Shown: piece by piece, positions 1-48,585 of the stretch
Numbering within the stretch: position 1 is the stretch's first letter
How the letters are laid out: each line of letters opens with the position of its first letter
Virus record (IMG/VR): IMGVR_UViG_3300010411_000002
Span: 1-48,585 of that record
DNA length: 48,585 nt
Direction: 5' to 3' (one strand)
Origin: a virus
Program-made: the position numbers and the translations under genes
The notes under the pieces: model-generated
Database searches by the model: none
What the model saw: the letters and a program-made list of their open reading frames with translations, nothing else
What the model was told of the DNA's origin: nothing

Positions 1-31
1 CCGCCGTATTGTGGGAACCTCTGGACAAGGC

Positions 32-1036
32 TCATTTTATAATAATATCAAGTAGTTGTGTCTCATTGCACAATATAATGTTATTATCTTTTGCATAACC
101 AATAAACTTAACAGGAAACTCAATATCATCTGGAATACAAACAAAAACCTTTTCATAGTCATACATATATGACGCCATGTTTATAATACATTGACCTATA
201 CCCCTCGCAATATCAACCTTTCGTGATGATGTTTTGCATTCGATAATATGCCTCTTATCAACCAATAAATCTATTTCCATTGCAGATTTATCTATACAAT
301 TCATCTCGCATTGAAAAGTTTTTGATAAAATGGAATACAACTTTTCCTGAAAAAGTTTTTCGGTATGATATTTTTTGGATAAATAGGTTAATTTGTTGTA
401 TCTCAGCTCGGCCATTTTGCGTCTTTTTATTGATTTGTCTCTATATTCTGAGATATATTCCATAAATAGTTTTGTGAGTGGAGTTCCGTTTCTATATCCA
501 CATATTATTCCTGCCTCATGTACTGTTTTACACTCCAAATAAATAGAATACGCATCAATCGCAAACTGTTTCCAATTTCGTTTCTTTTTTGGAAGTTTAC
601 GTCTTTTTTCATTTGGCTTTAACAATATCGATCTATTACACTCACCGCATGATGTCGTTGAGCCCTCCCTTAGATATCTTCCCCTGACATAGCAAAATCT
701 TCCACAATCGCATTTGCATTTCCAAACTTTATCTCCCCTGATAGATCCTTCCGCCTTATCAACTGGCCTTAATGCTATTAATTTGCCAAAACGTTTTCCT
801 TTTAAATCGATTCTGTTTTGACCGTGTGTTTTTATTTTTAAACATCCACAACTTCGTCTTTTATTTCTAAATAACTGGTTATGTGTTAATTCTATCGTTT
901 TTCCGCAATCGCAAATACAGGTATATTTTCTGTATTTTTTCTTCTTGCCAATAGCTTGGCTGTCATCAATTATCGTTAATAACCCTAATCTCTCGCCAAC
1001 TTTGCCGATATTTGCAAAAAGCTCTTGCTGAATCAT
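32..1036 (-). CDS. Zinc-ribbon / PD-(D/E)XK nuclease, possible homing endonuclease
   Basis: A 334-aa protein. Two N-terminal zinc-ribbon-like repeats are visible: C40/C42/C44 with C63/C65, and C107/C109/C111 with C130/C133, each of the CxCDCG...SCG type. Such repeats are known at the front of phage HNH/AP2 homing endonucleases (family knowledge). The middle is basic. The C-terminus carries a nuclease core of PD-(D/E)XK type: E231, then E254-x-D256, then the IIECK motif at 264-268. I see no HNH motif. It is the last complete minus-strand gene before the left edge and overlaps the methyltransferase upstream by 4 nt. A free-standing homing-type endonuclease is my inference; a repair or restriction nuclease is possible. 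Confidence 0.75.
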   Translation of the reverse strand: MIQQELFANIGKVGERLGLLTIIDDSQAIGKKKKYRKYTCICDCGKTIELTHNQLFRNKRRSCGCLKIKTHGQNRIDLKGKRFGKLIALRPVDKAEGSIRGDKVWKCKCDCGRFCYVRGRYLREGSTTSCGECNRSILLKPNEKRRKLPKKKRNWKQFAIDAYSIYLECKTVHEAGIICGYRNGTPLTKLFMEYISEYRDKSIKRRKMAELRYNKLTYLSKKYHTEKLFQEKLYSILSKTFQCEMNCIDKSAMEIDLLVDKRHIIECKTSSRKVDIARGIGQCIINMASYMYDYEKVFVCIPDDIEFPVKFIGYAKDNNIILCNETQLLDIIIK

Positions 1037-1668
1037 ATCACCTCACATCTCCCATCACATAGATATATCCGGCCAATTTTTTGAATTTGCATGTGATTTA
1101 TCGTCCAATCATATCTGCTTCTCACCTCATCCTCGCTTTTAAAATGCCGAACGTGCGCAACGTAATCGAAATCCGGCACAGTGAATATAATCCGTGAGTC
1201 CTGGGGTATTTTCCCGATAATGCCGAGGTCGTTATTGATATGCTCAAAAAATTCTGTGGCAATGTAAATCGCATCAGGATTATCAAACGTTAAATCATTG
1301 ACATCTTGCAGCCTGAATTTAAATCTGCTATCGCCTCTCAACGTTTCCATAGCGTGTTCAATTCTCAATTTGCTGAAATCATAGCCAATGTATGAATTTA
1401 CAAGGATATAATCCCGGATAGCATATGAATTTACAATGATATAATCCCGGATAGCATATGAATTTACAAGGATATAATCCCGGATAGCAGCGGCTAATTG
1501 TCCACTACCACATCCCAATTCAATAATATCAATATCGCCTAATAATTTCAGCATATCGATTATTTTAGACCATATAGGCCAATATGGGCTATCAGAATAA
1601 TGCGACCTGAAATGCTTTGCTTGCATAAATGTCCGATCATAAAAATATGCGTTCTGTTCTGTCCCCAT
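1033..1668 (-). CDS. Class I SAM-dependent methyltransferase with in-frame tandem repeat
   Basis: A 211-aa Rossmann methyltransferase. Motif I is IIELGCGSGQLA at residues 49-60, a motif II-like YIGYDFS follows at about 93-99, and a motif IV-like IYIATEFFEH comes later. Overall it looks like a small-molecule or generic methyltransferase rather than a typical DNA methylase (no DPPY/NPPY seen). Directly after motif I, residues 61-93 are three copies of an 11-residue unit (AIRDYILVNSY), encoded by a 33-bp tandem repeat, which lengthens the loop or helix after the SAM-binding glycine loop. The substrate is unknown. Start ATG is preceded by a purine-rich SD and sits 1 nt after the stop of the upstream gene. 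Confidence 0.8.
   Translation of the reverse strand: MGTEQNAYFYDRTFMQAKHFRSHYSDSPYWPIWSKIIDMLKLLGDIDIIELGCGSGQLAAAIRDYILVNSYAIRDYIIVNSYAIRDYILVNSYIGYDFSKLRIEHAMETLRGDSRFKFRLQDVNDLTFDNPDAIYIATEFFEHINNDLGIIGKIPQDSRIIFTVPDFDYVAHVRHFKSEDEVRSRYDWTINHMQIQKIGRIYLCDGRCEVI
1391..1489 (-). repeat. 33-bp in-frame tandem repeat, 3 copies
   Basis: Three head-to-tail 33-bp units (1391-1423, 1424-1456, 1457-1489). Units 1 and 3 are identical; unit 2 differs by one base in the aaGgat/aaTgat position. Because 33 is a multiple of 3, copy-number change keeps the methyltransferase frame. Confidence 0.97.
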
Positions 1669-1669
1669 T

Positions 1670-1876
1670 TTACTCCTCTCTTTCTCGCGGCCATATCATG
1701 TCCGCAATCTCAGTGATTATTTCCAGTGTAGCCCACGAATACAGCGCAATCAACTTTATTTGCTCGCAGCATTGATCCCATGTCTGGCAATCTGTCAAAT
1801 CAATCCGATATTCGTAATTTGGTTCATCGGATTTCGGGTGGATACTGATATGATCCTGGTGTTTTTCGATTTTCAT
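1670..1876 (-). CDS. Hypothetical 68-aa protein
   Basis: Small acidic protein without a family I recognise. Its ATG overlaps the stop codon of the preceding gene (ATGA), which supports translational coupling and fixes the start. It precedes the methyltransferase in the same tight minus-strand run of early genes. Confidence 0.65.
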   Translation of the reverse strand: MKIEKHQDHISIHPKSDEPNYEYRIDLTDCQTWDQCCEQIKLIALYSWATLEIITEIADMIWPREREE

Positions 1877-2202
1877 TTTCCTATTTTCCTTTTAGCGACC
1901 ATCCCCCAAAAACCGCTCAGTGATGGAGGCATGCGTCTAAACAGCACAATATATCCGATGACAAAATTGACAGATAGCATCAGTTTAGCAATTTTATCAT
2001 AATAATCCCGAATAACGGGCCAAATACTCCTGTTTTTAGCGTTATTGATAGCAATCCGATTGTAATAATAACCGACAACAATACAGTCATAGTTGTCGGT
2101 AGTCGTGTCACAATCAACAACGTATTCGAGATAATCATCAACATATATCGCTACACTGCTGCCAGACATGATATCAGAGCAGGATTCACTATATGCGATC
2201 AT
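1873..2202 (-). CDS. Hypothetical 109-aa protein with hydrophobic C-terminal stretch
   Basis: Unrecognised. The N-terminal half is rich in Asp and Tyr; residues about 75-90 form one hydrophobic stretch that could be a membrane segment. It overlaps the next gene by 4 nt (ATGA). The SD is weak (AGGAAAT upstream of the ATG); a second Met at residue 12 is an alternative start. Confidence 0.55.
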   Translation of the reverse strand: MIAYSESCSDIMSGSSVAIYVDDYLEYVVDCDTTTDNYDCIVVGYYYNRIAINNAKNRSIWPVIRDYYDKIAKLMLSVNFVIGYIVLFRRMPPSLSGFWGMVAKRKIGK

Positions 2203-2294
2203 ATTTATTTCCTGTCCCTCCCAATCCTGATCCCCAACTCCACGAACAGGTCAAACCAATGCCGGATCGTCCAGCATCTTGCAAACTTGACATC

Positions 2295-2612
2295 TCAGCC
2301 TTTCCCAACTGTAAACTCATAATCGCAATCCCAGCACGTCCAGTATTCGAACGCATCGTTATCGACCCATTGAAACCTCGTTGTATTCCGTGATCCGCAC
2401 AGTGGACAGTAAACAACCGGCTTACCGTAAATACAGAAATCATCATACCGACACGTTTTTTGGCCACCATTCAATGCCATGATATGTGTGTTTTTGCACA
2501 CACCCTCAAATCTGCTCTGAATTGCCGGATACTTCCAATACCGACATTCCCAGCACTCGATAGAGTCCGTGCCCTTAGCCTTTGCCGTCGCTATGTCGTC
2601 CCAAAAATCCAT
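2295..2612 (-). CDS. Small double zinc-ribbon protein, possibly continued past an in-frame TGA
   Basis: A 105-aa protein with several CxxC pairs: CWEC near residue 20, CPLC near 69 and CWDC near 92, the last two spaced like a zinc ribbon. It starts TGATG-coupled to the upstream 51-aa gene with a good SD (AAAGGAGGA). The frame does not close cleanly: after TGA (2295-2297) it continues for 29 more sense codons to TAA at 2205-2207, and that extension (FARCWTIRHWFDLFVELGIR segment) looks protein-like. The alternatives are a truncated gene, readthrough, or an unrelated 34-aa ORF at 2189-2293 in another frame. Confidence 0.7.
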   Translation of the reverse strand: MDFWDDIATAKAKGTDSIECWECRYWKYPAIQSRFEGVCKNTHIMALNGGQKTCRYDDFCIYGKPVVYCPLCGSRNTTRFQWVDNDAFEYWTCWDCDYEFTVGKG

Positions 2613-2767
2613 CAGTCCTCCTTTACCGGCTCGACAACGATCTCAAGCCCGTTTTTCCAGTGTAATTCCAACAGCGCCTTGATGACTTTCCACGCTGTTT
2701 TCTCAGTCGCTTTTGACTCCCAGACCTCCCCGTCTTTCGCTTTAACCTTAAATCGCACCTTAGCCAT
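2612..2767 (-). CDS. Hypothetical basic 51-aa protein
   Basis: Short Lys-rich protein beginning MAKVRFKVKAK. I place the start at 2767 rather than the upstream ATG at 2794 because AAGGGG lies 6-8 nt before this ATG. Its stop overlaps the start of the zinc-ribbon gene. No family recognised. Confidence 0.6.
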   Translation of the reverse strand: MAKVRFKVKAKDGEVWESKATEKTAWKVIKALLELHWKNGLEIVVEPVKED

Positions 2768-2816
2768 TTTAAGCCCCTTTATTTTTTTATCCATACCTGA
2801 ACATGGATTTTAGTTT

Positions 2817-3020
2817 TTACATGCCTTCCTGAGCATCTGGCTTATTCAAGTCAGTATCCTTGACGCACTTTTCGTGAGCCCTTTTACCATAACCACCATC
2901 AAAATATCTTTCACCATGAACGATATCTTGACCACAAATTGCGCATTGGTGCAATGTCATGCATGTTCGCAATTTATATATCGTGTAGCTTTTCGTTGTT
3001 GGTTTAGATTTCATAACCAT
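2817..3020 (-). CDS. Small zinc-finger-like protein (67 aa)
   Basis: Contains CAICG followed about 20 residues later by HEKC, a CxxC...HxxC zinc-binding pattern of the kind found in many small phage proteins. SD GGGAG precedes the ATG. Its start lies inside the end of the 53-aa gene (17-nt overlap), typical of this compressed operon. Function unknown. Confidence 0.65.
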   Translation of the reverse strand: MVMKSKPTTKSYTIYKLRTCMTLHQCAICGQDIVHGERYFDGGYGKRAHEKCVKDTDLNKPDAQEGM

Positions 3021-3165
3021 CGTTCTCCCTCTCTTTCAAATCATATCCAGCCCTGATCGCAGATTGAAGCACGTCTGCCAGGGTCTTTTTCGCCTCAATT
3101 ACCCGCTCCATGATTGACTCTCCGTTAATGTCCAAAAACTCTTTCAAAATGTCTTTTTCGTGCAT
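3004..3165 (-). CDS. Hypothetical 53-aa protein
   Basis: Read directly from the sequence: ATG at 3165 with SD GAGGAG, 53 codons, stop TAA at 3004. The product is charged and probably helical. Start coupled to the upstream gene as TAATG. Confidence 0.65.
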   Translation of the reverse strand: MHEKDILKEFLDINGESIMERVIEAKKTLADVLQSAIRAGYDLKERENDGYEI

Positions 3166-3332
3166 TATTCAATCTCCTCAAAATCACGATAAAATTCGTC
3201 CTCTTGTCTAACGTAAATGGCATTTTTATCGTCATCGGGACAGTAAACTACCATTAACCTGTCATTTGTCTCATCGACCGCCACAGCCAGGTATCGGTAC
3301 ACTTGCCCGGTTTCCCGGTGTCGATATAGCAT
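3165..3332 (-). CDS. DUF1653-like small protein (55 aa)
   Basis: ATG at 3332 with the strong SD AAGGAGGTG. The product starts YRH, has an RYLAVA strand, a central LMVVY strand and a later YVRQEDEF segment. This order (YRH...Y.VLGVA...LVVY...VRP...F) matches the DUF1653 family by eye. DUF1653 proteins are small beta-rich phage and bacterial proteins of unknown function. Coupled TAATG at both ends to its neighbours. Confidence 0.65.
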   Translation of the reverse strand: MLYRHRETGQVYRYLAVAVDETNDRLMVVYCPDDDKNAIYVRQEDEFYRDFEEIE

Positions 3333-3655
3333 TATTTCACCTCCTTGTTTAAATAATCCTTTAAAACTTTAATTTCATCGACCAATAAATACACACCTCC
3401 TGCATTTATAATAGCCTTTTCAGCGTCTTTCTGTGCATTGCTCTGTTTACCTCCTTTCTTTTTAACCTCGATTCCGACAAACTTTCCACCGATACAGGCA
3501 GTAATATCCGGCCATCCTGGACGGCATAATTGTACCCTATATCCGTTAATAACAGCCATGCCGCTGTTTGTCCGGGTTGCATATATCTGTTTGCTCTGCC
3601 TCGACAACGACTCTAATAAATCTAAACATGCTTTTTGTACCGTTTTCTCATTCAT
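3332..3655 (-). CDS. VRR-NUC domain nuclease
   Basis: A 107-aa protein that is essentially one VRR-NUC domain (PD-(D/E)XK superfamily). The segment GWPDI at about residues 47-51, then FVGIEVKKKGGKQS at about 59-72, provides the D...ExK catalytic residues and the following Gln. Stand-alone VRR-NUC proteins occur in many phages next to replication genes and may cut structured DNA during replication or packaging. It lies just downstream of the primase-helicase, separated from it by a box-rich 233-bp spacer. Confidence 0.85.
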   Translation of the reverse strand: MNEKTVQKACLDLLESLSRQSKQIYATRTNSGMAVINGYRVQLCRPGWPDITACIGGKFVGIEVKKKGGKQSNAQKDAEKAIINAGGVYLLVDEIKVLKDYLNKEVK

Positions 3656-3888
3656 AAACGGAACACCATAAAGTGTTAGTTTTATTGAATATTTTTAGTT
3701 CTGTTCCACCTGTGACGTGTTCCATGTATTTTGAAAAGAGTTTTTTGAATTTTTCATTTTTAACCAAAGGCTGATCCGTTCTTATATATATATATTTCTT
3801 TCTATATAATAGAAGGAACATATGGAACAGTGGAAAAAACCAACAATAGAGCTTTTTTCGGTGTTCCATGTATGTTCCGCTTGTTCCG
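3656..3888. other. Candidate replication origin: eight GGAACA boxes plus AT-rich tract
   Basis: Non-coding spacer between primase and VRR-NUC genes. The hexamer GGAACA or its complement TGTTCC occurs eight times, and a 13-bp direct repeat GTGTTCCATGTAT occurs at 3717-3729 and 3861-3873. Between them lies an A+T tract with (TA)n at about 3779-3810. Repeated boxes plus an easily melted tract beside a primase-helicase resemble an iteron/DUE origin. Origin function is inference; the repeats are observed. Confidence 0.4.
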
Positions 3889-6171
3889 TTAATCATACAG
3901 CACCATCCCGAAGCGCTCATTAAAAGCAGTCTTTGCTTCGTCAATCGGGGGGAGAATAATACCACGGACAAGAGTGCTCATGCTGTCTCTAAATCGTGTT
4001 GATTCCAAACAGTTAGCTGATTTTTTTAGTTTTTTTATAAAGGTTCCGTGCCTGTCAATCCGTTTTTTATGCCCTATTTTATCGCAGAAATTCACGAATT
4101 TATTATAAATTAATTCGCTTGCCATTCGGTCCCCCCAATTCAATTCAATATTCTCATCTAAGCATTCAGACCAGAACTGATCCTCAAGAGTCATTGTAAT
4201 TTCAGTCTGTTGTTTCAATCCGTCCGTCTGTAATGGTTGGCGAAAATCATTTTCCGTAAATTCTACATGATGAATCAGATCGTATAACATGGCCGCCATT
4301 CCGCCTTTATTCCATTGATCTCTTAATTTCTGAAAATACCCTGACTCATCCGGCTTTTTCTCAGCCAATGTCGGAACAAAAAACCTGCGTTCATGTGCCC
4401 CGGCCGGGACTACCCACTCATCATTACTGGATATGATAAGATTTATATGGGACTCCAATAAAATATTGTTCCGGTATTTTGCTTCAAAGTGCATCTCTTT
4501 ATTTGTAATAATCGCCTTTAACTGCCCTTCAGCCGCCTTATCACCAGCCCAAAATGTTTCGCTGGCATGGCATAAAACGCAATTTTGCAGACTACTATTG
4601 AATTTTCCGAGCAAATGATCCTTTTGTGTGACACAAGCATAATGCCGTCCAAACATTTGTCCGAACAAGTCACAAAACGTATCTTTTCCTATCCCACGCA
4701 TACCCTTCAAAACAATAGCAACCTCCGGACGTCGGTTTTTCCTGCAATCCAGGCAATGATAAACAACGCCGGCGCACCATTTTAGAAACCAGTTGAACTG
4801 GTCAATATCTCCGTTGCATAGGTATTTAAAAATATGTTTCTCCATCAGCGACCAGTCGCCTTCAGTTGGCTTGACTGCAAAGCCGTGCCACAGGTTGTAA
4901 ACATCATCAGGCTGTTTAATGCCAGGCTTAAACACAATTTTCCGGTATTGCCGACGTTCCGGTGATTCCATCCACAAATCATAAGTTTTCACTTTTTTGG
5001 ATGTTCCATCCTCTTTCGGCACGTAAACAACCTGATTTTTCAACCATTGCGCCAGGTCGGAAGTTTTGATAAATTGTTCTCCATCCTCGTCTATTTCCAT
5101 TGCCAGGACTTGGCCTGATATTTTTACCAGAGCATATTTTTCATTCAATTCCTGGACTGCTGATCTTTTTTTCTCTTTAATGTCCGGGTCTTTCTGCTGC
5201 TGCCTGTCGCCGTATCCCTGCTTGTATAGTGCCTTTGATGCATCAGAATAATTACCGTTGTGAGACAATATCGCATAGACACCACTGGCTGAATATGCCT
5301 TCTCAGCTTCAAAGGGGTAGGCGTTTGTTGAAAAGTTATAGAATATTTTCCCGTCTATCACGGTTCCGGACGGACCTGGTTTAGTTTTGCCAGGGCGTTT
5401 TAATTGTATCCCCTTGTCGTTTTTTCCGCATTCAATCCAGCCTGCATTTTTCAGCAATGCCAAAATTGAATTTTTATCGTTGTAATCCTCGAATATTCCT
5501 TTGCCCGTCCATTCCTTACTATTATTGTGCGTTCTACCGTCATCGTTATTAACCACCCACTCATTTAATGATTTAGCGGTTGATATGAGTAAGTTCCGTT
5601 CATCCTCGGACAGGACAGGCAATTTGCACATATCGCCTTGAATCAGCTTGTATCCATCAGACGGAGCACATAAAAAATATCCACGTTCCCCCCTGGTTTC
5701 GATCATATCAAATACGATATACCACTTGCCCTCAACTTTTACGGCTTTGTGTTTTTTACCTTTATACTCATGTTCGCCGGGTCCGGATACTTCAACTCCT
5801 CTTTGCGATAATTTGTGATTTCCTGGAACAACAGCTTTTGTTCTGTAAATAATATGATATCCACCGCTTTGCGTCTTTTCTATGACAATTTTTTTAATCA
5901 ATCCATGACATTCTTTTTTTATGATTGCCATAAACGGCATATATTTTTCGCCCTGGCAGTCAAAATCAAGAACTTCCAGGTTCCCGGATACAGCCCCACA
6001 AACGACAGCTATGCAATTCTTGTTTCCGTTTCCAAACCATTTTTCAATCTGTTTTGGCTTTGGCAATTCAGATTGAAAACATTTCCATTTGACGTTTGCT
6101 GCCTTCGATTCTTTTTGAGCCGGTATTATGGATATTCCGGCATTCAGATATTTTTTTGCATATTTTAACAT
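3889..6171 (-). CDS. Primase-helicase: prim-pol domain plus D5/VirE-like helicase
   Basis: A 760-aa replication protein. The N-terminus (about 1-200) is an archaeo-eukaryotic prim-pol domain: D69-F-D71 metal-binding motif in LEVLDFDC, a GGYHIIYR motif, and ETRGERGYFLCAPS. The C-terminal half is a superfamily 3-like ATPase of the DUF5906/D5 type with Walker A GMRGIGKD at about 490-497, and later NLIISSNDEW and AHERRFF (sensor/arginine region). Such fusions prime and unwind phage DNA. SD AGAGG precedes ATG 6171. The first 104 nt overlap the helicase gene in another frame, yet MLKYAKKYLNAGISIIPA is a typical prim-pol start, so the overlap looks genuine. Confidence 0.92.
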   Translation of the reverse strand: MLKYAKKYLNAGISIIPAQKESKAANVKWKCFQSELPKPKQIEKWFGNGNKNCIAVVCGAVSGNLEVLDFDCQGEKYMPFMAIIKKECHGLIKKIVIEKTQSGGYHIIYRTKAVVPGNHKLSQRGVEVSGPGEHEYKGKKHKAVKVEGKWYIVFDMIETRGERGYFLCAPSDGYKLIQGDMCKLPVLSEDERNLLISTAKSLNEWVVNNDDGRTHNNSKEWTGKGIFEDYNDKNSILALLKNAGWIECGKNDKGIQLKRPGKTKPGPSGTVIDGKIFYNFSTNAYPFEAEKAYSASGVYAILSHNGNYSDASKALYKQGYGDRQQQKDPDIKEKKRSAVQELNEKYALVKISGQVLAMEIDEDGEQFIKTSDLAQWLKNQVVYVPKEDGTSKKVKTYDLWMESPERRQYRKIVFKPGIKQPDDVYNLWHGFAVKPTEGDWSLMEKHIFKYLCNGDIDQFNWFLKWCAGVVYHCLDCRKNRRPEVAIVLKGMRGIGKDTFCDLFGQMFGRHYACVTQKDHLLGKFNSSLQNCVLCHASETFWAGDKAAEGQLKAIITNKEMHFEAKYRNNILLESHINLIISSNDEWVVPAGAHERRFFVPTLAEKKPDESGYFQKLRDQWNKGGMAAMLYDLIHHVEFTENDFRQPLQTDGLKQQTEITMTLEDQFWSECLDENIELNWGDRMASELIYNKFVNFCDKIGHKKRIDRHGTFIKKLKKSANCLESTRFRDSMSTLVRGIILPPIDEAKTAFNERFGMVLYD

Positions 6172-7726
6172 TTTTAACCTCTGGAAATCTTGTCAAGAAA
6201 TTGACAGTCAGCGTAACACTCCGAGATAATTCTCCTGCCCTTGCCAGCCATTCTTTAACCGTTCTCGGTCGTGGGAATTTTCCTCCTAAATTTGTCCAAT
6301 ACCATCCTGCCTTCCGTTGCGCAAATCCTGAGTGTTCAGGGCATAACCATTGCTTAACCTTCAATCCTTGAATATCATATTCAGCCCTGACAGTCGGGAT
6401 CGGTTTATGGATATTTTTATGGTAGAAATAATTAATTCGGTTGCATTCGAACGTTTCAATTCCTCTGAAATCCTCAAGTTCTACGTCTCCGGTTTCTGCG
6501 ACATCGCTTTCTTCTTTCTCTTCAATCGGAAACTCGAATCCGCATCCAGGACACCGTTTTGTCGCCATGCCGACCAAAAATTCACACATCGGACACAGTT
6601 TTAATTTTGCATCTTTCTTTTCACCGTCCCCGACTACTTGGACAATCGGTTTATCAGGGTCAACGCCATGCAAATAAGACGAACCACACAGATCCAGTAC
6701 CAGGCAGTCTTTTTTCTCCGGCGATAACCGGGCACCCCTGCCAACGATCTGAAAGAATAGTGACGTTGAAAGTGTCCTCCGTGCCAGCATAATACATTCA
6801 ATGGACGGTATATCTGAGCCGATTGTCAAAATACCTACGTTGATAATAACCCCGTTGCCGGACTTAAAATCAGATATATTCTGCCTTACAGTATCAATCG
6901 GCATTTTGGAATGAATCAGCCATGTTTGGACTCCGTATTCTCGAAAAACTTTAGATATCAATTCAGCGTGTTGGATGTTTAGCGCATAGATAGCAGTTTT
7001 ACGGTTACTGGCATGTTTCATCCAGTTTTGGTAAACCTGGTCGATATATATTTCGTTTTGCAGGATCCCGAACTGCTGTTTTTCGTTCAACTCCCCGGTT
7101 GAGTTCCGTTTGATTTTTTTCAGTTCTTCATATAACTTTGAGTTTTTCGGGGCTTTCCATATCATTGGAACTAGAAATTTTTCGTGAATCAGTTCTTCAG
7201 TCGTGATCTGAAAATCTCTTTTGCTGAACAATTTGTCATCGCCATAGATATTGCCAGTCATTCGATATGGCGTTGCGGTACATCCAAATAATCTAATGTC
7301 CGGGTTATTGCCTTTCAGTTTTTCCAGGATTTCCAGGTATTGCCCGCCCTCCTGATTGAACAGATGAGCCTCATCGATAATAACAAGGTCAAATATGCCT
7401 CCATCAATGAGTTTAATCAGTGTTTGCCTGCTTGCGACAACCACCTGCTTTCCGACTTCTTTCCGTGCCTGTACGCTGGCACAGGCAACACCTATATTAT
7501 CATCAGATATAAATTCAGATATTTTTTTGGCATTCTGAGAAACGAGCTGCTCCCTATCCATTAACACGAGGCATCGTTTATTTTTGGATATAAAATGTTT
7601 GATTATTTCGCAGAAAATGATTGTCTTTCCGGCAGCACAGGGGGCGGTTAAAAGTGCAGTTTTTTTGGTATGCAGCGTGTCAATGATAGCATTGACGGCC
7701 TCTTTTTGGTATTGTCTAAGTTCCAA
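6068..7726 (-). CDS. DEAD/DEAH-box SF2 helicase with C-terminal zinc ribbon
   Basis: A 552-aa superfamily 2 helicase. Q-type N-terminus LRQYQKEA, Walker A APCAAGKT at residues 28-35, DEAH box in VIIDEAHLF near residue 120, motif III-like GCTATPYR, and motif VI QIVGRGARL. A CxxC...CxxC zinc ribbon (CPMC, CPGC) follows the helicase core. Start is TTG 7726 with SD GAGG, overlapping the stop of a 48-aa leader ORF (ATTGGAACTTAG). The C-terminal 35 residues are encoded in the overlap with the primase gene. Likely the replicative or fork-remodelling partner of the primase. Confidence 0.88.
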   Translation of the reverse strand: MELRQYQKEAVNAIIDTLHTKKTALLTAPCAAGKTIIFCEIIKHFISKNKRCLVLMDREQLVSQNAKKISEFISDDNIGVACASVQARKEVGKQVVVASRQTLIKLIDGGIFDLVIIDEAHLFNQEGGQYLEILEKLKGNNPDIRLFGCTATPYRMTGNIYGDDKLFSKRDFQITTEELIHEKFLVPMIWKAPKNSKLYEELKKIKRNSTGELNEKQQFGILQNEIYIDQVYQNWMKHASNRKTAIYALNIQHAELISKVFREYGVQTWLIHSKMPIDTVRQNISDFKSGNGVIINVGILTIGSDIPSIECIMLARRTLSTSLFFQIVGRGARLSPEKKDCLVLDLCGSSYLHGVDPDKPIVQVVGDGEKKDAKLKLCPMCEFLVGMATKRCPGCGFEFPIEEKEESDVAETGDVELEDFRGIETFECNRINYFYHKNIHKPIPTVRAEYDIQGLKVKQWLCPEHSGFAQRKAGWYWTNLGGKFPRPRTVKEWLARAGELSRSVTLTVNFLTRFPEVKNVKICKKISECRNIHNTGSKRIEGSKRQMEMFSI

Positions 7727-7862
7727 TATATATCCTCAAAAACAAAAAAACCGGAAAATTTGAGGCCATATCCCCTGAAAATAGGAATTTGGCGATCCCC
7801 GGGAAACGGAGATATAGCCTCAAAAAGTCCGGTTTATTATCTGATATATTTTTAATTTTCAT
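7716..7862 (-). CDS. Small leader ORF (48 aa) upstream of helicase
   Basis: ATG at 7862 with SD AGGGA, 48 codons, stop TAG overlapping the helicase TTG start. It follows the 7915-7943 promoter and runs through an 88-bp imperfect inverted repeat that ends in a T-rich run. It could be a real small protein, but a translated leader controlling an attenuator in front of the helicase is equally plausible. Confidence 0.45.
   Translation of the reverse strand: MKIKNISDNKPDFLRLYLRFPGIAKFLFSGDMASNFPVFLFLRIYIGT
7748..7835 (-). other. Long imperfect hairpin with T-tract, attenuator-like
   Basis: Arms AAACCGGA (7748-7755) and TCCGGTTT (7828-7835) pair, then after a 3x3 internal loop TTTGAGGC (7759-7766) pairs with GCCTCAAA (7817-7824), and ATAT with ATAT. 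On the minus strand the closing arm is followed at once by TTTTT-G-TTTTT, as in intrinsic terminators. It sits between a strong promoter and the helicase start. Confidence 0.6.
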
Positions 7863-7914
7863 TTACGTTTCCCTTTTTGTCTTATTAAGCATCGGGCGCC
7901 ACCCCGATAATGAC

Positions 7915-7943
7915 TGTATATCAGATTTGATAATAACTGTCAA
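7915..7943 (-). promoter_or_regulatory. sigma70-type promoter for the helicase/primase unit
   Basis: Minus-strand TTGACA (7938-7943), 17-bp spacer, TATACA (7915-7920). The predicted start, about 7908, coincides with the first base of a hairpin ATCGGG-GTGGCG-CCCGAT (7891-7908), so the transcript would carry a 5'-terminal stem. The stop codon of the 51-aa gene lies inside the -35 box. Confidence 0.7.
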
Positions 7944-8095
7944 AATCTATTCTTTACCCATGTTCCCTCCGGCATCGCATGCCGTACCCATGCCCGCCAC
8001 AGGTACTTCAATAGCGTTGCCCGATAGACTTCATCGTGAAATTTACCACACGAAACGATTTCGATATGTCTCCAGAGTGTTTGTTGTAGTGTCAT
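7940..8095 (-). CDS. Hypothetical 51-aa protein
   Basis: ATG at 8095 preceded by TTGGGGGGAT (strong SD), 51 codons, TGA at 7940. Trp- and Arg-rich, with no family recognised. It follows copy 1 of the structured RNA element by a short linker that resembles a decayed version of the parS-type palindrome (TGAAACATTGGGGGG versus TGAAACACTGGAGG at the second copy). Confidence 0.55.
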   Translation of the reverse strand: MTLQQTLWRHIEIVSCGKFHDEVYRATLLKYLWRAWVRHAMPEGTWVKNRF

Positions 8096-8124
8096 ATCCC
8101 CCCAATGTTTCAGGTAATTTTAAA

Positions 8125-8200
8125 GCCCGGTGCAGCCATTTAAACGGCAGGAGGACCAGTCCAAAAACCGCATGACTGCCCTAAACGCCACCGGGCGGGC
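8125..8200 (-). ncRNA. Structured RNA element, copy 1 (GC-rich stem with conserved bulge)
   Basis: Shares two exact blocks with copy 2 at 9008-9060: 26 nt on the 5' side (minus strand, ending GGCGTTTAGGGCAG) and 16 nt on the 3' side. GCCCGGTG (8189-8196) pairs with CACCGGGC (8125-8132), and GCAGTCAT pairs with ATGGCTGC. The apical loop is 28 nt longer than in copy 2. Conserved stems with a variable loop suggest selection on RNA structure. Whether it is a terminator, a riboregulator or a protein-binding site is open. Confidence 0.5.
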
Positions 8201-8219
8201 GTTCAAATGAAGGAGAACT

Positions 8220-8879
8220 TCATGCCCCGTTATTTCCGCCACGGCGGCGGGCGGATTGCCTTAATAGTTCTGCGAGTTCCCATGTAGCCTGAGCTTTAGG
8301 ATCCCGCAAATTATCTTTCCCCATACTTGCCAGCTCGTCAACAAGCGCCTGGCAATCATCGAATCGTGTTAGATCAACGAGGATATATTCCGGCTTTTCC
8401 GTCATCGTTTTGAGCCGGTTTACCTCCTCCCGCATCTTTTTGCCAGAAATGCTATTCTGTTTTGCCTTGCACTTTTTACATATCCCAGCAAAACCGTCCG
8501 CAGAATCTTTTTTCCTATGCCAGTATTTTGCGGTTAGCGGAATATCCTCTTTGCACACCCGGCATATCTTTGTCGGATGCCTGAGCCGTTCCGGTTCGTT
8601 AAACTCCGGTGCAATCACCACCTCCGGCAATTCGCCCTTATCTTTCGCCTCAAGCATTTTGTCAATGTCCGTCGCAGTCAATTTGCCGTTCGCTTTTTTC
8701 GCCATCTCTTTCCCCTGTGCGCAATCCACACATTTCTCATCGTAGGGCACTTTTCGCAGTGCCAGCGACTTGCAATATATCCCCTCCGCAGCCCGCTCCT
8801 GTCGCCTCATGCACCCGGATACGGTGATATTGCAGCGGTTTTGTTCGCAGTAAAATATTTCAAATTTTTTTTCGTTCAA
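8220..8879 (-). CDS. Hypothetical zinc-binding protein (219 aa)
   Basis: Two cysteine clusters: N-terminal CNITVSGC...C...CVDC at about residues 16-55, and a central CRVCKEDI...CKKCK module at about 105-140 that looks like a zinc ribbon with an intervening YWHRKKDSADG segment. The C-terminus is helical and ends basic. Start is TTG 8879 with SD GGAGG 9-13 nt upstream; no ATG fits. Function unknown, possibly nucleic-acid binding. Confidence 0.7.
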   Translation of the reverse strand: MNEKKFEIFYCEQNRCNITVSGCMRRQERAAEGIYCKSLALRKVPYDEKCVDCAQGKEMAKKANGKLTATDIDKMLEAKDKGELPEVVIAPEFNEPERLRHPTKICRVCKEDIPLTAKYWHRKKDSADGFAGICKKCKAKQNSISGKKMREEVNRLKTMTEKPEYILVDLTRFDDCQALVDELASMGKDNLRDPKAQATWELAELLRQSARRRGGNNGA

Positions 8880-8896
8880 TCGTCTTTGCCTCCAAT

Positions 8897-8971
8897 TTAG
8901 CCAGGGTCAGCACGGCCGGCCTCAAGTCCTCCGGCATTTTCAATGTTTTTAATCATCTCTGAGAATTTCAT
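8897..8971 (-). CDS. Very small ORF (24 aa)
   Basis: ATG at 8971 directly behind the strong SD TGGAGGAAT and the parS-like palindrome; product begins MKFSEMIKNIENAGG and ends at TAA 8897. The good SD and position suggest translation, but the length makes it uncertain; it may be a leader peptide for the zinc-binding protein. Confidence 0.4.
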   Translation of the reverse strand: MKFSEMIKNIENAGGLEAGRADPG

Positions 8972-8981
8972 ATTCCTCCAG

Positions 8982-8997
8982 TGTTTCACGTGAAACA
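8982..8997. promoter_or_regulatory. parS-like 16-bp palindrome, site 1
   Basis: TGTTTCACGTGAAACA, a perfect palindrome and an exact match to the bacterial chromosomal parS consensus as I know it. It lies 3 nt upstream of an SD on the minus strand and shares five further bases (ATTTA on the plus strand) with site 2 at 35185-35200. It could bind host ParB or act as an SD-proximal RNA hairpin. Confidence 0.7.
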
Positions 8998-9007
8998 ATT
9001 TAAAAAT

Positions 9008-9060
9008 GCCCGGTGCAGCCATTACGTCATGGCCTGCCCTAAACGCCACCGGGCGGGCGG
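9008..9060 (-). ncRNA. Structured RNA element, copy 2
   Basis: Second copy of the 8125-8200 element. GCCCGGTG (9047-9054) pairs with CACCGGGC (9008-9015); inner stem GCA-GCCAT/ATGGCTGC with one bulged G and an 8-nt tip; the asymmetric internal bulge around GCGTTTAGG is identical in both copies. It starts 5 nt after the methyltransferase stop and is followed by ATTTTT, so it could also serve as that gene's terminator. Confidence 0.5.
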
Positions 9061-9064
9061 AGGT

Positions 9065-9979
9065 TTAGAATATCTCTAATTGAGTAGGAGCATTTTCTAT
9101 ATATTTCAGATATTTAACGGCCTGATTATAATATGACGGCTTAAGTTCTATTCCAATAAATTTACGCTCCATACTAATTGCCTCATATCCTTCAGAACCG
9201 ATCCCTGCAAAAGGCGATAAAACAACATCTCCGATATTACTCCATAACTCTAACGCCCTATCAATAATATCAAGCTGTAACGGGCATATATGTCGCTCAT
9301 CCTTGTTGTCACGTGCTGCCCGATAATTAAGCGTTCTGCTCTGCCTTATATCCATCCAAACAGGACTTGCATATCGACGCCACCTCTCATGAGATAAGTT
9401 GCCTGCTTTGGGTGGATTTTCTCCAGTAAACCATTCCCATCCATTTTGATGAGATATTAATTTTTTATTTTCTCCCGGTTTGCGAAATGCAAGTAAATAC
9501 TGAGGGATTCCAGCCCTACACATTGCAGAATCTTTACATAGCTGTTTGTGCATTAAGCCGATAGCTTTTGTTCGTGTTGCCTCAATAAGTGGGTCTTTCC
9601 AGATACAATGTTCAGAGTGAAAGATAAACCCACGATCTAAAAAACATCGTATTAAATCACCTCTGAAGTCCTTTAAGCCAATATATCCATCTCGCTCTTT
9701 CATTGCCGGAACATTCATACAATCAACTGCAGCAATTCTGCCAGCCTTTATGACTCTAAAAAGATCATCAGCCAAAAAACCAAAATGCGTCATAAATTCT
9801 TTATCTGTTTTAGAGTTCCCCATATCATGAGGGCTATCTGAATATACAAAAAGGCTTAGATACGGTGGGCTGAAAATTGAAAAATCTACTGAGTTTTCCG
9901 GCAATGTAGATACTACATCAACACAATCTGCGTTATACATACTCCATGATTCAGAATGTTCCTGATTTAATATTTTCAT
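9065..9979 (-). CDS. DNA adenine-N6/cytosine-N4 methyltransferase
   Basis: A 304-aa DNA methylase of the permuted (beta-like) class: catalytic SPPY motif at about residues 37-40, and the SAM-binding FAGIGSEGYEA plus KFIGIEL motifs near the C-terminus. N-terminal WSMYNADC...LPENSVD is typical of type III/orphan phage methylases. It probably methylates phage DNA against host restriction. It overlaps the SNF2-type helicase by 4 nt (ATGA), and such helicase-methylase pairs are common in phages. No endonuclease partner is adjacent. Confidence 0.88.
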   Translation of the reverse strand: MKILNQEHSESWSMYNADCVDVVSTLPENSVDFSIFSPPYLSLFVYSDSPHDMGNSKTDKEFMTHFGFLADDLFRVIKAGRIAAVDCMNVPAMKERDGYIGLKDFRGDLIRCFLDRGFIFHSEHCIWKDPLIEATRTKAIGLMHKQLCKDSAMCRAGIPQYLLAFRKPGENKKLISHQNGWEWFTGENPPKAGNLSHERWRRYASPVWMDIRQSRTLNYRAARDNKDERHICPLQLDIIDRALELWSNIGDVVLSPFAGIGSEGYEAISMERKFIGIELKPSYYNQAVKYLKYIENAPTQLEIF

Positions 9980-11367
9980 GATTTGTCCTCCTTAAAAAAG
10001 CATGGCATTTTAATTTCAATTTTAGGATTATATTCTGTTTTTTGATATTGATTGGTTCCGATTTGATATTTTGAGAATTCAGCAGTATTCCTTACCATAT
10101 TCTGATGCATTATCAACATATCATGCTCTTTTCGTAAAATATTATCCAGGACATTTCCCTCTCGTTCTCCAATAATAATATGAGCGTTGACTGGTTTCTC
10201 TTGCCCAAAGCGCCAGCATCTTCTGACCGCCTGGTATAAGGCCTCAAATGAATGGGACAATCCAACAAAGGTCATATTATTACATTTCTGCCAGTTCATT
10301 CCAAAACCGGCTATACTCGCCTTTGTTACCAACGATTTTATTTGTCCATCTGCAAAATCTAACATGGCTTTTGCCTTAATGTCGTTCGAATGGCATCCCG
10401 CAACTTCAACTGCCCCTTTTATGCTTTTGGTAAGTTCTGAACTTTCGTCATTTAAATTGCACCAGTTTAACCATAATTCGCTTGAATTATTATTTAATTC
10501 AGCAGCCCTTTTCACCCTCTCAGGTAAACTCTCCCGCATTGCAGCCCTGATTTCATTTAATGTTTTTGCGTATTCAACAAACAATCCGCTCATTTTTCCA
10601 GTATATGGTATGATATGTTGATGCCATTTTAATTCTGGCAAAATAAATCCGTTGTTGTCAAAACCCAAATCTGAGGGCTGCCTCATCATAATTGCCCATG
10701 ATGACATCCATTCCCAGAATTTATTCTTTTCTGCATGTCCTTTTAATCGCCAAGGCGCGGTAGTATTACCGGAATCATTGACAAAAAACATTGATTTCAT
10801 TTCCGATTGAGTCATGATTCCTAAAAATTCGGCGGTATTTCCTAATTCTGTATAATCATTTGGGGATGGCGTTGCAGTGCAGCACAATTTAAACGGAGTT
10901 GTTATAAATATATCAATAACCTGATTTCTTATTTTGCCTGCAAAGTTTTTTAAAATTGATGATTCGTCGAGAACAATCCCGACAAAAGATGACATATCAA
11001 ATTTATGAATCTTTTCATAATTTGTGATATTGATTCCGTTTATAATGTCATCATGAGATGATGCCACATTGACATCAATCCCGAATTTTTCACCCTCTCG
11101 CTTTGTTTGTTCTGATACTGCAAGCGGAGCCAGAATTAAAATTGATTTCCCTGTATGCTTTCGGATAATATTCGACCATTCAAGTTGTATCGGAGTTTTG
11201 CCAAGCCCGCAATCTGCAAATATGGCTGATTTACCAAGCCGTATTGCCCATTTAACCAATGCTTTTTGAAACGGGAAAAGCCTATCATTAATCTGGTCTT
11301 CCCTAACTTCAAAACCAGACGGATTGATAAGCAGATTTTTCCGTTTAATAAATTTTTCATAATCCAT
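9976..11367 (-). CDS. SNF2-type helicase / ATPase
   Basis: A 463-aa SF2 ATPase of the Snf2/Rad54-like phage family. Walker A FADCGLGKT near residue 55, a DESS motif II (VLDESSILKN) in place of DEAH, motif III CTATPSPND, and motif VI QAVRRCWRFGQ. These match phage SNF2 proteins that sit beside DNA methylases. Motor function on dsDNA is inferred from the family. Start ATG 11367 begins MDYEKFIKRKN. Confidence 0.88.
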   Translation of the reverse strand: MDYEKFIKRKNLLINPSGFEVREDQINDRLFPFQKALVKWAIRLGKSAIFADCGLGKTPIQLEWSNIIRKHTGKSILILAPLAVSEQTKREGEKFGIDVNVASSHDDIINGINITNYEKIHKFDMSSFVGIVLDESSILKNFAGKIRNQVIDIFITTPFKLCCTATPSPNDYTELGNTAEFLGIMTQSEMKSMFFVNDSGNTTAPWRLKGHAEKNKFWEWMSSWAIMMRQPSDLGFDNNGFILPELKWHQHIIPYTGKMSGLFVEYAKTLNEIRAAMRESLPERVKRAAELNNNSSELWLNWCNLNDESSELTKSIKGAVEVAGCHSNDIKAKAMLDFADGQIKSLVTKASIAGFGMNWQKCNNMTFVGLSHSFEALYQAVRRCWRFGQEKPVNAHIIIGEREGNVLDNILRKEHDMLIMHQNMVRNTAEFSKYQIGTNQYQKTEYNPKIEIKMPCFFKEDKS

Positions 11368-11392
11368 GATGCTCTCCTATTAATTGTTAATA

Positions 11393-11599
11393 TTATTTTT
11401 TCCACGGCCCGGGATTCATCAGCCCGTCAACCTTCTCCCCGGTTGCCTCTGCAATCCGGTGGGCCGTATCCCAGGAACAAAAAGACCCGGACAAGACATT
11501 ATAAAGTGTCTGCCGGGTCAGCCCCAATTCGTCAGCAGCTTGAGAAATGCTCCCGAACTGCTGTATCAGTCTTATTTTTATATATTCTCTTTTTTCCAT
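11393..11599 (-). CDS. Small HTH repressor-like protein (Cro/CI type)
   Basis: A 68-aa protein almost entirely a helix-turn-helix: SISQAADELGLTRQTLYNVL at about residues 17-36. No cleavable C-terminal domain, so it is more like Cro or a minimal repressor than a full lambda CI. It is encoded divergently from the plus-strand early genes. The -10 box ends only 6 nt from the ATG, so its mRNA would be leaderless, as in lambda PRM-cI. Confidence 0.82.
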   Translation of the reverse strand: MEKREYIKIRLIQQFGSISQAADELGLTRQTLYNVLSGSFCSWDTAHRIAEATGEKVDGLMNPGPWKK

Positions 11600-11660
11600 G
11601 ATTGAATCATACAGAAAAAAAATAATCCTGTCAAACTTTTTTTACTTTTTTTGTAAAAAT
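11598..11660. promoter_or_regulatory. Candidate operator region between divergent promoters
   Basis: Two inverted repeats are visible: ATGATT-G-AATCAT (11598-11610), spanning the repressor start and -10, and TTTTTAC...GTAAAAA within 11638-11659, between the two -35 boxes. Both are placed to bind the adjacent HTH protein; binding is inferred. Confidence 0.4.
11606..11634 (-). promoter_or_regulatory. Promoter for the repressor gene (leaderless)
   Basis: Minus-strand TTGACA (11629-11634), 17-bp T-rich spacer, TATGAT (11606-11611). The predicted +1 falls at or beside the ATG at 11599. Confidence 0.7.
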
Positions 11661-11663
11661 TCC

Positions 11664-11692
11664 TTGACACCCCAAAACAAGCCTGTTAAGAT
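11664..11692 (+). promoter_or_regulatory. Rightward early promoter
   Basis: TTGACA (11664-11669), 17-bp spacer, TAAGAT (11687-11692). It drives the plus-strand block starting at 11780. The stretch 11693-11779 holds no gene; it contains the leader and a CCGGC-ACGA-GCCGG hairpin (11749-11762) just before the SD. Confidence 0.7.
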
Positions 11693-11779
11693 TCAAATCA
11701 AATGAGGTCGTCAACTGTCAGGCGCCCTCAGATTACAAACCATAAACACCGGCACGAGCCGGAGAAAAAGGAGGACAGC

Positions 11780-11935
11780 ATGAACGAAAACCATTTCATC
11801 GCCGGATTTGACACCGGCACACGTAAAACCGAACTTATCATAGACCTGTCCGGTCTTGAGCCATACCTCGACCGGCAGGAGGCCCGTGTCCAGGTTGGCC
11901 GAAATTTAAACGAATACCGTTATAGTTGGGAGTAG
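11780..11935 (+). CDS. Hypothetical 51-aa protein, first gene of early operon
   Basis: ATG at 11780 has the ideal SD AAGGAGGA; the longer reading from 11702 has no SD and starts close to the predicted transcript start. The product begins MNENHFIAGFDTG. Unknown function; its position right behind the early promoter suggests an early takeover or regulatory role. Confidence 0.6.
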   Translation: MNENHFIAGFDTGTRKTELIIDLSGLEPYLDRQEARVQVGRNLNEYRYSWE

Positions 11936-11937
11936 CC

Positions 11938-12105
11938 ATGTTTAGCGCAGCAGAACTTATTTTTTGGTCAATCGGAAGTTTTGTTCTTGGCTGTGTCATC
12001 ACTGCCATATTTACATACCGGGATGACAAGCCACATCCTGATTACCGGGTAAACGAAATTGATAGCTCGGAGATGATCCAAGCTATCAAGAAGAGGTTGA
12101 AATGA
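11938..12105 (+). CDS. Small single-TM protein (55 aa)
   Basis: ATG at 11938, 2 nt after the preceding stop. Residues about 6-26 form one hydrophobic segment (LIFWSIGSFVLGCVITAIF), followed by a polar tail. Its 3' end holds the hairpin 12059-12089 that precedes the next gene's SD. Confidence 0.55.
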   Translation: MFSAAELIFWSIGSFVLGCVITAIFTYRDDKPHPDYRVNEIDSSEMIQAIKKRLK

Positions 12106-12215
12106 TAGCGTATGAATACCCGCTTTGGTACAAGCGTGAATGGTGGCGAAAGTGGGTAGTAAAAAACCTTGAATTTGCCGGAGATTATCAGAATTACCGG
12201 CACATGTGGGAATAG
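12102..12215 (+). CDS. Hypothetical 37-aa protein
   Basis: ATGA overlap with the gene before, SD AAGAGG, and a Trp/Tyr-rich product starting MIAYEYPLWYKREWW. Too short to classify. Confidence 0.45.
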   Translation: MIAYEYPLWYKREWWRKWVVKNLEFAGDYQNYRHMWE

Positions 12216-12224
12216 GAGGACAAT

Positions 12225-12404
12225 ATGATACCAGAAAGCCTATTGGCAAAGCTGGAGGACGCTGTTTGGCAATATTACTGGCTATTGCCGCAGCCGAGGC
12301 CATCAATCACGGATTTTTACTATAATTCTGGGATCCGTGATAAGCTTTTTGAGATTAACCGGCTTTGCAGACAAGCCGGAAAAGGAGGACATTATGAGAA
12401 TTAA
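12225..12404 (+). CDS. Hypothetical 59-aa protein
   Basis: ATG at 12225 after SD TAGGAGGA; product begins MIPESLLAKLEDAVWQYYW. Its last codons overlap the start of the next gene by 11 nt. Confidence 0.55.
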   Translation: MIPESLLAKLEDAVWQYYWLLPQPRPSITDFYYNSGIRDKLFEINRLCRQAGKGGHYEN

Positions 12405-12675
12405 CCACACGTTTGAAATGGAACCAGGCGGAAATGTCATCGAAATGGAGATCGAGGCATCCGGGCCGTCAAAAGATAACATTCAAGAATTAATATATTA
12501 TATGACCGATGCGGATAACTGCATCGAAATTAGAAGTCAATGCCTGTTAGACGCAATTAATAAGTATATCGACCGCCATGGCCTCATAGACGAGGCTTTC
12601 AGGGTCAATGCCGAGGAGCATGCTATTTCACGGGAAGATTCTAAAATTGAAAATGGCTATTGGAAAGGGTTATAA
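12394..12675 (+). CDS. Hypothetical 93-aa protein
   Basis: Start at 12394 is chosen for the SD AAAGGAGGA; the upstream in-frame ATG at 12337 has none. Acidic, beta-like N-terminus (MRINHTFEMEPGGNVIEME). Coupled TAATG to the ATPase gene. Confidence 0.6.
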   Translation: MRINHTFEMEPGGNVIEMEIEASGPSKDNIQELIYYMTDADNCIEIRSQCLLDAINKYIDRHGLIDEAFRVNAEEHAISREDSKIENGYWKGL

Positions 12676-13922
12676 TGAAAATACTAGAGTTGGAAATACA
12701 AAACAACAAGGCAATCAGGGCTTTTATAAAAAGCCTGAACGGAAACAACTTGGAAATAGCCGGTGAGCCAGGTACCGGAAAAACAACTGCCATTTCCGCA
12801 CTTTGGGAAATTATGGAAAAGTGTCCCGATGCATTGACCAAGGGCGAAAAGTCCGGACAAATAAAAATCAAATGCGGTGCTGAAGACAAATGGCTGATTG
12901 CCGAACGTCGGCATACCGCCAAAACCAGCACGGTTACCATTTTCGATCAGGACGGCAAAAAAGTTTCAGTCAAAGACTTTAAGACTATGTTATCCGGGCT
13001 TGCGGTAAACCCTCACAAGATTATGGAGATGAAGCCCACCGAGCAAACGGCAACATTGCTGAAAGCCGCATCTGTTGAAACCGATCTTGACGCACTTGAC
13101 GCAGAGATATCAAAAGCTGAGCAAGAGCGCCTTTATGCCTATCGTAATGCCGAATCCAAAAAGCCAGGCCCAAAACCGGAGAAGACCGAAAAAGTGTCAG
13201 TAGGTGAACTTTTGAAAGAACTTGAACGAAGACAGGCGATCAACTCTCAAAACGACGAAAAGCGGCAGGAATTGCTGAACACCGAAGAGTTGATTGAAAC
13301 ATCCGATCATGAAATTGTCAGAATAAAAAAACAGATAGAGCTTTTAAACGCTGAGTTGTTTGAAGAAGAAGCCGTGAAAAGAGAGCATAAAAAGAGATAC
13401 GGTGTCCTGAAAAAAGAAACCGATAACCTCGAATATGAGGAAACCGAATCAATCAAGTTAAAAATAAATGACGCAGAAAAGACGAACGAAAAGGCCGCCG
13501 AATTTCAATCATGGTTTGTTGCAGTCTCTAATTATAAAGCAGCTTTGCGTGAGCATGAGGCCATTCATGCAACAATAAAAGAGCTACGGACAAAGAAGAA
13601 AAGCGCTCTTGATTCAGCTAAATGGCCTCTTGACGGCCTGTCAATTCAGGATGGGAATATTGTTTACAACGACATCTTACTACAAAACCTTGGCACATCT
13701 GAGCAAATGCTGGTAACCGCCGCCCTTGCAATCGAAGACATCAAGCGCCATCCACTTAAGGTTGTCCGCATGGACGGTATTGAAAGTATGGGAAAATCGG
13801 ATTATGAAAAACTCAAAAAACTTTTCAATAAACACGGTATCCAGGTTCTTGCAACCCGTGTTTCCCGAGGTGAAACTGAGCCTTATGAGATTGTAATAAC
13901 TGAGGGTAAATATGGAATATAA
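12675..13922 (+). CDS. RecF/SbcC-like P-loop ATPase
   Basis: A 415-aa protein: Walker A GEPGTGKT at residues 30-37, a long charged coiled-coil middle (about 150-300), then a signature-like segment LGTSEQMLVTAALA and Walker B-like VVRMDGIE. This is the compact SMC/SbcC-type layout seen in phage recombination operons. The start overlaps the previous stop (TAATG). Next to an exonuclease, it likely helps process or remodel DNA ends; the precise role is inferred. Confidence 0.78.
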   Translation: MKILELEIQNNKAIRAFIKSLNGNNLEIAGEPGTGKTTAISALWEIMEKCPDALTKGEKSGQIKIKCGAEDKWLIAERRHTAKTSTVTIFDQDGKKVSVKDFKTMLSGLAVNPHKIMEMKPTEQTATLLKAASVETDLDALDAEISKAEQERLYAYRNAESKKPGPKPEKTEKVSVGELLKELERRQAINSQNDEKRQELLNTEELIETSDHEIVRIKKQIELLNAELFEEEAVKREHKKRYGVLKKETDNLEYEETESIKLKINDAEKTNEKAAEFQSWFVAVSNYKAALREHEAIHATIKELRTKKKSALDSAKWPLDGLSIQDGNIVYNDILLQNLGTSEQMLVTAALAIEDIKRHPLKVVRMDGIESMGKSDYEKLKKLFNKHGIQVLATRVSRGETEPYEIVITEGKYGI

Positions 13923-14793
13923 TGAATATAAACAGCGCCCCGGATTAACTTCCGGTGTGCTGACAGACTGGTTAACGCACGGGACATCAATGGACTTGAT
14001 TGTCCGCAAACCGGCTAAAGAGTGGAGCTATGGCCATTATTTTGAAGATGCGATCCGTGAGCGCATCACTGGCAAGGAGCGGACATCCAACTACGTTCCG
14101 ATTAACATTGTTTCGACCGCCGGCAACTCGTCTGAGTGTCCACCGGAAGTTGTTCAATGTACGTCCACAATACAATTTGAGAACATTATCAAGACATCCA
14201 AAAAAAATACGATAAAGCGCCTATGGGCTGAAGCGTATCTCGACAACTACGGGAAAACACTAATACCAACCGACATTTGGCACAAAATAAACCGATGTGT
14301 CGAGTCGGTAATGCGTGTCAAGCAGTTTGAAACATTGATTGAGGAGTATTCCTGGCAGTCCCGTAATATGACGCTGGCAGAGCTATTACCATGCGGTCAA
14401 TTTCAGGTATGCCGGGAATGGGAGTCGGATGGTATTAAAAAAAAATCATTGATGGACTGGTATCTTGAGCATAAACAGTCCATCATCATTGATTTCAAAC
14501 TCACAACAAACTTGAGCCAATGGATATCCATGCTCAGGCGTTGCAGATGGATTCAGGCCGTTCATTACACCGAGGGCATTGACGCACAGTGGATTTATGT
14601 TGTAGCGTCAACAGAAGACCCTCAGGAGGCCGGAGCTATCTTTATTAATGGTGGTACAATGTATGAACGGTATCTTGATTTGTGCGCCAGCTATGACGCA
14701 TGGAACCGCAACGGGAGGATTCCGAAGGGATATCGGGAAACTAAAAATATTAGAATTTATGGAGGGGTAACATGGCACAATGGATTGAGGTAA
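13912..14793 (+). CDS. PD-(D/E)XK exonuclease-like protein
   Basis: A 293-aa protein with catalytic pattern LMDWYLEHKQSIIIDFKLT (D...DxK) at about residues 182-200 and a downstream RWIQAVHY Q-motif. This resembles the PDDEXK exonuclease VIII/RecB-type domain of phage recombination modules. It overlaps the ATPase gene by 11 nt. It probably makes ssDNA tails for the annealing protein. Confidence 0.78.
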   Translation: MEYNEYKQRPGLTSGVLTDWLTHGTSMDLIVRKPAKEWSYGHYFEDAIRERITGKERTSNYVPINIVSTAGNSSECPPEVVQCTSTIQFENIIKTSKKNTIKRLWAEAYLDNYGKTLIPTDIWHKINRCVESVMRVKQFETLIEEYSWQSRNMTLAELLPCGQFQVCREWESDGIKKKSLMDWYLEHKQSIIIDFKLTTNLSQWISMLRRCRWIQAVHYTEGIDAQWIYVVASTEDPQEAGAIFINGGTMYERYLDLCASYDAWNRNGRIPKGYRETKNIRIYGGVTWHNGLR

Positions 14794-14954
14794 CAAATGA
14801 ATTTAATGTAAGATTAATCGTTAATCTTGACCTGGTAGAGTTTATCAGGTCCGGTGGCGATGGGTCAGTCTTTTGCAATGGACGCGAAGCGTTCACGGTT
14901 AAAGAATCATACGAAGAATTGAGACAAACCATTAACCCAGCAATTGGAGGCTAA
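14772..14954 (+). CDS. Hypothetical 60-aa protein
   Basis: ATG with SD GGAGG; starts MAQWIEVTNEFNVRL. Lies between exonuclease and annealing-protein genes and overlaps the former by 22 nt. No family recognised. Confidence 0.6.
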   Translation: MAQWIEVTNEFNVRLIVNLDLVEFIRSGGDGSVFCNGREAFTVKESYEELRQTINPAIGG

Positions 14955-14955
14955 C

Positions 14956-16161
14956 ATGACAAAAGCAATGACAACAACAAACCCATTTGGTAATGGAATA
15001 TCACGTCAATATACAACCGCAATGGTTGATATTGAACAATCAAGAGCTATTGCCGAAGCACAGGCCAGTATCGCAATAGCAAAGCGGTTTCCAAGAGACC
15101 CTATTGAAAGCATGGATAAAATTATCAATGCCTGTACCCGTAAAACGCTTGCCGAATCAGCGCTTTATACCTATGCCCGTGGCGGAACCGACATTACCGG
15201 CCCGTCTATCCGGTTGGCTGAAGCTATCGCTCAGTGTTGGGGCAACTTGTCATTCGGGATTCGCGAGCTTGAGCAAAACAACAATGTTTCAACAGTCGAG
15301 GCTTACGCATGGGACATGGAGTCGAACACAAAGCAACAGAAAATTTTCCAGGTAAAGCATATCCGGTACACAAAAAAAGGCGATAAAAAATTGACAGACC
15401 CCCGCGATATCTACGAGCACGTGGCAAACAACGGCGCAAGGCGTCTTCGGGCATGTATCCTTGGCATTATACCCGGAGACGTTGTTGAGGCTGCCGTCAA
15501 CCAATGCAATCTTACGCTGAAAAACAAATCTGAAATTACTCCAGAAAATATACAGACCATGATTGAAAAGTTTTCGGAATACGGAGTGAGCAAAAAACAG
15601 ATTGAAAAGAGGATACAAAGGCGTGTTGATGCCATTACGCCGGCACTTATGGTATCGCTTAGGAAAATATATAACAGCCTGAAAGACGGCATGAGCGTTG
15701 TATCAGAATGGTTTGATGTTGATGAAGAAAAAATAGACTTAACCACGATAGGTAACGGAACCAAAATGCCGCCATCTGAAGATGCCCTCGGGCCTGATCC
15801 AGACGCTGAACTGCCCCTATCAATCCGTAGGTCAACGTGGATTAATAAAAAGTCCGGCACGTTCAATGATTTTATTGAATCGCACCACCACGAATTTGCC
15901 GCAGCCCCGGACCACATCAAGTCAGAGGCGGCCGCAAAGTATCAGGCACTGTACAAAAACCAGCCGATACCGAAGTGTCTCCGGTTTGATGACGCGTCCG
16001 CGGACAATGAATGGGTTGAATTTGAGCCGCCCATGGACCGTTACAACCGGATATTAAAGGAGGATGCCGAAAGAGTTCTTGAAATCTGCAATCGGCTTGA
16101 AATTGAGGACGTTGAAACCGAGGAGCAGGCACAGCAGGTTATAGACGAGTATGAGAAATAA
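14956..16161 (+). CDS. Putative phage recombination (ssDNA-annealing type) protein
   Basis: A 401-aa protein; start 14956 has SD TTGGAGG. The conserved-looking core runs from YTTAMVDIEQSRAIAEAQ through IRLAEAIAQCWGNLSFG to NNGARRLRACILGIIPGDVV. I have seen this family as an uncharacterised conserved phage protein beside exonucleases. The C-terminal third is variable and acidic. A single-strand annealing role is inferred from position in an ATPase-exonuclease operon, not from a motif. Confidence 0.6.
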   Translation: MTKAMTTTNPFGNGISRQYTTAMVDIEQSRAIAEAQASIAIAKRFPRDPIESMDKIINACTRKTLAESALYTYARGGTDITGPSIRLAEAIAQCWGNLSFGIRELEQNNNVSTVEAYAWDMESNTKQQKIFQVKHIRYTKKGDKKLTDPRDIYEHVANNGARRLRACILGIIPGDVVEAAVNQCNLTLKNKSEITPENIQTMIEKFSEYGVSKKQIEKRIQRRVDAITPALMVSLRKIYNSLKDGMSVVSEWFDVDEEKIDLTTIGNGTKMPPSEDALGPDPDAELPLSIRRSTWINKKSGTFNDFIESHHHEFAAAPDHIKSEAAAKYQALYKNQPIPKCLRFDDASADNEWVEFEPPMDRYNRILKEDAERVLEICNRLEIEDVETEEQAQQVIDEYEK

Positions 16162-16178
16162 CAGGAAAGGAGGTAAAA

Positions 16179-16418
16179 ATGGACTTTACGAAAGCACCAA
16201 AAGCGTCTGATGTTGTACAGGCCATAGAGCTTTTAATTTTTAAACATGGAGACATGCCTTTATGCGCAGACGACCCTGACACATCGTGGAGAATGAGAAT
16301 AGGTATTGTTTTTAAGCCCGAAAATCCAAAAGAAAATTGGCCTGCCAGGTTTGAAATTAAAACTTCTTATTCTGGCAAACCGCCCGGATTGATAGGCGTT
16401 GATTACGAGGATGACTAA
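16179..16418 (+). CDS. Hypothetical 79-aa protein
   Basis: Strong SD AAAGGAGGT. Starts MDFTKAPKASDVVQAIELL and contains a DDPDTSWRMRIG stretch. It is followed by three TAA stops in a row. Confidence 0.6.
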   Translation: MDFTKAPKASDVVQAIELLIFKHGDMPLCADDPDTSWRMRIGIVFKPENPKENWPARFEIKTSYSGKPPGLIGVDYEDD

Positions 16419-16429
16419 TAATAACCCAC

Positions 16430-16464
16430 AGCGGCCTGCATACTGATTGAGTGTGCAGACCGCT
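16430..16464 (+). other. Stem-loop between early genes
   Basis: AGCGGCCTGCA (16430-16440) pairs with TGCAGACCGCT (16454-16464), one mismatch in 11. It has no T-run, so it is more likely a processing or leader structure than a terminator. Confidence 0.55.
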
Positions 16465-16493
16465 AAACCTGAATTATAGCGAGAGGAGGCAGG

Positions 16494-16670
16494 ATGTTAA
16501 GATTTATCATTAAGCATAAAACAAAAGACCAGCAAAATGGTCTTGAGCGTGAATCGCTGGAAACTGTTGATATACATTGTGAGGATCTTGAAAATATTCT
16601 GCTTGATGGTGGTTACAGTGAAAGCGGATACGATTATCATGAAATGATCGGAGTTGAAATTCTTGATTAG
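16494..16670 (+). CDS. Hypothetical 58-aa acidic protein
   Basis: SD GAGAGGAGG; begins MLRFIIKHKTKDQQNG. Read directly from the sequence; no family recognised. Confidence 0.55.
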   Translation: MLRFIIKHKTKDQQNGLERESLETVDIHCEDLENILLDGGYSESGYDYHEMIGVEILD

Positions 16671-16696
16671 TTTAACCGTTATAAAAAGGAGGAGAT

Positions 16697-16873
16697 ATGG
16701 ACGAAGATTATTTAGACTCAGATCAAGAGAATGACGCTATGTGCCAAGTCTATGACGATTTCACGGATTATATTGACATCCGACTTTTCATGATAAACGT
16801 GGTTATTCGAAGGACATTGAATAGACTTTATGTCCCGGATATTGATAGATTATACAGAAGGGATAAGCCATGA
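16697..16873 (+). CDS. Hypothetical 58-aa protein
   Basis: SD AAGGAGGAG; begins MDEDYLDSDQEND, acidic N-terminus and basic C-terminus. Coupled ATGA to the next gene. Confidence 0.55.
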   Translation: MDEDYLDSDQENDAMCQVYDDFTDYIDIRLFMINVVIRRTLNRLYVPDIDRLYRRDKP

Positions 16874-17100
16874 GCAGTTACCATCTATCAACAACCTTAT
16901 TTTTGCGACAACGCCGCAGCCCCGGCATTGTCAGGCGAAAACTAAAAGAGAATGGGCTTGTATTGAATGCAGGGAGCTTTTTGCCAGGTGTTGGTATTGC
17001 CACAGCAATTATCTGCAATCAAAAGGGCCAGTACATTGTTGAAAAACATCTCGGTCAAAAACTCAACTGGACCTGGACAATGAACAATAAATATGAATAA
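16870..17100 (+). CDS. Hypothetical 76-aa basic protein
   Basis: The ATGA overlap supports this frame over the competing one at 16830-17042. Basic N-terminal half with LRQRRSPGIVRRKLKENG. Its stop lies in GAATAAC, directly before GTTATAC, where the integron-type cassettes appear to begin. Confidence 0.5.
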   Translation: MSSYHLSTTLFLRQRRSPGIVRRKLKENGLVLNAGSFLPGVGIATAIICNQKGQYIVEKHLGQKLNWTWTMNNKYE

Positions 17101-17130
17101 CTGTTATACACGCTTAACAAAGGAGCTAAA

Positions 17131-17322
17131 ATGAAATCATTTTTTAAATACTTTTTTATATCTGGTGCTATGGCTTTTTTCGGGTTTTTGGTTTTTGGGC
17201 TTTTTGTTTTTCTTATTTATCCATCCTTTACACCTGATAAGGTACTTGCCGGTGCTGTTGGGTGTATGATCGGGACCGGTCTTGTCAATGGGTTTTTCGC
17301 TGCGATAGAGAAGCGTGTATAA
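17131..17322 (+). CDS. Small two-TM membrane protein (cassette gene 1)
   Basis: A 63-aa protein with SD AAAGGAGC. Two hydrophobic segments at about residues 9-31 and 39-58 are joined by a short polar loop. Unknown function; small membrane proteins are frequent in integron cassettes. The TAA stop lies inside the attC R''-type box GTATAAC (17317-17323), as is usual for cassette genes. Confidence 0.6.
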   Translation: MKSFFKYFFISGAMAFFGFLVFGLFVFLIYPSFTPDKVLAGAVGCMIGTGLVNGFFAAIEKRV

Positions 17323-17431
17323 CAAGTCGCTTGTGGTCTGACCGCTATTAGCGGTCTCGGTTTGTGCCATTTAAAACATACTGTGTTTAAGTGCCATGTC
17401 GTTTGGCGGCAGCACAGCTCAGGCGTTATAC
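17317..17431 (+). other. attC-like recombination site 1
   Basis: Outer boxes GTATAAC (17317-17323) and GTTATAC (17425-17431) are exactly complementary. Inner boxes GCTTGTG (17329-17335) and CACAGC (17413-17418) pair with one extrahelical base, the hallmark of attC. The 115-bp interior includes the hairpin GACCGCT-ATT-AGCGGTC (17340-17356). Confidence 0.6.
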
Positions 17432-17452
17432 TTTATAGGAGCAATAAGATAC

Positions 17453-18199
17453 ATGAGAACAATATTGGCATGGTCAGGAGGTAAGGACAGCACTGCAACG
17501 GCCATTCTTGCGCGTCAGCACAGGATCACGATTGATGACATCGTTACCGTTCTGCCCGACCCGTTCAAGTGTGAGCTTGACTTCCTGAAACGCTTTGAAG
17601 CTTGGATGGGGCAGGCCGTGACCGTAATTCCGGGGCCGTCGTTTGACGACTACTTTTGGGCGCGAAAGGTGCGGGGGCCGCACAAAGGCACGATCTATGG
17701 ATGGCCTTTCACCGTATTTCGAGCCTGCGCCCGTGTCATGAAGTGGGAACCAATGCAGAGATGGGCTAAAGAGCAAGGGGAGTACAAATTCCTGCTGGGG
17801 ATTGCCAAGGGCGAGGCGCGGAACATCCTCGCGCCAAACGAAAGCCTGTTGCTTCGATTCGGGCTGACGGAAACCGATGCCCGCGACCTGTGCGAACGGC
17901 ACGGGCTTCTGAATCCGATGTATGCTCACTTCAGGCGTGGCGGGTGCGTGCGCTGCCCAAAGCAAGGCCGACAAGCGTTGCTGAAGGTGGCAGAACTGGA
18001 GCCGGAGAAATGGGAGTGGATGATGCGACACGACGCCGACAGTCCGGTAACGTTCAAACCTGGAAAGACGCTGGCGGAGTATATGAATAACAAACGCATC
18101 CACTGGACAGGAAAAAGCCCTGGCCAGTGGATGCTTACCGTTAGGCAAAACAACAAGGAGGCACGAAATGAAGGTTTCTTTTACAAAAGACATTTATAG
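17453..18199 (+). CDS. PP-loop (PAPS reductase-like) protein, cassette gene 2
   Basis: A 248-aa adenine-nucleotide alpha-hydrolase family protein: PP-loop SGGKDS at residues 8-13, and a C-terminal CVRCPKQGR. This resembles phage and plasmid PAPS reductase/DndC/IbrA relatives; true assimilatory sulfate reduction is unlikely given the missing canonical ECG tail. ATG 17453 has SD AGGAG 11 nt upstream; the upstream in-frame ATG at 17396 lies in attC and has no SD. Residues after about 211 are encoded by attC sequence and run 32 nt into the next gene, so the native end may be lost. It is clearly GC-richer than its surroundings. Confidence 0.75.
   Translation: MRTILAWSGGKDSTATAILARQHRITIDDIVTVLPDPFKCELDFLKRFEAWMGQAVTVIPGPSFDDYFWARKVRGPHKGTIYGWPFTVFRACARVMKWEPMQRWAKEQGEYKFLLGIAKGEARNILAPNESLLLRFGLTETDARDLCERHGLLNPMYAHFRRGGCVRCPKQGRQALLKVAELEPEKWEWMMRHDADSPVTFKPGKTLAEYMNNKRIHWTGKSPGQWMLTVRQNNKEARNEGFFYKRHL
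18083..18146 (+). other. attC-like recombination site 2
   Basis: GAATAACAA at the left and GTTAGGC (18140-18146) at the right flank a perfect 11-bp stem GCATCCACTGG (18096-18106)/CCAGTGGATGC (18124-18134), with CAGG/CCTG extending it towards the tip. Length of about 64 bp and box arrangement match compact attC sites. Confidence 0.65.
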
Positions 18200-18368
18200 C
18201 TGTGATGATTGCCCTTTTTATAAATACATCAGATGTGTGGGGTATGATTGTTTCCATCCAGACGTACCAGAGGAAGAGGAACGTGGCGAAGATGAACCTT
18301 TGGCCGAGAATGCTAAGGGATCATTCCCAAAGTGGTGTCCTTATAACAAGGCATTCAAGCAGACATAA
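18168..18368 (+). CDS. Small Cys-rich protein (66 aa)
   Basis: SD AACAAGGAGG. Cysteines in CDDCPFY, then C, C and a C-terminal WCPY give a probable metal-binding fold. The N-terminus resembles the 94-aa protein at 39578-39862 (DCKNCPWF). It is the last plus-strand gene, ending just before the convergent inverted repeat. Confidence 0.65.
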   Translation: MKVSFTKDIYSCDDCPFYKYIRCVGYDCFHPDVPEEEERGEDEPLAENAKGSFPKWCPYNKAFKQT

Positions 18369-18387
18369 GCCATGAACAGTTTCCATA

Positions 18388-18415
18388 ATGATCCCGAAAC
18401 AGATTTCGGGATCAT
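18388..18415. terminator. Convergent stem-loop terminator
   Basis: Perfect inverted repeat ATGATCCCGAAA-CAGA-TTTCGGGATCAT: 12-bp stem, 4-nt loop, exactly between the plus-strand early block and the minus-strand late block. Its right arm covers the endolysin stop codon. No T-run follows on either side, so a purely intrinsic mechanism is not assured. Confidence 0.75.
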
Positions 18416-18720
18416 CGCCCCTCTCCCCAGCTATAATGGTTTCCGTCATTCCAACGCCCGCCCCAGGTTCCGCCCTGAGATTCCCACCATTCGCCTAACT
18501 CTGTGTGATCCTCAGTATATTTCTGCCAGATACCATCTTTAAATAAGTTTAAATCAATAGCCAGTCGCTTTTTATGGTAACTTTGCGGATGCCCTACCGT
18601 ACATTTACAACTGCGCCAGGCATGGCCCAAGGTGACCTCAAAACCCATTTCAAACGCCTTATCAATCAGCCTCGGAACCATTCCAGCAAATTCTATCTGA
18701 TTTTCGAGGTATTTACTCAT
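18412..18720 (-). CDS. Endolysin, M15-family peptidase
   Basis: A 102-aa minimal L,D/D,D-peptidase-like domain. Zinc ligands appear as H49 and D56 in SYHKKRLAIDLNLF and H95 in DGNHYSW, the M15 pattern of T5-type phage endolysins. No cell-wall-binding domain or signal peptide, so it needs a holin for export. Last gene of the late operon; starts 8 nt inside the membrane-protein gene upstream. Confidence 0.88.
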   Translation of the reverse strand: MSKYLENQIEFAGMVPRLIDKAFEMGFEVTLGHAWRSCKCTVGHPQSYHKKRLAIDLNLFKDGIWQKYTEDHTELGEWWESQGGTWGGRWNDGNHYSWGEGR

Positions 18721-18904
18721 TTTTAGCAGACGCCTTTATCTGCTTATCCTCATCCCTGAACAACTCATATAATCCGAGCAGCGCACCAGCAGCGCCAAGT
18801 ATCTCAGGCGTTATCGTATAGCCTGCCAGCCCTGCCAGGATCACGATAGCCCGGATACTGGAAGGCTGTTTCAGCCATTTAATTAATTTATCAATTTTTG
18901 TCAT
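18713..18904 (-). CDS. Small membrane protein, probable holin
   Basis: A 63-aa protein with hydrophobic residues at about 18-48 (AIVILAGLAGYTI..ILGAAGALLGLY), interpretable as one or two TM helices, and a charged C-terminal tail. Size, charge and place immediately before the endolysin suit a holin. ATG overlaps the neighbouring stop by 1 nt. Confidence 0.65.
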   Translation of the reverse strand: MTKIDKLIKWLKQPSSIRAIVILAGLAGYTITPEILGAAGALLGLYELFRDEDKQIKASAKNE

Positions 18905-19218
18905 TATTTCAAATCCTTAATCATGTATTCAATCCCTTTTTTGATAGCGCACGCCATCCCTGAAAGAGCCAGCAATGCCATGGCTGTTAATATCGCCCGT
19001 GCAAGCCATTCGGATATTTTTGACATCCGTTTAAAGCGTTTTCCGATTTCCCGGAAATTCTCAACGCCTTTGGACAATTCCCCATCGCCAACATCTGACA
19101 CCATGCCCACAAAATGCCTTACCTCTTTCTGTTCGTCAGTTGTCAGCCCGCATGAGCATGTCAAGTCAAGTCTTAACGCCAGTTTGTCAGCCAATTTTTC
19201 GAGTTCTTCATCAGTCAT
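18904..19218 (-). CDS. Lysis-cassette protein with one TM segment (104 aa)
   Basis: A soluble helical N-terminal part with CSCG near residue 22, then a C-terminal TM segment AILTAMALLALSGMACAI (about residues 76-93) and a short basic tail. It could be a second holin or antiholin, or an endolysin-anchoring protein; no specific family recognised. Confidence 0.6.
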   Translation of the reverse strand: MTDEELEKLADKLALRLDLTCSCGLTTDEQKEVRHFVGMVSDVGDGELSKGVENFREIGKRFKRMSKISEWLARAILTAMALLALSGMACAIKKGIEYMIKDLK

Positions 19219-19291
19219 AAAACCCCACCAAAACCAGCCATGAGATTAGAAAAAACGACAGGCTGATTAGTAAATAGTCTAAGCGTTTCAT
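19211..19291 (-). CDS. 26-aa single-TM peptide
   Basis: ATG at 19291 overlaps the stop of the upstream gene (ATGA) and has SD GGGGAG. The peptide starts MKRLDYLL and is almost all one hydrophobic helix; its end overlaps the next start by 8 nt. Coupled position in the lysis cassette suggests a small lysis or membrane effector. Confidence 0.45.
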   Translation of the reverse strand: MKRLDYLLISLSFFLISWLVLVGFYD

Positions 19292-19962
19292 TCAACAACT
19301 CCCCATAATGCAGGAACATTCGGAGGTTCCCACCCAATTTGGGCTGTATGCGCTTGAATGCAGTAATATAATACCTCGTTGTAAAGCACTTGCTCATTTA
19401 CATCATAATATGTCCCAGCCTGCCATTCGTCCGATGGCTCCTGAACCTGCTGCCATAATGCCGGAACATTTGGAGGCGTCCAATCAGCCTGAGTCACATG
19501 GGGTTGTATGCAGGAGTACACAGTCCCCTCATATTCCCGTTTCATCCCGACTTCAACCTGCTCCCCGACTATCCAATCGAGCGTTCCTTCGCCTTCCTGA
19601 AAGAATAAAAACAGCGCCGGGGTCTCGTCAGGATCATAGATTGTCCGCTCGTGAGACTGCCGGACAATGACAGCCTGTCCGTCCCAATTATAAATTGTGC
19701 CTTCTTCAAGCATCCCTGAGTCCGGCAAATCAGGAAAAGACGTTGCTGGCAGAGCGTCAATAAACTCGTTGACATCCTCGCTATGGATGACCGTATGTCC
19801 GGTCGCAAGGCAAGTATTGCCGTCTAAAACCCCGGAGGCGAAACATTGCTCATCGTAAAAAATAGCATACCGTTTAGCATTGCCGTTGTTTACGATATGC
19901 TCCGCCATTGCCGAAGTTGACAGCAGCAGGCAGGATATAAGGATTAAGAGTCGTTTTATCAT
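19288..19962 (-). CDS. Secreted protein with two carbohydrate-binding-like modules
   Basis: A 224-aa protein. Signal peptide at 1-21 (MIKRLLILISCLLLSTSAMA). The C-terminus has two copies of a chitin-binding-like module (CBM5/12 type), each ending PPNVPALW with an internal YxCIQ(A/P)H. These modules often occur on phage fibres and on chitinases. The signal peptide implies Sec export or a membrane-inserted tail-fibre accessory. It overlaps the repeat protein upstream by 4 nt. Confidence 0.7.
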   Translation of the reverse strand: MIKRLLILISCLLLSTSAMAEHIVNNGNAKRYAIFYDEQCFASGVLDGNTCLATGHTVIHSEDVNEFIDALPATSFPDLPDSGMLEEGTIYNWDGQAVIVRQSHERTIYDPDETPALFLFFQEGEGTLDWIVGEQVEVGMKREYEGTVYSCIQPHVTQADWTPPNVPALWQQVQEPSDEWQAGTYYDVNEQVLYNEVLYYCIQAHTAQIGWEPPNVPALWGVVE

Positions 19963-21125
19963 GGCGCTGATCCTCCATTATAGGTGATGGTCCAAGTGTT
20001 AAATCCTTCTGTTTCCGGGTCATTCGCCAGCTCGTAAACATATTCAAGCCCCGTCGTAGGCGGATCGCCGTCCTGATACACTCCAGAAGGCGTTGCGTTT
20101 ACAGTTCCGCCGGAGCCATCAATGTATAACTCAGGCGTTGCGTCATCAAAATTTGCTCGAAGTCGGTAAATGTTTTCCAGAACCTCGTCAACCTCGGCCT
20201 CAATCATCGATAGGTCTCTGAGATCGATTAAACTGTATGAATAGCTTGGAAGTGTTGCCACACCGCCTGTAATAGCGCTGTCAGTACTGTGAACACGCAG
20301 GATAGTCAACGTGCTATTATCAGCAATAGAACCAGTTATAACGCTGTCAGTATTGTCAGCACGCAGGTAATTCAACGTGCTGTTATCAGCAATTGAGCCT
20401 GTAATAGCGCTGTCAGTATTGTCAGCACGCAGGTAATTCAACGTGCTATTATCAGCAATTGAGCCTGTAATAACGCTGGAAGTATTGTGAACCTGCAGGT
20501 AATTCAACGTGCTATTATCAGCAATTGAGCCTGTAATAACGCTGGAAGTATTGTAAGCCCACAGGTAATTCAACGTGCTATTATCAGCAATGGAGCCTGT
20601 AATAGCGCTGTCAGTATTGTAAGCCCACAGGATAGTCAACGTGCTGTTATCAGCAATGGAGCCTGTAATAGCGCTGTCAGTATTGTGAACATACAGGTAA
20701 TTCAAAGTGCTGTTATCAGCTATAGAAAATGTCAGCCCAAAATCGGCATTATCTTGTAATCTCAATTCCGTCATACTTGGCAATCCGTTCAGGAATGCCA
20801 TTGACTGAGCTTTGGTTAGGACATTGTCGAGATTGTTATCGCTTAGATCAACCGCTGTTACATGTCCACCGGAAACCGTTATCCCCTCCCAATTGCCGAC
20901 CGTCGTATCAGTTGTCCAGTCCGTATTATCCGTCCAGCTATCACCTCCAGCAGCATTGTAAAAGTTAATTAATGCTTCGGCTTCAGAGATAGGCACATCA
21001 GCAGGGACAAACCGAGTATATCCCAGCGTCACCCCTTTTTGAGTAACGCCCTTTGTCGTAACCCCGGCAAAGGCCAGCGCCGGGATTAATAAAAATGCTA
21101 TGAGTAAGGATAATCTTTTCAACAT
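19959..21125 (-). CDS. Secreted solenoid repeat protein (7 x 22 aa)
   Basis: A 388-aa protein. Signal peptide MLKRLSLLIAFLLIPALAFA (1-20); an LRR-like cap (ALINFYNAAGGDSWTDNTDW and VTAVDLSDNNLDNVL); then seven 22-residue repeats SIADNSTLNYL..., a leucine-rich-type solenoid; then a C-terminal globular domain. Residues at repeat positions 12-14 vary (YVH, WAY, QVH, RAD, RVH) while the frame is rigid, suggesting a tunable binding face. Tail-tip adhesin or exported surface protein; undecided. Confidence 0.7.
   Translation of the reverse strand: MLKRLSLLIAFLLIPALAFAGVTTKGVTQKGVTLGYTRFVPADVPISEAEALINFYNAAGGDSWTDNTDWTTDTTVGNWEGITVSGGHVTAVDLSDNNLDNVLTKAQSMAFLNGLPSMTELRLQDNADFGLTFSIADNSTLNYLYVHNTDSAITGSIADNSTLTILWAYNTDSAITGSIADNSTLNYLWAYNTSSVITGSIADNSTLNYLQVHNTSSVITGSIADNSTLNYLRADNTDSAITGSIADNSTLNYLRADNTDSVITGSIADNSTLTILRVHSTDSAITGGVATLPSYSYSLIDLRDLSMIEAEVDEVLENIYRLRANFDDATPELYIDGSGGTVNATPSGVYQDGDPPTTGLEYVYELANDPETEGFNTWTITYNGGSAP
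20265..20726 (-). repeat. 66-bp in-frame tandem repeat, 7 copies
   Basis: Seven contiguous 66-bp units encode the 22-aa repeats of the solenoid protein. Differences between units concentrate in a few codons, mainly unit residues 9-10, 12-14, 17 and 19. Confidence 0.95.
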
Positions 21126-21126
21126 G

Positions 21127-22086
21127 TTAGCTCACCGTCCCTCCATAATGACTGACTATAAACCAGTTTGCGCCATCCCATTCGAGCGTGCAGGATTCTC
21201 CAGCCGTATCAAGTGTGATTTTCGTTCCGTTTACAAAGTTGGTCGGAGTCACCTCTAAGTCATCTCCACCATCGGTTTTAAGCTGAATTGTAATCCGCTG
21301 CCCGGTTATTGTGCCGTCCGATACGGTTAGCACATCAGCGCCGTCCGTGTCGTCATCAGTCGTGATATAATGGGAGGTATATGACGCATCGTAAGCAACA
21401 GTATTAGTACCGTCACCGGCAGTTACGGTTTCATAAGAAACGGCTTGTCTGCCTGTAAACTGCCAGGTTTCATTTGAGCCGTCCCAAAATAGGGCATTGT
21501 TCAGCGTCCCTGCCGTTCCAGCAGCCCCTTGAGCCCGGATATAGATGTCAACAACTTCTGCACCTGAGCCGGTAGCAGTGGCGTTGGCTTTGATGTCAGC
21601 GTTTACGTCCGAGTCTGTGCAATCGGAATCTTTGAACTCAACTACGGCCTCGGATGCAGCGTCAGCAGTAAACGTGGTCGCCGTAGCGTTACCATCGGTA
21701 TCTAACTCAAAAATATTGGCATGATCCGAATCCCTGGCAATCAGGCAATATGTCGAGCCATCATTTGACGCACCCTCGATTGTTGTTATGCCAAAGTCCG
21801 GAGTGCCGTCGAAATCAGTCGTGCCAACGCCCAGGTAGGTCGTTACAAACAGGTTATCAGATGCCGTTACGTCTCCGTCATTGGCAACGGATATGCCCTC
21901 ATTGTCACCATCGTTGGATAGGTAGTTATCATCCAGCGTTATATTGCCGGTTAGCGTCAACGGATTTGTTGATACAACGTAATCCAATTTCCCGGTATGA
22001 GGATTAAATATCGTTACCCAGCCTGCAAAGGCATCCATTGAAAACAGTAAAAAACAACATACAAATAAAAATATTCTTTTCATCAT
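21127..22086 (-). CDS. Tail-fibre-like protein with signal peptide
   Basis: A 319-aa protein. Signal-like N-terminus MMKRIFLFVCCFLLFSMDAFA, then GWVTIFNPHTGKLDYV, a phrase common at the start of phage tail-fibre or collar-type proteins. The C-terminus (DGTNTVAYDASYTSHYITTD, then LTVSDGTITGQRITIQLK) looks like a beta-rich trimeric fibre tip. It lies in the tail-tip gene run with a 4-nt overlap to the next upstream gene. Confidence 0.65.
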   Translation of the reverse strand: MMKRIFLFVCCFLLFSMDAFAGWVTIFNPHTGKLDYVVSTNPLTLTGNITLDDNYLSNDGDNEGISVANDGDVTASDNLFVTTYLGVGTTDFDGTPDFGITTIEGASNDGSTYCLIARDSDHANIFELDTDGNATATTFTADAASEAVVEFKDSDCTDSDVNADIKANATATGSGAEVVDIYIRAQGAAGTAGTLNNALFWDGSNETWQFTGRQAVSYETVTAGDGTNTVAYDASYTSHYITTDDDTDGADVLTVSDGTITGQRITIQLKTDGGDDLEVTPTNFVNGTKITLDTAGESCTLEWDGANWFIVSHYGGTVS

Positions 22087-23438
22087 ATCACTCCTATAAA
22101 GTCGATTGTTGCGTCAATTCCCGGCATCTCAGTCGGTTCATTTCCAGCCATGCCTCCATTCCATGCGACATAATACTCAAACGCTACGTATTGTACAGCA
22201 CCGGCTGCAATCGGTAAATCAATATATATATCATTTTCAGCAGCTATATTTTTAACCCAACTATCTGCGTCATATGCTATCCAATCAGTTGTTTCGTTTA
22301 CAAGGTCGGAACATCCAACCCGTTTTTCTGAATAATGATCCTCAGAATTTTGATGCAAAAATAGAGAAAACTTTTTCCCATTACCGTCAAGTATTATACA
22401 TGCAAAATACCTATGAAGCCCACCAAGATCGGACCAATCGCAATCTCCGATCGCTGTCCCTTTGAATTTTATTTTTGACGCAGATGGCAGAATTGCTGCC
22501 CCAGGTTGATATTTCCACCAATTTCCGTACTCTAAAAAGCCTTTTGTCGGAAATCCTGAATTATCAACATCCGGTATAGTAATATTAAACACGCCGTCGA
22601 TAATTGTTTGTGTCGCTGCTGACATACCACGCCATATCGTTGAATCAGATAATGTGGCATATTTGCTATATTCCCATGGCCACTTTGACGTAATCGCCGG
22701 TCCATTCCAGGGTTCCGTCCATCCACACTCAGACGGATTGCTTTTAAATCCAATAACTTTTGGACTATTCCAATCTTGCCCGACAAACTGGACTACAACG
22801 CCGTCATCAACGGCGAACGCCTCATGGTCGCAATCCATGTAGTCAATATCGACAGCCGATAAAGACCCCGTTTGGTTGATATCTAAGCTCTGCGCACTCG
22901 ACAACGCAGCATCAAGTGTTACGTCGCATTGATTATTTACCGTGTCAATCGCCGTTATTGTCCCTGTCCGAAACGTCGGCATAAATTTCTGCCAGCCAGG
23001 GAGGATACTCCACAGCAGATAAGTCCCGACCGAGTGAATGTTTAGATTCGGATTCATTTGCCCGTGCGTTGCATAGTCAAACGTGTTACTCACATATCCA
23101 GGATGGATGTATATATCTCCGATTTCTCCGGGAACCTCGATTGTACCAACGTAGCTGCCAACTGCAAGTCCGGTCGTATAGTCCACGCACCAGGCGTCCG
23201 TTTCATAGTTTTCCGGAAAATTCGACTGAATATAATTTTTCCGAAGCCTCAAAGCATTAAGCGATAGCTGCACATTGCTTTTTTCCGTCCCGTCCGCCAT
23301 GGCCGCTATAGTTGCAGCCAGATCAGCGATACGGGCATCGAGCTTTGTAATCTCAGAATCAGTGTTGGCATCATCGAAAAGCACCTCAACCCGGTATTTC
23401 CCATCGCCATATTCTGATATGATTTTTGCCTTGCCCAT
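22083..23438 (-). CDS. Tail-tip / baseplate-associated protein (451 aa)
   Basis: Begins MGKAKIISEYGDGKYRVEVLFD, then a short coiled coil with KSNVQLSLNALRLRKNYI, and a beta-rich middle with OB-like runs (FRTGTITAIDTVNNQCDVTLD). The C-terminal 200 residues look like a lectin-type beta-sandwich. A structural tail component is inferred from position and composition. Confidence 0.6.
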   Translation of the reverse strand: MGKAKIISEYGDGKYRVEVLFDDANTDSEITKLDARIADLAATIAAMADGTEKSNVQLSLNALRLRKNYIQSNFPENYETDAWCVDYTTGLAVGSYVGTIEVPGEIGDIYIHPGYVSNTFDYATHGQMNPNLNIHSVGTYLLWSILPGWQKFMPTFRTGTITAIDTVNNQCDVTLDAALSSAQSLDINQTGSLSAVDIDYMDCDHEAFAVDDGVVVQFVGQDWNSPKVIGFKSNPSECGWTEPWNGPAITSKWPWEYSKYATLSDSTIWRGMSAATQTIIDGVFNITIPDVDNSGFPTKGFLEYGNWWKYQPGAAILPSASKIKFKGTAIGDCDWSDLGGLHRYFACIILDGNGKKFSLFLHQNSEDHYSEKRVGCSDLVNETTDWIAYDADSWVKNIAAENDIYIDLPIAAGAVQYVAFEYYVAWNGGMAGNEPTEMPGIDATIDFIGVI

Positions 23439-25279
23439 CAGTCCTCGGTTACTTCCATATTTTGCGTTAATGTGTTGATATTTAACGTTATTAGCCCGAC
23501 CGTTATTGAGTCGGTGTCATACGTTGCCGTGTCTCCTGGTCTCAAATAAAAGTCCGGTTCACTGCTCCTGAATCGCAGTTTACCGTTTGCCTGCAACACT
23601 CTGAGCGTCACATTTCTAAGCTCCGTTGTTTTCGCCGAATACGTTTCAGTCCGATGACCTGATAATGTAATCGATTGATTTGTAGCCCCCCTATCTGTCC
23701 GTATCGACTCAAAATCAACTCTAATTATTTCTTCTCTGACACTCTCAATATTATTCACATACGCAATCATTTCGATTTTTAATTGTCCGTTTAGCCTGGC
23801 ATTAACGGAGGCTGAATAGTCATCGATGTTTGGGATTGTAACCGACAGATAAGATGGATCCCCGCTCCGGTGTCTGGCCTGAAAGCTTTCAATAGGGATT
23901 ACGATATCAGTTGTTCCGTCCGCATCGCCTGTCAGCGTCATTTCGTATCGCAATGAATACAGGCCATTGTAAAGTCTGAGCCACTCAGAAAAGTTGAAAA
24001 CGTGAACCGCATCGGAAACGCCAATCCCAGCCGTGAAATGACGATTACATGAAACCTGCCTTGAATTTACAGTGTCCGAAAATCCGAGTCCGTCCGGAGC
24101 GCAATGCCGGTATTTTGTTTTTATCCTGCTATTTGAATCGCCGAAACCAATACCGTCCTCGGTATGCCGATTATATGACGATATGCGCTGCTGACTATCT
24201 GAAAAGCCGATACCTGCTGAAAAACCATAAACGATTTCATACTGAGCCGAACTGATATAGCATACATCATCATCAACAGCAGACCAATCAGAGTCAGTAT
24301 TTTTTGTGAACGTGTCGCCGCTCTGCTCAAACATTACGACGGGCGTTGAAGAATTTGTCGTTCCTACAATCAGATGCGCACCATCAGCAGACCAGCAAAG
24401 CGATTTAACATTTGCTGCTGCCTCGACAGATTTTTCCCATGTTAAAGAATCAGTTGCTACGCTATAAAGTTCAAAATATGCATTTGCCCCCAATGTTGAT
24501 ACAAACCAATTTCCGTCCGGCGAAAAAGCAGCTTGTGATGTAGAACCTTTATATAGATATGGCGACGGACTGCATATTTGCCATTCCTCCTCTACATCGT
24601 CATATGTGAAAGCATATCGCCAAGCCGTGAATATTTTACTATCCGGTGACCATTGGATTGCAATTCCGTAAGAGTTCTGAAAGCTGTTTCCATCCAAATT
24701 GATAGTCATTTCAGTAAACGTGCCGTCGTCATCGTTTGAGTAAACCCAAATGTAAGGAGATTGATCGTATGATGAACTATGGCTGGCTGTTACAACTACA
24801 TAATTCCCATCCGGAGATATGGCCGCATGACAGTAATATCGTTTTGATGTAAGCCCGGTTGATGTTTGCGCTGTATATGTCCCATTTACAAGGCGGTAAA
24901 CTTTCGGAGCATGGCCAGAATCAGAATAATAATGTCCTACAATCCATTCCAAATCATCAGTAATTGTTATATTAAATATTCTCCCGCCAAACGTGCTTCC
25001 CCAAAAATAATCTGAAAATTCAGAACCATATGTCCCTCCTGATCCCCTTGAAACATATCCGATTTCGGTTGGTACATCGCCTCCCCCCCATATCCTGTTC
25101 GCATCTGCCTGAAATTGTGCAAAATTGATATAGGTTGCGGATGGGTCAATGTCTTGTTGCCAGTCATATTCGCTTGTCGCCGAGTTCCATTTATAAATTG
25201 AGACAACAGTCCCTTTATACGTCCCCTGGGCATATGTTGACGCCGTGTGTGTAATCGCCAATAACTGGTCGTAGGCCAA
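23438..25279 (-). CDS. Tail protein with WD40-like beta-propeller
   Basis: A 613-aa protein. Residues about 90-290 hold propeller-blade signatures AAISPDGNYVVVTA, IQWSPDSKIF, AAFSPDGNWFVSTLG and LCWSADGAHLIVG. Residues about 330-420 have four copies of a motif with G(I/L)G(F/V)(S/G)D spaced about 24 residues. The last 180 residues are beta-rich. A propeller in a tail gene suggests a host-surface or ligand-binding adhesin. Confidence 0.65.
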   Translation of the reverse strand: MAYDQLLAITHTASTYAQGTYKGTVVSIYKWNSATSEYDWQQDIDPSATYINFAQFQADANRIWGGGDVPTEIGYVSRGSGGTYGSEFSDYFWGSTFGGRIFNITITDDLEWIVGHYYSDSGHAPKVYRLVNGTYTAQTSTGLTSKRYYCHAAISPDGNYVVVTASHSSSYDQSPYIWVYSNDDDGTFTEMTINLDGNSFQNSYGIAIQWSPDSKIFTAWRYAFTYDDVEEEWQICSPSPYLYKGSTSQAAFSPDGNWFVSTLGANAYFELYSVATDSLTWEKSVEAAANVKSLCWSADGAHLIVGTTNSSTPVVMFEQSGDTFTKNTDSDWSAVDDDVCYISSAQYEIVYGFSAGIGFSDSQQRISSYNRHTEDGIGFGDSNSRIKTKYRHCAPDGLGFSDTVNSRQVSCNRHFTAGIGVSDAVHVFNFSEWLRLYNGLYSLRYEMTLTGDADGTTDIVIPIESFQARHRSGDPSYLSVTIPNIDDYSASVNARLNGQLKIEMIAYVNNIESVREEIIRVDFESIRTDRGATNQSITLSGHRTETYSAKTTELRNVTLRVLQANGKLRFRSSEPDFYLRPGDTATYDTDSITVGLITLNINTLTQNMEVTED

Positions 25280-25280
25280 T

Positions 25281-25856
25281 CTACACGTCCTCCCCGGTTA
25301 GCGTAATATAAACCTTAACCTCATCCCCGGAGGCCAGGCTTGACGCTGCACCTTCTGAGAAATGAGCAACCGGACCCAAAATACCGCTTGCGTATCCGGT
25401 GTCCCCCGGGGTTGCATAGTTCACCAATGCGCTGCCATACAAATTATCAGGAGCGCCCCCGGTAATTGTAAAAGTCGCCTTGTTCGCACTGTTCGTCATT
25501 TCGAGCGATGACACCCCGGCATGTTGCCATACTTTGCGATTTCCGGAATAACACGTTGCTTCCGTAAAACCAGGTGTCGCATATGTATTGCCGGTTGCAG
25601 GAGTATAGGCAGTCGCGGTTGACGAAAAAACCAGCAAATACCATGTCGAAAACGTCGTCGCAGAACTATGCACAGCAGCCAATACATGATGCACATATTG
25701 ATTCGGGCATATATTTTCCTGCCATCTGTGCGTTAACATAACGCCGTCCCGCCAATGTTCGACGTGATGAACACTCGATATTTTCACCTTTTGCAATTTT
25801 TTTTTCCGGATAATTTCACGCCCCGATTTTACGTTTATTCCGATAGTCTCTTTCAT
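25281..25856 (-). CDS. Tail-associated protein (191 aa)
   Basis: Basic N-terminus (SGREIIRKKKLQKVKISS), Thr/Ala-rich beta middle (NTYATPGFTEATCYSGNRKVW), C-terminus with VKVYITLTGEDV. Located directly after the tape-measure region; a minor tail or baseplate component by position. Confidence 0.6.
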   Translation of the reverse strand: MKETIGINVKSGREIIRKKKLQKVKISSVHHVEHWRDGVMLTHRWQENICPNQYVHHVLAAVHSSATTFSTWYLLVFSSTATAYTPATGNTYATPGFTEATCYSGNRKVWQHAGVSSLEMTNSANKATFTITGGAPDNLYGSALVNYATPGDTGYASGILGPVAHFSEGAASSLASGDEVKVYITLTGEDV

Positions 25857-26200
25857 GCGATTTTTTCCTTAAAATATATCGTTGCCTTTGTTTCGCCGTT
25901 TCGCCGAATTGACAGGCTGTAAATATAACCAGTGAAATGTCCTTCCCAAAATGAGATTGTTACCTGGACTCCAGCCTCGTAAATTGCTTTTAACGTTGTC
26001 TGATCGGTTTCTGATAATCGGCATTCAAACTCAAAATTCCGGTCGCCATCAATGACGCCTGAATGAGTGTATTTGACATCACCATCCAATGTTTTAGCCC
26101 GTGATAGCCTGGCAACACTGTTATAATCCCCGGTTATCTGATAGTTTTTTATCAGTACGTGTCCTGAGCTGTCTCCGGTTACTTTACATATTGATATCAT
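25853..26200 (-). CDS. Tail-associated protein (115 aa)
   Basis: Contains DYNSVARLSRAKTLDGDV and FECRLSETDQTTLKAIYE, beta-rich, ending TIYFKEKIA. Position right after the tape measure corresponds to the lambda M-like tail-tip slot; sequence identity with M is not obvious. Confidence 0.6.
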   Translation of the reverse strand: MISICKVTGDSSGHVLIKNYQITGDYNSVARLSRAKTLDGDVKYTHSGVIDGDRNFEFECRLSETDQTTLKAIYEAGVQVTISFWEGHFTGYIYSLSIRRNGETKATIYFKEKIA

Positions 26201-28876
26201 TTATAATCCTAACAGGAGATTAACCCCCTCCTCGCTGGCCCGGATTTGAATTTGTTCTAATAGTTCATACATAATCATTTCCAAATGTGGAGCCAATCCA
26301 TCGCCATTGACTTTAATAAGCGCATCGCCTCTCTCAATAGCCTGTTTCCGTGCTTCTATTTCAGCTATTGTCGCATCGTTAAGCTGTTTCTGCATTTCCA
26401 GAAGTTGCTCACGATATTCCTGCTCTTTTCTGATCTGCCGTTCAACCGCAAACCGTTCATTAATCGAATCAGCGCCAATTAAAGCGTCAACCATGCTTGA
26501 AATAGTGTCCCCGGTATCTGCAAACATATCAGCAGTTGTTTGACTCAGCGTTTCAATACGTGCCGTTGCAGCCTCAATTTCTGCGATGTCAACATCCGCT
26601 TTAATTCTGAACATCTCTTTTGCGGCATCTGACTGGATTCTGGCATGTTCGAGGTCTGCCTCAATTTCTATTTTTGCGATATCTGACAGGCTTTTGACGT
26701 CCTTTTTGGCCTGCTCGATATCATCTTTTTTTGTCTCAACAGGGACTTCAATAGTTTTCCATTCGCCATCATGCCAGTATTCAATCGTTTTGGTCGCCGG
26801 AGTTACGTCTGCGTCGACTTCGATTTTATTTTCCTCCCCGGTCACCAGCACGCCGAGCTTTTCAAGGTCGCCTGTTAAATCGGCTGTTGCGATAACGTCA
26901 ATCTTTTTTTCGGATGGTAATTTTTCATCGACATCCTTACTGTCAAGTTTTAATATCAGGTTGCCTTCTTGATCCCTGATTTCTCCTGTTTTGGGATCAA
27001 ATATCGTGTTGTCGCCATATCCGACATCAACCTTAAAAGGGATTGTATGGTCAACAGGGGGAACTTCGCCATAAATTAAACCTAAAATCTTATCAACTGC
27101 TATCGCAACCCCACCGGCCAACGCAACGACGCCAAGAGTTATTCCAACGACCGGGTTTATAAAAGCAGCCGCACCTGTTAATATTTTTATGAGATTTGTT
27201 CCAGCCAAAAAAGCTATAGATGCGCCAAGTCCTTTTATTGCGTCACTTACACCGCCAACGAGACCGGACAACGAATTGATTATTTTAGATACGCCAAGAG
27301 CCTCTCCAGCCGCCCTTTTTTCTTCGTCCGATAAATCATTAAAATTATCAGCTAAATCTATAACCCATTTTACAGCGTCAATTAACGCACTAATCATTCC
27401 ATCAGAAACGATAATAAACGATTCAGTGGTATTGACAATTTTTTGAATTACGTTTGCCAGATCCTCGGGATCTGAGATATCAATCCCGTCAAATATCCCT
27501 GAAATGGTATCTCTTACATCAGCCATCGCATCAGCGAGTCCAGAAAAATCAACTTTTTCAAATGCTTCCGGCAAATTTTCAGCAATTTCAGCCAGGGCAT
27601 CACCGATTGAAAAACCAAAATCATCAACTATTTTTAGGACTTCATCAAACGTTCCTTTGTCTATTTCGTCAACAATAGTTTTAAAAATTTCAGTGACGCC
27701 TCCTACTGCTGACATAGCACCTTCCGACATCGCTTCGCCGACCTCAATAAACATAGCGTCTGTTGCGGATACCAACGCCCTTATTGCTCCGCCCATGCCT
27801 GATTCCATTTCGGTTGCGATATCTTGAGTTATTCCTCCTAAGCTTTCTATTTTTCTCTCAAGATCGGATACCGCCGTCGAACCCTGCTCAAGCAAAGCCT
27901 GCATCTGCGGACCACCGCGTTTTCCAAAAATATCAATCAGCGTTGCAGCCCTGTCCGTCGGATCATGTATTTTCTCAAGCCCCGATTTCATATCGTCCAT
28001 TATATCTGCAAATGGGCGCAAATTGCCGTCCGCATCCTTTACGCTAACCCCTAGTGAGTCAAGTGCGTTTCTGGCGCTACCTAAATCAATTCCAAACTCT
28101 GATGTATCAACGCCGAGTTTGTCCATTAATTTACTCATATTTGTTGATGGAGCTACGAGCGCAATTAAAATATTTCTGAGCGCAGTTCCGCCCATTTGCG
28201 CCTTATATCCTGCATTTGCAAGAACGCCCAATATTGAGGCTGTTTCGTCAAGCTCCAGTCCTAATGATTTTGCGACAGGCCCGACGAATTTAAAGGCATC
28301 ACCGAGTTCTGAAAGAGACGTGTTTGAATTGGTAAATGTTGCAGTTAGTGTGTCAGTTGCGCCAACAAGACCCTCAACACCAATGCCATATCCAGCCATG
28401 ATATTAGTGACAATATCTGCGGCCTCTCCAAGGTCAATCGCTGCGGCCTGAGCCAGGTTTAAAGTGTTTGGTAATGCCCCTATCGCATCATCTACGGACA
28501 AGCCTGCGAGCGCAAGAAATTCAAGCCCACTTGCTACCTCATCAGCAGTATATCGTGTTTTCGCACCAAGTTCTTTGACAAGATCGGTAAGGGTTTGATA
28601 CTCCGATTCTGAAGCCCCCATGACGCCTTTAACTTTTAGCATCACGTCCTCAAGATCGGCAAACTTTTTTACTGAAACTCCAAGACCTGCGGCAACGATA
28701 GCAGCAAGAGCGGCATCAACTTTTAATATCGAGTCAGCAAGATTCGCAAATGGCTGGGTTGTTTTTTTGACGGCTGAAGATAGGTTGTCAAGCTTGGAGC
28801 CTATTGTCTTTATAGTACTTCCGACTGTCTCTGTTCCCTTGAATAATATCTCAATCGTTTTTGACGTATCAGCCAT
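26201..28876 (-). CDS. Tail tape measure protein
   Basis: An 891-aa protein. N-terminal helical region with KTTQPFANLADSILKVDAAL; a TP901-type core with GLEFLALAGLSVDDAIGALP and NIMAGYGIGVEGLVGATDTL; a hydrophobic stretch near residues 570-600 (PVVGITLGVVALAGGVAIAV); and a long charged C-terminal coiled coil. These are typical for a siphovirus tape measure, which sets tail length. The ATG overlaps the frameshift product of the assembly chaperone. Confidence 0.92.
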   Translation of the reverse strand: MADTSKTIEILFKGTETVGSTIKTIGSKLDNLSSAVKKTTQPFANLADSILKVDAALAAIVAAGLGVSVKKFADLEDVMLKVKGVMGASESEYQTLTDLVKELGAKTRYTADEVASGLEFLALAGLSVDDAIGALPNTLNLAQAAAIDLGEAADIVTNIMAGYGIGVEGLVGATDTLTATFTNSNTSLSELGDAFKFVGPVAKSLGLELDETASILGVLANAGYKAQMGGTALRNILIALVAPSTNMSKLMDKLGVDTSEFGIDLGSARNALDSLGVSVKDADGNLRPFADIMDDMKSGLEKIHDPTDRAATLIDIFGKRGGPQMQALLEQGSTAVSDLERKIESLGGITQDIATEMESGMGGAIRALVSATDAMFIEVGEAMSEGAMSAVGGVTEIFKTIVDEIDKGTFDEVLKIVDDFGFSIGDALAEIAENLPEAFEKVDFSGLADAMADVRDTISGIFDGIDISDPEDLANVIQKIVNTTESFIIVSDGMISALIDAVKWVIDLADNFNDLSDEEKRAAGEALGVSKIINSLSGLVGGVSDAIKGLGASIAFLAGTNLIKILTGAAAFINPVVGITLGVVALAGGVAIAVDKILGLIYGEVPPVDHTIPFKVDVGYGDNTIFDPKTGEIRDQEGNLILKLDSKDVDEKLPSEKKIDVIATADLTGDLEKLGVLVTGEENKIEVDADVTPATKTIEYWHDGEWKTIEVPVETKKDDIEQAKKDVKSLSDIAKIEIEADLEHARIQSDAAKEMFRIKADVDIAEIEAATARIETLSQTTADMFADTGDTISSMVDALIGADSINERFAVERQIRKEQEYREQLLEMQKQLNDATIAEIEARKQAIERGDALIKVNGDGLAPHLEMIMYELLEQIQIRASEEGVNLLLGL

Positions 28877-29049
28877 TTATCCTGTTTCCCATGTTTTCGT
28901 AAAATCGGTTCCAGAGCGCAATCTCGGTGTCAGTTAAAAAACCCTGCGGGAAAATATCCGGGATTAATTCGTATAGTTGCTTATGCCCTTTGTAGCCTAA
29001 AACTAATGCCGCCCGGACTCGGCTATCACTCCAAAGGGCATCTATTCCC
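28869..29049 (-). CDS. Tail assembly chaperone extension (T-like), expressed by -1 frameshift
   Basis: An open frame without its own start that begins at the end of the 29042-29452 gene: GIDALWSDSRVRAALVLGYK and onward to WNRFYENMGNRING, about 59 residues. The 0-frame reads CCG-GGG-GAA-TAG; slipping back one base on the five-G run (29047-29051) enters this frame. Position between major tail protein and tape measure matches lambda G/T, where a -1 shift makes gpGT. Confidence 0.75.
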
Positions 29050-29452
29050 CCGGCAATGACCCCATCGCTGTTAAGGCCGTGATTTCATTTGCCAAATTAT
29101 AGAATGTTACCGGGTAGTTTCGTCCTAACCGGACGGCCTTTTCCTGCGTCATTTTAGGACTTTGAACACCAAACTCAACCATGGCTATTTTATTGACATA
29201 ATCACCCGGCAATATGTCAGACAGTCCGAGTTTTTCCTGAATCGCCTCGACAATGTCCGGGACACGATCAGCCAGAAATCGCCGGATAACCTCGTCAATG
29301 GCTTTATTCTGGTTGACACGCTCACGGGCGAAAGCAATTTCTTGCCCGTAAAGGTTCTGAATGACAAACTCTTTTTCAGAACCCTCCGGGAATATGTCCG
29401 TGTCTTCGACTTCTGGAGCTTTTATAGTTTTTGTTCGCCTCTTAAAGTTCAT
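29042..29452 (-). CDS. Tail assembly chaperone (G-like)
   Basis: A 136-aa protein starting MNFKRRTKTIKAPEVED. I use ATG 29452, not the earlier frame start at 29521, because the latter lies inside the major tail gene. It probably chaperones the tape measure; the C-terminal PGE ends at the slippery G-run. No clear motif; assignment rests on position, size and the frameshifted partner. Confidence 0.75.
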   Translation of the reverse strand: MNFKRRTKTIKAPEVEDTDIFPEGSEKEFVIQNLYGQEIAFARERVNQNKAIDEVIRRFLADRVPDIVEAIQEKLGLSDILPGDYVNKIAMVEFGVQSPKMTQEKAVRLGRNYPVTFYNLANEITALTAMGSLPGE

Positions 29453-29453
29453 T

Positions 29454-30491
29454 TTAGCTCGCAAACTCCGCACTCTCTGACTCACAGTAGATTGTGCAGT
29501 TGATTTTGTTTTGTGCGTCAATCGGATAAACCCTTGAAATGCCTAACGTTCCCTGTGTTAGTAAATACGGGTCTTTGTTCGCATCCGGATACCATTTCAC
29601 GGTTACCACATCGTTTTTCTCAGCCAGGATCGCATCAGTCAACGCATCGCCGGCCATGACAGTAAATGAGGCATCTGTTACCGAGTCGGCAACAACTGAA
29701 CCGATAGCACCAGAGCCACCAGCCCCTTTGTAATATGATTCGGAGCTTTTTGAATGGCTGACCTCCGATGGCACAAAATCAACCGTTTTCGCAAGCGTCG
29801 TAAAAGACGGCGTATAATACTGAACATAGGTTTTTTTATACGCTGCGCCCGTATGGTCAGCGGACAGCGCCTCGTTGAATTTGACATGGCTGTTTTTCTC
29901 AGATGAACTATCCGCATATTCACCCTTGCCGATGTTGAAAAACTCAAAGTCTGGATAGTCGTAGCGCTCCTGATGCGTCCCTGGAACTTGATATATCTCG
30001 CTCGATGAGATAGGCGTTGATGTAGTCGCCGCACAAATCCTAAGCTGCCCGAGTTCAACGGAGTCCGCAGGAATGTAAGGAGGGCCACCTGCGCCATCCC
30101 TGGTACTCGAAAACGTCGTGCCTGCTCCGATTGTCCCTTTGATTACAGAGATGCTACCATCTGAGGCCATTGTCACGGAATAAATAACTGCTTTATCCGC
30201 TGTCGCCGGTCTGGTGAATGTTGCATTCGTTGCTGTAACGGTTTGCAAAGAACCTTTTGAATAGGCTGTAAACCTAGCGATTGATACAGTATCGGAGCTT
30301 GAGCTTGCAGTCAGCAGGTTTCTCCCTGTAACGATACCATTTGGCCTGACTTCAGGCTCATAATCAGCTTTGCCAGACCATACGCTTCCGGCGGTGAAAA
30401 CTTGGTGGTCGCCCGAGTCCGTCATGGCGGCATAAGTTGTCAGCGTCCGCCCAAGCTCTATTTGAACTTTCCCTCTTTGTGAAGATGCCAT
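29454..30491 (-). CDS. Major tail (tube) protein
   Basis: A 345-aa Ser/Thr-rich beta protein beginning MASSQRGKVQIELG, with TAGSVWSGKADYEPEVRPNG and a C-terminal VTVKWYPDANKDPYLLTQG. Location between the terminator/GT genes and the chaperone matches lambda V. It is larger than lambda V, which suggests an added surface domain. Confidence 0.78.
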   Translation of the reverse strand: MASSQRGKVQIELGRTLTTYAAMTDSGDHQVFTAGSVWSGKADYEPEVRPNGIVTGRNLLTASSSSDTVSIARFTAYSKGSLQTVTATNATFTRPATADKAVIYSVTMASDGSISVIKGTIGAGTTFSSTRDGAGGPPYIPADSVELGQLRICAATTSTPISSSEIYQVPGTHQERYDYPDFEFFNIGKGEYADSSSEKNSHVKFNEALSADHTGAAYKKTYVQYYTPSFTTLAKTVDFVPSEVSHSKSSESYYKGAGGSGAIGSVVADSVTDASFTVMAGDALTDAILAEKNDVVTVKWYPDANKDPYLLTQGTLGISRVYPIDAQNKINCTIYCESESAEFAS

Positions 30492-30502
30492 TTTATTGTC
30501 TC

Positions 30503-32278
30503 CTAATTTGCTGTTATTTCAGGGGCTTCCCCCAAATCTACACCGATTTTATCAAGGTCGGTGTCCATATCATTTTTTAATGCTTTTCGTGGTTCCTCCG
30601 GAATGTCCTCCAGAAATTTATAGAATTGTCGTGCCAGTGAAATGCCCTGGTAGAAGTGGTTTACAACGAGTTTGTGCAGAACATAATTCAAACACGCCTT
30701 GTTATGGAAATACTGAAAACGTCCATCGTTGCTCGCCGGATTATTTTCAGCCATATTCCACGCCTCGACATACCTGTTAGAGGCCTCAACCATATCGGCA
30801 TGATTTCCGCTTTTTGTTGATAACCTGCATTTCACCCAGTTCAAGTCAAGATCGTCCGGATATCTCGATAGCGCCTCATGAACAATGTCAAGCGCCTCAT
30901 CAGGTCGCCCAAGCATTTCAAGTTGGTTATAGGCAGTCATGTAAATTGACGGATTGAATCCCTCGTTATCTTTTTCAGCCTCGATATATTTCATCGCATG
31001 TTCAAGGGATAACTCCAGGTCACCATCATACTGGCCATAGATTTGACTCAGGTAAAAATGATATTTGTAATATTTTTCACCGGCAGCTTCTTTATCTTTT
31101 TTCGTTAATTCGATCAGGTTGATGTCACGATCACGTTTCTTTTGACGATCCTCTGTCGTTATGTCATAACCATAATGTCGTGTTTTGCATAAGTGCTGTT
31201 GGTACACAGGGCCGTCGAATCTAGGGAAGTTATGTTTTCTATTCTCCCATGTTACCCGGCCATTTCTAAAAAAATGCATCTGCATAAAATCCATACAGTG
31301 ATGAGCGCCTCTCATGTCCTCCATTTTGCACCGACAGGCTGAAACCTCGTTCGGTATCTGAGCAAACGATTGTTTAAATTTTTTAGGCTCAGATAAAAGA
31401 AACAGCTCCTCATCTGCGTCAATTCTCAATATCCATTCGATGTCAGGAGATACGGCCTGAAATGATTCGTTTCGGTGAAATGAAAAATCATCACGCCACG
31501 GGCTATTAATTATCCTGGCCCCAAATGATTCTGCAATTTTTATCGTGTTATCAACGCTGCCAGTATCGACAATGATAATCTCGTCTGCGATATACTGAAC
31601 AGAATTTAGGCATCGTTCCAGGTTTTTCTCCTCATCACGGACTATCATAGCAACGGCTATTTTTGCAGGCTCAACCTCTGCGTCAATGACGCTGTAACCG
31701 TATCGTTTTGCCATGTCCCGGACTTGTTTATATAGCTTTTTATTCGTATTTTTCAAATCCTGCCATGTCAAATCGCCGTGTTTGCGGGCATTGACGTTTT
31801 TCGGTATTTTCGGCATGTCATTTGACGGAATCCGCATGAACTCACGGAATTTAGGCCATTGCCAGTTGATGTCCTCGATTCTCAAAAAATATTGTGGATT
31901 TTTGGATTCTATCAATTCATTCCAGGCAACCCATGTTTTCATTGCATTTTCGATTGTCCAGTGAATACCAAGGTTTTTGCCTGTAATCTCAGAGATATAA
32001 GCGAGTGAATCCTCATGCAGCGTTTGGCTGCTGGCAATCACCTTCAATGGATGCCGCACAAGATGAACAAGCCTGTTATATCCAACTGTTTTAACGCCGT
32101 CTTTCAGCCACCAAACAGGCGTTTTACCGGGTTCTATATGCAGCCATGACACAATGCCGTCGTTACCGATGTGTATTTCGTGCGGCATATCTTTCCCGCA
32201 TTGCTGCATGAGCTGGGCCATGTATCCAGTCCCGGATCTCGGATGGCCTGTTATGAGATAGCTATTAGGGTTGTCCAT
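30503..32278 (-). CDS. Sulfotransferase - family 2 glycosyltransferase fusion
   Basis: A 591-aa protein. N-terminal sulfotransferase-like domain (1-195): 5'-phosphosulfate-binding loop TGHPRSGT at 10-17 and 3'-phosphate motif LVRHPLKVIASS at 73-84. Then a GT-A family 2 glycosyltransferase (about 205-400): AMIVRDEEKNLERCLNSV, VDTGSVDNT and the DxD motif RIDADEE (D287, D289). Then a TPR-like helical tail (about 430-570). It sits between tail-terminator and tail-tube genes in the same direction, with a 14-nt overlap upstream. ATG 32278 is the first Met of the sulfotransferase fold. It may modify virion proteins or host glycans; inferred. Confidence 0.82.
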   Translation of the reverse strand: MDNPNSYLITGHPRSGTGYMAQLMQQCGKDMPHEIHIGNDGIVSWLHIEPGKTPVWWLKDGVKTVGYNRLVHLVRHPLKVIASSQTLHEDSLAYISEITGKNLGIHWTIENAMKTWVAWNELIESKNPQYFLRIEDINWQWPKFREFMRIPSNDMPKIPKNVNARKHGDLTWQDLKNTNKKLYKQVRDMAKRYGYSVIDAEVEPAKIAVAMIVRDEEKNLERCLNSVQYIADEIIIVDTGSVDNTIKIAESFGARIINSPWRDDFSFHRNESFQAVSPDIEWILRIDADEELFLLSEPKKFKQSFAQIPNEVSACRCKMEDMRGAHHCMDFMQMHFFRNGRVTWENRKHNFPRFDGPVYQQHLCKTRHYGYDITTEDRQKKRDRDINLIELTKKDKEAAGEKYYKYHFYLSQIYGQYDGDLELSLEHAMKYIEAEKDNEGFNPSIYMTAYNQLEMLGRPDEALDIVHEALSRYPDDLDLNWVKCRLSTKSGNHADMVEASNRYVEAWNMAENNPASNDGRFQYFHNKACLNYVLHKLVVNHFYQGISLARQFYKFLEDIPEEPRKALKNDMDTDLDKIGVDLGEAPEITAN

Positions 32279-32954
32279 ACGGATTTCCCGCCCTGATTTC
32301 ATATTTAATTTTGCCCTCGATTTTTGCTCCAACAAAACTGTAATCCTCCTCTGAATAGGTTTCTATTCCGCCTCGTTCAATCGTTATGATCCCAAGTCCG
32401 CCAGTGAAAGCAGTCTCCGGATCGGTTTCTGTATAATCCTCTGATATCGTTAATATATTCGTATTGACGTTTTCGTCCTGAAAGACGCCGACAACACGCC
32501 TGAGTGTCACCGTCCCCTTTGCGTCACCGCCCGCCCATGTACCGCTATCAAGCGTTATTGCCTCAATATATCCGGTTGCTCCAGATGTATCGCCGGTTAA
32601 TGTATCACCAACGGACGGTTCAGTTGAGCCGCTTTCAAAATCGTAAACCATTTTGACGCCCAGGATACATTCTAACAGATCGCCTAAAAGCTTTTCGGAA
32701 ACCTCCGATTTGTCGTTTGCGCCATAGTCAGCTAACGCCTCGATTTCAAACGGCATGACGCATGTAATGATATTGTAGGACTGTTCATATTCCTCAAGTC
32801 CCGGCCAATAAACGACACAGTCAATACCATCCGGTTTATGAGCAGCACGTAGGGCATTGCTGCCTAAATTGTAATTATATCCCTTTGTTGTCAGGATATT
32901 TTCAAGCTGCGTCACGCCCGCACTGATTATTTGTTCCCGAATCGTATCTGTCAT
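32265..32954 (-). CDS. Tail terminator-like protein (U-like) with inserted beta domain
   Basis: A 229-aa protein. N-terminal about 100 residues (TIREQIISAGVTQLENILTT, IITCVMPFEIEALADYG) have the size and position of a gpU-type tail terminator. Residues about 105-185 (VGDTLTGDTSGATGYIEAIT) are a known-looking phage fibre-type insert. It ends with KIEGKIKYEIRAGNPYGQP. Confidence 0.65.
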   Translation of the reverse strand: MTDTIREQIISAGVTQLENILTTKGYNYNLGSNALRAAHKPDGIDCVVYWPGLEEYEQSYNIITCVMPFEIEALADYGANDKSEVSEKLLGDLLECILGVKMVYDFESGSTEPSVGDTLTGDTSGATGYIEAITLDSGTWAGGDAKGTVTLRRVVGVFQDENVNTNILTISEDYTETDPETAFTGGLGIITIERGGIETYSEEDYSFVGAKIEGKIKYEIRAGNPYGQP

Positions 32955-33598
32955 TTTTTCGCCTTATCTATCAGCAATCCAACTTGCCGCTCAAATTCAT
33001 CAAAATAACGCTGACTTGCATTAACCTGGACGTATGGCAATAACTTGTCCCGTGATCGCTCAAATAAATATTCGATTGTCGGGCCGAGCAGTTCTGTCAT
33101 TTTTTTATATTTATATGCCAATTTAGCGAAAAACCACGTTGGAGGATGTGGAGGCACTCCTGTGCCGACTTTATCGCCGTATCGATGAAAAATGCCAACG
33201 TGGCATTTTGGCTCTTCTCCAAGTTTTGTTTTGCCGCAAACTTTAGCTGTAAACGCATGAGGCAAAAATTGAGTGCTTCCTGATTTCCAAACCTTAACTT
33301 TGACACCCTTACGTGTCTCAGAATATTTATATTTTGATAGGGCCACCTTCGCCGATTTGAACCGTAGCGCACCAGAAACCTTTGATTTACTTGCTAAATC
33401 AGTTGAAATATTCTTGTCAACGTCTGCTTTTTTCAGCGTTACTTGCGAACGAATTAACTTTGAGCTATCCGTCTTTCCGCCCTTGACGCCCTGGTTGATC
33501 GCACGAATGAAAGCTGTTTGCGCACCGTTCCGAATACCGGACAATGCGGCCTCAACCTCTTTTAATCGTTTTTTGTCAATCTCAATAGTAAATGCCAT
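32951..33598 (-). CDS. Minor tail protein Z-like
   Basis: A 215-aa protein beginning MAFTIEIDKKRLKEVEAALS, basic throughout, with RNGAQTAFIRAINQGVKGGK, typical of the prophage minor tail protein Z family (head-tail completion). Order Z-U-V is conserved with lambda. Confidence 0.8.
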   Translation of the reverse strand: MAFTIEIDKKRLKEVEAALSGIRNGAQTAFIRAINQGVKGGKTDSSKLIRSQVTLKKADVDKNISTDLASKSKVSGALRFKSAKVALSKYKYSETRKGVKVKVWKSGSTQFLPHAFTAKVCGKTKLGEEPKCHVGIFHRYGDKVGTGVPPHPPTWFFAKLAYKYKKMTELLGPTIEYLFERSRDKLLPYVQVNASQRYFDEFERQVGLLIDKAKK

Positions 33599-33834
33599 TA
33601 GCTATACGTATATGTCGTCCGATTATCCCAAACTTTGTCAAAATTCGTCGTCCCGCCTGCAAAATCAATCTGAGTCACCAGGTTATTTGCGTTATATGTC
33701 AGTTTTTTAATCTGCCATTTCGATTCAGATGTTAAAGCATTCGGGGGAGCCGTTCCGATATATTCTGGATTGCTCGATGAGTCATAGGCAATCCGCTGTT
33801 TTGTCCGTGCACTTAATTCCGGTTGTATTTTCAT
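33598..33834 (-). CDS. Small head-tail region protein (78 aa)
   Basis: Short, beta-like, with KWQIKKLTYNANNLVTQIDF. It occurs between the putative FII-like joiner and Z. A structural or accessory role is inferred from position only. Confidence 0.6.
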   Translation of the reverse strand: MKIQPELSARTKQRIAYDSSSNPEYIGTAPPNALTSESKWQIKKLTYNANNLVTQIDFAGGTTNFDKVWDNRTTYTYS

Positions 33835-34148
33835 TTTTTCACCGCCATTGTCACTGTTTTTCCGTCATTGTTGATTGGATATTTGCATGTATACGTTACG
33901 CCGTTTTGTTCAAACGTTTCCCCTCTGTTTGCCTCCCGCCCGATTTCCGAATAGATATAACGCACCGTCGATATTTGCTCTCTGGCCTGCGTTATCATAT
34001 CGCCCGGATAAAACTCGACGCTCTCCCGGATTATGACAGTCGGTGTCGATACCGTCCCTAAAGCAGTCGTGAAAGTTGCTGTAGAGCCGATCACGTTAAA
34101 CAAATCAGCCCTACAGCTTGCCATGCACGAGGCGAACGAGGAGCTCAT
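33831..34148 (-). CDS. Head-tail joining protein (FII-like slot)
   Basis: A 105-aa protein with VIIRESVEFYPGDMITQARE and a C-terminal beta hairpin; size and position between capsid and Z suggest a head-tail joining or completion protein. It overlaps the next gene by 4 nt. Confidence 0.65.
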   Translation of the reverse strand: MSSSFASCMASCRADLFNVIGSTATFTTALGTVSTPTVIIRESVEFYPGDMITQAREQISTVRYIYSEIGREANRGETFEQNGVTYTCKYPINNDGKTVTMAVKK

Positions 34149-34157
34149 GGCAATACC

Positions 34158-35168
34158 TTATGATGCAGCGGTAAAGTCGATTAAATACCCAGCAGCTTTT
34201 GAAATTTCGCTGACTGCTGTTCCGCTGGAGTTGATTGATTTCAGCAATGTCGGTTTTGTGTCATGGCGCACCCGGAGAATATCAGCCCGGACGGTTTCGT
34301 CCCTGTATCTCTCAGAAATTACCTGCTGTCCTGACACACCTTCATTCCATGCGATAATCCGACCAATACAAGGTTCGGTAATCGGATCGCCGGGTTGAGC
34401 GATACGGCATAATAGGCAATACTGAGATCCCCAAATATCGGATAATGATGCAGTCTGGTTCCGTTTTGCCGAGTTATAAAGCGAGCCGGCAACGATCAGG
34501 TATTGCAGGTCAAGGTAGTCCATCAGATGCGCATTTGTGATTTTCCCGGTTTTGGCAGCCTCCGGCTCCTGCTTGTAAACCCAGTCCAGAACGTTATCTG
34601 ACATTTTAAGGTATTTGTAACCGTCCCAAGGCACAACAAGCGCATTCGGCATAATGCCATAATAACGAATCGAATCCCTCCCGGTCTCAATGTCGTATTG
34701 AGGATCGGAGCTTGCAGTTGTCGCCCATGATGTCGTTGCATTGTGAGCCGAGAAGTTTGAAGTATTAAATAACTGATTTTTAACGTCATACTCCTCTTTT
34801 CTCAGAATGTTGTTCATCAGGATCCTGGTCATTGCCAGTTCATAGGCGAACTCGTCGCCATAGAGCGCAACGTCCCTGTCATCAAGAGGCGTTTCAAGGC
34901 CATTTTCTTCTGTCGTGTAATAGCCACGCTCGAATTTTTCACCGAATCGGTTATAAGCACCATCGGACGCCCTGGCAGTAGCCAAAAGACTGAACAACGC
35001 CTCCTTCGGGATTACCGGGTAAGACGCTTCCTGTTTAGATACCCAAAAATACGGCATAATCTGCTGGCCGACAAACCCCATTGTAGGGGCTTCGAGCATC
35101 ACCTCATAAGCCGCTTGCCCCAAGTCGGGTCGCCTTGTTGATATGCTATCAACTGGTTTCATTCCCAT
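34158..35168 (-). CDS. Major capsid protein
   Basis: A 336-aa protein in the lambda E slot. N-terminal PVDSISTRRPDLGQAAYEV, a central YGIMPNALVVPWDGYKYL and DIWGSQYCLLCRIAQPGDP match the general look of HK97-fold capsids of the phage E-like family. SD AAGGAGAT precedes the ATG, and the parS-like palindrome stands directly before that SD. Confidence 0.88.
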   Translation of the reverse strand: MGMKPVDSISTRRPDLGQAAYEVMLEAPTMGFVGQQIMPYFWVSKQEASYPVIPKEALFSLLATARASDGAYNRFGEKFERGYYTTEENGLETPLDDRDVALYGDEFAYELAMTRILMNNILRKEEYDVKNQLFNTSNFSAHNATTSWATTASSDPQYDIETGRDSIRYYGIMPNALVVPWDGYKYLKMSDNVLDWVYKQEPEAAKTGKITNAHLMDYLDLQYLIVAGSLYNSAKRNQTASLSDIWGSQYCLLCRIAQPGDPITEPCIGRIIAWNEGVSGQQVISERYRDETVRADILRVRHDTKPTLLKSINSSGTAVSEISKAAGYLIDFTAAS

Positions 35169-35184
35169 TTTAATATCTCCTTAA

Positions 35185-35200
35185 TGTTTCACGTGAAACA
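35185..35200. promoter_or_regulatory. parS-like 16-bp palindrome, site 2
   Basis: Second exact TGTTTCACGTGAAACA, 21-bp identity with site 1 including the flanking ATTTA. It lies between decoration and capsid genes, 3-4 nt before the capsid SD (AAGGAG) on the minus strand. Confidence 0.7.
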
Positions 35201-35202
35201 AT

Positions 35203-36186
35203 TTAGCTTACGAGTTTACGTGTGTATTCAATCCAAACCCCGGTTAGATACAATGCGTCTTGCGCATGAGTTGCGGGCGTTATGATTGATGTTAGAATCT
35301 GAGCGCCTGCCGGAACATCAGCAGCGGCAATAGTCGCCGTGTATTCTGTATATGTTGCAACACTGATTGCGGCAGTCGCATCTTCAACTTTTGTATCGCC
35401 CTCGTTAAACCATGATGCGATGTTTAATTCCGGGTTATTGGTTCCGTCCGATGACGCCCTAAAATGCAGAACAATGTCGGCGCTGGTGTTAAGGTCGGGC
35501 GGTAATGGCTTTTGCAGCATCACAGCATCACTATCGCTTGTAGCCCAGTTAAGACGCTGGCAACCATCGGTCACGCCGTTAATGGCCTCCAGAATCGGTG
35601 TTGTATCGCTTGCCAGAACGCCGCCATTTCCTGCTGTATTTGCAACATCGCCGCTTGAAACCTCTCTCAATTCAGTCAATGAGACAGGAATAAACGCCTG
35701 AGCTGTGTCGATATGGGCATAAATTTCAGCCAGAGCGGCCTCAACTGTTGATTCAGATGTATGCCCATCTCCATCAGCAATCGAAACGCTTGCAGCCGTA
35801 GTTGAAACCGTCGGGAATGGCTGAATCTCAACGACATCGGATGCAGCGTTGGCCGCCTGCATCGCCTTGAAATATGCCGTCCCTGAACTGGTGTCCTGCA
35901 CCCTGCCATCGGTTGCGCCATACAGCGTCGCATCAATCGCAAACGCTTCTGCTGCTTCGCAGAAAAACGTCCCCGAATCATTGATTGGACGGACTGAAAT
36001 GAAATCCCCGGATGAGCAGGATTCAAGAGTTATGCCGATGCAGGCCTCGCCTGCGTCGGCATACTGTACCTGGGGCGGATCGGCTGTCGTTGCGCTCTTG
36101 AGCTTTACTCGCCGATCCTGAATAAGATCCTCGCCTGCGGTGTACGCCTTAGCGCCTTTATTTATAGTTGATTGAATTGCAGTCAT
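35203..36186 (-). CDS. Capsid decoration protein with C-terminal extension
   Basis: A 327-aa protein. Start MTAIQSTINKGAKAYTAGED at 36186 has SD AAAGGAG. Residues 1-115 resemble DUF2190/lambda D-type decoration proteins (YADAGEACIGITLESCSSGD, GTFFCEAAEAFAIDATLYG). The remaining about 200 residues (DGDGHTSESTVEAALAEI, then a lectin-like LNIASWFNEGDTKVEDAT) are an added beta-rich domain that would project from the head. Confidence 0.78.
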   Translation of the reverse strand: MTAIQSTINKGAKAYTAGEDLIQDRRVKLKSATTADPPQVQYADAGEACIGITLESCSSGDFISVRPINDSGTFFCEAAEAFAIDATLYGATDGRVQDTSSGTAYFKAMQAANAASDVVEIQPFPTVSTTAASVSIADGDGHTSESTVEAALAEIYAHIDTAQAFIPVSLTELREVSSGDVANTAGNGGVLASDTTPILEAINGVTDGCQRLNWATSDSDAVMLQKPLPPDLNTSADIVLHFRASSDGTNNPELNIASWFNEGDTKVEDATAAISVATYTEYTATIAAADVPAGAQILTSIITPATHAQDALYLTGVWIEYTRKLVS

Positions 36187-36200
36187 ATTTTTATCTCCTT

Positions 36201-36707
36201 TTACTGAATTGTTTGCCCGTTTACCTGTGCCAACCATTTTTCACGGATGCCAGGGAAACGCCGGTTGACAATATTCATGGCCTCGGATTTTTTAACGCCC
36301 ATTTCTTTTTCGATCTGAGCAACGGCCTCCATGAAATTCGGTTCATCGTGGGCTGTCCTACTGCCGGGATTTTCAGGGCCGGATTGCCGAACTTCTTTCA
36401 GCGCCTCGGTTTTTGCCTGGATTGTCTCAACTTCCTGGCTTTTCGGTTTCTCCAGTTCAGGATTCAGCGCCTTTGCTGCCTGTAGCTGCTCCGGTGTAAT
36501 CCCGGAGGCCAGAAGTGTTTCAAGTTTTTTGCCCTCATCAGCGCCGAATTGGATTTTTGCCAACCCCAAAATCCGGTTTTGCTCTGACTGAGCTGCCTCT
36601 TGTTTGATTTTTTGAACATCTACGCTTTCCCGTGCATCCTTTTCAATCTGAGCAGTCAGATCCGGATACTCAGCGGAAAGCTCCTTTTTAGTTGTGATTT
36701 CTGTCAT
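36201..36707 (-). CDS. Internal in-frame scaffold protein (Nu3-like)
   Basis: An in-frame ATG at 36707 (Met332 of the protease, MTEITTKKELSAEYPD) has its own SD, AGGAGATATTCCAA. It would yield a 168-aa protein identical to the protease C-terminus, the arrangement of lambda Nu3 within C. Translation from this site is inferred. Confidence 0.6.
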   Translation of the reverse strand: MTEITTKKELSAEYPDLTAQIEKDARESVDVQKIKQEAAQSEQNRILGLAKIQFGADEGKKLETLLASGITPEQLQAAKALNPELEKPKSQEVETIQAKTEALKEVRQSGPENPGSRTAHDEPNFMEAVAQIEKEMGVKKSEAMNIVNRRFPGIREKWLAQVNGQTIQ

Positions 36708-37700
36708 TTGGAATATCTCCTGTGTTGTTTGTCCGACTTCCGCCGTGGAAAGCCTTGATATGACTTCTGATAGCGGCATAATCCCATCGACTAAGCCCGC
36801 CTTTTTCGCCTTTTCGCCTATAAAAACACGGCCTTCTGCCATTTTTAGTAGACGTTCTTTTGATTTTACCTTGCGATTTCGTTTAATCCCTGCCAGGAAA
36901 ACACGATACGTGTCGTCAACTAAATCTTGTAGATACGATTTGCCTTGTTTTGATAACGGAGTTGTTTCGCTCGCAATTCGTTTGTATTTTCCGGCATATA
37001 TCTCTGTGCGTTTAATCCCTGATTGTTTGTCCCGCTCGCTGAAATCGTGATGCGTCAATACTATGCCGATTGATCCAATTTCTGATGTTTCGTTTGTAAA
37101 AACAGCATCAGCAGCAGACCCTACCCAATATCCAGCAGAGGCCATTTGTCCGTTCGCATAGGCGACAATATTTTTTAATCCCCTGGAATTGTAAATAATA
37201 TCAGCAGCCTCTTTTGTACCATCGACAGCACCTCCAGGTGATTCAACGTCGATCACGACCGCCTTGACATCAGGATCATCAATCGCCTGCTGAAAATCAC
37301 GCATAAACAACTGAGTCGAGGTTCCCCCGGATATAGCCGTCATCAGATTCATTCGTTTTGCCAGGACGCCGTATAAAGGCACGATTGCAACGTTATCCTG
37401 AACAATATATTGTTTTATATCTGTATCCTGTTCGGACGTTTTCGCCTCAAATTCTATTTTTTCGCCGGATAATCGGGATTCGACAAATGCGTTTATCTCC
37501 TGCAATTTAGCAGGGTGAATCGCCCAGGGCTGATCCTGTATCATGCCAAATGCAAGAGATTCAGGCTTCTGTGATTGTTTTTTACAAACCGCATATCGCT
37601 GATCTGTATCCGGATATTCTTTTTTCATGGTCTCGTTATCCATACATCGCTCCACGAATTTCTTGTCAGACTCATTCTTTTTGCGTTTCGGCAACGGCAT
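36201..37700 (-). CDS. S49/SppA-type head maturation protease with scaffold domain
   Basis: A 499-aa protein. N-terminal FVERCM...EYPDTDQRYAVCK motif seen in many phage prohead proteases; then a ClpP/SppA-fold peptidase with nucleophile S188 in QMASAGYW and a general-base Lys near 238-240 (YAGKYKR). The C-terminal third (about 332-499) is charged and helical and likely the scaffold, as in lambda C/Nu3. It overlaps the portal gene by 29 nt. Confidence 0.88.
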   Translation of the reverse strand: MPLPKRKKNESDKKFVERCMDNETMKKEYPDTDQRYAVCKKQSQKPESLAFGMIQDQPWAIHPAKLQEINAFVESRLSGEKIEFEAKTSEQDTDIKQYIVQDNVAIVPLYGVLAKRMNLMTAISGGTSTQLFMRDFQQAIDDPDVKAVVIDVESPGGAVDGTKEAADIIYNSRGLKNIVAYANGQMASAGYWVGSAADAVFTNETSEIGSIGIVLTHHDFSERDKQSGIKRTEIYAGKYKRIASETTPLSKQGKSYLQDLVDDTYRVFLAGIKRNRKVKSKERLLKMAEGRVFIGEKAKKAGLVDGIMPLSEVISRLSTAEVGQTTQEIFQMTEITTKKELSAEYPDLTAQIEKDARESVDVQKIKQEAAQSEQNRILGLAKIQFGADEGKKLETLLASGITPEQLQAAKALNPELEKPKSQEVETIQAKTEALKEVRQSGPENPGSRTAHDEPNFMEAVAQIEKEMGVKKSEAMNIVNRRFPGIREKWLAQVNGQTIQ

Positions 37701-39246
37701 TATTATTTACCTGCTGATTCTGTTCATTGTTCAGTCCCCGGTCGCTCTCCTCTTCCCGTTCTTCCTGTAGTTGCGCATAAGTCGTATCTGGATCTAAACC
37801 TCTTTCAATCATTGCTTGTCGTTTTGTTTTTAGGTTTGCCTGATTTAACTTGATGTCAGCGGTTGCTTCTTTGATGGGTTCGATATTGCCTTTAGCCGGG
37901 CCAATCCACATTGCATTGCAGTATGAATCAATATTTTCGTAGAAATCCGGGATGTTAAGCTCGTTCATCAGATACGCTTCTTCCATGAGCATCTTTCTTG
38001 TCTCGTGTGACCACCTGGCAATAATCGAGCGAAACCACGAATAGGTTTTCCATGCCTCCAGCATCGCAGAACGGAATCCAGCGTAATTGGTTTCGGAAAC
38101 GTCTTTATAAATGACGCTGTGCGGCATATTTAAGCCCAGGGCTATTGATTTTTTTAGGATTTTCGTAAATGGATCGAATGTTTGTGATGGCCTATTCGGA
38201 TTGATCGGAGTCGGTTTTCCAGCGCCATACATGATTTGCCCGGGGATAAGCTCCTGATACCGCTCGTCATAACTGTCGCCGCCCATGCCGTAGGCTGTTT
38301 GTGTGTATGTCGCCAAGTTTCCGGCAGTTGTGAACGGATTTACCGGGCCGGTGTCAACCCACATTGAAAACGCTGCCGTTACAATAGCTGATACTAATTC
38401 AGAATTGAGTAAATCATTGAAATTTTTCAGATATTCGACAACCGGCGTAAGCATCGGCCAACCACGGACTTGTTCGGGTTCTTTCTGATCGAAACCGTGG
38501 TAAAATTGCAGCCTGTGACCTTTTCGCATCGGTATTCGTTGAAAATCAGTCGGATAAAACCCGTTCCCGGTGGACACGAAAACAGCCTGGCATCCGCCGT
38601 ATTTATCTAATTCGATCCCGTCCCTGACATTTTCCTGCGCTTTTCCCCACGCTGTTTGAATCCGTGTTGGATACAACATTTGGGCTGTTAGCGAGTAATA
38701 GCGCCAATCTGATTCAATCATTGGATATAGGCAGAAAAATTCACCGAATTGCAGGAATTGTCGGACTGCCTGAAACTGCAAGGCGCCGAATGACAAACGT
38801 CCAGCCGTGTCAGCATGTGGTTCCCAGCGATTCCAAACGCTGCGCATTTGAAATTCAATTTCACGGGCATGTTCACGGGATATATTGAGTGTTTTGTGGT
38901 CTATGGCAGGTAGCGGAGTCAGTGCCGGGCCGACGACGTTGACTGCAAATGTATCGGTTATTCCAGCAGCATGAGGATCATTGACAACAAGATCCGAACA
39001 CCGCTTGACAACCTCCTCCCTCTGCATCGCCTCCGTATTTTTACCTAAAAATGCTTGTGGGTTCCAGTCTTTCAGCGATCCGGTTTTTTTCGCCGCATCA
39101 CGTTTTACAGAATGGGGTCTATGGCTCGGTTGGAGTTTTCGCCCATCCGGGCCATAGAGTTGAGGAGGATTTTGAAAAGCAGAGAGTTGAGAAGCAAAGG
39201 TATTTACGGCTGTTTGAAATATTTGTGATTGATCGGCGTTAAGCAC
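37672..39246 (-). CDS. Portal protein (lambda B-like)
   Basis: A 524-aa protein. Conserved lambda-type portal features: CSDLVVNDPHAAGITDTFAV, VGPALTPLPAID, the PRGQ-like middle FYHGFDQKEPEQVRGWPMLT, and YAGFRSAMLEAWKTYSWFRS. It forms the dodecameric DNA channel at the head vertex. It lies between W-like and protease genes as in lambda. Confidence 0.92.
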   Translation of the reverse strand: MLNADQSQIFQTAVNTFASQLSAFQNPPQLYGPDGRKLQPSHRPHSVKRDAAKKTGSLKDWNPQAFLGKNTEAMQREEVVKRCSDLVVNDPHAAGITDTFAVNVVGPALTPLPAIDHKTLNISREHAREIEFQMRSVWNRWEPHADTAGRLSFGALQFQAVRQFLQFGEFFCLYPMIESDWRYYSLTAQMLYPTRIQTAWGKAQENVRDGIELDKYGGCQAVFVSTGNGFYPTDFQRIPMRKGHRLQFYHGFDQKEPEQVRGWPMLTPVVEYLKNFNDLLNSELVSAIVTAAFSMWVDTGPVNPFTTAGNLATYTQTAYGMGGDSYDERYQELIPGQIMYGAGKPTPINPNRPSQTFDPFTKILKKSIALGLNMPHSVIYKDVSETNYAGFRSAMLEAWKTYSWFRSIIARWSHETRKMLMEEAYLMNELNIPDFYENIDSYCNAMWIGPAKGNIEPIKEATADIKLNQANLKTKRQAMIERGLDPDTTYAQLQEEREEESDRGLNNEQNQQVNNNAVAETQKE

Positions 39247-39457
39247 GTTTAATAATCCCTTGATTTATAATCATGCAACCGCCATTGCCATTTTCTGCGA
39301 GGTATTCCTGATAAACCTCACGCCGCATTGTCCGTAATTCTGACAATCGTGCACGCTGAATAGACCAATCCCCTTCATTAGCTGATTGAGCTTTCAGGCA
39401 CGCTGTTATGGCGTCGTCAATTTCTGAAAGTCTGGTAGCTGCTGATTTAATAGTCAT
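39239..39457 (-). CDS. Head-tail connector gpW-like
   Basis: A 72-aa protein starting MTIKSAATRLSEIDDAITAC, helical with a QRARLSELRTMRREVYQEYL segment, ending in GGCMIINQG. Size and position just before the portal match lambda W, which stabilises packaged DNA. It overlaps the portal start by 8 nt. The SD is weak. Confidence 0.75.
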   Translation of the reverse strand: MTIKSAATRLSEIDDAITACLKAQSANEGDWSIQRARLSELRTMRREVYQEYLAENGNGGCMIINQGIIKRA

Positions 39458-39537
39458 ATCAGCAGTTTGTAAGATTGATTTTTTTAAATCAAATTATATA
39501 TGGGATATATGGGATATTTTAAGGCAGGAAATAAAAA

Positions 39538-39563
39538 AAGGCGCACCGGTGATGGTGCGCCTT
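39538..39563 (-). terminator. Intrinsic terminator before the head operon
   Basis: AAGGCGCACC (39538-39547) pairs with GGTGCGCCTT (39554-39563), 6-nt loop, followed on the minus strand by TTTTTTTATTTC. It ends the unit carrying the 39578-39862 gene and separates the small-gene insert from W-portal. Between it and W lies a doubled ATATGGGAT tract at about 39497-39515, without a convincing promoter. Confidence 0.85.
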
Positions 39564-39577
39564 GAGGTTAAAATTAA

Positions 39578-39862
39578 TTACTTGGGCTTATTATAGGCCC
39601 AAGTATCACCTTCATCTGATAGAAAAAACTCGTTACATGAGTTACTTTCGGATAAAAATACCGTGTCTTTTGTGGAGAAAACTATTTCATCATCAGAGTA
39701 ATCTATCGCCCTGATAGTCGTTTTCAACCAGTGCTTTTTACACATGGCTGTGCAAGGTTGTAGGATGAAAATCTCCTTAGCCTTGCCTATCTTTAAAATC
39801 GGGCAATCAGAGAACCAGGGACAGTTTTTACAATCGTTTCCTGCTTCTTCTATACATTTCAT
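39578..39862 (-). CDS. Cys-rich 94-aa protein
   Basis: SD AGGAGAACT. N-terminal MKCIEEAGNDCKNCPWFSDC, then CTAMC: six or more cysteines that could bind a metal. Similar opening to the 18168-18368 protein. Last gene of the insert, ended by the terminator at 39538. Confidence 0.65.
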   Translation of the reverse strand: MKCIEEAGNDCKNCPWFSDCPILKIGKAKEIFILQPCTAMCKKHWLKTTIRAIDYSDDEIVFSTKDTVFLSESNSCNEFFLSDEGDTWAYNKPK

Positions 39863-39864
39863 TT

Positions 39865-40059
39865 TCAGTTCTCCTTTTTGGTTAATTCATAATAGTTTAT
39901 GACCGCCTTTTCGACGGCCCGGCACATCCCCATCCTTCCGAACCTGGCCCTGAGTGTTTCCAGCACCCAGGGCTGAAGGGTGATGCTCCACTTTTTTCTC
40001 TTTTTGTCCGAGGGCAGGAACGGCCTCCCGGACTTTTTTCTGTTGCCACCTCGTGTCAT
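39865..40059 (-). CDS. Ribbon-helix-helix-like small DNA-binding protein
   Basis: A 64-aa protein. ATG 40059 is preferred over 40071 because GGAGGA precedes it. The sequence TRGGNRKKSGRPFLPSDKK is followed by KKWSITLQPWVLETLRARFG, a beta-strand plus two helices as in Arc/CopG-type regulators. Possible local regulator of the insert. Confidence 0.6.
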   Translation of the reverse strand: MTRGGNRKKSGRPFLPSDKKRKKWSITLQPWVLETLRARFGRMGMCRAVEKAVINYYELTKKEN

Positions 40060-40060
40060 G

Positions 40061-40342
40061 TTATCCTCCATATGAAAACCATACCGGACTAACGACTGAA
40101 TAGCCGCCGGTTTTGCATGGTTTTCCCAGTGTCATTTGGTAAATATATTCATCTGGTTCTCCACTTGACATTGATATTCTTTCAGATTTGGGGCCGGCAC
40201 AAACTGCAAGCCCGTTTTTCCTGGCAATGGCATCTGCTATAATATCTGAAGTGAACGAACAATCCCTGTTTTTATCAACTGCATAGGCAGGCATTTCGAT
40301 CTCTTCGTTATATCCCCATGCCTCAAAATATATTCTACTCAT
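40061..40342 (-). CDS. Hypothetical 93-aa protein
   Basis: Start at 40342 (MSRIYFEAWGYNEEIEMPAY) is set by CAACAAGGAGGA just upstream; the longer frame from 40495 lacks an SD and crosses the neighbouring gene. No family recognised. Confidence 0.6.
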   Translation of the reverse strand: MSRIYFEAWGYNEEIEMPAYAVDKNRDCSFTSDIIADAIARKNGLAVCAGPKSERISMSSGEPDEYIYQMTLGKPCKTGGYSVVSPVWFSYGG

Positions 40343-40359
40343 AATATCCTCCTTGTTGA

Positions 40360-40379
40360 AGCCCCGGCAGACCGGGGCT
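40360..40379 (-). other. Intergenic hairpin ahead of an SD
   Basis: AGCCCCGG-CAGA-CCGGGGCT, 8-bp perfect stem and 4-nt loop, separated from AAGGAGG by TTCAAC. No T-run follows, so not an intrinsic terminator. Confidence 0.75.
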
Positions 40380-40388
40380 GTTGTGGGG

Positions 40389-40700
40389 TTATAGCAAACC
40401 GTACATATCTTTGACCTCATCGACAGAACAGCCACAATTGCCGTTGCTATCGAATGAAAATGGATCAATAATCCCATTGCATACCGGGCAAACAAAATTG
40501 CCGGTTACAATGTTAACCAGTGTTCGCTCCGGATTTCCACCGGATGGGCCGGCAAATTGATATTTGCCATTCCAGTAAATATCGTCGCCTACTAATTGCC
40601 AGTTCTTATCAATCGGTAACCGGCAATCGCATTCTTCAAAAGGACTTTCTGTTTCTGCTACTAAGATCATTTTTTCTACTGCTGTTTCGTTGACTCTCAT
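40389..40700 (-). CDS. Hypothetical zinc-ribbon protein (103 aa)
   Basis: Start 40700 (MRVNETAVEKMILVAETESP) chosen for CAACAAAGGAGGA upstream. Contains CDCR, then CPVCNG and CGC near the end: a probable zinc-binding C-terminus. Confidence 0.65.
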   Translation of the reverse strand: MRVNETAVEKMILVAETESPFEECDCRLPIDKNWQLVGDDIYWNGKYQFAGPSGGNPERTLVNIVTGNFVCPVCNGIIDPFSFDSNGNCGCSVDEVKDMYGLL

Positions 40701-40719
40701 ACTGTCCTCCTTTGTTGTT

Positions 40720-40737
40720 GCCCCGGCGAACCGGGGC
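40720..40737 (-). other. Intergenic hairpin ahead of an SD
   Basis: GCCCCGG-CGAA-CCGGGGC; on the minus strand the loop is TTCG. It is followed by AACAACAAAGGAGGA, the same layout as at 40360-40379. Confidence 0.75.
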
Positions 40738-40744
40738 GGTTGAT

Positions 40745-40990
40745 TTATTCTGTCCAATCTTCAGGGCCGAAGCCTTCGGCCCATTTGGCCTTCTGGTTTT
40801 CGAAAACGTCGCCACAAATAAGGCGATCCCCAGTTTTTTTAAATATTTTCTTTTGCTCCTGAAACTCACCGGAAAAAAGAAAGAATATAGACTCCCCGTC
40901 TTTAAGGGAGTCGTATAGTGCCTTTGCCTTGGCCGCTGTGTTCGGCCAAGGCGTCTCTTGACTTGTGCTTGTGATTTTTATTGCTTTCAT
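40745..40990 (-). CDS. Hypothetical 81-aa protein
   Basis: SD AGAGGAGGAG. MKAIKITSTSQETPWPNTAA, ending EGFGPEDWTE. First gene downstream of the 41044-41072 promoter. Confidence 0.62.
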   Translation of the reverse strand: MKAIKITSTSQETPWPNTAAKAKALYDSLKDGESIFFLFSGEFQEQKKIFKKTGDRLICGDVFENQKAKWAEGFGPEDWTE

Positions 40991-41043
40991 TTTCTCCTCC
41001 TCTGTTTGTTGTTTTTTTATGTTTCCCTCATCCTGTTGATTAC

Positions 41044-41072
41044 AATATACAGCATGTTTTAGATTATGTCAA
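41044..41072 (-). promoter_or_regulatory. sigma70-type promoter in the insert (1)
   Basis: Minus-strand TTGACA (41067-41072), 17-bp spacer, TATATT (41044-41049). Upstream sequence GCAAAAAAGTGC is shared with promoter 2 at 41796-41824, which suggests duplication. Confidence 0.75.
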
Positions 41073-41093
41073 GCACTTTTTTGCATGTTTTAA

Positions 41094-41345
41094 TTATTTT
41101 TTTTGTAATGCCTCGGCTTTAGCCTCTCGCAATCTCGTTGCGAAAGTCTCAAGCCGGAGCCTGGTTTCGGCTGCTATCTCTTTGGCGTCGGACGGTTCGA
41201 AATCTGCGTCCTCAACCAATTCTTTAATCAGTGCTTTTTCCTCTTCGGCGAAGTTAAATTCACCTAAGAAGATTTCTCCGTAAAATTCTCCGAAATAGAA
41301 TTTTACGGTTTCCCGAACTTTTTTTGTAATCTCTTCTTTTTTCAT
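41094..41345 (-). CDS. Hypothetical charged helical protein (83 aa)
   Basis: SD AAAGGAT. Glu/Lys-rich, with KKVRETVKFYFGEFYGEIF and a C-terminal ETRLRLETFATRLREA coiled-coil-like helix. No family recognised. Confidence 0.62.
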   Translation of the reverse strand: MKKEEITKKVRETVKFYFGEFYGEIFLGEFNFAEEEKALIKELVEDADFEPSDAKEIAAETRLRLETFATRLREAKAEALQKK

Positions 41346-41369
41346 TTCGTTATCCTTTGTTGGTTTTTT

Positions 41370-41744
41370 TTAATTATTTTTTACATCAGCCCATGCCATT
41401 TTCATACATTTGGACATAGATATTTCAGAAACTTTGCATCCGTATTCCTCTGCCGCTGTTTTTCTGATTGCCCATGCTATTCTCATCACTCTTGATTTCA
41501 TAGCCTTTGATTCGCAAACTGCATCTTTTTTTGCGTTCTCTTCCATGTATGCTATCCACCCGTTTACTATTTTTTTCTTACTATCTTCTCTTTCTTCTGC
41601 TGTATATTTTTTTTCGTGATATGTCATCCGAAATGCCTCTTTAAGAGCATTACTTTCTTCTCTTAAAGATTGTCCGTCTAAGACTTCGCCATTAAAAGAA
41701 TTATAAATATCGAGTTCCATTTCGTCTCTGTATTCTTTTTTCAT
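41370..41744 (-). CDS. Hypothetical charged helical protein (124 aa)
   Basis: SD AAGGAGAAC. MKKEYRDEMELDIYNSF, with a C-terminal RVMRIAWAIRKTAAEEYGCK helix. First gene behind promoter 2. The 266 bases between it and the next gene upstream hold that promoter, a terminator and repeat array A; no gene is seen there. Confidence 0.62.
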   Translation of the reverse strand: MKKEYRDEMELDIYNSFNGEVLDGQSLREESNALKEAFRMTYHEKKYTAEEREDSKKKIVNGWIAYMEENAKKDAVCESKAMKSRVMRIAWAIRKTAAEEYGCKVSEISMSKCMKMAWADVKNN

Positions 41745-41795
41745 TTTGTTCTCCTTGTTTGTTGTTTTTTTCTGTTTCCCTGTTGTTTATGATTG

Positions 41796-41824
41796 AATAT
41801 AGAGCCTTTTTCTGATTATGTCAA
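41796..41824 (-). promoter_or_regulatory. sigma70-type promoter in the insert (2)
   Basis: Minus-strand TTGACA (41819-41824), 17-bp spacer, TATATT (41796-41801), preceded by AAAAAAGTGC as in promoter 1. Confidence 0.75.
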
Positions 41825-41867
41825 GCACTTTTTTGCAAAAAAATAAAAAAAAGTGAAAAAAAATAAA

Positions 41868-41900
41868 AAAAGCCCCGAGCTTTTCGCCCGAGGCTTTTTT
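41868..41900 (-). terminator. Intrinsic terminator
   Basis: Minus strand: AAGCCTCGGGC and GCTCGGGGCTT form an 11-bp stem with two G-T pairs around GAAAA, followed by T5 and further T-rich sequence. The symmetric A/T runs make it potentially bidirectional. It separates array A from promoter 2. Confidence 0.85.
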
Positions 41901-41910
41901 GCCTTGCCGC

Positions 41911-42000
41911 TACCCCACCTTACCAGACCAGACCGCACCACACCAGACCTGACCTGACCATACCTAACCCCACCCCACCGCACCACACCTGACCCAACCT
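41911..42000 (-). repeat. Pentanucleotide array A, 18 units of NACCN (GGTNN in mRNA)
   Basis: Eighteen consecutive 5-bp units all carry ACC at the same phase while the other two bases vary freely. It begins 10 nt after the stop of the 42011-42541 gene and is followed by the terminator. Confidence 0.95.
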
Positions 42001-42010
42001 AACAAAAATC

Positions 42011-42541
42011 TTACTCAATCTCTTTCACATTCGGAAATCTACGCTTTGTAAACGCAGATTTCAAAAATGATAACCTGGACATTTTGTTTACCAGAATTTC
42101 AGCAGATTGACCGTCAAGCAAGTTATAGTCAATATTTCCGATCACCATCGAGGCTTTACGCAATGCCCTGCTCGATTTTCTGAAATACGTATCAACGCCT
42201 TCCTTTGCCTGTTGATTCGGCGTTAATATCCTGTATCCATAACCTCTAACCGACATGAGGCATATATTATAATCAAGCAATAGCTTTTCTTTTATCCTGT
42301 CAATGCCCTGCAAAAAATAATCCCGATTGTATCTTGCAAGAGCTTCAATAAAGCTATCTTGGTCGTCATAATCATGATATTGCGGCTCATCAAGTCCCAT
42401 CCACTCTCTCAACTCATCGTGATTAAACATACTCTCGTATTTGACCTTGTTGAACCTATCAATGATTTGATTGATAGCCTCCTGAATGAATGGACGCTTC
42501 TCTTTCGGTGAAATATAAGTTTGTTTTTCCGTCTCTGTCAT
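42011..42541 (-). CDS. Hypothetical phage protein (176 aa)
   Basis: Start 42541 (MTETEKQTYISPKEKRPFI) has AACAACAAAGGAGGG directly upstream; the longer frame to 42604 would translate repeat array B. Helical, with LLLDYNICLMSVRGYGYRIL, whose VRGxGYR motif resembles winged-helix wings, but I cannot assign it. Arrays A and B lie on either side. Confidence 0.65.
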   Translation of the reverse strand: MTETEKQTYISPKEKRPFIQEAINQIIDRFNKVKYESMFNHDELREWMGLDEPQYHDYDDQDSFIEALARYNRDYFLQGIDRIKEKLLLDYNICLMSVRGYGYRILTPNQQAKEGVDTYFRKSSRALRKASMVIGNIDYNLLDGQSAEILVNKMSRLSFLKSAFTKRRFPNVKEIE

Positions 42542-42570
42542 TGTGACCCTCCTTTGTTGTTGAAAAATCC

Positions 42571-42650
42571 CTACCGTACCTAACCTTGCCTCACCAGACC
42601 GCACCTCACCATACCGAACCGGACCCTACCATGCCCAACCACACCGCACC
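42571..42650 (-). repeat. Pentanucleotide array B, 16 units of NNACC
   Basis: Sixteen in-phase units, 14 with ACC and two with GCC (ttgcc, atgcc). It fills the space between the stop at 42654 and a TTTTTCAACAACAAAGGAGG leader. Confidence 0.95.
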
Positions 42651-42653
42651 TTG

Positions 42654-43265
42654 TTATTTCAAAACCTCAACTGAAAACTTCCCGTACTGTCCACCTTTTT
42701 CCGGCCTATAATCACCCATTCCGCAAAGTTTACCTGCGTCAATGGCTGATTCGACAATGGTGTCCCGGTTTATCACATTCCCGTCAAACAGGATAACGAT
42801 CTGAGCAATCCCCCATTCGTAGAACACCGGCCTTGTCCGCAATAACCGGCTTGAACCGACTCGGACTGTGTCTTGATGACTGTGTGCATCGTATAAGGCA
42901 TCAAGATCATCGTTTGGTATTTCTTTTGATTCTGAAAAAATAATTTTGCCTGGATATTCGAGCGGAAAAAAATCTTCAGCCAAAACACACCCAGTCTTCC
43001 ACCTGGTACCGTTCTTCTGCTTTGTTGCTCCACGTTCAAAGGTTTTGTTGACAACCCTTGCCGGGAGCTGAATTGAATTTTTATAGGTGTAAAGTCCGCC
43101 TTCCCACTCGATCCTTGCCAGTTCGGCAATGTCATCAAGTGTCTTTTTCCGTTTGCCTGATTTTGCCCCTATTGCCTGAGTATAGGGATCAAGCGGGTTT
43201 GCAAGCCTGCTATTGTGCATTAACAGCGGCGTCTCTCCATTGATCTTTAATGTAATTTCGCCCAT
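42654..43265 (-). CDS. Conserved-type phage protein of unknown function (203 aa)
   Basis: MGEITLKINGETPLLMHNSR, a central ARVVNKTFERGATKQKNG, and a C-terminal CGMGDYRPEKGGQYGKFSV. The closing G(D/E)(Y/W)RP..GG.(Y/F)G(K/R)F motif recurs in phage proteins I cannot name. SD GAGGAGGT. It is the first gene behind the 43404-43432 promoter and array C. Confidence 0.68.
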   Translation of the reverse strand: MGEITLKINGETPLLMHNSRLANPLDPYTQAIGAKSGKRKKTLDDIAELARIEWEGGLYTYKNSIQLPARVVNKTFERGATKQKNGTRWKTGCVLAEDFFPLEYPGKIIFSESKEIPNDDLDALYDAHSHQDTVRVGSSRLLRTRPVFYEWGIAQIVILFDGNVINRDTIVESAIDAGKLCGMGDYRPEKGGQYGKFSVEVLK

Positions 43266-43305
43266 GCCTCGTACCTCCTCATTGTTATTGATTGTTAAAA
43301 AGTCC

Positions 43306-43380
43306 TTACCTTACCCTACCTTACCTGACCCAACCGAACCTCACCCCGCCCCACCAGACCTTACCATGCCAGGCCTAACC
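43306..43380 (-). repeat. Pentanucleotide array C, 15 units of NNACC, in a 5' UTR
   Basis: Fifteen in-phase units, 12 with ACC and three variants (ccgcc, atgcc, aggcc). It lies between the predicted transcript start (about 43397) and the 43265 gene, and directly after a 5'-terminal hairpin ACCATGA-ATTAA-TCATGGT (43378-43396). Confidence 0.95.
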
Positions 43381-43403
43381 ATGAATTAATCATGGTATGT
43401 CAG

Positions 43404-43432
43404 ATAATACATTAGTTATATACGCATGTCAA
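43404..43432 (-). promoter_or_regulatory. sigma70-type promoter in the insert (3)
   Basis: Minus-strand TTGACA (43427-43432), 17-bp spacer, TATTAT (43404-43409). Start at about 43397 places a hairpin at the very 5' end of the message, followed by array C. Confidence 0.75.
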
Positions 43433-43467
43433 GGAATTTTTACATTTTTTTTATCGTATTAAATCAA

Positions 43468-43680
43468 CTACTTATCAGGATCGAACTGTGAGGATTCTAT
43501 AAAATGATTAATTTCGGATTCTAAAATGCGATACCTGGCCCGATGACGACCAGTCCCGATATTGATGCAGGATATTTTTTTCTCGAAAATCAGCGTATAA
43601 ACATGGGATATTGACACATTCAGCCGCCTGGCTACGTGATGCGGGCTGAGATACCTGTTTTTTTTCACCTGTTCAACCAT
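43468..43680 (-). CDS. Excisionase/MerR-type HTH protein (70 aa)
   Basis: YLSPHHVARRLNVSISHVYT is a winged HTH_17/excisionase-type motif, followed by CINIGTGRHRARYRILESE. Overlaps the large terminase end by 16 nt and lies just upstream of promoter 3, so it could control the insert. Without an integrase in the window, an excisionase role is unsupported. Confidence 0.75.
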   Translation of the reverse strand: MVEQVKKNRYLSPHHVARRLNVSISHVYTLIFEKKISCINIGTGRHRARYRILESEINHFIESSQFDPDK

Positions 43681-45587
43681 CCGGGCCTCTTGAAAAATTG
43701 CCTGTTGTTTAGGTTTCGTCGCATTGTGTCAACTGGACTATCATCTACCTGCTGCTGTCTCGGGCGTTTGGGAGCTTTCGGAGCGTCCTCGTGGAGCGCA
43801 AGAAACGGTAAACCGGCCTTGATCGCTGCTGCGTATGCGTAAACAGTGCAGTCTAATGCCTCGTTTCTCTGATTGTGACGGACATTATGCCATTCCTGCA
43901 CCGGATATCCCTTGACAAGTTTCGTTATCAGTTTTTCAGCCGTAAGCTGTTTGAAAAATTCGTCATTCGTGCCAATATAAAAATGGAAAATGCCCTGGCC
44001 TTCGGTTTTCCCGAGTCGATGATATATCGTTTTTTTTGCTGTATCCGTCCCGATTGGATATAGCTCCACTGAGCCTCGTTCAATGACTTTCCCCTCGTAT
44101 GTCAAATCCTGCTTTGATGGACGGCCAAGCACCGGACCTTTTTGAAATTGTGATCCCCGGAGCGCAAAATAGCGAGGTTGTCGTGGCCTGACAAAACGTT
44201 TGACGGCCTCTGTCAGATAGTTAGCATCAACACCGATCGACATAATATGAAACACTTTTTTCTCATCTTCGGCACATTTAAACGGCGTATCCATAAGCGA
44301 TTCAAGTTGCCGCCATACTGCCTCTGATTCAGGATCGCCATATATTTCGCCGTGATATATGAGCCAGGACTCTTCCCCCTTGCCCCAGCCATAAATGCCG
44401 TATTCCAGCCTATTTTTCTGCACATCGACCCCGGCAGACAATAATAGCGTATTGCCGGACGGCACAGTTAAAGGCGTATAAGGTTCGCATCGTGCAAGCA
44501 AATCGGCAAATTGTGGCTGTTCGCCTCGCTCTTTCCAGGGTTCAACAAGGATCGTGTTCATAAACGTTATCATGGCTGAATCGTCCCCTTTGTCCTGCTG
44601 TTTTTTTGCCTTGAGAAACATTTCGACAATCTGTTTCCATGAATACGATAAACCTATTGCCATTTGCAAGGCATTCCATTTGTACCCCCTGGTTTCCCGT
44701 TCCGGATATTCGTGGATATATTTCCCTTTTTCCATCATGCCAGGTTTTTCCTGCTCATCAATTCTGGTGTGGCATTTTTCGCATTGATACCAGACATTGG
44801 TGATAGTCCCGTTTTTGTCCCGTTCAAATCGAATACCAAACTCGCTGTCTTTTGTGCCAAACTCTAAATACTGATAATGCCCACAGTGTGGACACGGCAG
44901 ATGCCAACGACCTTGTGAGCTGTTTTCGTAGGCCACCTGAATATTTGAAGCGCCATCGACTGTAATTGTAGAGTTGATATAGATTTTCCGGCGTCCCTGA
45001 AATGTCCCTGTCCGTCTGTCTGCAAGCTCCTCCGGTGATCCCTCATCGGATATGGCAACTTCAAAGCCGTCAAAATCGTCTAAAACAAGATAACGAATGG
45101 CCTCCGAACGATATTTTGCCGGGCTGTTTGAACCACCCAGCATTATTGATCCCCCGGGAAAGATTTTCTGCAGGATGGTATTCGAGGCATTTCTGCTTTT
45201 CACTTCGCCGAATTTATTTTTGAGCGCAGGGACATTCTGAATTACAGAGTCCAGTCGTTTTTTAGAAAAAGACTGGGCCATTGAATCAGTTGGCATTATT
45301 ACCATTGCATGAGCTGGTGCAATATCGCAAACACCGGTTAGAAATATTAGGCCGACCGTGGTTGCCGCTGATTGTGTCGGTTTGACAACAATAACTTTTT
45401 CTGTCGGCGATGCCGGCGATAACTCGAGCAAGGGTTCTACGATGTGAGGCGTCCGTTCAAACCGGATCAGCCCTTCTTCCGAGGATCCTTTTGGCAGGTA
45501 AAAGTTTTTCTTTGCCCATTCAACAAGATTGACAGGGATTTCAGCGTATATGTATGATTTATAAGATGATTTATATGTCAAAATCAA
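43665..45587 (-). CDS. Terminase large subunit (lambda GpA family)
   Basis: A 640-aa protein. ATPase region with a deviant Walker A, KPTQSAATT at 69-77 (family members usually have a Gly here), and Walker B YLVLDDFD at about 167-173. Zinc-finger-like CPHC...CEKC. Nuclease domain with GVDVQKNRLEYGIYGW and IGVDANY. Packages DNA and cuts its ends. The start is uncertain: TTG 45587 overlaps the PLD-like gene and no ATG or SD is near. Confidence 0.92.
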   Translation of the reverse strand: MILTYKSSYKSYIYAEIPVNLVEWAKKNFYLPKGSSEEGLIRFERTPHIVEPLLELSPASPTEKVIVVKPTQSAATTVGLIFLTGVCDIAPAHAMVIMPTDSMAQSFSKKRLDSVIQNVPALKNKFGEVKSRNASNTILQKIFPGGSIMLGGSNSPAKYRSEAIRYLVLDDFDGFEVAISDEGSPEELADRRTGTFQGRRKIYINSTITVDGASNIQVAYENSSQGRWHLPCPHCGHYQYLEFGTKDSEFGIRFERDKNGTITNVWYQCEKCHTRIDEQEKPGMMEKGKYIHEYPERETRGYKWNALQMAIGLSYSWKQIVEMFLKAKKQQDKGDDSAMITFMNTILVEPWKERGEQPQFADLLARCEPYTPLTVPSGNTLLLSAGVDVQKNRLEYGIYGWGKGEESWLIYHGEIYGDPESEAVWRQLESLMDTPFKCAEDEKKVFHIMSIGVDANYLTEAVKRFVRPRQPRYFALRGSQFQKGPVLGRPSKQDLTYEGKVIERGSVELYPIGTDTAKKTIYHRLGKTEGQGIFHFYIGTNDEFFKQLTAEKLITKLVKGYPVQEWHNVRHNQRNEALDCTVYAYAAAIKAGLPFLALHEDAPKAPKRPRQQQVDDSPVDTMRRNLNNRQFFKRPGWLNR

Positions 45588-46077
45588 AATCTATATCCAT
45601 TCCATCAAATTCTGCGTTAATCGATGGTCTGTCAAAATATTCTATGGAAGGCAAACCAGAAAAATATGGCGCAAGACCTGATTTAATTTGTTTAAATAAC
45701 GTTTTATCGTAGAAAATTGAAAAAACCTCTAATCTCGTATTTTTGTTCATATTTGCAGATGTCAGCATGACAACATCCGGAGACATTGCAAATATTTTAG
45801 CATGATTTTTTGTTAACCATACCCGGCAACCAATTTCCTCCTGCATCATCTCCCATTCACCACGTCTCGATACGTTCTGCATTGACACATCAACCAGTAA
45901 TTTGATATCAACTCCATCAATTTCGGACATTTCCCTGACAGCCTCGATATCACGTTTACCAATTCGCCATGTTGCAAAAAGAATTTCACACGGGACAATC
46001 CGTTTTTCAAAAAGCTCTAAAACGACATCCATAAATGATATTTCACCACGACTGAAAAATATTTTATTTTTTTTCAT
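45571..46077 (-). CDS. PLD-superfamily nuclease-like protein
   Basis: A 168-aa protein. One HKD-type motif: H92-A-K94 ... D101, then S107-N109 and E117 (NHAKIFAMSPD, SANMN, E). A single motif implies a dimeric nuclease, like Nuc or BfiI-type PLD nucleases. ATG 46077 overlaps the small terminase stop (ATGA). Its position between the two terminase genes is unusual and suggests a packaging or DNA-end role. Confidence 0.75.
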   Translation of the reverse strand: MKKNKIFFSRGEISFMDVVLELFEKRIVPCEILFATWRIGKRDIEAVREMSEIDGVDIKLLVDVSMQNVSRRGEWEMMQEEIGCRVWLTKNHAKIFAMSPDVVMLTSANMNKNTRLEVFSIFYDKTLFKQIKSGLAPYFSGLPSIEYFDRPSINAEFDGMDIDFDFDI

Positions 46078-46625
46078 AGCGCCTTTGATACCCATTGTAA
46101 ACACGTCCTGATTTCTGTTTCCAGCGTCTTCTCGATCTTAAACGCATCGGTTTCAACTGCCAAAACCGACCTGAGCCGGGACGGTAATGCCAGGAGCGCC
46201 TCCCTGGTCTTGGTAGCACACTCCGCCGCTTCAAAATCAACCTGCTCCGCATCAATGAATTTACCACGTAAGGCATTGTATTCAATCTGCATTGTAGCGG
46301 CTTTCAGGTTCTCTTGCAGCTTTTTAGCCTCGTGGATTGTTTTAAGGCCACCCTGGATCCCAGCTTTTTTTTGCTCTTGTTCGACCATTTCAGGGGTTGG
46401 ATGTTTGGCAGCCTCTTTACGCCGTTGCTGTTCGGCAACCCGTTCGGGATCGGAGCTTTTTTGCAGGCAGACTGCGACCTTGTCCGGATCATACATCCGT
46501 TTGCCGTTATAGGTTCTCGTAGCACCCTTTAGCCTGCCCTGTTTATACGCCTTGCTTAGATATGGCCCTGATACGCCGACTATGCGGGCACACTCAGCCT
46601 GTGTTGTGTACTGTTCGATTGGCAT
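46074..46625 (-). CDS. Terminase small subunit (Nu1-like)
   Basis: A 183-aa protein. N-terminal winged HTH: TTQAECARIVGVSGPYLSKA, then RLKGATRTYNGKRMYDPDKV, as in lambda Nu1-type DNA recognition. A basic Gln/Glu-rich helix and C-terminal helices follow. It should recognise the packaging site and recruit the large subunit. It overlaps the radical SAM gene by 32 nt. Confidence 0.85.
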   Translation of the reverse strand: MPIEQYTTQAECARIVGVSGPYLSKAYKQGRLKGATRTYNGKRMYDPDKVAVCLQKSSDPERVAEQQRRKEAAKHPTPEMVEQEQKKAGIQGGLKTIHEAKKLQENLKAATMQIEYNALRGKFIDAEQVDFEAAECATKTREALLALPSRLRSVLAVETDAFKIEKTLETEIRTCLQWVSKAL

Positions 46626-47868
46626 AATATGTTCCTATCTTACATTCGTTTTTATGGTTTCCGTCAATGAGATGCCAAAGCCCGTATTTTTGAATAATAT
46701 CGAAAAATGCAGGCAGCCCTATATCTTTTCGTTCTTTTATTTTCCCGGATATAAAATGCTCATTATTCCGCATTTCTAAAATTTTATCCACATCATACCA
46801 ATTAGCACGGTTTAACATCGTGTCTATAACCGCATTATACGGATAAAGATTACCGTCTCTGAAAATAACCACCCTTGCACTTTTTATTTTCCACAATCTC
46901 TTTATGCGAGGTATATTAATCTGAATTAGTTTCGATACATCATATCGCTCAAGAGGCGTTAAGGCGCATGGATCAAAGTAATTTATTATAACGCCTATCT
47001 TCGCTTTTCCGTCATAATCCTGATCTAATAATTCGGAAAATGACTCCCATTCCTCTTGACTGTTAAATCCTGCCATCATAAATATATTAACTCTCTGATT
47101 TTGCCTTTTTGTCAGCCTGAAAAATTCAATAAGATGATCGTCTTTTATGGGCTTTGACAGCCATTTTCTTGTGCTTTCCGATGGACTTTCAACTCCGAGC
47201 CGTAATAATTTTATACCCTCAAAACTTTTCGGATTTTTAATATATTCTTTTATGCGAACATCCGACACAGAACGATTGACTGTAACCCCTGAATCAAAAT
47301 CATTCGTTATTAGATATAACTGTTTATTTCCTATTTTTCGCCTTATTCTTAATGCCCTGCTTTTATTTGGATTCACCTGATATTTATTCGCCCATGAAGT
47401 CAGACAGAATTTACATTTATTTCTGCAACCCATTGAATATAAATACGAATAACTGTTTTTACCAATCTGAACGCATGGAATAATGTCCCAATTAATATAA
47501 TCTGAATATTGTCCAGATAGCTTTCCCCGATGCACAATATATTCTTTTTCTTTAATGTCCGATATATTTTGACAATCTCTGAATAATTCAAAACATTGTC
47601 CTAAACATACATAATCGGCATATCGAAGCAATGCAGATGGATTATTACAAGCATGTCCTCCGGCGATTATAACGCCGTTCTGATTTTTATTTCTGAAAAT
47701 TCTAAGCTGATCTATCTCGAAAAATGAGGTTAAACTTATTCCAGATAGATCAGCTTTTTCAGGAGTATCAACTATTTCGTGTCCATATTTTATCGCAATA
47801 TGCTTTAATAGCTCAAACGTGTAGGTTGTTATCTTCTGCTTATTTCCCTGGTAAAAAAAGATTTTCAT
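46594..47868 (-). CDS. Radical SAM enzyme with B12-binding-like N-terminus
   Basis: A 424-aa protein. N-terminal about 110 residues form a Rossmann-like domain (NGVIIAGGHACNNP at 64-77) resembling the cobalamin-binding domain of B12-type radical SAM proteins, though no DxHxxG is visible. The [4Fe-4S] motif CRNKCKFC at 148-155 is CX3CX2C. LRLGVESPSES and FNIFMMAGF-like strands (VNIFMMAGF) follow as in the TIM barrel. Substrate unknown. It overlaps both the ParB-like and small terminase genes, so it is co-translated with packaging genes. Confidence 0.85.
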   Translation of the reverse strand: MKIFFYQGNKQKITTYTFELLKHIAIKYGHEIVDTPEKADLSGISLTSFFEIDQLRIFRNKNQNGVIIAGGHACNNPSALLRYADYVCLGQCFELFRDCQNISDIKEKEYIVHRGKLSGQYSDYINWDIIPCVQIGKNSYSYLYSMGCRNKCKFCLTSWANKYQVNPNKSRALRIRRKIGNKQLYLITNDFDSGVTVNRSVSDVRIKEYIKNPKSFEGIKLLRLGVESPSESTRKWLSKPIKDDHLIEFFRLTKRQNQRVNIFMMAGFNSQEEWESFSELLDQDYDGKAKIGVIINYFDPCALTPLERYDVSKLIQINIPRIKRLWKIKSARVVIFRDGNLYPYNAVIDTMLNRANWYDVDKILEMRNNEHFISGKIKERKDIGLPAFFDIIQKYGLWHLIDGNHKNECKIGTYYANRTVHNTG

Positions 47869-48520
47869 TTTTTATAATCCATTCAGATATTTTAGTTCCA
47901 ATATCGTTTAAAAACGCTTGGCTTTCATCATGCGCAATGATTTTATCTGTAAATGATTGAATTTTTTCAATAAGCGCATCGTCTGTAATATATGCCATTA
48001 TATCGCCAAGCCGGAAACCACGGCTTGATGCTCCATAAAAATGATCTGCTTTTGAATTTTCAAGACTGTTATTTTCTATAATATCCGGATCTTCTCCTTT
48101 TAGCCCATCAACATCAAACTCCGGCAACTCGACATAATCAATATCCCAGATATCAATTTCCATTTCATCAAGAAATGTCATTAGACCGTCCTCCGTAACC
48201 CTGGCATATCGTGAATTGATAGCGAGCAGCTTTTCGGCTGCATCGGATTTGTTTTTGGCCTTAATCTCAATTACCGGGATACCGTCAATGGCATATCCTG
48301 ATTTAATCATAGACCGCAATACCGACAGGCGTTGATGCCCGTCCAGGATGTTTCCGTCCCATACAAATACGGGTGCTGTAAAGCCATGTTTCAAGATTGA
48401 TTGTTTCAGTTTATCCGCTGACTCCAGACTGAGCTCTTTTAGCCCGCCCTGAAAATTTTTTAGGTTATCAATCTGGGCGAGCCGTTGGTAACCGCATGTA
48501 ATTTGTATTTTATCTTTCAT
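47840..48520 (-). CDS. ParB/sulfiredoxin-fold protein
   Basis: A 226-aa protein. The N-terminal ParB-like domain has LKHGFTAPVFVWDGNILDGHQRLSVLRSM with the DGHQR motif at 60-64, the nucleotide-binding signature of the ParB/Srx/SerK superfamily. The C-terminus is acidic and helical; I see no HTH for parS binding, so it is probably not a partitioning ParB. Related phage proteins are linked with DNA methylases and terminases. First gene of the packaging run in this window. Confidence 0.8.
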   Translation of the reverse strand: MKDKIQITCGYQRLAQIDNLKNFQGGLKELSLESADKLKQSILKHGFTAPVFVWDGNILDGHQRLSVLRSMIKSGYAIDGIPVIEIKAKNKSDAAEKLLAINSRYARVTEDGLMTFLDEMEIDIWDIDYVELPEFDVDGLKGEDPDIIENNSLENSKADHFYGASSRGFRLGDIMAYITDDALIEKIQSFTDKIIAHDESQAFLNDIGTKISEWIIKNENLFLPGK

Positions 48521-48585
48521 ATAACCAAATCCTTAACCATTCACGAAATTATATCCGTTTTTATATGCTCTGTATGCTGATACAA

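What the first reader, a model, noticed from the sequence alone, without database searches (positions are those of the whole stretch)
41911..43380. Three arrays of a strict NNACC pentanucleotide (GGTNN in mRNA)
Arrays of 18, 16 and 15 units at 41911-42000, 42571-42650 and 43306-43380 keep ACC every five bases while the other two positions vary almost freely. Of 49 units, 44 are ACC and the rest differ by one base. Simple slippage would copy the spacer bases too, so selection on the trinucleotide at fixed spacing is likely. In the minus-strand transcripts this reads GGU-NN-GGU-NN. Possible meanings: a multi-site RNA- or DNA-binding platform (TRAP binds trinucleotides with 2-nt spacers), runs of two-tier G-quadruplexes (GG every five bases), or phased DNA contacts every half helical turn. 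Array C lies in a 5' UTR. I know of no described system with this form.
Basis: partly seen in the sequence, partly recalled or inferred. Interest (0 to 1): 0.78.

Follow-up and report, generated by a model that had tools for sequence, protein, structure and literature searches.

The report
Phage VIPR system with guide-RNA arrays
The three odd five-base repeat arrays are the guide-RNA parts of a VIPR system, a CRISPR-related RNA-guided weapon that phages use against rival phages, first described in a 2026 preprint; this is one more member, with a compact layout of its own.

Summary
Read on the minus strand, all 49 units are GGY (44 GGT, 5 GGC), so even the "errors" fit one rule. The arrays flank two genes: a 203-aa protein (42654-43265) and a 176-aa protein (42011-42541). 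The 203-aa protein matches the solved SUSP1 Vipr (PDB 36pp; phmmer E 2e-19). Its confident AlphaFold model (pLDDT 95.6) matches CRISPR Cas7/Csm3-type RAMP proteins. The 176-aa protein is homologous to the second gene of the SUSP1 VIPR locus. This is therefore a type II-like VIPR system (preprint PMC13142463): Vipr coats vrRNAs of GGY/NN repeats, and the variable NN pairs read DNA under a 1-nt-skip rule. Array-ascertained loci encode Vipr in 47 of 66 cases, against 0 of 54 with simple repeats. Vipr-ascertained bacterial loci carry arrays in 19 of 24 cases. I checked the skip rule on a Pseudomonas relative: one site matched 22 of 22 guide bases in a phage gene, skips on wobble positions. No target was found for this phage's own three guides. 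The layout (promoter, array, vipr, array, vap, array, terminator, without the SUSP1-type structured tail) marks a four-member sub-branch and may be a variant. Known kind; new member.

The parts
43404..43432 (-). sigma-70-type promoter TTGACA-N17-TATTAT; predicted start near 43397, just before array C
   Evidence: 11 of 12 consensus bases; consensus match only, and the region as a whole is not enriched over shuffles
43378..43396 (-). 7-bp inverted repeat ACCATGA...TCATGGT at the predicted 5' end of the transcript; its last bases are the first GGT unit of array C
   Evidence: sequence; hairpin in the predicted fold
43308..43382 (-). vrRNA array C, 15 NN-GGY units: AT TA CT AT AA CT GG GG GA TC TG CA AA AG AA
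43266..43307 (-). short AU-rich extension after array C (AAGGACTTTTTAACAA...) running into the ribosome-binding site GAGGAGG of vipr; no stable hairpin
42654..43265 (-). vipr: 203-aa RAMP protein (phrog_4652), homologue of SUSP1 Vipr (PDB 36pp)
42573..42652 (-). vrRNA array B, 16 units: AA GC GT TG AT AG CC TC AT GA GC CT GA AA TA AC
42542..42572 (-). short extension after array B (AGGGATTTTTCAACAACAA) and ribosome-binding site AGGAGG of vap
42011..42541 (-). vap: 176-aa accessory protein (phrog_5926), homologue of the second gene of the SUSP1 VIPR locus (ALH47068). The GTG start at 42604 reported by ORF calling lies inside array B; the ATG at 42541 with a ribosome-binding site is the likely start
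41912..42001 (-). vrRNA array A, 18 units: TA TG CA GT GC GG GG TA AT CA CA CT GT GC CT CT AA GG
41866..41900 (-). intrinsic terminator directly after array A, closing the VIPR operon
   Evidence: 15-pair stem then T-run; fold z -3.7

Best explanation
The arrays are vrRNA guides of a phage-encoded, type II-like VIPR system. A promoter at about 43.4 kb makes a minus-strand transcript: array C, vipr, array B, vap, array A, terminator. Each array is a repeat tract of 15-18 GGY/NN units. Vipr, a small RAMP protein, is expected to bind one GGY per subunit and form a filament on the RNA, exposing the NN dinucleotides. These pair with double-stranded DNA as NNxNNxNNx, one target base skipped per unit, and the bound complex blocks transcription of a rival phage, prophage or satellite gene. 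Shown here: the gene family, fold, array code, linkage and orientation, and, for a relative, a target match under the 1-nt-skip rule. Inferred from the preprint's experiments on SUSP1: RNA production, binding and repression. Not known: the targets of this phage's three guides, and how the RNAs are cut out of the operon transcript.
For: All 49 units GGY. Vipr homology: PDB 36pp phmmer E 2.1e-19, profile E 1.2e-47; 29% identity over full length to the SUSP1 gene at 28474-29061. AlphaFold model pLDDT 95.6, and the listed best PDB matches are almost all Csm3/Cas7/type VII RAMP subunits, E from 1e-5. Accessory gene homologous to SUSP1 ALH47068, E 4e-16. Linkage: 47 of 66 degenerate-array loci carry vipr against 0 of 54 simple-repeat loci; in 46 of those 47 loci the GGY strand is the vipr strand. 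Reverse ascertainment: 19 of 24 vipr loci in bacterial genomes carry arrays; of the arrays called, only one (in L207) lies on the other strand. Control: 0 arrays in 44 unrelated viral loci. Skip-rule check: array L200:3682-3741 hits 2 of 199 Pseudomonas genomes (2 and 3 mismatches, mostly in unit 1), backward control 0, 2-nt skip 0; both hits lie in the same phage-type gene (phrog_12894) with skips on wobble positions. Literature: PMC13142463.
Against: No target was found for the window's own arrays, either by exact half-array scans of IMG/VR or in about 130 genomes of the phylum of the nearest relative's host, up to 3 mismatches. A single SUSP1 guide also gave nothing in IMG/VR, so this search has low power. 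Array A (18 units) slightly exceeds the published 9-16 range. Arrays B and C lack a SUSP1-like structured tail. No RNA evidence exists for this phage. Nineteen array loci had no recognised vipr in the fetched stretch.
Confidence: 0.95

Rival explanations
1. Vipr binds the arrays as leader elements in its own mRNA, so the arrays are chiefly autoregulatory sites rather than guides.
For: In the window, L113, L132 and L185 arrays end 20-50 nt before the start codons of vipr and vap with the ribosome-binding site directly behind.
Against: The last array follows vap and ends in a terminator; NN dinucleotides are diverse and differ between arrays; in relatives arrays stand clustered away from start codons; a relative's array has a near-perfect skip-rule target in a phage gene. 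The two roles do not exclude each other.
Confidence: 0.04
2. TRAP-like ring protein or other multi-site RNA binder that reads GGU triplets, with the 2-nt spacers meaningless.
For: Triplet plus 2-nt spacer geometry as in TRAP targets (general knowledge).
Against: No TRAP family match among the neighbouring genes tested; the linked protein is a RAMP homologous to Vipr; unit numbers vary from 7 to over 40 instead of 11-12.
Confidence: 0.005
3. G-quadruplex runs or phased DNA contacts.
For: GG every five bases.
Against: GGY with Y conserved is not required for quadruplexes; strand is fixed relative to vipr; linkage to one protein family explains the pattern.
Confidence: 0.005
4. Degenerate microsatellite decay with no function.
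For: 54 of the loci from the IMG/VR pattern scan are simple exact or near-exact repeats of this kind.
Against: The degenerate arrays form a separate class: linked to vipr, GGY kept while NN is diverse; none in control loci.
Confidence: 0.001

Closest known systems
VIPR of Escherichia phage SUSP1 (type II; Vipr structure PDB 36pp; PMC13142463)
   Same: Vipr and Vap both homologous; GGY/NN arrays on the gene strand; arrays on both sides of the vipr-vap pair
   Different: SUSP1 has one vrRNA upstream and three in a downstream array, each with a conserved structured tail; here the three arrays alternate with the two genes, B and C have only short AU-rich tails that hold the ribosome-binding sites, and A runs into a terminator
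VIPR of Pseudomonas prophages (P. fulva clade of the preprint; here L184, L190-L194, L200)
   Same: Same Vipr and Vap families and array code; target in a phage-type gene for L200
   Different: Arrays clustered on one side with a hairpin tail AAGGGCTG...CAGC; no arrays seen between vipr and vap
Class 1 CRISPR-Cas backbones (Cas7/Csm3, type VII)
   Same: RAMP fold; subunits expected to oligomerise on a guide RNA
   Different: No CRISPR array, no Cas10, Cas1 or nuclease; period 5 with two readable bases rather than a contiguous spacer; no significant sequence similarity
TRAP (tryptophan RNA-binding attenuation protein)
   Same: Triplet repeats with 2-nt spacers
   Different: Unrelated protein; spacers not informative in TRAP; no TRAP gene found near the arrays

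Membership tests
VIPR | Vipr protein: single-RRM RAMP homologue in the Vipr family | tested here: met
   PDB 36pp E 2.1e-19 and 1.2e-47; RAMP fold; in a supported clade of 17 with SUSP1 Vipr, 97/94
VIPR | vrRNA repeat tract of GGY motifs alternating with hypervariable NN, 9-16 units | tested here: met
   49 of 49 units GGY, NN diverse; 15 and 16 units within the range, 18 slightly above it
VIPR | Minimal locus with a vap gene, in a phage genome | tested here: met
   vap homologue of SUSP1 ALH47068, E 4e-16; terminase, head and tail genes around it
VIPR | Invariable 3' tail on vrRNAs, structured in the SUSP1 clade | tested here: inconclusive
   B and C share a short tail RRGGAYTTTTTMAACAA without a strong fold; A runs into a terminator hairpin. 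Structure is stated only for the SUSP1 clade in the main text
VIPR | Targets on competing mobile elements under the 1-nt-skip rule | tested here: inconclusive
   None found for the window arrays; met for the relative L200
VIPR | vrRNA expressed and bound by Vipr; dsDNA binding and silencing | not testable with these tools
   Needs experiments
VIPR type II | Vipr and vap1 of the SUSP1/P. fulva branch | tested here: met
   the preprint's own type table (supplement) could not be read, so the type is by homology
CRISPR-Cas class 1 | CRISPR array and cas gene set | tested here: not met
   No cas match among the window proteins scanned (not every ORF was scanned); repeats are not CRISPR-like
TRAP regulon | TRAP (TrpBP) protein | tested here: not met
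   No match among ten neighbouring proteins

The most novel reading that the evidence does not exclude
The window belongs to a distinct sub-branch of type II VIPR in which the guides are built into the operon itself, serving at once as mRNA leaders of vipr and vap and as tail-less vrRNAs, so that Vipr level, its own translation and guide supply are coupled.
Probability: 0.3. Interest if true: 0.55.

Novelty: new member of a known kind. Interest (0 to 1): 0.42.

Why it matters
VIPR is a recently described RNA-guided DNA recognition system thought to be older than CRISPR. This window adds a compact self-contained cassette of about 1.6 kb from an uncultivated phage with no close relative among sequenced phages, and independent large-scale support for the published rule. 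The tail-less, gene-interleaved arrangement would test how little a vrRNA needs and how guides are released from an mRNA.

Tried and rejected
Target search for arrays A, B and C by half-array exact patterns in IMG/VR: 44 loci, none matching beyond the half searched. Target search with up to 3 mismatches in about 130 genomes of the phylum of the L185 host: none. Target search of 197 arrays in the 1.1 Mb of loci held at the time: no excess at any skip length. SUSP1 vrRNA1 as positive control in IMG/VR: no hit. Terminase as a way to the host in 85k genomes: no relative. G-quadruplex, phased-DNA and TRAP readings rejected after the vipr linkage. Rfam, tRNA and PADLOC scans: nothing. Rfam on 12 array loci found no hammerhead at gathering threshold.

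Full report
What is in the sequence. On the minus strand they read NN-GGY: array C 15 units, B 16, A 18. All 49 units are GGY; the five apparent deviations are GGC. Chance is excluded by shuffles, by Markov surrogates of the window (longest run 5 units) and by 44 unrelated viral loci with none.

What lies around them. The arrays alternate with two minus-strand genes: 42654-43265 (203 aa, phrog_4652) and 42011-42541 (176 aa, phrog_5926), both of unknown function in PHROGs. A promoter TTGACA-N17-TATTAT (11 of 12) ends 21 bases before array C, and a strong intrinsic terminator follows array A. The promoter call is a consensus match only. The region is therefore a likely self-contained operon of about 1.6 kb, lying between the terminase and the head genes of a tailed phage. 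There is no similar phage in INPHARED at megablast sensitivity.

Linkage elsewhere. They split into simple repeats (54 loci) and degenerate arrays (65 loci plus the window). An iterated profile of the 203-aa protein finds a homologue in 47 of the 66 degenerate loci and in none of the 54 simple ones; in 46 of the 47 the GGY strand is the gene strand (the exception, L048, is an ORF that overlaps its arrays), usually within a few hundred bases. Going the other way, 24 loci found in bacterial genomes by the protein alone include 19 with GGY arrays, all on the gene strand apart from one extra opposite-strand call in L207. The closest, L185 from an FCB-group genome, is 58% identical and has the same array-vipr-array-vap-array order.

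Identity. The protein matches PDB entry 36pp, "SUSP1 Vipr protein" (phmmer 2.1e-19; profile 1.2e-47). Its AlphaFold model (mean pLDDT 95.6) matches Csm3 and other Cas7-type subunits, including type VII, as nearly all of the listed PDB matches. The literature search led to PMC13142463, which describes VIPR: a RAMP protein (Vipr), vrRNAs of 9-16 YNNGG repeats, DNA recognition through the NN pairs with one skipped target base per unit, transcriptional repression, and use in conflict between phages. The VIPR locus of phage SUSP1 (record KT454805) shows the same gene pair and arrays; Vipr is 29% and Vap 28% identical to the window's. The filing under VIPR rests on tests made here, not on the resemblance of the repeats alone.

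Test of the reading rule. For a relative, the prophage VIPR of Pseudomonas juntendi (L200), one array of 12 units was turned into a 1-nt-skip pattern and searched in 199 Pseudomonas genomes. Two sites matched with 2 and 3 mismatches; the backward control and a 2-nt-skip pattern gave none. In the better site both mismatches are in unit 1 and the other 22 bases all match; my estimate is about 0.02 sites expected by chance at up to 2 mismatches in 24 (the 22 of 22 view drops unit 1 after the fact). Both sites lie in the same gene (peptide ASDIARH[I/L]EQIR; phrog_12894 in PHROGs), and the skipped bases fall on its wobble positions. This agrees with the preprint on data chosen here. A single array was tested, so it is support rather than a survey.

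Targets of this phage. None was found. This says little: exact half-array scans have low power, the host is unknown, and one SUSP1 guide also found nothing in IMG/VR.

What may differ. In a tree of 51 Viprs the window, L185, L113 and L132 form a supported clade (100/99) within a supported set of 17 that includes SUSP1 and the Pseudomonas systems (97/94). In all four, arrays precede vipr and vap, with ribosome-binding sites shortly after the arrays, and follow vap. Arrays B and C of the window have short, weakly folding tails in place of the SUSP1-type structured tail. Whether the guides are processed from the mRNA and whether Vipr binding regulates its own operon are open. The supplement of the preprint could not be read here, so it is unknown whether this layout is already listed; for that reason it is filed as a new member, not a new variant.

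Verdict. Observation confirmed; interpretation partly supported; system already described in 2026; new member of a known kind, in a possibly distinctive arrangement.

Noticed in passing
window 20265-20720: 66-bp tandem repeat, 6.9 copies, inside the minus-strand ORF 19959-21125; and a 33-bp unit x3 at 1391-1489. Looks like repeat variation in coding sequence, function not examined.
   Followed up: no
L098, L101, L116, L117, L124, L127, L130, L028, L035, L036, L047, L049, L052, L055, L057, L065, L071, L081, L089: Degenerate array loci with no recognised Vipr in the fetched stretch: short fetched loci, orphan arrays, chance or coding repeats, or a more divergent Vipr. L101 arrays sit between conserved GC-rich hairpin-like segments.
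   Followed up: partly
L093 (111.9 kb record): 23 eight-unit pattern matches and arrays of up to about 70 units with mismatches, the largest arsenal seen.
   Followed up: no
L208:2259-2834: Dokdonella array cluster of eight arrays that appears to be built on GGC where the others use mostly GGT; its Vipr is on a long branch.
   Followed up: no
L209:1501-1535, L210:1501-1535: Predicted target site of the P. juntendi VIPR in a phrog_12894 gene; in L209 a Toprim/primase-like gene lies beside it (my reading of the translation).
   Followed up: partly
window 46594-47868: A radical-SAM-like protein (Pfam PF04055, below cut-off) next to the terminase genes in a phage, unusual cargo.
   Followed up: no
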